A stretch of 37,888 nucleotides of DNA from Verrucomicrobiota bacterium (GTDB lineage: Bacteria > Verrucomicrobiota > Verrucomicrobiia > Limisphaerales > UBA9464). The notes below the pieces were generated by a model that searched no databases, had not been told where the DNA came from, and saw only the letters and a program-made list of their open reading frames with translations. The stretch lies in NCBI GenBank assembly GCA_947471985.1, contig CANIZL010000065.1, forward strand, positions 1 to 37,888, written 5' to 3'. Made by a program: the position numbers and the translations under genes. Below, piece by piece: positions 1 to 37,888 of this stretch (positions are counted from its first letter, which is position 1; each line of letters starts with the position of its first letter).

Positions 1-1
1 G

Positions 2-127
2 AAACTTCCGGCAATCGTGCAATTGACCGCCCAGTTTATCCGGGCGCTGCGCAACGGAATTATCCGCGCTCTGCGCTGGACGGCCGCCCTGAGCCACTTC
101 CGCATTGCAATGAAAGCTTACCTGTGA
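2..127 (+). CDS. Possible 3' end of a gene cut by the window edge
   Basis: A frame open from base 2 to a TGA at 125-127 gives 41 residues ending in RIAMKAYL. The composition (mixed hydrophobic and Arg residues) is compatible with the C-terminus of a real protein, but another frame is also open across this stretch and no family is recognisable. No ribosome binding site or start can be judged. This is only a possible partial gene; the sequence left of the window would decide it. Confidence 0.25.
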   Translation, partial: KLPAIVQLTAQFIRALRNGIIRALRWTAALSHFRIAMKAYL

Positions 128-362
128 AACTAGACAGACACCGTTGCCGGGCCTGCTCGCTATTGACAGACGGTTAATGACCCAAGTGAAATGGTACAAA
201 CTATAGGCCCCACCTGCGCGCGATCGTTCAGCGAGTCGCCACGAAGCAAAATCTCTCGAGGCCCAAAGGGTCGCCACAACTTAGCCCAGGGCATCGCAAT
301 GAGGTTGGCCGCACAATTACATTTAAGGCCTGTAGGGCTGCAATACCCGCAACGCCCCGCAC
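128..362. other. Intergenic stretch, no gene supported
   Basis: No convincing coding frame is seen. The two open frames here read through low-information sequence and overlap the tail of the minus-strand protease. Bases about 255-345 (GGCCCAAAGGGTCGCC, then AGCCCAGGGCATCGC) look like a decayed intergenic repeat, but no second copy exists in the window to confirm it. Confidence 0.4.
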
Positions 363-1187
363 TCACATATCCGCCCGAATCGAACGCATCCCGAGGTAAA
401 GCAGCGCGATCAGACCGAAATACAACGAGCCCATCAACCAACGCTGCGAGCCCGGAATCGCATAATACCGCTGCTCCCGTTCCGTCCGGGCACGAAACAG
501 GGAGAACAACCGGGGCAGACCCAGCACCAGCATCGCCAGGATCAGAAAATTCGAATTAAGAAACCGGTTAAAATCCCTCGCCTGCATCCATTGCACACCG
601 ACCAGTCCGAGCAGAATCGCATACCCCGGAATCCAGAGCCACGTCGACACCGCCGTCACAATCCGGCCGCCATCCAGCGTGCCCACCGGCGCGAGATTGA
701 AGAGGTTCAACATGAACCCGTAATAGGCGATCCCTGCAAAATAGGGCTCCCCCGTGCGCACATAAATCAGATACGGCACCGCCGATGCCGCCGTGCCAAA
801 CAACGGTCCGCCAATCCCCACCACCGCCTCCACCCAGGCATTCGGCGGCTCCTGTTTGAGCTGAATGAAGGCTCCGAGAAACGGAATGAACACCGGTGCC
901 GAGACCTGCAACCCATATCGCCAGGCCGCGACCAAATGCCCGATTTCATGCACCAGAATCAACAGCGTGAAACCCACGGCGAACGGCCAGCCCATGTAGA
1001 ACGACAGCACCAGCATCGAAAACAACATCGACAAGACCGTCTTCAGCACCGGTGGAATCCCCCCTCCCCGCGGAGCCGGGGCCGGCGGCGGAGGCGGCGG
1101 CGGACGATACGACGGCGGGGCCGACGACCACTCCGGCGGTAACGGCGGAGGGGGCTGGTACGGCGGCGGGGCCAGAGGATCACTCAT
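363..1187 (-). CDS. Site-2 protease family (M50-like) membrane metalloprotease
   Basis: Predicted 274-residue integral membrane zinc protease of the M50/site-2 family, which cuts transmembrane or membrane-proximal peptide bonds. The HExxH zinc motif is HEIGH at residues 80-84 inside a hydrophobic helix. The second signature, NLAPVGTLDGGR at 164-175, supplies the third metal ligand Asp172. Residues 1-45 are an extremely Pro-rich cytosolic-type tail (PPPYQPPPPLPPEW and onward), followed by several hydrophobic segments. A longer frame begins at 1319, but its extra 44 residues are Arg-rich and repeat-derived; the ATG at 1187 directly precedes the Pro-rich tail and follows a GGGGGTG stretch. The substrate is unknown. 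No PDZ domain is visible, unlike RseP. The gene stands alone, divergent from the pseudouridine synthase. Confidence 0.88.
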   Translation of the reverse strand: MSDPLAPPPYQPPPPLPPEWSSAPPSYRPPPPPPPAPAPRGGGIPPVLKTVLSMLFSMLVLSFYMGWPFAVGFTLLILVHEIGHLVAAWRYGLQVSAPVFIPFLGAFIQLKQEPPNAWVEAVVGIGGPLFGTAASAVPYLIYVRTGEPYFAGIAYYGFMLNLFNLAPVGTLDGGRIVTAVSTWLWIPGYAILLGLVGVQWMQARDFNRFLNSNFLILAMLVLGLPRLFSLFRARTEREQRYYAIPGSQRWLMGSLYFGLIALLYLGMRSIRADM

Positions 1188-1600
1188 TAACACCCCCAAC
1201 GTGCCCCGAATTCGCGCCAAGGAAAGCAGCCTCCGGCAAATCCTCCCTGGGACCCGCCCGGGCTGATACTGCGGGTCCCGGACGACAACGGCGGCCACAG
1301 TGGAAAATTTGCACACCACTTCGCAGAGTCCGCCACGCTCGGCCTCGAGGTCTTGGACTGCGGGAGCCCTCTACCGCTTTGCCAGAAAAATGAGCGAGCC
1401 GAACGGACGTCGAAGCTTCCACGGAGCCGGCACTGCAATTCTCCGCGCGCCGCGGGTTCCTCCGCGCCCATTTCCAAAGCGGCAGAGGACTGCCGCAGTC
1501 CAAGACGCTGCCGCGACTTCCTCAGCACTCCACTCCACCACCACCCGCTGCTTCGGGGTGTCCATCGATTCCCCGGTCGGCTAGGGTCCCGCCCGGTTGC
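1188..1600. other. Divergent intergenic region with an inverted repeat
   Basis: 413 bases lie between two divergent genes. Several frames are open but none resembles a protein; they exist because the inverted repeat at 1353-1503 is GC-rich. Promoters for both neighbours must lie here, but none can be named with confidence. Confidence 0.5.
1353..1503. repeat. Imperfect inverted repeat, 28-bp arms
   Basis: The left arm at 1353-1380 begins TTGGACTGCGG and ends CCGCTTT. The right arm at 1476-1503 is its reverse complement at 25 of 28 positions, with 95 bases between. The arms could pair in transcripts or single-stranded DNA. From general familiarity, sequences starting TTGGACTGCGG occur repeatedly in Verrucomicrobiota genomes, so this is probably a dispersed intergenic element, but only one copy is present here. 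Confidence 0.7.
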
Positions 1601-2164
1601 ATGTTGATCGCCTTCCACAAACCGTACGGAGTCCTCAGCCAGTTCACCACCGACGGCTCCCCGAATCGGACGCTCGCGGAATTCCGCCTGCCGCCCCGCG
1701 TCTACGCGCTGGGTCGTCTCGACGCCGATTCCGAGGGCCTCCTGCTATTGAGCGACGAGGCGGGCTTGAATAATCGACTGCTCGATCCGGAACACGGACA
1801 TCCCCGCACGTATTGGGCCCAGGTGGAGCGAATCCCCACGCCCGAAAGCCTGCGCCAATTGGAGCGCGGCGTGGAAATCCAGGGCTACCGGACCCGTCCG
1901 TGTCGCGCCGGAATCCTCGACCCGCAACCCACCCTACCGCCCCGCGATCCCCCGATCCGTTTCCGCAAACAGGTCCCGGACACCTGGATCGAACTGACGC
2001 TGCACGAAGGCAAGAACCGACAGGTGCGACGCATGACAGCCGCCATCGGACATCCCACGCTGCGCCTCGTCCGCACGCGGATCGGTGCCCTGGCCCTCGG
2101 CGATCTCGCCGCCGGCACCTGGCATGAACTGGGCGGCGCCGACCGCCGCTTGATCTTCGGCTAA
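1601..2164 (+). CDS. rluE: 23S rRNA pseudouridine synthase, RluE type
   Basis: 187-residue stand-alone pseudouridine synthase of the RsuA/RluB/E/F group, which isomerises a uridine in rRNA; E. coli RluE acts on U2457 of 23S rRNA. Visible features are the N-terminal FHKPYGVLSQF block (residues 5-15) and the catalytic motif GRLDADSEGLLLL with nucleophile Asp41. The C-terminal block includes EGKNRQVRRM and ends in an arginine-rich RNA-binding stretch. There is no S4 domain, as in RluE and unlike RsuA or RluB. The ATG at 1601 falls just before the conserved beta strand, so the start is credible. The target nucleotide is inferred from the family only. The downstream IS110 insertion leaves this gene intact. 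Confidence 0.9.
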   Translation: MLIAFHKPYGVLSQFTTDGSPNRTLAEFRLPPRVYALGRLDADSEGLLLLSDEAGLNNRLLDPEHGHPRTYWAQVERIPTPESLRQLERGVEIQGYRTRPCRAGILDPQPTLPPRDPPIRFRKQVPDTWIELTLHEGKNRQVRRMTAAIGHPTLRLVRTRIGALALGDLAAGTWHELGGADRRLIFG

Positions 2165-2216
2165 CCCGCCCCCGGCTGCGGCCGGAAAAGAGCCAAATTT
2201 CGCACGCGGAGAACCG

Positions 2217-2241
2217 ACCCCGGTGCATTTCGGGGTGTTTT
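2217..2241 (+). terminator. Weak terminator-like hairpin after rluE
   Basis: ACCCCG at 2217-2222 pairs with CGGGGT at 2231-2236 around an 8-base loop and is followed by GTTTT. The stem is short and the T-tract brief, so this is only a candidate. It lies just outside the proposed left end of the IS110 element. Confidence 0.35.
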
Positions 2242-2261
2242 GCGGCAATGAACTTGGTAGG

Positions 2262-2448
2262 GTTACTGTCGCCGGCGCTCGGGCAGTGTGGCCGTTTGCG
2301 GTTTGGTGCCTGATGTGCCCGTCGCGGAGAATGGTTCCGGATCGTGCTGGGGTTTTGCTTGGTGAGGCCGGATGAGTGTCCGGTCATCCCGCTTGGTAGT
2401 TTGTGCCTCTTCAATGCGGTTCGGGCCTGGGTGTCGGCACTTAAAGCC
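2262..2448 (+). ncRNA. Candidate IS110 bridge RNA (left-end non-coding RNA)
   Basis: IS110-group elements encode a structured bridge RNA in the left non-coding end, whose loops specify donor and target DNA. Here the gap between the proposed left end and the recombinase ATG is 187 bases. It contains a small hairpin, CCGGA at 2368-2372 with TCCGG at 2379-2383. It also holds an internal copy of CTTGGTAG (2392-2399) matching the left junction at 2253-2260, as expected of a guide segment. The boundaries and fold are not established; this is a proposal from position and the repeated octamer. Confidence 0.35.
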
Positions 2449-3780
2449 ATGCTCAAGGTCATCAATCCCAAGGCCGCTGCCGCCGATGTGGGCAGCGAGG
2501 ACATCTATGCGTCAATTGCCGGCGGTCCGCCGGAGCGATTTGGTACGGTCACCCGGGAGCTACACCGGCTCCGGGACTGGCTGCTGAGTCATAGTGTGGA
2601 CTCCTTCGCTATGGAGTTCACGGGGGTCTACTGGATCGCGTTGTTCGAGGTGCTGGAAAAGACCTCGATCCGGGTGTGTCTGGTTAATGGAGCCCACGTG
2701 AAGACGTTGCCCGGAAGGAAGACCGACGTGGCCGACTGCATGTGGCTGGCGGAGCTGCACTCGCACGGTCTGTTGCGGCCGGGGTTTGTGCCGCCACCAG
2801 CGATCCGTCGGTTGCGGGACTACATGCGGCTGAGGGAGAACCACGTGGCGCAGGGATCGACCTGCCTGTTGCAGGCGCAGAAGGCGCTGGAACTCATGAA
2901 TATCAAGGTGCACGACGTGATTAGCGACCTGGCCGGAGTCAGTGGCCAGAAGATGATCCGGGCGATCCTCGAGGGCGAGAAACGACCGGAAGTGCTCATT
3001 GCGTTGTGCGATCCGAGGATTCTGGAGCGGAAGCGTCAACGTTTGCTGGATGCGCTGGAGGGCACTTGGGCTGAGCAGCACCTCTTCGCGTTGAAGCAGG
3101 CGTGGCAGGGTTGGGAATTCAGCCGGAGGCTGATGCTCGACTGTGATCGGGAGATCGAACGGATTCTGCCAACGTTGCCGAAATCGCCGCAACTGCCCGA
3201 TGGGCAAACCGGCGGGGAGCCATCTCGGGGCAAGCGGCCCAGCAAGAACAGCCCGCAGATTGAAGGACTGCATCAACAACTCCTGACGCTGCTCCCGGGG
3301 CGGGATCCCACTTTGATTCTCGGGATCGGTGATCAGTCATTGATGCAGCTCATCAGTGAGGTGGGGACAGACCTGGGTGCCTTTGCAACCAAGTACCGGT
3401 TCACTTCGTGGCTGGGACTGGCGCCTGGGAAGCAAAACAGCGGAAAGCAGAAGAAAAACCGGTCGAGAAAGGGCGGCCGTGCCGGACAGATCTTCCGGGT
3501 GCTGGCCCAGACGGTGGGTCGGGCGAAGGACTCGGCCCTCGCCGGGTTCTACCGAAGAATCCGGGCTCAGCGAGGCGGCCTGGTGGCCAACAAGGCATTG
3601 GCCCGAAAGCTGGCTGAATTCTACTACGATGCGATGACCAAGGGGATGCGATATGTGGAGGCAGGACTTGAGAAGGGTGAGCAGCGATACCGAGAGCAGG
3701 CGACCAAGAAGCTTGAGGCCCTTAGTCGAAAATTCGGCTACCGCCTCGTGAAGGAATCCGACCCAATCCCGGCAACCTGA
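2449..3780 (+). CDS. IS110 family DEDD transposase/recombinase
   Basis: 443-residue recombinase of IS110 elements, which excises the element as a circle and inserts it under bridge RNA guidance. The N-terminal RuvC-like DEDD domain shows AADVGSEDIYASI (Asp13), FAMEFTGVYW (Glu56) and GRKTDVADCMWLAELH (Asp93, Asp96). The C-terminal Tnp domain has LILGIGDQSLMQLISEVG and LGLAPGKQNSGKQ, where Ser331 is the likely catalytic serine, followed by a basic stretch and a long C-terminal helix. A GTG at 2344 would add 35 residues unlike the family; the ATG at 2449 starts directly before the conserved strand and leaves room for the left-end RNA. No disabling frameshift is seen, so the element may be active. 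Confidence 0.93.
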   Translation: MLKVINPKAAAADVGSEDIYASIAGGPPERFGTVTRELHRLRDWLLSHSVDSFAMEFTGVYWIALFEVLEKTSIRVCLVNGAHVKTLPGRKTDVADCMWLAELHSHGLLRPGFVPPPAIRRLRDYMRLRENHVAQGSTCLLQAQKALELMNIKVHDVISDLAGVSGQKMIRAILEGEKRPEVLIALCDPRILERKRQRLLDALEGTWAEQHLFALKQAWQGWEFSRRLMLDCDREIERILPTLPKSPQLPDGQTGGEPSRGKRPSKNSPQIEGLHQQLLTLLPGRDPTLILGIGDQSLMQLISEVGTDLGAFATKYRFTSWLGLAPGKQNSGKQKKNRSRKGGRAGQIFRVLAQTVGRAKDSALAGFYRRIRAQRGGLVANKALARKLAEFYYDAMTKGMRYVEAGLEKGEQRYREQATKKLEALSRKFGYRLVKESDPIPAT

Positions 3781-3825
3781 ATCAAAGACGCCCAAGTGGC
3801 GCGAATTTGGTTCAGTTCATTGGTA

Positions 3826-3900
3826 GGCGCGGAGGCGCGGAGAGGGAAAATGAATAATTTCTGGGTACTCCTCCGCGTTCTCCGTGTTCTCCGCGTGACC
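3826..3900. repeat. 9-nt-periodic inverted repeat (CGCGGAG type)
   Basis: Left arm at 3826-3845 reads GGCGCGGAGGCGCGGAGAGG. The right part at 3868-3900 holds three successive 9-mers, CTCCGCGTT, CTCCGTGTT and CTCCGCGTG, which are antiparallel to the left arm. The hairpin is imperfect. A T-run follows at 3911-3917. The architecture of tandem 9-mers in inverted arms matches the repeats at 21077 and 21317. It lies immediately right of the IS110 element. Confidence 0.6.
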
Positions 3901-4055
3901 CTGTCCGTCGTTTTTTTGGCGAGGCCTCCTAGACACCAAACACTGTCAGATCGCGTCATTTTCCTTCAGTGGAAGTTTTCTGTCTCACACCCCAGCCGGT
4001 CCCTCGGGCCCAACTCCGAATAGCGGCTTCGTTTCGGCTGGTTAGGCTGCGGCCC

Positions 4056-6329
4056 ATGCAATGGCGTGTTGGCTGGTTGGCGTTGGCGTGGGCCGGGATC
4101 GTTTGGGGCGGTCCCTTGGATGATTTTCGGGCGGCGGCGCGCTCGAAGCATGGTGCCGCGGGTGAACGGGCGGCCGATTTCCTGATCGGCAATATGCCGG
4201 ACAAGGATCGAACGGAAGTGCCGGCCGCGTTCCTGAGCGAGAATCTCGATCTGGCCCTGCAAGCGCGGGCGGAATTCCCTTGGGCGCGGAGTGTGCCGGA
4301 GGAGATTTTCCTGAACGACGTCCTGCCGTATGCCGTGTTTGATGAGCCGCGGGACCCTTGGCGCCCGGAGTTTTACGAGAAGGCGCGCGCGCTGGTGAAG
4401 GACGCCCGCTCGGCGTCGGAGGCGGCGCAGGCCTTGAACCGGCAATGGTTCAATCTGCTGAAGGTGCACTACAACACCGGACGCAAGCGGCCGAATCAAA
4501 GCCACAAGGAATCCCGCGAATTGGGCAAGGCGACCTGCACGGGGCTTTCGATCATCCTCGTGGAGGCGTGTCGGGCCGTGGGTATCCCGGCCCGGGCAGT
4601 GGGCACCCCGATGTGGGCGAATGAACGGGGCAACCACACGTGGGTGGAAATTTGGGATGGCGATTGGAAGTTCACGGGCGCTGACGAGTACGATGCGTCC
4701 GGCTTGAATCGGGGTTGGTTTGTCGGCGATGCGGCGCAAGCGAAGGCGGACGTGCCGCGGTATTCCATCTTTGCCACGTCCTGGAAGCGGGACGGCACGT
4801 TCTTCCCCATGGTCTGGGCGAAGGACAGCCAGGCGGTCGCAGCGGTCAACGTGACGAGCCGCTATGCCAAAGCCGCGCCGAATGCTTCGGCCGCCCGGGC
4901 GGTGTCGCGCTTGGGCGTGCGTTTGTTGGCCAGCCCGGGCGGTTCCCGGATGGTCTCGCGCTGGAGCGCCGTGGATGTCGCGGGACGGGTGTTGGGGGAA
5001 TCCGAAACGAAGGGGGACCGGGCGGATCTGAATGACTTGGGCCGTTTTGAACTGACCCCGGGTGCGCAGGGGTGGTTGCGATTCACCGCCGCGGGTGAAA
5101 CGCGGGAAATGGCGTTTGGGCCCATCATTCCGGGGGATCCGTTGATTGAAGCGGTGTGGACGTTCCTCCCGGTGGCTTCGACCAACGTTCTGGCACTGGA
5201 GACCTGGCTGCGGCGCCCGGAAGCGGAGCGGCCCACGAATGCCCCGGCGCTGCGGGCGGCCCTGACCAAACCGGAGGCGGAGCGCGTTCTGAGTGTTTTG
5301 GCGATGGACCGGATCCGGCAGTTGGCAGAGGAACGGCGGTCTGAATGGGAAAACGGCGCGATCACCCGCGAGGGCAAGACCCTGCGCTGGTTGGATCGGG
5401 CCTTTGGGGAGGCGCCCGCGGGCGGGCACAGTTTGTGGATTTCCATGCATGGGGGTGGCAGCGCGCCGCCCGAGGTGAACGACCAACAGTGGCGGAATCA
5501 GCTGAAGCTCTATTCGCCGGACGAGGGCATTTATGTGGCGCCGCGCGCCCCCACGGATACCTGGAATCTGTGGCACGAAGGACACATTGATCCGCTGTTT
5601 CAACGGCTCATCGAAGACTACGTGGCGTTGCGCGGCGTGAATCCCAATCGCGTCTATCTCATGGGATATTCCGCGGGCGGCGACGGGGTTTGGCAATTGG
5701 CGCCGCGCATGGCGGATCGCTTTGCGGCGGCGGCGATGATGGCGGGTCATCCTAACGAGGCGTCCTTGTTGGGCTTGCGGAACCTGCCGTTCGCCCTGTT
5801 CATGGGCGGCAAGGATGCCGCGTACAATCGCAATCGGATCGCGGCGGAGCGGACGGCGGAACTCGATCGCCTGGAAAAAGCGGATCCCGGCGGGTACGAG
5901 CACATGTCGCGCATTTATGAGGGCCTGGGTCATTGGATGAATCGTCAGGACGCCGAGGGCGTGCCGTGGATGGCGCAGCATCAACGTCAACCGTGGCCAC
6001 GGCGCGTGATCTGGCAGCAGGATGATATCGTGCACCGACGTTTCTATTGGCTGCAGGTCTCACTCGCCGCCGTGCTGAAGGATCGGGCTTTGCTGCAGGC
6101 GTCGGTGGACGACCGGACGATCCGTCTCACGGGCGACGTCCCTGCGGGCACGCGTCTGCGGTTGTCGGATGCTCTGCTGGATCTGGATCAGCCGTTGAAA
6201 GTGGAGGTCAATGGGCGCGAGGTTTTTGCGGGAGTGGTCCGGCGCACGGCCGACGCGATTCGCGAATCCCTCCGCGAACGGGCGGATGCCCCGGCGGCTG
6301 CCACCGCGATCCTCCAGTGGGATCGGTAA
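4056..6329 (+). CDS. Exported transglutaminase-like / alpha-beta hydrolase fusion
   Basis: 757 residues. An N-terminal hydrophobic stretch (MQWRVGWLALAWAGIVWG) indicates export. Residues about 100-230 form a transglutaminase-like (papain-fold) domain: Cys161 in KATCTGLS, His194 in GNHTWVEIW and Asp210 in FTGADEYD fit the Cys-His-Asp triad. A beta-rich linker (about 280-375) leads to a hydrolase with HGGG at 465-468, the nucleophile elbow GYSAGG (Ser539), Asp587 in GGKDAAYN and His626 in EGLGHWMN. Both active sites look intact. The pairing suggests peptide or amide cleavage plus ester or peptide hydrolysis in the periplasm, but substrates are unknown. The start at 4056 was preferred to 3969 because it begins the signal sequence. 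Monocistronic, with a small CPxCG gene 77 bases downstream. Confidence 0.85.
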   Translation: MQWRVGWLALAWAGIVWGGPLDDFRAAARSKHGAAGERAADFLIGNMPDKDRTEVPAAFLSENLDLALQARAEFPWARSVPEEIFLNDVLPYAVFDEPRDPWRPEFYEKARALVKDARSASEAAQALNRQWFNLLKVHYNTGRKRPNQSHKESRELGKATCTGLSIILVEACRAVGIPARAVGTPMWANERGNHTWVEIWDGDWKFTGADEYDASGLNRGWFVGDAAQAKADVPRYSIFATSWKRDGTFFPMVWAKDSQAVAAVNVTSRYAKAAPNASAARAVSRLGVRLLASPGGSRMVSRWSAVDVAGRVLGESETKGDRADLNDLGRFELTPGAQGWLRFTAAGETREMAFGPIIPGDPLIEAVWTFLPVASTNVLALETWLRRPEAERPTNAPALRAALTKPEAERVLSVLAMDRIRQLAEERRSEWENGAITREGKTLRWLDRAFGEAPAGGHSLWISMHGGGSAPPEVNDQQWRNQLKLYSPDEGIYVAPRAPTDTWNLWHEGHIDPLFQRLIEDYVALRGVNPNRVYLMGYSAGGDGVWQLAPRMADRFAAAAMMAGHPNEASLLGLRNLPFALFMGGKDAAYNRNRIAAERTAELDRLEKADPGGYEHMSRIYEGLGHWMNRQDAEGVPWMAQHQRQPWPRRVIWQQDDIVHRRFYWLQVSLAAVLKDRALLQASVDDRTIRLTGDVPAGTRLRLSDALLDLDQPLKVEVNGREVFAGVVRRTADAIRESLRERADAPAAATAILQWDR

Positions 6330-6406
6330 GAATCGGTAAGGATCAGGCCCGTCGGCGTCGGCGATTCTGCTTGGCGTTCACGGACGGATCGGCTTTGCTC
6401 GCCGGC

Positions 6407-6583
6407 ATGGAAGTCTCCGAAACCATTTCATGTCCGTTTTGCGGGCAGGCTTTTGACTTGGTGCTGGATACGTCCGTGCCGTCCCAACGCTTCACCACAG
6501 ACTGCGAGGTCTGCTGCCGCCCCTTCGAAGTCGTCGTGGATTGCGAGCCGGGGGAGGTCTTGTCCCTGTCGGTACTGGAGTAG
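6407..6583 (+). CDS. CPxCG-type cysteine-rich small protein
   Basis: 58-residue cytosolic protein with two Cys pairs: CPFCG at residues 9-13 and CEVCC at 33-37, plus a further Cys near residue 46 (VVVDCEPGEV). This is the layout of the Cys_rich_CPXG family, small zinc-ribbon-like proteins with no assigned role. The ATG at 6407 precedes the conserved ETISCPFCG block; the longer frame that starts within the hydrolase gene is not credible. The 77-base gap leaves open whether it is cotranscribed with the upstream fusion gene. Confidence 0.82.
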   Translation: MEVSETISCPFCGQAFDLVLDTSVPSQRFTTDCEVCCRPFEVVVDCEPGEVLSLSVLE

Positions 6584-6769
6584 GGCGAGCGCTGGTGCTG
6601 CTGATTCTCCCCGAAAATCCGGGGGTGGAGGCCCGCAAAATCGGCGGCGGACCGCGACCCAACGGTTCTTGCTCGCGGGGCGCCAAGTTCGGTGGACTAA
6701 TAGACCGGTAATTGGCGGAAATTATCTGTAATACCCCAAGCGATTTTGCGCATATGCCGGTGGAAGCTC

Positions 6770-9700
6770 ATGCGTACATTCACTTTTCTTCACCGGCGGC
6801 TGGGCGTGGCTGCCGGTTTTTGCCTCGCTTGGGTGTCCCTGGTGCTGATGCCGGCCGGTCACGCTCAGACGTTGCGGATCAAAGACTTGGTCCGAACCAA
6901 CGGCACGGTGATCCTGGGATTTTCCGCGGAAACCAACCGGTACTACGTCTTGCTCCGCGGAAACCGCTTGGGTCAGGCCTTTCAGGCACAGGATGCCGTT
7001 CTGGGGACTGCGGGCACCGGCTTTTTGCGGGACCGAAGCTCCTCCCCGGATTTGTCGTTTTATCGGGTGCTGGCCGTTTCCCTGTCCCAGCCGCAGGATA
7101 CGGATCGTGACGGGATCGATGACGTCTACGAACTGCAGACCAAGGGGTTGAATCCGCTGGATCCGACCGATGCCGCGAAGCCGGATCCCAACGCGGCGGG
7201 GCAGACCTATCTTTCGTCGTATCGGCTCGCCAAATCCCCGCCGGCCCGCGTGGCTCGCACGTCGCCGTTCAATGGCGAATCCGGAGTGGCGGTGACGCGC
7301 GAGACGGTTTTTGAGTTCGATCAGCCGCTGGCCGCGGGCAGCGTTCTGGGGCCGACGAACCTTTACGCGACTTTTGGCGGACGCCGAATCCTCAGCCGGA
7401 CCGAGCTTTCGTCGGACCGTCGCAAGGCCACGCTCTTTTATCTGGAGAACCTGCCGGCCAGTGCCCGGATTCGGGCGACGCTGGATGGCACCGGATTGAC
7501 CGATGCGCTGGGCAAGGCCTTTGACGCCAATGGCGACGGAGTGCCCGGGGGAAGTCAGGTGGTGGATTTTGATACCCTCAGCACGACGCCGGTGGGCTCC
7601 ACGGCGGTGACGGGACGGGTGTTTGCGAGTGTCCGACTGCCCGACGGTTCCGACCGCCCGCTTAAGGGCGTGATCATTACGGTGGATGGGGCGGAGGAAG
7701 CGTCCCGCACCGTGACGGACGCAGAGGGTTTCTTCCGTTTGCAACCCGCGCCGGCCGGCCGGTTCTTTGTGCATGTTGACGGTCGTTTGGCGGTGGGCAG
7801 TTCGTGGCCAAATGGTGCGTATTACCCGGTGGTGGGCAAGGCGTGGGAGGCGGTGGCGGGGTTGACCAACAACCTCGCGAATGGAACCGGTGTGATTTAT
7901 CTGCCGTTGATTCCCGCCGATGCCTTGCAGCCGGTCTCCCTGACGGCCGACACGATAATCGCCTTCCCTCCGTCCGCCGTGGCGGCGAATCCGGCGTTGG
8001 CCGGGGTGGAAATTCGTGTGCCGGCCAATTCACTCTTTGACGACAACGGGCAGCGGGGCGGCCGGGTGGGCATTGCTCCGGTGGCGTCCGATCGTCTGCC
8101 CGAACCCTTGCCGGCGGGCATTGAACATGTGTTGGATATCACGGTTCAGTCCGACGGCCCGCGAAACTTTGACCGGCCGGTGCCGGTACGATTTCCCAAT
8201 CTGCCCAGTCCGACCACCGGTCTGAAGGTGCCTCCCGGGCAGAAGACGGCGCTGGTGAGTTTCAATCACGACCTGGGTCGATGGGAAGTCGTCGGCACCA
8301 TGACGGCCAGTGCGGATGGGCGCTTCATTGACAGCGATCCGGGTGTGGGTGTGCGCCAACCGGGCTGGCACGGCTGGCAGCGGTTGACGTGGATTCTCTT
8401 TCCGCCGCCGCCCATTTATTGGCCGCCGAATTGGTTCCCGCCGGATCCGGGTCCGTTTCCGCCCCCGTTTCCGCAGCCGCCCAATCCCCCCAAGTCGAAT
8501 CCCAATCCGCCTTGGCCGCCTTGGCCGGACTTTCCGGATGATTCGCCGAACGACTGGCCGGATTCCGGGGGGGATCCGCCGCCACTGCCGCCGTTGCCGC
8601 CCTTGGATGATTGGGATTGGCCCCCGTTGGGCGACGATACCGGTGGGGGTGATACTACGGGTCCTACGGGACCGGGGGGTGATCCCGCGGGTGACCCGTC
8701 CGGTGATCCCTCCGGGGGTGGACCCGGTTCGGGTGGTTCCGGCGGTGGCGGCCAGGCTTCGGGCGCCGCGGCGGGCTTCTTTTGCCTGACGGCCGACATC
8801 GAAAGCGGCTGCACCAATTCCGGACCGGCAGTCGCCGCGGCGGCGACCGTGGCGATCAATCCGGCGGATGGATCGAGCTATACGCTGGGCTATAGCGAAT
8901 TCAATGGCACGGTCACCGCCGTAGTGCGGTCGCGGACCTCCGGGCAGATTGTCTTCGAGACCCAGGTGCAGGCGAACCGTCCGGCGAACAGTGTGGGCTT
9001 TGGGCCCAGCCAGCAGGTGTTTGCCTATCACTACCGGCAGCCCACGGGCGCCGGCCTCGCGGGCGATGAAGTCGTCTTGCTGGCCACGCTGAGTGCCACC
9101 CAGCAGACCCATGCCTTGTCGCGGGTTATCACCATTCCCGCTGCTACGTTCAATGCCTCCTCCGTGAGCTTCAGCCCGCACGGTCGCTATATGGTTTACA
9201 CGGGCCTGCGATTGAACGCAACCATCACGGTCGTGGTGGTGGATGTGGCCACCCGGGAAATCGTTTTGAATCAAAGCGTGCCGTACTCCACCACGCCGGT
9301 GCTGGTTCGGCCCGAGGATATGGTGGAATTCGGTCCGGACTGCTCGGATCGCACGATGATCCTGCACTTTGGGGACACCCCGACATCGCTTGGCTGGTAT
9401 TTGTACAACCTGAATACCCGCACGGAAGTGGCACGGCGACGGCTCGCCCCGGGCAGTTTCAGTTCCTGGCAATTCAGTCCCTGTGGTGATGCGGTCACGG
9501 TCAATGCGGGGGCGGCGGTCCCGCGGGAATTCCTGGCGACGTTGGATGGTCGCACGCTCACCCATTTGAGCAGCGCGGGCAGTCCGGCCCGGGCGGGGGC
9601 GGGTATTGCCCGTCCGGCGGCGACCCAGACGGCGACGCGGGCCTCGGTTCGCGCGCGGTATTCGCGCGGATTGCACTACTGGATGCTGCAGGACTTGCTG

Positions 9701-12700
9701 AATGGCAAAGTGGTCAAACGCGGACGCACTGGCGCCAGCGGGGTTTTGCTGGAAGGGGAATTGCTCGCGCCCAACCGGCCCTTCCGACTTTATGTGCTGC
9801 GGGCGGCGGACCTCGCCTTGGGTCGGACCGAATTTGTGTCCGGCGACGTCGGCACTGGATTCACCCCGCCGGCTCCCATACTGGGGGCCGACAAGTCGCC
9901 CGACGCGGACGGTGACGGGTTGACGGATTTCGCGGAGCTGGTTGTGGGTTCGAACCGGCATCTCCCGGATTCGAATGGTGATGGTGTGAATGATGCGGCG
10001 GAAGTGCGGGGCGGCCTCGACCCGACGGCTGGCAGCACGTTTGCCACGGGGATTGTGGCAGCGACACCGCTCCCCGGTTCGGCGGTGGATATCTGTGCGG
10101 AAGGGGACCGCCTGGTGGTTGCGCTCGGAACGAGCGGGATCGCTGTGGTGCAGCATCCTCCGGGGCAAAATCCCACCGTGATTGGACGGGTGGCCACGGC
10201 GGGAGATGCCCGACGGGTCGCCTGTTTTGGAAACTTTGTCGCGGTGGCGAGCGGCCCATCCGGTCTCCAGATCGTGGACGTCAGCGATCCTCCCGCCGCC
10301 CGGGTGGCCTTTTTTCTGCCCCAGGTGGGTACCGCGAATTGCGTCGTCACCGCCGATGGTAATGTCTATGTCGGAACGGAAAGTGGTCAGGTCGTGACGG
10401 TGAATCTGGCGACGGGCACGGAGTTGTCCCGCTTCAGTGTGGGTGCCCCGATCCAGGATCTGAAGCTCGGCGGAGATCGACTCTATATTCTGTCGAATCG
10501 GCGCTTACTGCCGTATCGCCAGGACGGTGGCGAATGGATTGCCGCCGGTCCGGGGGTAACCAGTGGCAGCGGCGACGCCGCCGGGCGCCTGTTTATTGGC
10601 GGCGGATTTGCCTATATGACCCACGGCAACGGCTACCGGACTTTTGATCTCACGAATCCGGATCAGCCGGTCGAGCGCACTACGGGCAATGACACGCAGA
10701 TCGGTTGGCGGCAGTTGGCGCCCAATGGCAGCGGCCTTGGACTGGCAGCGGCGGGCATCAGCCAGCAGGCCGTCGAGGCCCAGGTCTATGACGTATCGGA
10801 TCCCGCACTCAATACCCAGTTTCTCACCCGCTACCAACTGCCCGCGGCCGCAGCCTCGGTCGTCATCCACCGCGGGGTCGGCTACTTTGCCGCGACCACG
10901 GCGGGTTTGCAGGTATTGAATTACCTCGACGCTGACATCGGCACCAGCGCGCCGGTCATTCGATTGGCGACGTCGTTTCCCTTGAAACCCGCACAGGTGG
11001 AGTCGGGTCGGTTTGTTGCGGTGACGGCGCTGGCCACCGATGACGTGCAGGTGCGGGAAGTTGAGTTCTATCGGGACGGCGTGCGGGTGCTGACGGACGG
11101 TAGTTTCCCGTTCGAATACCCGTTCTACGCGCCGACCCTGGCGGCGGACAAGACCAGTTTCCGGCTCCGCGCGAAGGCCATCGATATGGCGGGCAACTTC
11201 GCGTGGTCGGATGAAATCGTGGTATCGCTGCTGCCGGATCAGACACCCCCGCGGGCGCGGCCTACGGCGCCGGCCGCGAATGGTTTTGCCGTCTCACCGG
11301 ATCGCATTGGTGTCTTGTTTAACGAGCCGATTGCAGCCGATTCACTGCTGCCTGACCGGTTGACTTTGACCTTCTTGGGAGCCGATCGGCGCCTGGGTAC
11401 GGCGGATGACGTAGCGGTGGTCGGCACCGCGGTCTATCAGTCGGCGTCCCGCCTGGCGGAGCTCCGATTCCCGACCCTCACGAAGCCAGGCCGGTACCAG
11501 GCGACTTTGGAGCCAGGGGTGAGTGATCTCTCAGGGAACACTATCACCACCCGCTTGGTCTGGGCGTTTGAAGTCGTTGTCGGTACGGATAGCGACGGGG
11601 ACGGGCTGACGGATGCGTTTGAGATAGCGAATGGAATGGATCCGAAGAATGCCGACGAGAACAACAACGGCATTCCGGATTCGCTGGAGGATTTCGATGG
11701 TGACGGATTGACCAACGGTCAGGAAATGTTGATTGGTACCAATCCCCGGAATCAACGGACGTTTAATAATATCCTCGACACGCTCTACGACCAGGATGGG
11801 GACTATCTGACTAATATTCAGGAGCTGCAACTGGGCACAGATCCGATGAACCCCGACACCGACGGGGACGGGTGGAACGATGAGATTGAGGTGAGTGCGG
11901 GGAGTGATCCGCTGGTGCCGAATGCGTATCTGCCCGGGCTCTATGGCGGATTGCAGACGGGGAATGTGCTGATCTGGAGTGGAGTCAGCCCGGGGACGGG
12001 ACAAGGGAACGTGCTGCGGTTGGCGGAGAACACGGTAATGCCGGGGCGGAACACGGCGAACTTGCTGCTGCAGGGGGGAGCCAATCGGAACGGGAGCAGC
12101 GAGCACGTGGCGCGGCCGGTGGTGCGGTTGCGCGAATGGGATCCACAGGCCGGGGATTTGACGCCGTGGGAACTGCCGCGGAATGGAGCCTTCGTGATTG
12201 AGGCGGAGGATTATAACCACGGTGGCGGACAGCACGTGGCGGCGTCGGATGTGATGCCGTACTACGGCGGGACGTACGCCAATCTGAGCGGTGTGCTGGA
12301 CGTGGATTATCACAATACCGACGGAACAGAGAGCCAGGCGTACCGGCCGCTGGCAGCCGGTCGGAACGTGAATCTGTACGATAACGTGAGTGGTCGGTAT
12401 GGCCTCGATCGGCCGACGTGGACCGCGCTGGTGGACTACCGGATCGGCGGGGCGGCGGTTGGAGATTGGCAGCAGTACACGCGGAATGTGCCGGCGGGGC
12501 AGTATTATGTGTGGGCGGCGCTGTCACATCCGGGAACCAGCCCGAATCAACTGACCGGGAGCCTCGAACAGGTGACGGGGAATGCCGGACAGACCGATCC
12601 GGCGCGAGTGGTGCTCGGCTCGTTCAGTGGAACGGGCTCGGGAGCGTGGGGTTATAACAGTTTGATCCTGCTGCGGGACGCCCTGGGCGAGCCGGCGGTG

Positions 12701-12796
12701 GTGAACGCGGGGGGCGGGGCGACCACCCTCCGGTTTAATCTGGGAAGCGGTGATCTGGATTGGTTCATCCTGGTCCGAACGGATGCGATTCCCTGA
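6770..12796 (+). CDS. Giant secreted multidomain surface protein with TSP3 repeats and CBM-like end
   Basis: 2008 residues, with a signal peptide at 1-33 ending AGHAQ; the ATG at 6770 has GGTGGAAG just upstream, unlike the upstream in-frame alternative. Order: Asp-rich calcium-loop repeat (DTDRDGIDDVYEL, about 107-119); Big_5-type Ig-like domain (about 150-270); carboxypeptidase-regulatory-like domain (about 280-345); a poly-Pro/Trp then Gly/Asp/Ser linker (about 545-667); a WD-like beta region (about 670-1030); thrombospondin type 3 repeats (about 1042-1084); a LVIVD-type propeller (about 1090-1390); two Ig-like domains (about 1397-1600); more TSP3 repeats (about 1604-1720); and a CBM6/35-like end starting FVIEAEDYNHGGG (about 1807-2006). 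No membrane anchor or PEP-CTERM is seen. Probable adhesin or matrix protein; carbohydrate binding is inferred from the last domain. Confidence 0.85.
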   Translation: MRTFTFLHRRLGVAAGFCLAWVSLVLMPAGHAQTLRIKDLVRTNGTVILGFSAETNRYYVLLRGNRLGQAFQAQDAVLGTAGTGFLRDRSSSPDLSFYRVLAVSLSQPQDTDRDGIDDVYELQTKGLNPLDPTDAAKPDPNAAGQTYLSSYRLAKSPPARVARTSPFNGESGVAVTRETVFEFDQPLAAGSVLGPTNLYATFGGRRILSRTELSSDRRKATLFYLENLPASARIRATLDGTGLTDALGKAFDANGDGVPGGSQVVDFDTLSTTPVGSTAVTGRVFASVRLPDGSDRPLKGVIITVDGAEEASRTVTDAEGFFRLQPAPAGRFFVHVDGRLAVGSSWPNGAYYPVVGKAWEAVAGLTNNLANGTGVIYLPLIPADALQPVSLTADTIIAFPPSAVAANPALAGVEIRVPANSLFDDNGQRGGRVGIAPVASDRLPEPLPAGIEHVLDITVQSDGPRNFDRPVPVRFPNLPSPTTGLKVPPGQKTALVSFNHDLGRWEVVGTMTASADGRFIDSDPGVGVRQPGWHGWQRLTWILFPPPPIYWPPNWFPPDPGPFPPPFPQPPNPPKSNPNPPWPPWPDFPDDSPNDWPDSGGDPPPLPPLPPLDDWDWPPLGDDTGGGDTTGPTGPGGDPAGDPSGDPSGGGPGSGGSGGGGQASGAAAGFFCLTADIESGCTNSGPAVAAAATVAINPADGSSYTLGYSEFNGTVTAVVRSRTSGQIVFETQVQANRPANSVGFGPSQQVFAYHYRQPTGAGLAGDEVVLLATLSATQQTHALSRVITIPAATFNASSVSFSPHGRYMVYTGLRLNATITVVVVDVATREIVLNQSVPYSTTPVLVRPEDMVEFGPDCSDRTMILHFGDTPTSLGWYLYNLNTRTEVARRRLAPGSFSSWQFSPCGDAVTVNAGAAVPREFLATLDGRTLTHLSSAGSPARAGAGIARPAATQTATRASVRARYSRGLHYWMLQDLLNGKVVKRGRTGASGVLLEGELLAPNRPFRLYVLRAADLALGRTEFVSGDVGTGFTPPAPILGADKSPDADGDGLTDFAELVVGSNRHLPDSNGDGVNDAAEVRGGLDPTAGSTFATGIVAATPLPGSAVDICAEGDRLVVALGTSGIAVVQHPPGQNPTVIGRVATAGDARRVACFGNFVAVASGPSGLQIVDVSDPPAARVAFFLPQVGTANCVVTADGNVYVGTESGQVVTVNLATGTELSRFSVGAPIQDLKLGGDRLYILSNRRLLPYRQDGGEWIAAGPGVTSGSGDAAGRLFIGGGFAYMTHGNGYRTFDLTNPDQPVERTTGNDTQIGWRQLAPNGSGLGLAAAGISQQAVEAQVYDVSDPALNTQFLTRYQLPAAAASVVIHRGVGYFAATTAGLQVLNYLDADIGTSAPVIRLATSFPLKPAQVESGRFVAVTALATDDVQVREVEFYRDGVRVLTDGSFPFEYPFYAPTLAADKTSFRLRAKAIDMAGNFAWSDEIVVSLLPDQTPPRARPTAPAANGFAVSPDRIGVLFNEPIAADSLLPDRLTLTFLGADRRLGTADDVAVVGTAVYQSASRLAELRFPTLTKPGRYQATLEPGVSDLSGNTITTRLVWAFEVVVGTDSDGDGLTDAFEIANGMDPKNADENNNGIPDSLEDFDGDGLTNGQEMLIGTNPRNQRTFNNILDTLYDQDGDYLTNIQELQLGTDPMNPDTDGDGWNDEIEVSAGSDPLVPNAYLPGLYGGLQTGNVLIWSGVSPGTGQGNVLRLAENTVMPGRNTANLLLQGGANRNGSSEHVARPVVRLREWDPQAGDLTPWELPRNGAFVIEAEDYNHGGGQHVAASDVMPYYGGTYANLSGVLDVDYHNTDGTESQAYRPLAAGRNVNLYDNVSGRYGLDRPTWTALVDYRIGGAAVGDWQQYTRNVPAGQYYVWAALSHPGTSPNQLTGSLEQVTGNAGQTDPARVVLGSFSGTGSGAWGYNSLILLRDALGEPAVVNAGGGATTLRFNLGSGDLDWFILVRTDAIP

Positions 12797-12850
12797 TCAG
12801 GGACGAATTTCAAAAGCGTAAATTAATAATATTGGATTGGGCTACGACAT

Positions 12851-14035
12851 ATGAAGGCAATGAAAATAGTGGTCAGCGCGGTGGCGCTGTGGGCATCGAT
12901 GGGGATCAGCCGGGCACAAACGACGGTAGTGTTTGATTCCGGGTCGAACGGATCGCGGGGCGACCTGGTGATCACGAACGACACGACGATCATCCTGCCG
13001 CCGGATGGGATCCTGCACTACAAGAGTTTTAGAATCACCAACAATGCGGCCGTGGGGTTTGTCAAGAATGCGAACAACACACCCGTGTATCTGCTGTCGC
13101 AGGGCGATATCAGCATTGGCGGGCGGTTATATGTGAGTGGCGGGGACAGTCAGGGGGACCGGGGCCCCGGGTTGGGCGGACCGGGCGGCTTTGACGGCGG
13201 ACGGCGGGGGATAGCAACGGCCCCGCCCGGAGACGGACAGGGACCGGGGGCCGGCCGGGCGGGGACCGATATCGCGAGCAACCGGGCGGACAGCGCGGGT
13301 GGGGGTGCCTACGTAAATTCGACCGGAAATGGGACGACGAATGCCGGGTCGATTTACGGCAACGCGGCGCTGATCCCGCTGGTGGGCGGATCCGGCGGCG
13401 GCGGGACGCCGGGATTTGGTGGTGGTGGTGGTGGTGGAGCGATCCTGGTGGCGTCGAATACACGAATCGATTTTGCGAACAATGACGGCAATCATTTTAT
13501 CGATGCGACCGGAGGACAGTGGGGGACCGGGGGAGCGTATAACGGAGGTTCGGGCGGGGCGGTGAAACTGGTGGCGCCGGTGATCACGGGGTATCAACGC
13601 ATTTACGTGCAGAACCGGAACGGGACGGCGGGATCGGGTCGGGTACGGTTGGATGCCGCGAACTTTGGCGGGGCGGATTTCAGCACCGTGAACCCGTCGT
13701 ACTCGTTGAGCTACGGAAACATGCTGGCGACGGGCCTCGAAGGCACGCTGCCGCGCTTGGAGTTGGTCAGCATTGCCGGGCGGGTGCTGCCGACGGACGG
13801 GATCTCCAACGGATTCATCCTGCTGCCCAATGGCAGTCCGACGAACCAACCGGTGGTCGTGCGGACGCGGAATTTCGGGACGAAGGTGCCGGTGCGGATC
13901 GTGGTGGCGCCGGACAATGGAACGACCCAGTACTTCGACAGCGAGGTCGACAGCACGGCGGGCAATGCGGAGAAGACGGTCAACGTCAACATCCCCGCCA
14001 ATACGCCCACCAAAGTCTTCGCCTGGACCCGTTGA
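12851..14035 (+). CDS. Exported Gly-rich protein
   Basis: 394 residues with a signal peptide (MKAMKIVVSAVALWASMGISRAQ). After a short beta-rich lead, residues about 95-260 are strongly Gly-rich with Asn and Ala (GGSGGGG, GFGGGGGGGAI), similar to extended beta-sheet or low-complexity surface proteins. The C-terminal third (about 285-394) is ordinary beta-rich sequence. No enzymatic motif is visible. It follows the giant protein by 54 bases on the same strand and is closed by a hairpin at 14054-14084, so the two are probably one transcription unit and may act together at the cell surface or in an extracellular matrix. Function unknown. Confidence 0.8.
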   Translation: MKAMKIVVSAVALWASMGISRAQTTVVFDSGSNGSRGDLVITNDTTIILPPDGILHYKSFRITNNAAVGFVKNANNTPVYLLSQGDISIGGRLYVSGGDSQGDRGPGLGGPGGFDGGRRGIATAPPGDGQGPGAGRAGTDIASNRADSAGGGAYVNSTGNGTTNAGSIYGNAALIPLVGGSGGGGTPGFGGGGGGGAILVASNTRIDFANNDGNHFIDATGGQWGTGGAYNGGSGGAVKLVAPVITGYQRIYVQNRNGTAGSGRVRLDAANFGGADFSTVNPSYSLSYGNMLATGLEGTLPRLELVSIAGRVLPTDGISNGFILLPNGSPTNQPVVVRTRNFGTKVPVRIVVAPDNGTTQYFDSEVDSTAGNAEKTVNVNIPANTPTKVFAWTR

Positions 14036-14053
14036 TCGGGATCGTGGTGCGGA

Positions 14054-14084
14054 GTTTTCCCGACCGGAGGGCGGTCGGGAAAAC
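14054..14084. terminator. Hairpin between convergent genes
   Basis: GTTTTCCCGACC at 14054-14065 and its perfect complement GGTCGGGAAAAC at 14073-14084 flank a 7-base loop. The outer A/T ends give short T-tracts on either strand, so it can serve the Gly-rich gene and apt, which converge here. Confidence 0.65.
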
Positions 14085-14110
14085 GGCTGCGGGCGGCGCC
14101 CCGCGAGCGC

Positions 14111-14641
14111 TTAGTATTTGATCAGGGACCGGATGTCGTGGGCGGCGATATTCTTTCGGCCGTCCAGGAATTCGAGTTCGATGAGGAAACGCACGCTGAC
14201 TACTTGGGCGCCCAGCTTGTGCAGCAGTGCGACCGCCGCGGAGGCGGTGCCACCGGTGGCGAGCAGATCGTCCAACAGCAGTACGCGTTCGCCGGGCTTC
14301 AGGGCATCCGTGTGGATGGCGATCGTGTTGGAGCCGTATTCCAAATCGTAGCTCTGCTCGTGCGTGTCGAAGGGTAGCTTGCCCTTCTTGCGCACGGGAA
14401 TGAAGCCGACGCCCAGCCGGGCCGCAGCTGCGGCGGCGAAAATAAAACCGCGGGCGTCAATGCCCACGATCTTGTCCACCGTGTCCCGGGTGATCCCGGT
14501 GAGCAGGTGATCCATGGCCGCTGTAAAGACCCGACCATCCGCCAACACCGGGGTGATGTCCTTGAATTGGATCCCGGGCTTCGGAAAGTCCGGCACGTTG
14601 CGGATATGACGCTCGATCTCGGCCACGGTCAGGTGTGACAT
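14111..14641 (-). CDS. apt: Adenine phosphoribosyltransferase
   Basis: 176-residue cytosolic purine salvage enzyme that makes AMP from adenine and PRPP. Diagnostic blocks: IRNVPDFPKPGIQFKDITP (residues 13-31), GIDARGFIF (60-68), VRKKGKLP (83-90), and the PRPP-binding motif LLLDDLLATGGTA (121-133). The length matches the family. A longer frame reaches 14761 but its 40 extra residues overlap the neighbouring gene region; the ATG at 14641 has GGCGGGAAT upstream and begins at the conserved N-terminus. It lies 52 bases downstream of the PQQ-like propeller gene on the same strand, but no functional link is apparent. Confidence 0.96.
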   Translation of the reverse strand: MSHLTVAEIERHIRNVPDFPKPGIQFKDITPVLADGRVFTAAMDHLLTGITRDTVDKIVGIDARGFIFAAAAAARLGVGFIPVRKKGKLPFDTHEQSYDLEYGSNTIAIHTDALKPGERVLLLDDLLATGGTASAAVALLHKLGAQVVSVRFLIELEFLDGRKNIAAHDIRSLIKY

Positions 14642-14693
14642 ATTCCCGCCGATGTCGCCGAGCATTGAGGAAACGTCAAGCCGCGGGGACGGG

Positions 14694-16028
14694 CTAACGC
14701 CGAGCCGCCGCTTCGCTGATGCAATAGAGCGCGGCGTGCGTGCGGAGGAAGATGTCGCCATTCGACAGCGCCAGCGTGGCGTTCGAGAGCTCGCCGACCG
14801 GATTGGAGGCCATCAACTCGAACTTGGGCGCCGCGCGGAGGACGAGGGTATCGCCGGACCGGTTTACCACGTACAACTTATCGCCGGCGAGGACCATGGA
14901 GGCCCAGGTTTCCCCGTTGGAACCGGTGGCGGGCAACCGTTCCTCCCAAACCATGCGACCGGTCTTCAGCTCCACGCACTGTCCAAAACCATCGGTGCTG
15001 GCCAGGTAGACGTGGCCTTGATGGATGATCGGGGAGCCGATGCGATGCTTCTTGGCTCGTTTTTCGTAAACCAAACGCTCGGGGGTGACGTCACCGTGCC
15101 CGCCGGGACGGAGGAAAATTTCGGCCCCAAAGAATCCGCCGAGGGCGACGAGGGTGTTTTCGCCGTAGCTGGCCGAGGTGTAGACGAGGGGATTCATGCC
15201 GTCGCAGTGCCAGAGTTCGTGGCCGTCGGCGGGGGCAAAACCGTGCAATTGATTGGCGGCGGCGATCACGATTTCCGGATGCCCGGACTGGGTGACGACG
15301 AGGGGCGTGCTGAAGGAGCCCTGGGCGCCGCCAGATTTGCCGGCGAAGCCATCGAAACGTTCGGCGGGTTGCGCTTCCTTCAGGGGCGTCTTCCAATTCA
15401 CCTTGCCGGTGCGCTTATCGAGGGCGTAAAGCGCGGAGAGTTCGCCCGGGCCGTGATAGATCAGCACCTGATCGCCGGAAATCACCGGGGAAGAGCCCGC
15501 TCCCCAACCGTGCTTTTGCAGGCCGAGATCGGTTTTCCATAGCGGCTTGCCGTCCAGGGAATAGGCGGCCACTCCGGCCGACGCGAAGCTGGCGACCACG
15601 CGCTCGCCGTCGGTCACGGGCGATGCCGCACAATGGGGATTCGATTCGTGACGGGTATCCTCGGCGGGCCACGCCGTTTCCTGGCGCCAGAGTTCGCGCC
15701 CGGTGGTGCGATCAAACGCCAGCAGCGCGCGCCGTTTGCCGTCGTCGAGGGCCTGCGTCAGATAGAGTTTCTGGCCCAGGATGATCGGCGATGAATTGCC
15801 CGGTTCCGGCAACGCCGTGCGCCAGCGGATGTTCTGGCTGGCGTCCTTGGACCATTTCCACGCCGTGGGGAATTTGGTCTCGGGAGAAATCTGATTGTCG
15901 GCGGGACCGCGCCAGGAGGGCCAGTCCGCCGCGGTCAACGGCGCCGCCGCTGCGGGTAGTAGGGCCAGCAAGAGCAGCGGCCACCGTGCGGTGCGGCGCG
16001 GGGCATGGGAAGGGTGAGGGTGCTTCAC
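14694..16028 (-). CDS. Exported PQQ-binding-like beta-propeller protein
   Basis: 444 residues starting at GTG, with a signal sequence (about 1-34, LLLLALLPAAAAPLTAA). The mature part begins DWPSWRGP, the hallmark opening of the PQQ-binding-like propeller family of Verrucomicrobiota and Planctomycetota. Repeated blades end in motifs such as TGRELWRQ, DGKPLWKT, TGKVNWKT, DGHELWHC and TGRMVWEE. No dehydrogenase active site or cytochrome motif is present, so it is probably a periplasmic scaffold or binding protein, not a quinoprotein enzyme. It lies 53 bases downstream of the sulfatase in the same orientation, suggesting co-expression in polysaccharide use. Confidence 0.88.
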   Translation of the reverse strand: MKHPHPSHAPRRTARWPLLLLALLPAAAAPLTAADWPSWRGPADNQISPETKFPTAWKWSKDASQNIRWRTALPEPGNSSPIILGQKLYLTQALDDGKRRALLAFDRTTGRELWRQETAWPAEDTRHESNPHCAASPVTDGERVVASFASAGVAAYSLDGKPLWKTDLGLQKHGWGAGSSPVISGDQVLIYHGPGELSALYALDKRTGKVNWKTPLKEAQPAERFDGFAGKSGGAQGSFSTPLVVTQSGHPEIVIAAANQLHGFAPADGHELWHCDGMNPLVYTSASYGENTLVALGGFFGAEIFLRPGGHGDVTPERLVYEKRAKKHRIGSPIIHQGHVYLASTDGFGQCVELKTGRMVWEERLPATGSNGETWASMVLAGDKLYVVNRSGDTLVLRAAPKFELMASNPVGELSNATLALSNGDIFLRTHAALYCISEAAARR

Positions 16029-16081
16029 GAGGGGAAATTAGGGATGTTGGGGGGAAGTGGCAATGGGTGGAGGCGTTCGGT

Positions 16082-17656
16082 TTAAGGAATTGCCGGCACG
16101 AAACTCAGGGAGTCGACGTTATCCTTGGGCAGCGTCACGCTGAACTCATCGTGATCCTGCACGTCGCGCTTCAAACGCACCAACTGTTGCTTCAGTCGGG
16201 CCACCACGCGGGCTTGGGTCGGGTCGCCGTAAATGTTGTGCAATTCGGCGGGATCCTTGGTCAGGTCATAGCACTCCCATTGATCCACCTTCCAAAAGTG
16301 GATCAGCTTGTGGGTCTCGGTGCGGATGCCGTAATGCGCCCGGGTGTTGTGATGGCCGGGATCGTGGTAATACCGGTAGTAGACCGCGGTGCGCCAGTTG
16401 CGCGGGTGCTGTCCCCGCAGCCAGGGCACGAGGCTGCGTCCCTGCATATCCCCCGGCACCTTGAGACCGGCAATTTCCATGAACGTGGGCGCGAAGTCGA
16501 TGTTTTGCGCCATGGCCTCGGTCACCTGTCCGGGGCGGATCGCGGCCGGCCACCGGACGATCAGCGGCATGCGCAGGCATTCTTCATACATGAAACGCTT
16601 GTCGTACCAGCCGTGGTCGCCCAGGAAAAATCCCTGATCGCTGGTGTACACCACGACCGTATTTTCCCGCAATCCCTGCACGTCCAGAAAGGTGAGGAAT
16701 CGGCCGACGTTGTCGTCGACGGAAGCAATGCAGCGCAGGTAATCCTTGATGTACCGCTGATACTTCCAACGCAGCAGCGCCTCGTCTTTCAAGGTAACTT
16801 CCTGTCCATTGACCGTGGTCGTCACTTCCATTGGGACCGTGCCGTACCATCGATTCGTCTCGGCCTCCGTGAGTCCGCCGGGCGGCGGGAGCTTGAGATC
16901 GCGACGGTTCAGGTGGCGGGCGACGGTCATCGTGGCTTCGCGGGCTGCGTCGGTGCGGGTGGAATAATCATCGCGCAAGGTCGCCGGTTCCGGGATGTCC
17001 CGGTCATCATAGAGCGTCGCGTGTTTGGCGTCGGGGGACCACTCGCGGTGCGGTGCCTTGTGGTGAAGGCACAGAAAAAACGGTTTATCCGCGGGCCGAT
17101 TTCGGACGAAATCCATTGCCATGTCCGTGATGATATCCGTGGCATAACCGGGGATGGTACGGCGGCCCTGACGTTCCAGAAACATGGGGTTGTGATAGGC
17201 GCCCTGCCCGGGGAGGACGCTGTATTCGTCGAAGCCGGTCGGCTCGGTGCCGAGGTGCCATTTCCCGACGATGCCCGTGTGGTAGCCGGACTGCTGGAGG
17301 TATTTGCCGATATGCGGCTGGGCGCCGTTGAAGGGGTTGAAGGTGGGGACCCCGTTTTTGTGGCTGTACTTGCCGGTGAGAATGCTGGCGCGGCTCGGGG
17401 TGCAGATGGAATTGCCGACGAAACAGCGATTGAACCGAATCCCTTCGGCGGCGAGTTGATCGAGATGCGGCGTCTGGTTGATCTTGCTCCCGTAGGCGCT
17501 GATGGCGTGGGCCGCATGATCGTCGGTCATGATGAAGACGATGTTGGGGCGGGTGGTGGTCGCGGCGTGGACCAGCCCGGCGCAGAGCAGGCCGAGGCCG
17601 ATGAGCCGACGGACGGACAACTGGGTCCAACCGGCAAGCAATCGATCAGGAGGCAT
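16082..17656 (-). CDS. Formylglycine-dependent sulfatase (exported)
   Basis: 524 residues with an N-terminal hydrophobic export segment (about 17-31). The S1 sulfatase signature CTPSR places the maturation cysteine at residue 85, converted to formylglycine by an anaerobic or FGE-type modifying enzyme not encoded here. Metal ligands are MTDDHAAH (Asp45, Asp46) and the pair in YTSDQGFFLGDHGWYDK. The GKWHLG block and a C-terminal region (QWECYDLTKDPAELHNIY) are typical of the family. It likely removes sulfate from a polysaccharide in the periplasm; substrate not determinable. The ATG at 17656 was preferred to 17755 because it starts the signal region. The PQQ-like gene follows by 53 bases. Confidence 0.92.
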   Translation of the reverse strand: MPPDRLLAGWTQLSVRRLIGLGLLCAGLVHAATTTRPNIVFIMTDDHAAHAISAYGSKINQTPHLDQLAAEGIRFNRCFVGNSICTPSRASILTGKYSHKNGVPTFNPFNGAQPHIGKYLQQSGYHTGIVGKWHLGTEPTGFDEYSVLPGQGAYHNPMFLERQGRRTIPGYATDIITDMAMDFVRNRPADKPFFLCLHHKAPHREWSPDAKHATLYDDRDIPEPATLRDDYSTRTDAAREATMTVARHLNRRDLKLPPPGGLTEAETNRWYGTVPMEVTTTVNGQEVTLKDEALLRWKYQRYIKDYLRCIASVDDNVGRFLTFLDVQGLRENTVVVYTSDQGFFLGDHGWYDKRFMYEECLRMPLIVRWPAAIRPGQVTEAMAQNIDFAPTFMEIAGLKVPGDMQGRSLVPWLRGQHPRNWRTAVYYRYYHDPGHHNTRAHYGIRTETHKLIHFWKVDQWECYDLTKDPAELHNIYGDPTQARVVARLKQQLVRLKRDVQDHDEFSVTLPKDNVDSLSFVPAIP

Positions 17657-17809
17657 TCCGGAATATGGGCGGAATTTCCGGGGAAATGCACGCCCGAATT
17701 CCGGGTGAGTGGTCAGACTGAAAGGCCCGCCTGAATCTGCCCGGAAGAAAACCACCGACGTGGAATCGCATCGGCTGCTGCGCGTTCCTTCGGGCGGGAG
17801 CCCGGCGCT

Positions 17810-18193
17810 TCAACCTTCTCCGGACGGGCGGGTCGCCTCGCGGCCCAGGGCCAGGCGATAGGCGAGTACGCCGCCGATCAGCAGAAAGATCAAGGTCATC
17901 GGCCGCAGCTGATGCAAGTGGGCGAGGAAATAACCCAGACTCTCATCCGCGGTGAACGGAGCGAATTTCCATTCGGTGAACATCCCTAGGACGAGGCCGA
18001 GCACGGCGGACACCACGGCCAACGGAATACAGCGTTGGCGGGCGGCGAGCCCCGCGCCGAAGCCCACGGAAGCCGGCGGGAGCAGGAGCGCGTAGAAGCC
18101 CTGCTGCAGCAGCCAGCCGAAAAGAAAATATCCGGCGGTACCGCCCAGCGCCGCGCCCAGCAGTCCGAGCGCCAGGGTCTTGGTGGTGTTCAC
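17810..18193 (-). CDS. Small membrane protein of unknown function
   Basis: 127 residues from a GTG at 18193, with four hydrophobic segments: about 7-28 (LGLLGAALGGTAGYFLFGWL), 31-49, 54-71 and 96-114 (MTLIFLLIGGVLAYRLAL). No motif of a known transporter or enzyme. A longer frame to 18307 would add 38 residues that are Arg/Gly-rich and lie in the motif-rich gap, so the shorter start was chosen though it lacks a clear ribosome binding site. It lies 153 bases upstream of the sulfatase on the same strand; a shared role is not shown. Confidence 0.6.
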   Translation of the reverse strand: MNTTKTLALGLLGAALGGTAGYFLFGWLLQQGFYALLLPPASVGFGAGLAARQRCIPLAVVSAVLGLVLGMFTEWKFAPFTADESLGYFLAHLHQLRPMTLIFLLIGGVLAYRLALGREATRPSGEG

Positions 18194-18756
18194 GGTGGCG
18201 ATTGTTGGTCGATTTACCCGTCTGACAAGCTTCGGTAACGCGAAACGGGCGGCCCCAGGGTGACCGGCGATGGGCAGAACTCCCCCCCCTCCGGCGCGGC
18301 GTTCCACGCCCTGCTACGAAAAATTCGGGCAAGTGTTACGAACTTTTTAACAGGGAGCCTGTCACGATCTCCAGAAGACGGCGGGGATAAGGAGCCTGGT
18401 ACGCTATCGGACGGGCTGCAATTCAGTGAACCTGTCACCCAATTTGGCGCGGGGGGGGAGTAGGGAGCGTGGCACCACTTCCTGGCAGCAGTGAACCTGG
18501 CACGCTTGGGTGGTGGTGCGTTTTTCGCCGCCTCGCTAGCCGCGCCGACGCCCTCCCGCTCCTACCTGGGCGACGGCTGGACGATTTCTGTCCCACAAGC
18601 GTTCGACAGGGCGGTGTGGGTCGGACTTGGCGGGCGGGACTTTGTGCGTTATGCGGCAGGCATGACGTCGACGGCGCGTGTGGCTGCGGAACGGTGGGCG
18701 ATATCGTCCCTCCGTGCGGCCGGGCGTCGGATGACGGATCTCTCCTGACTCCTGAC
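18194..18756. other. Motif-rich gap upstream of the D-threonine-aldolase-like gene
   Basis: 563 bases between divergent genes. A frame is open from 18469 into the downstream gene, but its first 96 residues are repeat-derived and unlike the family. The gap holds five copies of a degenerate 13-mer (listed separately) and a G-run at 18451-18458. No RNA gene is recognised. Confidence 0.55.
18354..18504 (+). repeat. Array of five degenerate 13-mers, about 37-nt spacing
   Basis: Copies begin at 18354 (GGAGCCTGTCACG), 18391 (GGAGCCTGGTACG), 18427 (TGAACCTGTCACC), 18464 (GGAGCGTGGCACC) and 18492 (TGAACCTGGCACG). Start-to-start spacings are 37, 36, 37 and 28. All face the same way. The consensus is approximately KGARCCTGKCACS. 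Spacers are not alike, so this is neither a simple tandem repeat nor a CRISPR. Confidence 0.7.
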
Positions 18757-19863
18757 ATGTCCCCCTGGTATTCCCTCACCAATGCCGCCGAAGTGCCTTC
18801 GCCCGCCTTGCTGATCCATCCGGATCGCGTGGCGGAAAATCTCCGGCGCATGATCATCCTGGCGGGTGGACCCGAGCGCCTCCGGCCGCACGTGAAGACG
18901 CACAAGCTGCCGGGCATCATCGCGCTCAAGCTGGCGGCGGGCATCACCAAGTTTAAGTGCGCCACGATTGCCGAGGCGGAGATGACGGCCGCGGCGGGTG
19001 GTCCGGATGTGATGCTGGCCTATCAACCGGTCGGACCCAATGCGCAACGTTTCGTGACGTTGATCCGCACGTTTCCGCGCACGCGCTTTTGCACGGTGAT
19101 CGACAACTCCGCCACCCTGGCGGAACTGGCCGGCGCCGCCCAGTCGGCGGGAGTGACGGCGGAGGTTCTCCTGGATCTCAATGTGGGCATGGACCGCACG
19201 GGTCTACCGCCGGGCCCGGCCGCGGTGGCCTTATACCGGCAACTCGCGGCCACGGCCGGGTTGCGGCCGGCCGGATTGCACGCGTACGACGGACATTTGC
19301 ATCAACCGTTGGAAGCGGATCGGGCCGCCGCGCTGGATCTGGCTTTCGCGCCGGTCTGGAAACTTCGCGATGAATTGCGGGCGGCCGGTTTGCCCGTGCC
19401 CCGGATCATAGCCAGTGGTACACCCACTTTTGCCCTGCTGGCGCGGGAACCGGAGGTGGAAGTGGGCGCGGGGACGAGCGTGCTGTGGGACGCCAATCAG
19501 CCGCGCAATTGCGCGGAGTTCAATTTTCTCGAAGCGGCCGTGCTGCTCGTCCGCGTCATCAGCCGCCCCACGCCTACGCGCATCACGCTCGATTTGGGCC
19601 ACAAGGCGGTGGCGTCGGAAATGCCGCATCCGAGGGTCCGGCTCTTCGGCCTCGAAGACGCCCGGTTTGTGATGCACAGCGAGGAACATCTCGTCGTGGA
19701 AACCCCGCGCGCCGCCGAGTACCCGGTCGGCACGGTGGTCTATGGCATTCCCAGCCACGTCTGCCCGACCGTGGCCCTGCAGAGTGAAGTCGTGGTCGTC
19801 CGCGACTCCCGGGCGGTGGAAACCTGGCCGGTCGTGGCGCGGGCCCGCCGGTTGACGATTTAA
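18757..19863 (+). CDS. D-threonine aldolase / D-serine dehydratase-like PLP enzyme
   Basis: 368-residue fold-type III PLP enzyme (alanine racemase N-terminal domain plus the D-serine dehydratase-like C-terminal domain). The PLP lysine is Lys47 in RPHVKTHK. The C-terminal metal site is SHVCPT with His334 and Cys336, the zinc pair known from eukaryotic-type D-serine dehydratase and D-threonine aldolase. VLLDLNVGMDRTG and IIASGTPTF are other family blocks. It is expected to cleave or dehydrate a D-hydroxyamino acid in the cytosol; the precise substrate cannot be told. The ATG at 18757 begins at the conserved N-terminus. The M19 dipeptidase starts 27 bases downstream, so the two are surely cotranscribed and may handle D-amino-acid-containing dipeptides together. 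Confidence 0.88.
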   Translation: MSPWYSLTNAAEVPSPALLIHPDRVAENLRRMIILAGGPERLRPHVKTHKLPGIIALKLAAGITKFKCATIAEAEMTAAAGGPDVMLAYQPVGPNAQRFVTLIRTFPRTRFCTVIDNSATLAELAGAAQSAGVTAEVLLDLNVGMDRTGLPPGPAAVALYRQLAATAGLRPAGLHAYDGHLHQPLEADRAAALDLAFAPVWKLRDELRAAGLPVPRIIASGTPTFALLAREPEVEVGAGTSVLWDANQPRNCAEFNFLEAAVLLVRVISRPTPTRITLDLGHKAVASEMPHPRVRLFGLEDARFVMHSEEHLVVETPRAAEYPVGTVVYGIPSHVCPTVALQSEVVVVRDSRAVETWPVVARARRLTI

Positions 19864-19890
19864 CGCTGTCGCGCTGGAGCCTTTTTTCTC

Positions 19891-21015
19891 ATGACACCGC
19901 CGCTGATATTCGATGTCCATCTCGACCTCGCCTACAACGCGATCGATTTCAACCGGGACCTGCGTTGGACCCAGGAGCGGATCCGGCGCCGGGAGTTGGG
20001 GCAAAAGGATCACGTCTTCCGTTCGCGCAGCACCGTGGATTTTCCGGCGATGCGCCGGGGCCGGGTGGGCTTGTGCGTCGCGACGCAGATCTCGCGCTCG
20101 GTGGATTACTTCAGCCGGCTGCCCGGTCGAATGAGCCAGGCGCAGAGCTGGGCCGACACCCAGGGGCAATTGGCGTGGTATCGCGAGATGGAAGCGGTGG
20201 GGGAACTCGTGCAGATCCGGAACCGGAAGCAGCTGGAAGCCCACCTGAAACTATGGGAGGAAGCGTCGGCCCAGCCTGTGATCGATCCCCAGCGGAACTC
20301 CCGCGAAACGCCGCCGCCGGGACCGCCGATCGGCTATATCCTGAGCCTCGAAGGCGCCGACTCGATCGTGACGCTGGGCCATTTGGAGCGATCATACGCG
20401 GACGGACTGCGCGCCGTAGGACCGGTGCATTACGGACCGGGTATCTATGGGATGGGCACGGACGCCACCGGGCCCCTCACGGCCAAGGGCCACGCGTTGC
20501 TGAAGGAAATGGAACGATTGGGCATCATCCTCGATGCCACCCATCTCTGCGACGAAAGCTTTTGGGACGCCCTGGCGCATTTCTCGGGGCCGGTATGGGC
20601 CAGCCACTCGAACTGCCGCGTGCTGGCGGATTGGAATCGGCAATTTGCCGACGACCAGATCCGGGCCCTGATCGAGCGCGGAGCGGTGATCGGCATGGCC
20701 TTTGATGCCATCATGATGGTGCATGGCTGGGCGCATCATCGCTCGCGGCCGCAGGACTTTGATCTGCGCATCGAAAAGATCTGCGAGCATATCGACCACA
20801 TCTGCCAACTGGCCGGCAACGCGCGCCACGTGGGCATCGGCACGGACCTGGACGGTGGCTACGGCACGGAGCAGACGCCGTACGATTTGGACAATATTGC
20901 GGATCTGCAAAAGCTCACCGGCCTGCTGTCGGCGCGAGGGTACAGCGAGGCGGACATCCGGGGCATCTTCCACGGCAACTTCCTGGAGTTCCTGCGCCGC
21001 AACTGGCGCGAGTGA
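19891..21015 (+). CDS. Membrane dipeptidase-like peptidase, M19 family
   Basis: 374-residue binuclear zinc peptidase related to renal dipeptidase. Metal ligands are visible in order: His10 and Asp12 in FDVHLDLAYN, Glu154 in LSLEGADS, His218 in DATHLCD and His239 in ASHSNC; Asp319 in GIGTDLDGG closes the site. M19 enzymes cleave dipeptides, often with a C-terminal D residue. No signal peptide is present (it begins MTPPLIFDVH), so this copy is cytosolic. A roughly 30-residue stretch (128-148, with PPPGPP) may be a loop insertion. It shares an operon with the D-threonine-aldolase-like gene; a dipeptidase feeding a D-amino acid enzyme is a reasonable inference. Confidence 0.93.
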   Translation: MTPPLIFDVHLDLAYNAIDFNRDLRWTQERIRRRELGQKDHVFRSRSTVDFPAMRRGRVGLCVATQISRSVDYFSRLPGRMSQAQSWADTQGQLAWYREMEAVGELVQIRNRKQLEAHLKLWEEASAQPVIDPQRNSRETPPPGPPIGYILSLEGADSIVTLGHLERSYADGLRAVGPVHYGPGIYGMGTDATGPLTAKGHALLKEMERLGIILDATHLCDESFWDALAHFSGPVWASHSNCRVLADWNRQFADDQIRALIERGAVIGMAFDAIMMVHGWAHHRSRPQDFDLRIEKICEHIDHICQLAGNARHVGIGTDLDGGYGTEQTPYDLDNIADLQKLTGLLSARGYSEADIRGIFHGNFLEFLRRNWRE

Positions 21016-21028
21016 GGCGCTGGGGCCC

Positions 21029-21050
21029 CGGGCGGGATTGTTACCGCCCG
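21029..21050 (+). terminator. Hairpin after the M19 gene
   Basis: CGGGCGG at 21029-21035 pairs with CCGCCCG at 21044-21050 across an 8-base loop, 13 bases after the stop codon. There is no T-tract, so termination activity is uncertain; the right arm also borders the tandem repeat. Confidence 0.4.
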
Positions 21051-21290
21051 TTCAACGAGCTGCTCGGAAGACAATGAACCGCGGATAGCGCGGATGACGC
21101 GGATGGGGGAGGGGTAGGGTGGGGCCCCAAAGGACCGGCAATGAGCCTGAAAAAATGGGGAGTTTCGGCGGAGTAGTTGCAAAAAAAGCATTCTCATTTA
21201 TCCGCGTCATCCGCGCTATCCGCGGTTAAATTGTTTGACCTCTGGTCTGCGGCTGCGGTGGACGGCCACGGAAGGGCCTGCGTCCGCCCA
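21051..21290. repeat. Tandem unit A, 240 bp, with perfect 28-bp inverted arms
   Basis: Begins TTCAACGAGCTGCTCGGAAG. Left arm 21077-21104 and right arm 21200-21227 are perfect reverse complements over 28 bases, 95 bases apart. Each arm is built of 9-mers containing CGCGGAT. The middle includes GGACCGGCAATGAGCCT, also present in unit B. The same opening recurs at 21291. Confidence 0.85.
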
Positions 21291-21520
21291 TTCAACGAGC
21301 TGCTCGGAAGATGATGAACCGCGGATAGCGCGGATTACGCGGATGGAGGACGGGCAGGGTGGTGCCCCAAAGGACCGGCAATGAGCCTTAATAAATGGGG
21401 TACATCTGCGGAGTTGGTGCGGTAAGACAGGGTTCTTTATCCGCGTTATCCGCGCTATCCGCGGTTTAATTCTTTCAACTCTGATCCGCGGTTGCGGTGG
21501 ACGGCCACGGAAGGGCTCCT
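21291..21520. repeat. Tandem unit B, diverged copy of unit A
   Basis: Begins with the same 20 bases as unit A. Left arm 21317-21344 and right arm 21439-21466 pair with one mismatch. Relative to unit A, one base in each arm has changed (GATGAC to GATTAC, and GTCATC to GTTATC), giving a T:T opposition. The shared tail GCGGTGGACGGCCACGGAAG is near 21493-21512. Confidence 0.85.
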
Positions 21521-21610
21521 CGTGCGGGCGACGTAGCCAGCTCGGGACGACTGGGCCAACTCAGTGATCCTTGGTAGCTGCGGTACAGAATGCCGCGGCT
21601 TTGGAGGCGC

Positions 21611-21638
21611 AAAAAAGCCGCCCTCGGGGAGGGCGGCT
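21611..21638 (-). terminator. Rho-independent terminator of the dehydrogenase gene group
   Basis: Read on the minus strand, AGCCGCCCT and AGGGCGGCT (21638-21630 and 21624-21616) form a 9-bp stem with a 5-base loop followed by a run of six T, 40 bases after the stop codon of the minus-strand dehydrogenase gene. Confidence 0.9.
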
Positions 21639-21677
21639 GATGTTTGGAAAACCGTCGAAATGGCCGGTTTGGGCCGA

Positions 21678-23336
21678 TTACTGGGCCTGGTGCTCGATAC
21701 GGACGATCTGGGTGTCCAGGTTGTTGCCCCAAGCGGTGCCGAATTCGGCGACGTACAGGCAGCCGTCGGCGCCGAGTTCCACGTCCATCGGACGGCGGAA
21801 GGTCATGTTCGGGCAGAAACGCTCCATGCGCAGGGAACCGTCGGCGTTCTTGGCAATCTGCTCGTTCGGGTCGAGGTGCACCGCGATGATCCAGTTGCGC
21901 GACCATTCATAGATGAACAGCGTGTGGTCGTATTCCTTCGGCAGCTTGGTGCTGGACGGATTCTTCTCGTCGAAGTAGTAGACTGGGCCAGCCATGGCCG
22001 TGCGGCCGCCGCCGCCATTAACGACCGGGAAGCGGGTCGAGGCACCCGCCGGATACCAGATAAACGCCGGGCGGGCGGGCGGAAGTTCGTGGATGCCCGT
22101 GTTGTTGGGCGAATTGTTCACCGGATGTTCCGGGTTGAAGAACACCGCCGGGCCTTCGGTATAGGTCGGCGGCGCCACGGGTGCCGCACCAGCCGGGGCG
22201 GGTTCGCCCTTGGCCTTGGCTTCCTTGGCGGCTTGGTCATAGGCGGCCTTGGCCTTGTCGTACGCCGCCTTCTTGGTCTGGTATTCCGCCCGCGCCGCGA
22301 AATCGATCTTGGTGTACGGCTTGTTGTCGCCGCGCGAGTACGGCCAGCCGAAGTAACCGGGCTGCTTCGCCTGCATCACCGCGTCAAATCCACCAGGACC
22401 GCGCTTCGGATCCAGACCGCCGGCGTCCGGGCCGACGTCGCCCCAGTACAGGGTGCCGTTGCGTTGATCGACGGAGAGCCGGAAACCATTGCGGGTGCCT
22501 TTCACGTACACTTCCGGCCGGGTGCCGGGGGTGCCGGGGGGGAATAGATTGCCCTTGGGAATCGTGTAGCCGCCGTTGGGTTCCGGATGGATCCGGCTGA
22601 TGCCACCGCGCAAATCGTTCATGTTCGCGGACGACTTCTGCGCGTCCCAGGGCGAACGACCGGGGCGTTCGTCGGACGGCGAATAGCCATCGGAATCAAA
22701 CGGGTTGGTGTTGTCGCCAATGGCCACGAAGAGATTGCCGTCCTTGTCGAATCCGAGCGAACCGCCGACATGGCAGCACTGTTCGCGCTGCGTGGGGATG
22801 TCGATGATCTTCTTTTCCGACGCCACATCCAGCCGGTCACCGGTGAGGGTGTAGCGGGAGACGCGGATGATGCCGGTCTTTTCGCCATGGGCATCCGTGG
22901 TGGTTTCGGGGATCGAGTGATTCAGGAACACCCAGCCGTTCTGGAGGAACTTCGGATCGAGCGTGATGCCGAGCATGCCGTCTTCGAGGCCGTCGAACAC
23001 CGGAATCTTGCCCACGGTCACGGTCGACTTGGTGGTCGGCTTCCACATTTTGATGGTGCCGTCGCGTTGGGCGTAGAAAACCCGGCCGTCCTTGGCCACG
23101 GCGATTTCCATCGGATCCTTCACGGAGTCTTCCCAGACGCCCTCGGCGTTTTCCTTGTCGGCATCGAGGATGACCTTGCGGAAGGCGCCGTCGGTCTGCG
23201 GACCGCCGGGGATCGGGGAGGAAGGCTTGGGTTTATCGGCCTTGGGGGCTTGCGTTGTCTGGGCGGACAAGGACGCCGCCAGCCCCAGGCTGGCGCTCAA
23301 GCAAAACAAACGGACGGCGAACGGATTCAAGTTCAT
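21678..23336 (-). CDS. Exported GSDH-type PQQ-dependent sugar dehydrogenase-like protein
   Basis: 552 residues with a signal peptide (about 1-26, LAASLSAQ). The six-bladed glucose/sorbosone dehydrogenase fold is seen from FRKVILDAD onwards: DPMEIAVAKDGRVFYAQRDG, GMLGITLDPKF, the catalytic-type His189 in CCHVGGSLGF, FVAIGDNTNPF, NGFRLSVD and WPYSRGDN. Residues about 348-392 are an Ala/Lys/Tyr-rich helical insert ending in a Pro/Ala linker, which splits the propeller. A vicinal pair, Cys187-Cys188, precedes His189. It would oxidise a sugar or alcohol in the periplasm and pass electrons on; PQQ use is inferred. Last gene of a three-gene minus-strand group with the DUF1552 gene (36 bases upstream) and the DUF1592 gene. 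Confidence 0.88.
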   Translation of the reverse strand: MNLNPFAVRLFCLSASLGLAASLSAQTTQAPKADKPKPSSPIPGGPQTDGAFRKVILDADKENAEGVWEDSVKDPMEIAVAKDGRVFYAQRDGTIKMWKPTTKSTVTVGKIPVFDGLEDGMLGITLDPKFLQNGWVFLNHSIPETTTDAHGEKTGIIRVSRYTLTGDRLDVASEKKIIDIPTQREQCCHVGGSLGFDKDGNLFVAIGDNTNPFDSDGYSPSDERPGRSPWDAQKSSANMNDLRGGISRIHPEPNGGYTIPKGNLFPPGTPGTRPEVYVKGTRNGFRLSVDQRNGTLYWGDVGPDAGGLDPKRGPGGFDAVMQAKQPGYFGWPYSRGDNKPYTKIDFAARAEYQTKKAAYDKAKAAYDQAAKEAKAKGEPAPAGAAPVAPPTYTEGPAVFFNPEHPVNNSPNNTGIHELPPARPAFIWYPAGASTRFPVVNGGGGRTAMAGPVYYFDEKNPSSTKLPKEYDHTLFIYEWSRNWIIAVHLDPNEQIAKNADGSLRMERFCPNMTFRRPMDVELGADGCLYVAEFGTAWGNNLDTQIVRIEHQAQ

Positions 23337-23372
23337 GCGTGGCTGAGGTGGACGGAGGATGCGGGGTTACAT

Positions 23373-24701
23373 TCAGACAAGTTCCAGCCCGCGCATCGTG
23401 CCCGTGGAGGACGCGAAACGATCCGCCTCGATGCCGAGGCGTTGGAGCATGGAAACGAAAAGATTGGGCAGCGGATAATTGCGCTCGCGATCGAAGGCGA
23501 GGTGCTGTCCGTGCTTGAATCCGCCGCCGGCGAAGAGCGTGGGCAGGTTCGTGGTCACGTGCGTGTTGGCGTTGCCTAGGTTGGAGCCGTAGAGAATCAT
23601 CGTCCGGTCCAGCAGGGTTTCCCCGTCTTCGCGCACTTTTTTCAATTCACCGAACAGGTTGGCGAGCAGTTTCATGTGCCATTCATCGATGGCTTTCAAC
23701 TGCGCCAGCTTCGCGGCAGAACGACCGTGGTGGGACAGGTTGTGGTAGGCTTCGGAAAGTTTGGTTTCGCCGAGGTCGATGACCGGCGAGTTCACGCTGT
23801 CGAGCAGCAGGGCGATGGAGCGGGTGGAATCGGTCTCAAACGCCAGGCGGGCGAGGTCGTACATCAACCGGACTTTTTCCATGTATTCCCGCGGGCTGGC
23901 GGGATCCAGCGGGATGCTGGCCGTGACGGTCGGCTTCGGTTTGCGCTCCCATTCGCGGGACATCTGGAGCCGCTGTTCGAGTTCGCGGACGCTGGTGAAG
24001 TACTGGTCCAACCGTTCTCGATCGTGCGTGCCCAGTTTGCGTTGCAGATCCCGCGCCTGCCCGGCCACGGAGTCGAGAATGCTCCGACCCAATTCCAACC
24101 GGCGCACCTGCTTTTCGGTCTCGGCCGCGGAACCTTGCAAAAACAGCCGTCGAAAGACATCGGACGGTGTTTCCTCGCAGGGAATCAAGACTCCGGAACC
24201 GGTCCACGCGAGACTTCGGACGCCCTGCTGGACGTTCACTCCGAGGTTCAAGGACGGGAGTCGCGTCAGATGACCGATGCGTTCGGCGATATACTGATCG
24301 AGCGAGATCGTATTGCGGAAACCCCCGCTGCCCGGATGCGGCGCGGCAGTCAGGAAGCAATTGTCGGCGGGATGCCCGCCATCCACCTCGGGATGCGACA
24401 CGCCGCTGAACACCGTCAGATCCGAGCGATGTTCCTTCAGCAATTCGAGATACGGCGACGGCGTGTAGCCCGCCCCGGCTTCCGTGGGGAAAAAGTTTTC
24501 CGGCAACAGTCCCAGATTGTTGCAGATGGCGAACATCCGCCGGGGCTTGGTGGAGGCCGCCGCCGCGGGTCCCGCTTTGACGGTGTCGGCAAACGCCGGC
24601 CGCATCGCGTCCAACAACGGCAGGCTCAGAGCGATGCCCGTGCCTTGCAGAAACCGGCGCCGGGACACGGCCCGCTGGGTGGCGATATGCGGAAAAAACA
24701 T
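23373..24701 (-). CDS. DUF1552 domain protein, Tat-exported
   Basis: 442 residues. The N-terminus has a twin-arginine-type signal, SRRRFLQG (residues 13-20) followed by the hydrophobic [12 protein letters not shown]. The rest matches DUF1552: [55 protein letters not shown], and a C-terminal block [36 protein letters not shown]1552 proteins resemble alkaline-phosphatase-superfamily DUF1501 proteins and nearly always sit beside DUF1592 cytochrome c genes, as here; the reaction is unknown. The Tat signal suggests folding with a cofactor before export. Confidence 0.92.
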
Positions 24702-24869
24702 GGGGAAACGGGGTGAGTTGAAATCAGCGCGGCGTGATTCGGCGACGCAAGGCCGCTACCTTTTGAAAGTTTTCCGGTGAGTTCATGAGGGTAGGCTAAT
24801 TCTGAAAAGAGCTTCGCCAACAGCTAAATCCGGATCGCGGTGCGGAGAATTTGGGTGCCGCGATGGCGG

Positions 24870-27533
24870 CTACTTTTTCCGGAACAAATCACTCTGCACG
24901 ACTTCGTGCACGAGCGTGCGCACGCCGTAGTTGCGGGCCCGGGCGCGTTGGAGCAGGGCTTCGATCCGAGCACGATCCCCGAAGCGGATTGGGGCGCCGG
25001 TGGCGTACACCGTCAATTGGCGGGCGAGATTGCGGGCAATCTGGGCTTCGTCCGTCAGCAGCCGTTGTTTGAATTCGCGGATGTCTTGAAAGGGACGTCC
25101 GTCGGGCAACTGGCCGGAGGCGTCCACGGGCAAGGCGGCGTGAAAGGTGAACTTTTGCCCGCCTTTGCCGATGCCCGGGGTGGTGGGTGCGTTGGTGCCG
25201 TCGGCGCGATAGGTGTCCCGCCAGCCGCCCATGACGTCGAACGATTCCAGGGCAAAGCCGGGCGGATCGATATTGCGATGGCAGGCGTTGCAGGATTCCT
25301 GGGTGCGATGTTTTTCCAACTGCTGCCGCAGGGTGACGGCGCCCCGAATGTCGGGTTCCACGGCCGGCACGTTGGGCGGCGGGGGCGGCGGCGGCTGCCC
25401 GAGGAGGCGGTCCATGATCCAGGCGCCGCGCAACACGGGCGAGGTGGTGGTGCCGTTGGCGGTGACTTTGAGAATCGCCGCCTGGGTCATCAATCCGCCC
25501 CGGGGACTGTCCGGGGGCACGGGCACGCGGCGGTGGGCGATGCCTTCCACTCCCGTCAGCTGGTAGTGACGGGCGAGCTTTTCATTCACCATCACGAAGT
25601 CCGACGCCACCAGGTTTCGCGCCGGCAGGTCGGTCCGGAGCAGTTCGCCAAAGAAGCTGCGCGGTTCTTCCTGGGCGGATTCGGTGAGCAGATCGTCGAG
25701 GTAATAATCGGGGTACAACGTCGCGTCCGGCGCGGTGGTCAGCATCTTGCGCAGGTCCAGCCAATAATCGAGGAAGGCGTCCACGAATTGCCGGGAATTC
25801 GGGTGGTTCAGCAATCGTTCGGTCTGCGCCCGCAAAACGTCGGGTCGGTGCAATCGTCCGCGGCGGGCCAGGGTGCGCAGTTCCTCGTCGGGGGCGGTGT
25901 TCCAGAGAAAATACGAGAGCCGGGACGCGAGGGCGTAGTCGTCCAGCACGCCGGGTTCCTCGGTGAGACGCAGAAATTCCGGGGAACACAGGACGGCGGT
26001 GTAGCCGGTAATCAGGGCTTCCGTGAAATCGCTGCCGGTCTGCAATGCCTGTTCGACCACGGGCAGGAAGCGGCGGTGCTCGTCCAGGCCGACGGGGCGT
26101 CGATACGCCTGCGCGACGAAGCCGCGGAGCAAACGCTCGGCGTCGGCCAGTGGCTTTGAGGAAATCGCCTGAACGCCCGGGGCGGGTTGAAAACGCGGAC
26201 GACCGCCGGGCCGATTGGTCGAGGCGGTAGCGGAAGCGGCTGGGGCGGCCGGCGGCCGATTCGTCAGCGGCAGGTTGCCAAACAGCACCTGGTGTCCCGC
26301 CGGCGGCCAGACTTCGTGCAGCGGGCCTTCGACTTCCATCCAACGGAAGACCACGCCGGGTTGTCCGTCCTTTTCCGCCAACGGATTTTGCCAGCGATCC
26401 GGCCCGGGCCGGGATCGGAAAAGGCGGGCGGGATCGGGGCGGATGGTTTCGCCGGCCAGGAGCCACACCTCCAATTCCTTCACGGACGGATCGGGGGTGA
26501 CGTCGAACTTGCCCAGCCACCGCAGCAAATTGGGCGGGACTTCGGAATAAATGGTGATCGGCTCGGAGCGGCGCCCCGGGCCGACGTCGTCGAGGTTGGG
26601 GATGAACCATTTGTTGGTGGGCCCCGGACCGACCCAGACCGAATAGGCGTGGAAGCGCAGCCGGTAACGTCCGGCGGTGGGGGCGCGGAAGTTGTTGAAT
26701 TTGGGTTCGAGCGGTTCGTAGCTGCCGGCCACCACGCCCATGCCTTCCAGATCCCGTTGCGCGGCGTTGGTGGTGCCGATGGTCAGGGGAGCCTTGCCGG
26801 CGCGGACGTCGGGCTGGGCCTGGGTGCCGAGCACCGGAAACGTGGCGCGTTCCGGGGCCGTGTTGAAGACCGAGAAGGTCATGGGCCCGGTGTAACTGCG
26901 CTGATCCCGCGCGTAGTACCGCACCTTCGCGCCGGAGGGACGCTCCACCTGCGGGGCCAGCACCTGGTGCAGGGCGAGGTCCGCGGTGGCGAGATATCGG
27001 GCCATCTGCACGTACGAAATGTCCAGGGCATCGCCGCTCTTGTTGAAGTGTTGCGCCACGCCGTCTTCCGGGAGCGTGTCCTTCAATTGCAACCAGGGCG
27101 CGTGCAGGAGGTCACGCACCGTGTTCTCGTATTCGAGCCGGTTCAGCCGACGCAACGTGGCCCGACCCTCCCGGGCCATCTGCTTCTCATCTTCGGCCGT
27201 CAGTCGAGTGGCGAGTTCCCGGGTGAACTCCGTCACGGCCTGGGTGGCCGGGCGCGGCTTCTTGGCGGGCGGCATTTCGCCGTCCCGCACCCGGTCGTGC
27301 ACTTTCACCCAGCGGGCGGTGTCGAGAGGCGTCGACGGCGAGGACTTCAATGCCGTCAGATCGAGGCCCCCCTTCCGCATCTCGGCGTCGTGGCATTCGA
27401 CACAGTGTTTCTGCAGGAAGGCATCGACCTTGTCGGGGCCGGCGGCCAGAGCACCCGCGACCGCACTCCAAAGCCAGAACGCCCGCGCGGTGCGGAGCGC
27501 GGAACCAAACCACGGCGGCAGGGAAAAATTCAT
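24870..27533 (-). CDS. Planctomycete-type cytochrome c protein, DUF1587/1595/1592/1588/1585
   Basis: 887 residues, exported. A c-type haem motif CVECH is at 44-48. Then come the DUF1587 block (LNRLEYENTVRDLLHAPW, about 130-200), a beta-rich middle with carbohydrate-binding-like features, DUF1595 (LLRGFVAQAYRRPVG, near 480), DUF1592 (ASRLSYFLWNTAPDEEL, near 555), DUF1588 (GGLMTQAAIL... with a second haem-type motif CNACH near 749-753) and DUF1585 (YATGAPIRFGDRARIE). The two CxxCH motifs bracket the protein and imply two haems. The ATG at 27533 was chosen over 27605 because it precedes the signal sequence. Family members are periplasmic and thought to act in oxidative breakdown of polymers; the substrate is unproven. 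The 168-base gap to the DUF1552 gene is wide for an operon. Confidence 0.93.
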   Translation of the reverse strand: MNFSLPPWFGSALRTARAFWLWSAVAGALAAGPDKVDAFLQKHCVECHDAEMRKGGLDLTALKSSPSTPLDTARWVKVHDRVRDGEMPPAKKPRPATQAVTEFTRELATRLTAEDEKQMAREGRATLRRLNRLEYENTVRDLLHAPWLQLKDTLPEDGVAQHFNKSGDALDISYVQMARYLATADLALHQVLAPQVERPSGAKVRYYARDQRSYTGPMTFSVFNTAPERATFPVLGTQAQPDVRAGKAPLTIGTTNAAQRDLEGMGVVAGSYEPLEPKFNNFRAPTAGRYRLRFHAYSVWVGPGPTNKWFIPNLDDVGPGRRSEPITIYSEVPPNLLRWLGKFDVTPDPSVKELEVWLLAGETIRPDPARLFRSRPGPDRWQNPLAEKDGQPGVVFRWMEVEGPLHEVWPPAGHQVLFGNLPLTNRPPAAPAASATASTNRPGGRPRFQPAPGVQAISSKPLADAERLLRGFVAQAYRRPVGLDEHRRFLPVVEQALQTGSDFTEALITGYTAVLCSPEFLRLTEEPGVLDDYALASRLSYFLWNTAPDEELRTLARRGRLHRPDVLRAQTERLLNHPNSRQFVDAFLDYWLDLRKMLTTAPDATLYPDYYLDDLLTESAQEEPRSFFGELLRTDLPARNLVASDFVMVNEKLARHYQLTGVEGIAHRRVPVPPDSPRGGLMTQAAILKVTANGTTTSPVLRGAWIMDRLLGQPPPPPPPNVPAVEPDIRGAVTLRQQLEKHRTQESCNACHRNIDPPGFALESFDVMGGWRDTYRADGTNAPTTPGIGKGGQKFTFHAALPVDASGQLPDGRPFQDIREFKQRLLTDEAQIARNLARQLTVYATGAPIRFGDRARIEALLQRARARNYGVRTLVHEVVQSDLFRKK

Positions 27534-27645
27534 AAACCGATGAACCCGGAAACCTGACGGCCGATGGGATTTCCCCATCAGTCGCGCTCGCGGGTGTCCG
27601 TTCAACGTCCGGGTGCGGGGCCGTTTTTCAATACCGAATGTGACG

Positions 27646-28332
27646 TCAGACGGGATCGTTCACGGAATCCCAACGAATGGGGGCCCGGCCCAGGTCCACC
27701 AGGTGCCGATTGATCTGCGAAAACGGTCGGGAACCCAGAAATGCGCGGGCGGACAAGGGCGAAGGATGCGCCGTGGCCACGATCCGATGCTGCGGTCCCA
27801 CCAGGATGGATTGCTTCTTTTGCGCCTGCCGTCCCCAGAGTACGAACACCCGCGGCTGGGCGCTTCGGTTCAATTCCCGCATGATTTCGTCCGTGAATTC
27901 CTCCCAACCCTGCTTTTGATGAGAATTGGCTTCTCCGGCGCGGACGGTCAGCACGGTGTTCAACATCAAAATGCCCTGACGCGCCCACGATTCGAGAAAC
28001 CCATGGGCGGGGGCGCGGAACCCGGGGATGTCGGTGGTCAACTCCTTGTAGATATTGCGCAACGAACCGGGGATGGGCCGCACGTCGGGTTGCACGGAGA
28101 AACAGAGGCCGTGCGCGTGACCGGGCGTGGGGTAGGGATCCTGTCCCAGCAGCACGACGTTCACCGCATCGGGCGGGGTGACCTCGAGCGCGCGAAAGAT
28201 CTGCTTCGCGGCCGGGAGCACCGCCTGGGTGGCCTGCTCGTGGTTAACGAAGGCCTGGAGCGCCCGAAAGCGCTCGGACTGAATCGCGCGCGCCAGCAAG
28301 GCGCGCCAGGGCAGGGGAACCGCGGGAAGCAT
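27646..28332 (-). CDS. ung: Uracil-DNA glycosylase
   Basis: 228-residue family 1 base-excision enzyme that removes uracil from DNA. The water-activating motif is GQDPYPTPGHAHG (residues 63-75) with catalytic Asp65; the second catalytic block is HPSPLSA with His189; Asn125 lies in LMLNTVLTV, and the uracil-pocket region includes GLCFSV. The usual GQDPYHGP reads GQDPYPTP, changing the residues after Tyr67, while the catalytic Asp and His are kept. Length and the absence of a signal fit a housekeeping nuclear-type UNG. It lies 112 bases upstream of the DUF1592 gene on the same strand... direction, but as its own unit: ung ends at 27646, before that gene starts at 27533. Confidence 0.96.
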   Translation of the reverse strand: MLPAVPLPWRALLARAIQSERFRALQAFVNHEQATQAVLPAAKQIFRALEVTPPDAVNVVLLGQDPYPTPGHAHGLCFSVQPDVRPIPGSLRNIYKELTTDIPGFRAPAHGFLESWARQGILMLNTVLTVRAGEANSHQKQGWEEFTDEIMRELNRSAQPRVFVLWGRQAQKKQSILVGPQHRIVATAHPSPLSARAFLGSRPFSQINRHLVDLGRAPIRWDSVNDPV

Positions 28333-28469
28333 CCGGAACCCTTAACGCCACCCCGGCAGCGGGGAAAAAGTGTCTGGCCGAGGAATTCGTCGGGTGGGCA
28401 GGGGGGAGGCGGTAAATATATCGGATAAGTTTGAAAGATTTTATGGCCCGTTGACGTTCAAGTCAGAGC

Positions 28470-29528
28470 ATGAAAGAGATTTCCGCACCTTGGGAGCCCG
28501 GGAGTATCTCCGGGACCCGTTGTTTGGCCGTAACCGAAGGCACCGTGCCATTGACCGTTGGCACGCCCCGCATTGCCGGGTTCGTACCGCGCCGAAGTCT
28601 CCGGGGAGGTTTCACTCCCGCTGTGCTCGCAGCCATCTGGGTGGCGTTATCCGTTGTCGGAACCGCGGGTACACCAGGCCGTGACCCGGTACCGGTGCCG
28701 AAAGACCAAGCCCGGGCGGCGCTCTACTTTCTCAAGCCGGTGGAGCGGGCTAACAATGAATGGGGTGCTTTCACGCTCTCCGATTTCCTGCTCGAGCCGG
28801 ACAAGGGCCAATTCGAACTGGGTTATACCAACAGAACGACGAACTATGTGGAGAGCGCACGAAAGATGCAGAATGGACGCGCGGCGGTTTCCGATTTCCG
28901 TTCCTTCGCCGCCCGTCTCGACGGAACCGCCGATTTCCTGCCCCGGATCAATGCGGGTCAGCCGGCTGGAGGTCCCGCTCCCGCTGTTGTCGCCACTCCG
29001 GCGGGGCCCAGTCCCTCTCTGGCTGATCTCATTCCCGGTCTGAGCCCCCAAAAGGCTACGGTCAATCTTGTGCACGGGGTGACCAACGGGGTGTCCACCA
29101 TCTCCACCAATGCGGCGATCGAATACGGTCCGTCCAGCGGCGATACGCCGCCACCCGCCTCGCAAAAAATCGAACTCCCCAAGGTGGATGCAGCGACTTT
29201 TGGGGCGGCATCGCCGTCGCCGGCCGCACCCACCAACAGTCAGCGAGTGGGCATCTCGGAACGACAAGCCATCGAGCAAGGTTTTGCCGATAAAGTCGTG
29301 GAGCACCTGCATCGGCAGATTCTACATCCGGTGGGGCTGCCCAAAGGACAGCGATTGGTCTTTGGCGTAGCGCAGGTTTCCTGCCAGCCCGGGTGGCGGA
29401 CGGTCAATAACTACATGGCCGATTTGCATGTCTCGGTATCCTACGCCAGAAAGCGGAAAGAGTCCGCAAAGTCCGGGGCAATGTGTGTCAAGCCTGACCC
29501 CTCAGCAGAGTCAGCCGGTATCCAATGA
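28470..29528 (+). CDS. N-terminal part of a frameshifted exported protein
   Basis: 352-residue frame. A signal-like segment sits inside it (RRSLRGG then FTPAVLAAIWVALSVVG, about residues 41-65), so the true start may be the GTG at 28545 or nearby rather than the ATG at 28470. The mature part is Pro/Ala/Ser-rich in the middle (about 165-255) and ends with a better-ordered stretch, SERQAIEQGFADKVVEHLHRQILHPVGLPKGQR and RTVNNYMADLHVSVSYARKRK. It then runs into unrelated sequence and stops at 29526-29528, while the next frame (+1) carries on a coherent protein. I recognise no named family. The likeliest reading is one gene split near 29470-29510; a sequencing error or a programmed shift would give the same picture. 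Confidence 0.65.
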   Translation: MKEISAPWEPGSISGTRCLAVTEGTVPLTVGTPRIAGFVPRRSLRGGFTPAVLAAIWVALSVVGTAGTPGRDPVPVPKDQARAALYFLKPVERANNEWGAFTLSDFLLEPDKGQFELGYTNRTTNYVESARKMQNGRAAVSDFRSFAARLDGTADFLPRINAGQPAGGPAPAVVATPAGPSPSLADLIPGLSPQKATVNLVHGVTNGVSTISTNAAIEYGPSSGDTPPPASQKIELPKVDAATFGAASPSPAAPTNSQRVGISERQAIEQGFADKVVEHLHRQILHPVGLPKGQRLVFGVAQVSCQPGWRTVNNYMADLHVSVSYARKRKESAKSGAMCVKPDPSAESAGIQ

Positions 29529-30696
29529 TAAGGAAATCTGGGAGTACAATCCGAATTGGAGTCCGTCGGTCTATGCCGTGCTGCCGTTGACCGATTCCCT
29601 CGAATTTGATCTCTCGAGCAGACGCCAGCGGGAACTGGACTTGGCGGGTTCCCTGGCGGCGACGTTCGCCGCGCAGGGGATGACGGGGGAGGCAAAATTG
29701 ATGGCTCGCTATATTCGCCGGCGAGATTCCAACGTCGAAACCGCTTCCCTGCTGCCGGTGGCCAGCAGCTATACCGATGGCGGTGCTTTCGGTTTCCGCA
29801 TTTATCCCCGGCCGCAAGGCATCACGAACCCGGGGGATCCGTACGCGGGCGCCGGTAATGTTCTGCAACCGGTGAGCTTCCCGGTGTTGGTGGCGTTCCT
29901 TTGTGATGAGGAAGGCGGGGATGAAAAGTGGACCCACCTTCGTGTCTCCACGCATGTGGCCTGGATCCCGGTGCGCGGTCGTTTCAGTCCCCTCAAAAAA
30001 GCGATTCGCTTCTTCGCTCCCAATTATACCGGCGGGAATATCCGCTCGGACCTGGATCTGGTTGAGCAAGCGGAACTCGCCGGCTTGATGGATAAGGCCC
30101 AGAGCGAATTGCAATGTCTCGAACGGTCCTGTGACACCGACAAGTCCCGGACTGCCACCGCTCAACTGGCCCGACGGGCGTTTGATTCCCTGCGGGGAGG
30201 AATCTTGGGATATGAAAGAATTGCGGCGATTCCGACCTTTGAAGATCCGTGCCAGGAATGTCCTCCCGACGATTCCCCGTGGTCCGTGGCCAGCGCACCT
30301 GCCCAACGCTTCTTCGCCACCCATGGTACGTTCAATTTCATTATCCAACTGAACAGCGAGAACAAGGACATCCGTCTGAACGGGATGCCCCGCACGGTTT
30401 GGATTGCCGGAGTGGAAGCCACGGTGCAGGGGGCGTCTTCGCAGAAGGGAACAGCCGTGGTTGTGGCTGAGATTGATCTGGCGCGAGCCACGGGGGCGGT
30501 GGAATTGCCGGTCGCAGTGGATTGGGGTGGCTCTGTAATCGTGGGCCACCTTGCGGCGGAATTTCCGACGGAGAAGAAGCCGGCCCAAGCGGGGAAGAGC
30601 ACCGGCCTGGAGTTGGAATCCGGCGCCACGCTCCGCTTGAATGGCAAGATCCCGGTCAAGGTTCACGTCGAACCCGCCGCGGCGGACGCGAAGTAG
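29428..30696 (+). CDS. C-terminal part of the frameshifted exported protein
   Basis: A frame of 422 residues whose first 40 or so (Pro/Gln/Ser-rich) overlap the previous frame and are probably not native. The coherent part starts near SPSVYAVLPLTDSLEFDLSSRRQRELDL (from about 29560), then GSLAATFAAQGMTGEAKL and beta-rich stretches including FGFRIYPRPQG and WTHLRVSTHVAWIPVRGRFSP, ending with a hydrophilic Lys/Ala tail. A CQEC motif (about residue 275) is the only Cys pair of note. No enzymatic motif. Upstream spacing and codon use match the preceding frame. The stop at 30694-30696 is followed directly by a hairpin. Confidence 0.65.
   Translation: MSRYPTPESGKSPQSPGQCVSSLTPQQSQPVSNDKEIWEYNPNWSPSVYAVLPLTDSLEFDLSSRRQRELDLAGSLAATFAAQGMTGEAKLMARYIRRRDSNVETASLLPVASSYTDGGAFGFRIYPRPQGITNPGDPYAGAGNVLQPVSFPVLVAFLCDEEGGDEKWTHLRVSTHVAWIPVRGRFSPLKKAIRFFAPNYTGGNIRSDLDLVEQAELAGLMDKAQSELQCLERSCDTDKSRTATAQLARRAFDSLRGGILGYERIAAIPTFEDPCQECPPDDSPWSVASAPAQRFFATHGTFNFIIQLNSENKDIRLNGMPRTVWIAGVEATVQGASSQKGTAVVVAEIDLARATGAVELPVAVDWGGSVIVGHLAAEFPTEKKPAQAGKSTGLELESGATLRLNGKIPVKVHVEPAAADAK
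29475..29501 (+). repeat. Short GC-bracketed motif at the frame break
   Basis: GGGGCAATGTGTGTCAAGCC followed by TGACCCC. The ends GGGG and CCCC, and GTCA with TGAC inside, can form a hairpin. AAGCCTGACCCC resembles the 13-mers at 18354-18504 (GAGCCTGGCACC type). Confidence 0.45.
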
Positions 30697-30743
30697 CGAT
30701 TCAGCGCATCCTCCATCGGCCGGTGACGATGGGGGATGAATCG
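30697..30743. terminator. Bidirectional terminator filling a convergent gap
   Basis: The entire 47-base gap folds: CGATTCA at 30697-30703 pairs with TGAATCG at 30737-30743, and CATCCTCCATCG at 30707-30718 pairs with CGATGGGGGATG at 30727-30738 with one G:U. The two flanking stop codons abut it. Confidence 0.7.
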
Positions 30744-32582
30744 TCACTGCCTGCCGTCGCGCCGGGTGTCGGTGAATGACACTTCGGGCAGTCCGCCCCG
30801 CGAGAGGTTTTGGAAAATGGGAACCCGGGCTTCCTGGGGAATTCCTGCGAGATGAAGAATGAAATCCCCGGGGCGATAGTTTTCCGGGTAACTATTCAAG
30901 ACATGCTGCTCGGTCTGCCGCACGTGGGATTGATGTTCGGGAAAAGTCTTTAGTATATGCCGCATCGTGGTTTGCTCGAGCCGGTCCCCCACCCAGTCCT
31001 CGCGATATCCGGCGGTGCCGAGGAATTGGACGGTCGTAAAATATTGGCGGGTCCAATTACAGGCTCGCGCGATAAAGACTCCACAATTGAGGCCGCAGGA
31101 ATCCGTACCCACCAGCAGATCGATCCCTTCCGGCAGCAAATCCTCCACGCGCTGGTCCAGATTGGCGATATAGGCATCGGCATCGGTCCACATCACCCAC
31201 TCCCAATCCGGTTCGTTCAGGCTCTGCAGGAGCGCCGGAATCTTACCCCAGTAGGAAGCCCGTTTCGGGTCGCGTTCAAAGGCCAGTCGACGGCAACTAT
31301 AACCGTGACGATCCGCATAGGTCTGGAGTCTTTCGCCGGAAAGAGCGAGGACATCCGCCTGGGCGTCGTCGGCTCCCGTGAGGAGCAGCAGTCGTTTCGG
31401 AGCGCTGAGTTGCGGTACTTGGGTTTTTTGGGACGCGACAGCCCAACCCGCCAGACCGCGGGGATTACTGTGTTGATCCGCCCGACGGGCGACGTCGATC
31501 TGATAGCCCTGGAGGTACTCGATGACTCCGCCCTGAAAATACGACTCAATTCGTCGGATAACGTCGTTGGCGGATATGAGATCCATGCACCGGGGCAGGT
31601 CGCCGGCGACGTCGGTGCAGCGATGCTGCGGAAGATCGAACTCGGAGCCGTCATTCAGCGGTTGGGTGCGGGACTTCCAGCAACCACCCTCACTGCAGGT
31701 TACGGTGCCCCCGGTGTGCAGGATCTGATGATCCGGGTAGGCGGTCAGGAGAGCGGGTTCACGACCGCCGGCAATGACCACGCAGGGGCGCTGAAACGAG
31801 GGTGCCGCGTAGTGCTGTCGCACGGGAACAGCCGCAGCGAGATGCATCAGCGAGGTGATACCGCACAGGACTCCCTGGGCCGAATGAACCAAACGCACCA
31901 GTTCCCGGAGCGACGTTCGCCCGCGGAGATCGAGAACGCCGTTCAAGGGCGGGTGATGATGAGCCGCCAGACCAACCTGCACGAAGAGGATACGATCCCG
32001 GTAATGGTCGACGACCTGTTGGTAACGCTCCGTAGACCACCATTTGGTCGGGGCGTCATACTTGCCCCCGGCGCCCACGATCCAATAAGGAATGCGCGAG
32101 CCGACCAATTCCTGCACCGGATCCCGCGCCAACTGTTCATTGACCGAGAGATGAATATCCCCGTTCAGTCGGGTGGGTCGGACCTCGACCTGGAGTTGTT
32201 CCCGGAACTCCTGGAGGAATAATTCAATATAGCGGGTGGTGTTGGAAATCTTACCGGCCACCAAATGACGTAGCTGACAGGTGACGTGTTCCGCGGGCTG
32301 AGTGGTGTCCGGGACGGCGGCGAGAAATGGATTGTAAAACCACAACTCCGGATGGGACGTACGGACCTCCACGGCGAAACGTCCGGGATGGGATGCATGA
32401 AGATCGCGGACGGCGCCGGTCAGAACTGTGATATCGCCGACGCCGAGGGTTGCTTCGATAACCACCCGGCGCCGCGGTGACCGTGAAGGCGCCGCGTCGG
32501 GGATGAGCAGGTCCATTAAAATGGAAGAAACAGTGGGAAATGATGCTAAATCAGGATCATGCTTACCGATTCCCAGGGACAT
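30744..32582 (-). CDS. Two-domain glycosyltransferase, GT9-like plus GT34-like
   Basis: 612 residues. Residues about 38-340 resemble GT9 heptosyltransferases (VVIEATLGVGDITVLTGAV, WIVGAGGKYDAPTKWWSTERYQ, LCGITSLMHLAAAVP). They end in a four-Cys cluster (C-x4-C-x20-C-x9-C: CSEGGCWKSR, HRC, LPRCMDL) like the iron-finger of TibC-type O-heptosyltransferases. Residues about 455-600 look like GT34 galactosyltransferases: WVMWTDADAYI with the DxD motif, LNCGVFIARACNW, then TEQHVLN and FILHLAG. It therefore probably adds two sugars or one with two active sites, to a protein or polysaccharide in the cytosol. The start is uncertain: ATG 32582 has GGAG 4 bases upstream but overlaps the preceding gene by 37 bases; ATG 32516 would remove 22 residues. 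Confidence 0.82.
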   Translation of the reverse strand: MSLGIGKHDPDLASFPTVSSILMDLLIPDAAPSRSPRRRVVIEATLGVGDITVLTGAVRDLHASHPGRFAVEVRTSHPELWFYNPFLAAVPDTTQPAEHVTCQLRHLVAGKISNTTRYIELFLQEFREQLQVEVRPTRLNGDIHLSVNEQLARDPVQELVGSRIPYWIVGAGGKYDAPTKWWSTERYQQVVDHYRDRILFVQVGLAAHHHPPLNGVLDLRGRTSLRELVRLVHSAQGVLCGITSLMHLAAAVPVRQHYAAPSFQRPCVVIAGGREPALLTAYPDHQILHTGGTVTCSEGGCWKSRTQPLNDGSEFDLPQHRCTDVAGDLPRCMDLISANDVIRRIESYFQGGVIEYLQGYQIDVARRADQHSNPRGLAGWAVASQKTQVPQLSAPKRLLLLTGADDAQADVLALSGERLQTYADRHGYSCRRLAFERDPKRASYWGKIPALLQSLNEPDWEWVMWTDADAYIANLDQRVEDLLPEGIDLLVGTDSCGLNCGVFIARACNWTRQYFTTVQFLGTAGYREDWVGDRLEQTTMRHILKTFPEHQSHVRQTEQHVLNSYPENYRPGDFILHLAGIPQEARVPIFQNLSRGGLPEVSFTDTRRDGRQ

Positions 32583-33238
32583 TCCACTCCCGCCCCACCC
32601 TCGAAGGCGCGAATATATTGGGTGGCATCCTTTAGCACGAGATCTGGAACAGCGTTCAAACCTGCAGGACGCGGATGAATTCGTGGGAGGTCTGGATTGT
32701 GCACAGCAAAGTCCACAAATTTCAATGAGAGATTGGATTTGGGATCAGTTGGGTTGTCCCGGATAATAAGCCAATTAAGTACATGGGAAGACGCTGCACC
32801 GAAACTGAGTGGGTCGGACTTGTCGGCGGGCATATCCATGACGGCCACCCCGAAACAAAACGAGCATCCCAACTCTGCGTGGAGTGCCCTCCCGTTGATC
32901 CACCCGCGGAGATAGAAGGCGATATCGTCACAATCAAAGGAGGAGGCCGGATCAAAAGGTAAGGCTACGTTCCGCCGGGTTGCAGCCCGCTTTTTCAATT
33001 TTTCCAGGCGGGGCTCGGCCTCTTGCAGGCTTCCCTCAACCGCTGGTTGAACACTCCCATGAATGGAATAAATGGAATCCAGTATCACCCATCGGCAGGG
33101 TGTGAGGGAAGCTCCTACGCTGAGACTCCATCCCCGCCACACCGCGCGTATCTCAGAAGGGCGAATAAAGTCTGAGTCTTGTATCACGACGGCATGCCCT
33201 GCACGGGCGGGAACAATCGGCGCTTGGATTTCAGGCAT
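32546..33238 (-). CDS. Unknown protein with FDCDDIAF and SHVLNWLI motifs
   Basis: 230 residues. No signal peptide. A charged helix (about 64-90) precedes a block FDCDDIAFYLRGW (101-113) with Cys103. His152 follows in SSHVLNWLI and Asp176 in LKFVDFAVHNPD. The spacing of Cys, His and Asp recalls papain/transglutaminase folds and, loosely, the agglutinin C-terminal peptidase domain, but no family can be claimed. It directly precedes the two-domain glycosyltransferase on the same strand with overlapping ends, so the two are coupled. It could modify the acceptor of that enzyme or be a peptidase acting on it. Start ATG at 33238. Confidence 0.65.
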   Translation of the reverse strand: MPEIQAPIVPARAGHAVVIQDSDFIRPSEIRAVWRGWSLSVGASLTPCRWVILDSIYSIHGSVQPAVEGSLQEAEPRLEKLKKRAATRRNVALPFDPASSFDCDDIAFYLRGWINGRALHAELGCSFCFGVAVMDMPADKSDPLSFGAASSHVLNWLIIRDNPTDPKSNLSLKFVDFAVHNPDLPRIHPRPAGLNAVPDLVLKDATQYIRAFEGGAGVECPWESVSMILI

Positions 33239-33312
33239 GATTTATAAGAGGATTAGTTCCTGAAAAATATTTGCTAACAGGCGCTTTGGCAAGCGTTAAT
33301 ACGAGACAATTT

Positions 33313-33852
33313 ATGGGTGATTCCAATTCCAAATTAGCCGTCAGCAAATTGGTGGGTGATGGCTCCGTTATACTGAGCACGGCGGATGGCGCCCCTCCAG
33401 CAAAATCAGGCTCGGTGCATTTGTTGATTGAGCCTGTCGGTCCTTTGAGCGCCGGGAACGATTTCAATTGGTGGAATCTGGTGATCATCAAGCCGGGCAA
33501 AAGCGTGAGTTTGGATGCCCGCCAGGGGCAATACGCCATTTATTTGGCCCAGGGTGACGGGGAGATCCGGTACGTCTCCAGTATAAAGGCGGTCGACGGA
33601 AAACGAGTTGTGTATCCCCAGCCCTTGAGTGCGACTGGTCGAAAGGGTTATCCTCGCGAGCACAAGAAGCCGGGCTATTTCACGATCGAGATCGTGAATG
33701 TTACGGGACCGGCTAGATCCGGCGGGGATGCCGTACCGGCATTGTTGGAACCGGTTGCTCTTCCCCCGGAGGATCTTGTCGCCTCTGTGCTTTTGGCGGT
33801 GGACCCAGGGACTACCCCAGTCCAAGGGGGCCCCCGACCTGTGGTGCATTGA
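33313..33852 (+). CDS. Hypothetical beta-rich protein
   Basis: 179 residues from the ATG at 33313 (a TTG at 33271 would extend it by 14). No signal or membrane segment. It contains a Trp-bearing stretch (FNWWNLVIIKPGKSVSLDARQGQYAIYLAQGD has alternating hydrophobics suggesting strands; about 51-82), and a Pro-rich C-terminus (about 139-179). It is divergent from the FDCDD gene, 74 bases away, and convergent with the kinase gene. Function unknown. Confidence 0.5.
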   Translation: MGDSNSKLAVSKLVGDGSVILSTADGAPPAKSGSVHLLIEPVGPLSAGNDFNWWNLVIIKPGKSVSLDARQGQYAIYLAQGDGEIRYVSSIKAVDGKRVVYPQPLSATGRKGYPREHKKPGYFTIEIVNVTGPARSGGDAVPALLEPVALPPEDLVASVLLAVDPGTTPVQGGPRPVVH

Positions 33853-33893
33853 TTGGGCTGGTTCTGTCTTGATTGGTGCCAGAAGCAATCTTT

Positions 33894-36848
33894 TCAAGGT
33901 TGCAGATCCAGCCAGCGCACGACTTCGCTGCCGTTGCTCAGTCCGATCAGTTGTCGATCTCCTTGTGCGAACGCGAGGCGGAAGAGGGCTTGGGAATGGT
34001 CGGGCCCTGGATGAAGGTTGAGCTGCATTTGTACCCGTTCGGTTCCGGTGGGCAGGTCGAGCCAGGAGAGTACCTCGGACTCATGTGAGGCGACGAGGGT
34101 TCTTCCATCGTGGGGGAAGGCCAGGGCCATGATCGCGGTGGTCTGACTTCTCACTCGCTGCACGATTTGGTTTTTCAGTGGATCATAAATTCGAATTTCG
34201 CCACTCTCGCTGCCGACGGCAACCCGTCGTCCATCCGGGGAGACGGCCAGGCCACTCGCTTTGAGTTTCCCGGGTATTCCGGGATCGGTGAAGATGGCCT
34301 CGAGATTCCGATCGTCGCGACACGTGAAAGATCCATCGGTGGCCAATGTTACGACCACCGCGGCCGAGGGAACGTGCTCCAGCATGTAGCAGTATTGTTT
34401 TGCGATTGGCGGAGTTTGGTGAGTCCGTTGGTGCTTTAGCAGATCCCATCGGTGGAGTGAGCCATCCGCGAATTCGAGGGCAAAGGCAATTTGTTGCTCA
34501 GGGTTGACAACAATTTTCCCAATTTCAGTTCCGGCGGGCACCAAGGGTCCGCTTTCGCTGAGCAGTGTTTGATTGGTGAGTCTCCACGAGCGGACCCAGC
34601 CGGTAGCATCATAGGTCCAGAGGATCTGGTCTTGTTGGGAGAATTGAATGGGTTCAAACGAATCGGGAAGAATTAGGGAAGGGCGTTCGGCGGCTGAGTC
34701 TGACCAGACCCCGACGTTGCCATTCGTGGTAGTGGCAGCCCAGCGCATGGAGGTTTGCCCTAAGGCGATATTGCCAAAGCTTCCGGTCCAGAAGCTCTTT
34801 AACCGGGTAGGTATCCGGGCGCTCGGGGTCATTTTCCAAGTGCGTATTTCGCCCTCGGAATCGCCGCTAATTAAGGTACGACCGTCCTCTGACCAAACCA
34901 AGGCTGAGACGGTTGGCGCATGTCCGGTCAGGTTCTCCAGCAGCTCCCCGGTCTCGCTGGCCCAAATTCGGATGACTCCGTCGGTGCCACCCGTGGCGAC
35001 GCGTTGACCATTTGGTTCCACGGCAACCGTGTTGCAGGCAGTCAAGGCATTTGGATGCTTGAGGCTTAAGACACGGTGTGTACGGGTGTTGACGATTTGT
35101 GGAGATTCAGTGGTCCCATTTGCCACCCCAACTGTTTGACCGTCGTCGGAGAGGCTGATTTGGAGGGCATCGTGTTGCAAAATCACTTCGGCGGTCGGTG
35201 CGGTTATCGGCAGTCGCCAAAGCTCGAGCGTTATGCGGTTTGTCCACGGGTTGATCTGGGTGTACCTGACATTGGCGAGAGCAGTGCCATCTTTCGTCAA
35301 TGTTGCGTGTTTGATGGCATCAGTGTCTTTGCTATTGGGTAGCCATAATTGCTGCTTCTCCGGCGAATGTGCTATGCCGTGTACCTCCCAGCTGGTTGGC
35401 GATCCAACGGGCTTTAGGAGCATCCATTGGCTTCCGGCGGCCGCTTGCAGGTATTCGTATCCGGATAGGCGTGCTGGCTGATTTTCGGCGAGACCCATTT
35501 CTATAATATTGGCTGAATTTAGAACCATGGGGTAGGAATTATCGTTAACAAAGGGTCCGAGGTTTACGATGTTGGAGGCAATCTTTAGTGCATTTGTGGA
35601 ATTAGGGGGCCAGAGCCACACAGAACGATCGTGCATTAGTGCGGCCAGTCGGGAACCATCGGGTGAGATGGACAGCTGGGTAATAGCTTGCTTCGGACCT
35701 TGTTGGCGGGTGTCGGGGAATCCCAGCGCCAATTGGTGCAGGTAGCGCCACTCCAAGGGGCGCTGATTTGGCGTTTCGGCTGCTAGTGTTTCCAAGCTGG
35801 CTCGGGCTTCACGATGGCGGTTTAACAATAGGCTGAATTGGACACCTAAATAAGTCGCCTGACGTAATTTGTTTAGTGTGGCTTCCGCTTGTTGCTTCAG
35901 GCCCCGTTGCATTTCTGCAATGCTGACGGAAACCACGGACAGTGCGACCAAAAACACCGCCGCCCATTTCAACCACCGGGCCTGGCGACGCAGTTGCAGC
36001 CAGCCACGGACGCTGGTGCCGGCCTCCACCAACAGCAGGTCGTTCAGCAATTCCTGCGCGTTCGGGTAGCGGCGGGCAAGGTTGGGTTCCGCCGCTTTCA
36101 GGATGATCTCATTTAGTTCCCGCCAGCGGGGCATTTCGTCCGGCGGTACGGCCCGACCGGAGAGGATCGGGAAGTCCCGGGCTGGTTTTCCGGTGGCCTT
36201 TTCGTAGAGGATTTTGCCCAGCGCAAAAACGTCCGCTGCAGGTTGGCCGGGGCCTTCGGGCGGCACATAGCCGGTCGTCCCGACCTGCGTGGCGCCTTCC
36301 CGAATGTCGGTCACCAGTCCGATATCGCCGAGTTTCGGAACGCCGCCGACGTAGACGATGTTGGAGGGTTTGAGGTCCCGGTGGACGAGTCCCTGTTGGT
36401 GTAGCGCCTGGAGGGCCCGGGCCAGATCCACCCCCAGGCGCAGCAGTTCGTCGGACGGGAGGAACTGGCGGCGATCCTTGTCGGCGCGCAGCGTCCGCGC
36501 GACGTAGTCCACCGGATTGAAGGTCGATCCGGCGGTGGCGGCCGCGTCGTCCGCCAATTCCATGATATAATAAAAATACCCGGCGGCATCGTTTCGGCCC
36601 ACGTGCAGGACTCGGAGCAGGCGGGAGTCGGTCAGGCAGATGCGGGTGTAGAACTCAATGGCCTTGAATTCGCGATTGAAGGGGTCCGCATCGGTGAAGC
36701 GATCCCGCCAGACAATCTTCGCGGCGCGGTACAGGCCAGTGATGCTTTGCACCAGCCAGACTTCGCCGTAGCCACCCCGGCCGATGCGGCGAAGGACCTG
36801 GTAGTCAGGCAGGATTGGGGCAGTGGGATCCAGCGGGATCGAGGTCAC
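33894..36848 (-). CDS. Membrane Ser/Thr protein kinase with WD40 propeller
   Basis: 984 residues starting at GTG. Residues 1-280 are a Hanks-type kinase: glycine loop GRGGYGEV (23-30), Lys44 in AAKIVW, catalytic HRDLKPSN (Asp158), and GDIGLV in place of the usual DFG (Asp175 kept, Phe to Ile), then PPEGPG. A single transmembrane segment spans about 293-310 (WAAVFLVALSVVSVSI). From about 360 to the end are WD40-like repeats (for example RTLISGDSEGEIRTW, RVATGGTDGVIRIW, RVAVGSESGEIRIY), probably one or two propellers. The kinase lies in the cytosol and the propeller outside the membrane, if the topology is Nin. It is divergent from a sigma-factor gene 146 bases away. Confidence 0.92.
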   Translation of the reverse strand: MTSIPLDPTAPILPDYQVLRRIGRGGYGEVWLVQSITGLYRAAKIVWRDRFTDADPFNREFKAIEFYTRICLTDSRLLRVLHVGRNDAAGYFYYIMELADDAAATAGSTFNPVDYVARTLRADKDRRQFLPSDELLRLGVDLARALQALHQQGLVHRDLKPSNIVYVGGVPKLGDIGLVTDIREGATQVGTTGYVPPEGPGQPAADVFALGKILYEKATGKPARDFPILSGRAVPPDEMPRWRELNEIILKAAEPNLARRYPNAQELLNDLLLVEAGTSVRGWLQLRRQARWLKWAAVFLVALSVVSVSIAEMQRGLKQQAEATLNKLRQATYLGVQFSLLLNRHREARASLETLAAETPNQRPLEWRYLHQLALGFPDTRQQGPKQAITQLSISPDGSRLAALMHDRSVWLWPPNSTNALKIASNIVNLGPFVNDNSYPMVLNSANIIEMGLAENQPARLSGYEYLQAAAGSQWMLLKPVGSPTSWEVHGIAHSPEKQQLWLPNSKDTDAIKHATLTKDGTALANVRYTQINPWTNRITLELWRLPITAPTAEVILQHDALQISLSDDGQTVGVANGTTESPQIVNTRTHRVLSLKHPNALTACNTVAVEPNGQRVATGGTDGVIRIWASETGELLENLTGHAPTVSALVWSEDGRTLISGDSEGEIRTWKMTPSARIPTRLKSFWTGSFGNIALGQTSMRWAATTTNGNVGVWSDSAAERPSLILPDSFEPIQFSQQDQILWTYDATGWVRSWRLTNQTLLSESGPLVPAGTEIGKIVVNPEQQIAFALEFADGSLHRWDLLKHQRTHQTPPIAKQYCYMLEHVPSAAVVVTLATDGSFTCRDDRNLEAIFTDPGIPGKLKASGLAVSPDGRRVAVGSESGEIRIYDPLKNQIVQRVRSQTTAIMALAFPHDGRTLVASHESEVLSWLDLPTGTERVQMQLNLHPGPDHSQALFRLAFAQGDRQLIGLSNGSEVVRWLDLQP

Positions 36849-36994
36849 GGTGAACGAGATAGGGCGGCGTTGTGGGGACGACTAGCAAGAATGTTCTATG
36901 GAGTCGCGGCGGTGGAGGTGTAGGGCTCGTACAGGACTTGATTTATTTTCATAATTTCTGTCAGAGCTGCGCTCCATCCGGCGTTTTGTCCGGT

Positions 36995-37618
36995 ATGAGC
37001 TCAAGAACGGTTTTGATGGAGGGAGAAACCACCCTGGCGACGTCGACCACCCTGATCCGGGACATTATCGATCCCGCCCGGGGTACCCGGTGGACGGAAT
37101 TTGATCGGATCTATCGGCCGATCGTCTTTGGCATCGCCCGCAAGGCGGGATTGAATTTTCACGATGCGGAGGACGTGACCCAGGATGTTTTCCGGGATTT
37201 GAGCCGGAACTTGGCGGGCTTTGAGATCCGGGAACGTCGGGGGTCGTTTCGGCGCTATCTGTTCAACTTGGTGCGGTGGCGGCTGAATTCGAAGTTCGAC
37301 GAGAAAACCGTGGAGGCGGCACGGACGGTGGAATTGTTGGATCCCGAAATGGAGGCCAATCCGTTGGAGTCGCTGGCGGCGGAACCGCTGATTCCCCATG
37401 ACGCCGAGGCGGAATTCACGGAAGCTGTGAACCAAGCCATGCTGGTGTTGGCGCGCGAGCTTTCTCCGAAGCATGTCCAGTTGTTGGAACTCTATTTTTG
37501 TCAGGAATGGCCGGCCAAGCGGGTCGCCGAAGCGCTGGGTATTTGTACGGCGACGGTTTTTACCATCGCCCACCGGCACAAGCTGCGGCTGCTGCGGGAG
37601 ATTCTCCGGCGGCTGTAA
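36995..37618 (+). CDS. ECF-type RNA polymerase sigma factor
   Basis: 207 residues. Region 2 is at about 33-104: FDRIYRPIVFGIARKAGL, DAEDVTQDVFRDL (57-69) and RRYLFNLVRWRL. Region 4 is at about 144-203, with a helix-turn-helix from WPAKRVAEALGICTATVFTIAHRHK. The linker is rich in Glu and Ala. ATG 36995 was chosen over ORF starts upstream, which add 41 unlikely residues; an ATG seven codons later is an alternative. It is divergent from the membrane kinase, an arrangement seen repeatedly in Planctomycetota and Verrucomicrobiota where kinases control ECF sigma factors; direct control here is an inference. Confidence 0.9.
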   Translation: MSSRTVLMEGETTLATSTTLIRDIIDPARGTRWTEFDRIYRPIVFGIARKAGLNFHDAEDVTQDVFRDLSRNLAGFEIRERRGSFRRYLFNLVRWRLNSKFDEKTVEAARTVELLDPEMEANPLESLAAEPLIPHDAEAEFTEAVNQAMLVLARELSPKHVQLLELYFCQEWPAKRVAEALGICTATVFTIAHRHKLRLLREILRRL

Positions 37619-37888
37619 GGCGAGGGAATTGCGCGTGATTTTTATTGCCAGTCCCTGCGGACCTTGGTGTGTTGGCGTGATGCAACCGGAAGAACAGGGG
37701 AGTTCGGGCGGAACGGATGATCTCCGGACGCGCACCAGCCTCAGACCACCTGATCCCGAGCCTTGAGAAAACTGAGGTGTGGAAGAGGGGTGGCACTGGA
37801 TTTGCATTTTTGTGGCTGTGCCGCGGATTGGGCCTGCTTGTTTGAGGACTTGCTCCACGGGCGCTTGCGGTCGTCCTTTGGCCGATGC
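37619..37888. other. Window end, no gene supported
   Basis: Minus-strand frames run back into the sigma-factor gene, but they are shadows with Arg/Pro-rich translations and no recognisable start. A gene beginning beyond the window cannot be excluded. Confidence 0.4.

Follow-up and report, generated by a model that had tools for sequence, protein, structure and literature searches.

The window (the whole 37,888-nucleotide stretch of DNA analyzed here) encodes a glycosyltransferase in which a GT9 half and a GT34 half are joined in one polypeptide, at positions 30744 to 32516 of the reverse strand. The likelihood that this fused enzyme glycosylates a small protein, with a protease-like protein sitting where some relatives encode a putative acceptor, appears to us about evenly balanced. 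In the proposed mechanism, the GT-B GT9 half with its finger-like four-Cys stretch would put the first sugar on Ser or Thr of a small dedicated acceptor, and the GT-A GT34 half would then extend that sugar. This order of action is suggested because the GT9 half is constant among relatives and the second domain is exchangeable. In many fused relatives, the acceptor would be a short Ser/Pro-rich protein encoded directly upstream, in a module that also has a sigma factor and a kinase-WD40 gene. In the window and in one related genome (G010, the genome of locus L024), this upstream slot is instead filled by a protein of the MOA/PSL papain-like type with a Cys-His-Asp set (the C-H-D protein); most likely it would be a protease, or a pseudo-protease, that works with the enzyme by cutting or holding the glycosylated product. 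The domains, the conserved residues, the recurring gene order and the small-gene linkage in relatives come directly from the sequences; we infer the acceptor, the donor, the linkage, the order of action and the catalytic competence of the C-H-D protein.

Architecture and family of the fused enzyme

The listed open reading frame runs from 30744 to 32582 on the reverse strand (612 aa), and with this start it overlaps the C-H-D frame by 37 nt. The true start is probably the Met at 32516, 29 nt past the stop of the C-H-D gene, because homology begins shortly after that Met; residue numbers below refer to the resulting 590-aa form. The initial annotation had proposed that GT9-like and GT34-like halves share one polypeptide, and Pfam hmmscan of the 612-aa polypeptide agrees, with GT34 (PF05637; E = 2e-17, 64.2 bits against a cut-off of 23) and GT9 (PF01075; E = 9.7e-7, 28.8 bits against a cut-off of 22) both above their cut-offs.

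The GT9 half comprises residues 1–346 (31479 to 32516, reverse strand). In the AlphaFold2 model of the enzyme (mean pLDDT 68.5), this half is good and the GT34 half mostly low, and residues 270–278 fall below a pLDDT of 50. Fold matches of the GT9 half, WaaC among them, include 3tov (by Foldseek, E = 5e-10; by VIA, Z = 23.6, rmsd 3.2, 270 residues aligned), 1psw (VIA Z = 21.2), 2h1h (Z = 19.6) and the protein-glycosylating TibC (4rap; Z = 19.6, rmsd 8.5, 274 residues aligned). The GT34 half, residues about 374–590 (30747 to 31397, reverse strand), is identified by Pfam, by a PDB sequence match and by HMMs built from the loci. As in known GT34 enzymes (MNN10/GMA12 and the xyloglucan xylosyltransferases), PF05637 scores above its cut-off, a DxD is present, and a sequence search of the PDB finds the xyloglucan xylosyltransferase 9p3j (E = 5.9e-7) and 6bsu; unlike them, the window version is bacterial and fused behind a GT9 domain. 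Its DxD, D445/D447 (31176–31184, reverse strand), lies in the sequence WTDADA, and a WxDxD-type site is present in all eight GT34-bearing members of the family. Foldseek of the enzyme model also lists the PBCV-1 glycosyltransferase 2p73 (E = 3e-5), which we assign to the GT34 half from a table that gives no range; among the 50 VIA matches listed, a number that one domain can fill, there is no GT-A row for this half.

Full-length versions of the fusion recur in two genomes, G089 and G010, with 43–45% identity over both halves, and the architecture is thus not unique to the window. An enzyme match of any kind is found in 41 of 145 genomes, the window's own included, seven of these matches being weak or short (E = 5e-10 to 1e-3). 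Named genomes, scanned with a profile as guide, yielded 295 candidate stretches, of which 185 are relatives; the best 80 of the 185, together with 40 fetched loci, make a set of 120 loci with 99 distinct enzymes, or 100 with the window. By HMMs built from these loci, 39 of the 100 enzymes carry a second glycosyltransferase domain: GT34 in eight (the window, L024, L082, L085, L035, L062, L080 and L134) and a PF11051-like domain only in 31, with 61 having neither. Pfam confirms PF11051 (Mannosyl_trans3) in nine of ten fused proteins, the tenth (L025) being GT9-GT34. The two-domain GT9-GT34 build is rare, limited to the window, L024, L082 and L085. Toward their C termini, L090 and L105 look sulfotransferase-like, a reading that we do not adopt, as Pfam lists GT9 only.

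On a quick tree of 99 rows (the short L062 omitted), the fewest changes are four for the presence of GT34 and seven for fused versus unfused; if the tree is right, the second domain has therefore been gained or lost several times. Of the 96 inner branches of this tree, 39 are open, and both the window and L024 branch off deep, at unresolved positions. The record names of four-Cys GT9 carriers span Verrucomicrobiota, Gemmatimonadota, Acidobacteriota, Planctomycetota, Bacteroidota and Pseudomonadota, names that come from record titles, mostly of metagenome-assembled genomes, some of which may be misbinned. The four-Cys GT9 half has no match in plasmid records.

The four-Cys stretch itself, C274, C279, C300 and C310 (31587 to 31697, reverse strand), is invariant in 21 of 21 aligned members. 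When strict alignment columns are counted, all four Cys are present in 91 of 100 members, and when a shift of one residue is allowed, in 97. The nine strict misses are six with the first Cys one residue off, and L099, L131 and L144, which have no fourth Cys; C279 and C300 are Cys in all 100. The earlier report of four Cys and a DxD in this polypeptide is upheld by a Cys stretch conserved across the family and by the WTDADA sequence. Among other positions, D28 and K158 are conserved in 99 of 100 members (one gap each), and H225 and E253 in 100 of 100.

The GT9 fold is that of the LPS heptosyltransferases, and the window enzyme has the fold, the GD motif and the HLAAA motif in common with WaaC and WaaF. 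An alternative reading, to which we give a minor though real weight, builds on this likeness: the enzyme would assemble an LPS-core-like product, either a polysaccharide of the cell surface or a glycan linked to a lipid, and the genes of small size beside its relatives would encode sigma/kinase regulators, not acceptors. The LPS heptosyltransferase models argue against this, being far below their equivalog cut-offs: TIGR02195 gives the window enzyme 15.9 bits against a cut-off of 134.6 (NCBIfam), and every NCBIfam heptosyltransferase model listed for five relatives is below cut-off. The family also differs from WaaC/WaaF in its extra four-Cys stretch and at position 220, where the Asp of the DSG motif is replaced in all 100 members by Val (79) or Ile (21); 1psw has Asp at this position, by weak alignment. 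In LPS heptosyltransferase II, this Asp contacts the donor. Given this replacement, the GT9 half may use a donor other than ADP-heptose.

The four Cys also invite comparison with the TibC/AAH family (PMC4358343), which has a GT-B GT9 fold and four conserved Cys in common with the window enzyme, and in which TibC has a protein acceptor. The iron-binding Cys of TibC are 339, 342, 358 and 370, with a spacing of C-x2-C-x15-C-x11-C (PMC4358343); the window enzyme has C-x4-C-x20-C-x9-C. The order is similar and the spacing different, and the “iron-finger” label is only an analogy to TibC. That the enzyme is a BAHT (TibC/AAH)-type autotransporter heptosyltransferase, modifying a large surface protein such as the 6746–12796 product, would fit the GT9 fold, the four Cys near the domain end and the place of TibC (4rap) among the best fold matches, but we hold it to be very improbable. 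NCBIfam lists no BAHT model for the window enzyme or five relatives, the presence of such a model in the library being unconfirmed, and a 21-sequence enzyme profile searched against the PDB misses TibC at E values up to 10. The Cys spacing differs as well, and Pfam finds no autotransporter domain in the immediate neighbors scanned, which are part of the window's genes. Further differences from TibC/AAH are the second glycosyltransferase fused to the enzyme and the linkage of its relatives to small Ser/Pro-rich genes. The surface protein that the initial annotation had suggested as a possible target (6770–12796), with TSP3, Big_5 and Big_7 repeats, is encoded 18 kb away, and no genetic link to the enzyme was found beyond its place in the same window; its role as a target is not supported.

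Small genes, kinases and sigma factors beside the relatives

In many fused relatives, a sigma factor gene is followed by a small gene, the enzyme gene and a kinase-WD40 gene. Counting kinase domains that start no more than 700 nt downstream of the enzyme, on its strand, gives 25 of 39 fused and 2 of 61 unfused loci; counting sigma domains whose end is no more than 1000 nt upstream gives 17 of 39 fused and 0 of 61 unfused loci. Four of the fused loci have less than 1 kb of sequence upstream and two less than 1 kb downstream. Some of these loci served to train the HMMs for kinase and sigma domains, and loci that are related do not count as independent.

The small genes are of three kinds. The first encodes a peptide with the motif [FY]SP[KRSQ]P and, in most cases, a Ser/Pro tail. 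Such a gene lies at most about 500 nt ahead of 16 of the 99 distinct enzymes, all 16 of them fused. The remaining sequence of these loci, with 12 matches over 2.4 million strand-bases, leads one to expect 0.26; the motif was defined after viewing these loci, and the count describes a linkage and is not a blind test. The motif is absent upstream of 23 of the 39 fused enzymes, three of which begin at a contig end. The GT9-GT34 members L082 and L085 have peptides of this kind with DSPSRR/DSPRKS repeats. A profile of 11 such peptides, scored against at most 45 candidates per genome, gives six matches in 145 genomes. Five are strong and are its own members adjoining the enzyme, and the sixth, in G085 (E = 1e-3), is marginal and in a genome not listed among those that match the enzyme; this result shows specificity only. 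The second kind, seen by eye at L077, L130, L100 and L037, has a Cys/Thr/Pro-bearing start and a helical-looking end. The third belongs to an unfused clade (L049, L053, L054, L089, L092 and L137), in which [LI][KR]DLK...GG...SSP peptides are seen by eye upstream of all six enzymes, three of these loci being caught by a narrower pattern. Relatives of HlyD and Peptidase_C39-ABC are present in five of the six contigs of this clade, the sixth (L137) being only 3.6 kb long; the Pfam check of these genes was made on one contig, L027. Weaker C39-ABC matches in six other loci are possibly plain ABC transporters. Pfam recognizes none of five small peptides queried and NCBIfam none of three.

The linkage of very small Ser/Pro genes to the fused GT9 enzymes, together with the peptide exporters found beside one clade, suggests by analogy a peptide or small-protein acceptor. 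To that extent the initial annotation, which had proposed protein glycosylation or glycan trimming, appears sound in its first part. The polysaccharide reading draws on the same genes: kinase and sigma genes are frequent neighbors of fused members, and a kinase encoded nearby could phosphorylate the Ser-Pro repeats. The unfused clade counts against it, as its enzymes lie in C39-ABC/HlyD clusters with GG-leader-like peptides. Many other unfused members, some from Gemmatimonadota and Acidobacteriota records among them, come after unrelated genes, with no such peptide seen, and for these the acceptor idea has no support.

A small-protein acceptor would also bring the family close to the glycocins (S/O-glycosylated RiPPs), in that relatives have a small peptide gene by the glycosyltransferase and one clade has a C39-ABC exporter. 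Glycocin transferases are GT2-type; the enzymes described here are GT9 (plus GT34 or PF11051), and no precursor peptide was found in the window. More tentatively, and with less confidence than we attach to a small-protein acceptor for the window enzyme, the four-Cys GT9 proteins may form a new class of glycosyltransferase dedicated to short Ser/Pro-rich peptides. Some of these peptides would be exported by C39-ABC transporters, and their glycans would be lengthened by fused eukaryote-Golgi-like GT34 or PF11051 domains. Such a system would be glyco-RiPP-like, under sigma-factor and kinase control, with a bacterial MOA-type processing protease in the window's branch. If true, this would be a peptide or protein glycosylation route with its own enzyme family, recognizable by the four-Cys GT9 domain. 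GT9, GT34 and the MOA domain are already known; the GT9 plus GT34 combination, the four-Cys family and the small-gene linkage did not show up in a search of the open-licence PMC literature, and are apparently new.

The papain-like protein and its locus

The gene directly upstream of the enzyme (32546 to 33238, reverse strand) encodes the 230-aa C-H-D protein, named for C103, H152 and D176. It had been described earlier as a papain-type protein with the motifs FDCDDIAF and SHVLNWLI, and both motifs are confirmed in the product. Its codon score is below those of the enzyme, kinase and sigma genes, yet its own frame scores best against the other five. A single-sequence search with this protein finds only itself in 145 genomes, and its single-sequence patterns have no match in the genome_contigs set. 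At L024, a 238-aa frame with the same motifs lies upstream of the fusion across a gap of 32 nt. The two proteins match at E = 2e-6 when that pair alone is compared by BLASTP, and the L024 protein is the best of 83 L024 frames at E = 1.3e-4. The pairing of this gene with the fused enzyme thus recurs, once, in G010.

Wider scans used a two-row profile of these proteins, scoring at most eight candidates per genome in the order and at most seven in the phylum, limits under which a copy may be missed. In 320 genomes of the order, there are two strong matches, each within 32 nt of a GT9-GT34 fusion. In 387 genomes across the phylum, the profile picks up L155 (E = 1.3e-4) and L156 (E = 1.1e-3), both shorter proteins, through the D-C-D-D stretch; no glycosyltransferase was noticed in the frames, read by eye, of the 3.1 kb around each. 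Weak matches in ten order genomes (E = 0.003–0.08) and in G468 are not counted, as all 11 lack D-C-[DEN]-[DE]-x-[ASG]-F in any frame. Run without filters on the 100 enzyme loci, the C-H-D profile finds the window and L024 only. Searches of phage records and viral contigs found no relatives, and PHROGs gives only E = 0.2 and 0.41.

These intermediates connect the C-H-D protein to a known family. L155 and L156 score above the cut-off of PF18021 (Agglutinin_C), at E = 2.5e-8 and 3e-10, and L024 is below it at E = 0.012; the window protein alone has no Pfam match, PF18021 included. A four-row profile (window, L024, L155 and L156) finds PSL1a (3phz) at E = 5.3e-4, and MOA at E = 0.02 (6tsn) and 0.041 (2iho). 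PF18021 has four matches at E values up to 0.01 in 387 phylum genomes, two of them above the cut-off, and none in 313 order genomes, among them the window's own and G010; the model is therefore blind to these two copies. Judged by such profiles and motifs, the C-H-D protein appears to be a distant relative of the papain-like protease domain in the mushroom lectin MOA, reached through intermediates. Its AlphaFold2 model, made from the single sequence, has a pLDDT of only 30 and is disregarded.

In MOA, the catalytic pair is Cys215/His257, with Glu274 as an anchor (PMC8244254). With MOA/PSL1a (PF18021), the C-H-D protein has in common the D-C-D-D-type motif and a His followed by x-x-N-W/F (PMC8244254, PMC4764322), and the acidic third residue is Asp in the C-H-D protein and Glu in MOA. 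It differs in being bacterial, in having an extra N-terminal region and no lectin domain seen, and in being detectable only through intermediates. C103 and H152 are invariant in the four aligned proteins; D176 is common to the window and L024, and by eye is Glu in L155 and L156. The D-C-[DE]-D, His and Asp of two diverged copies sit at the MOA catalytic positions. If the relationship is real, the MOA protease domain, called fungal-specific in PMC4764322, would extend to stand-alone bacterial proteins, two of them adjoining a glycosyltransferase. The suggestion of glycan trimming fares less well, as the relationship is to a protease domain and not to a glycosidase.

The position of the C-H-D gene, 29 nt (window) and 32 nt (L024) upstream of the enzyme, is the slot of the Ser/Pro peptides in relatives, and raises the prospect that the fused enzyme has the C-H-D protein itself as its acceptor, or as an inactive carrier. 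A scan of the genome for a Ser/Pro peptide at another place, in which 150 of 325 candidates were scored, likewise gave nothing convincing, the best E being 0.042. We consider this prospect rather unlikely, somewhat more so than the polysaccharide reading. The C-H-D protein has no Ser/Pro-rich tail, and the retention of D-C-[DE]-D, His and Asp at the MOA catalytic places in two diverged copies favors an active site. A processing protease is, we think, likelier than an acceptor as the role of this protein.

FSPxP, LKDLK and Ser/Pro-repeat peptides are absent from the window and L024, save for one overlapping frame that matches the loosest pattern. On the far side of the C-H-D gene, a divergent frame of 193 aa (33271 to 33852, forward strand) has a homologue in the corresponding position of L024 (E = 1e-5 when the two are compared directly; E = 0.001 among the 83 frames of L024, of which it is the best), and a profile of this frame has no match at E values up to 1 in the other loci of the 100. 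Beyond it lies a Ser/Thr kinase with WD40 repeats (33894 to 36848, reverse strand), identified by Pfam and the locus HMMs. The window and L024 have the same order of kinase-WD40, divergent frame of about 190 aa, C-H-D gene and fused enzyme, four genes that form a conserved block in two genomes from a single family. The kinase stands upstream of the enzyme in both, unlike the downstream kinase of many fused relatives. Past the kinase, the window encodes a sigma-70-like (ECF-type) factor (36872 to 37618, forward strand; Pfam 22.6 against a cut-off of 24) with relatives among the sigma factors that precede the fused members.

Fused and extended GT9 proteins

In the Cyclobacteriaceae locus L134 (6953-10888), a 1311-aa protein joins GT9 to two PF11051-like domains and GT34; the reading frame immediately upstream terminates in PSSSSSN. 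Two further loci encode a four-Cys GT9 followed by a C-terminal part of ~290 aa (L090:4861-6756 and L105:245-2179), and Pfam listed GT9 as the sole family in both proteins, with none for this part. Compared by eye, the two C-terminal parts resemble each other.

Neighbors of the four-Cys GT9

The gene set at L027:1749-8570 is RiPP-like, comprising a cNMP-Peptidase_C39-ABC protein, HlyD, a GG-leader-like peptide with a Ser/Pro core, and a four-Cys GT9. Relatives occur in L049, L053, L054, and L092. In L131, a frame upstream of position 6929 codes for a long Ser-rich protein, a possible acceptor.

Agglutinin_C proteins and window ORFs

Bacterial stand-alone Agglutinin_C proteins of ~145 aa are encoded, each with a preceding lipoprotein-like gene, at L155:351-1752 and L156:1360-3113. 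The two lipoprotein-like genes look similar by eye, and neither matched a Pfam family over the cut-off. Within the window, a Pfam search of the divergent 193-aa ORF (33271-33852), which has a homologue in L024, returned no family, and a Transglut_core domain (PF01841) is present in the 786-aa product of positions 3969-6329.
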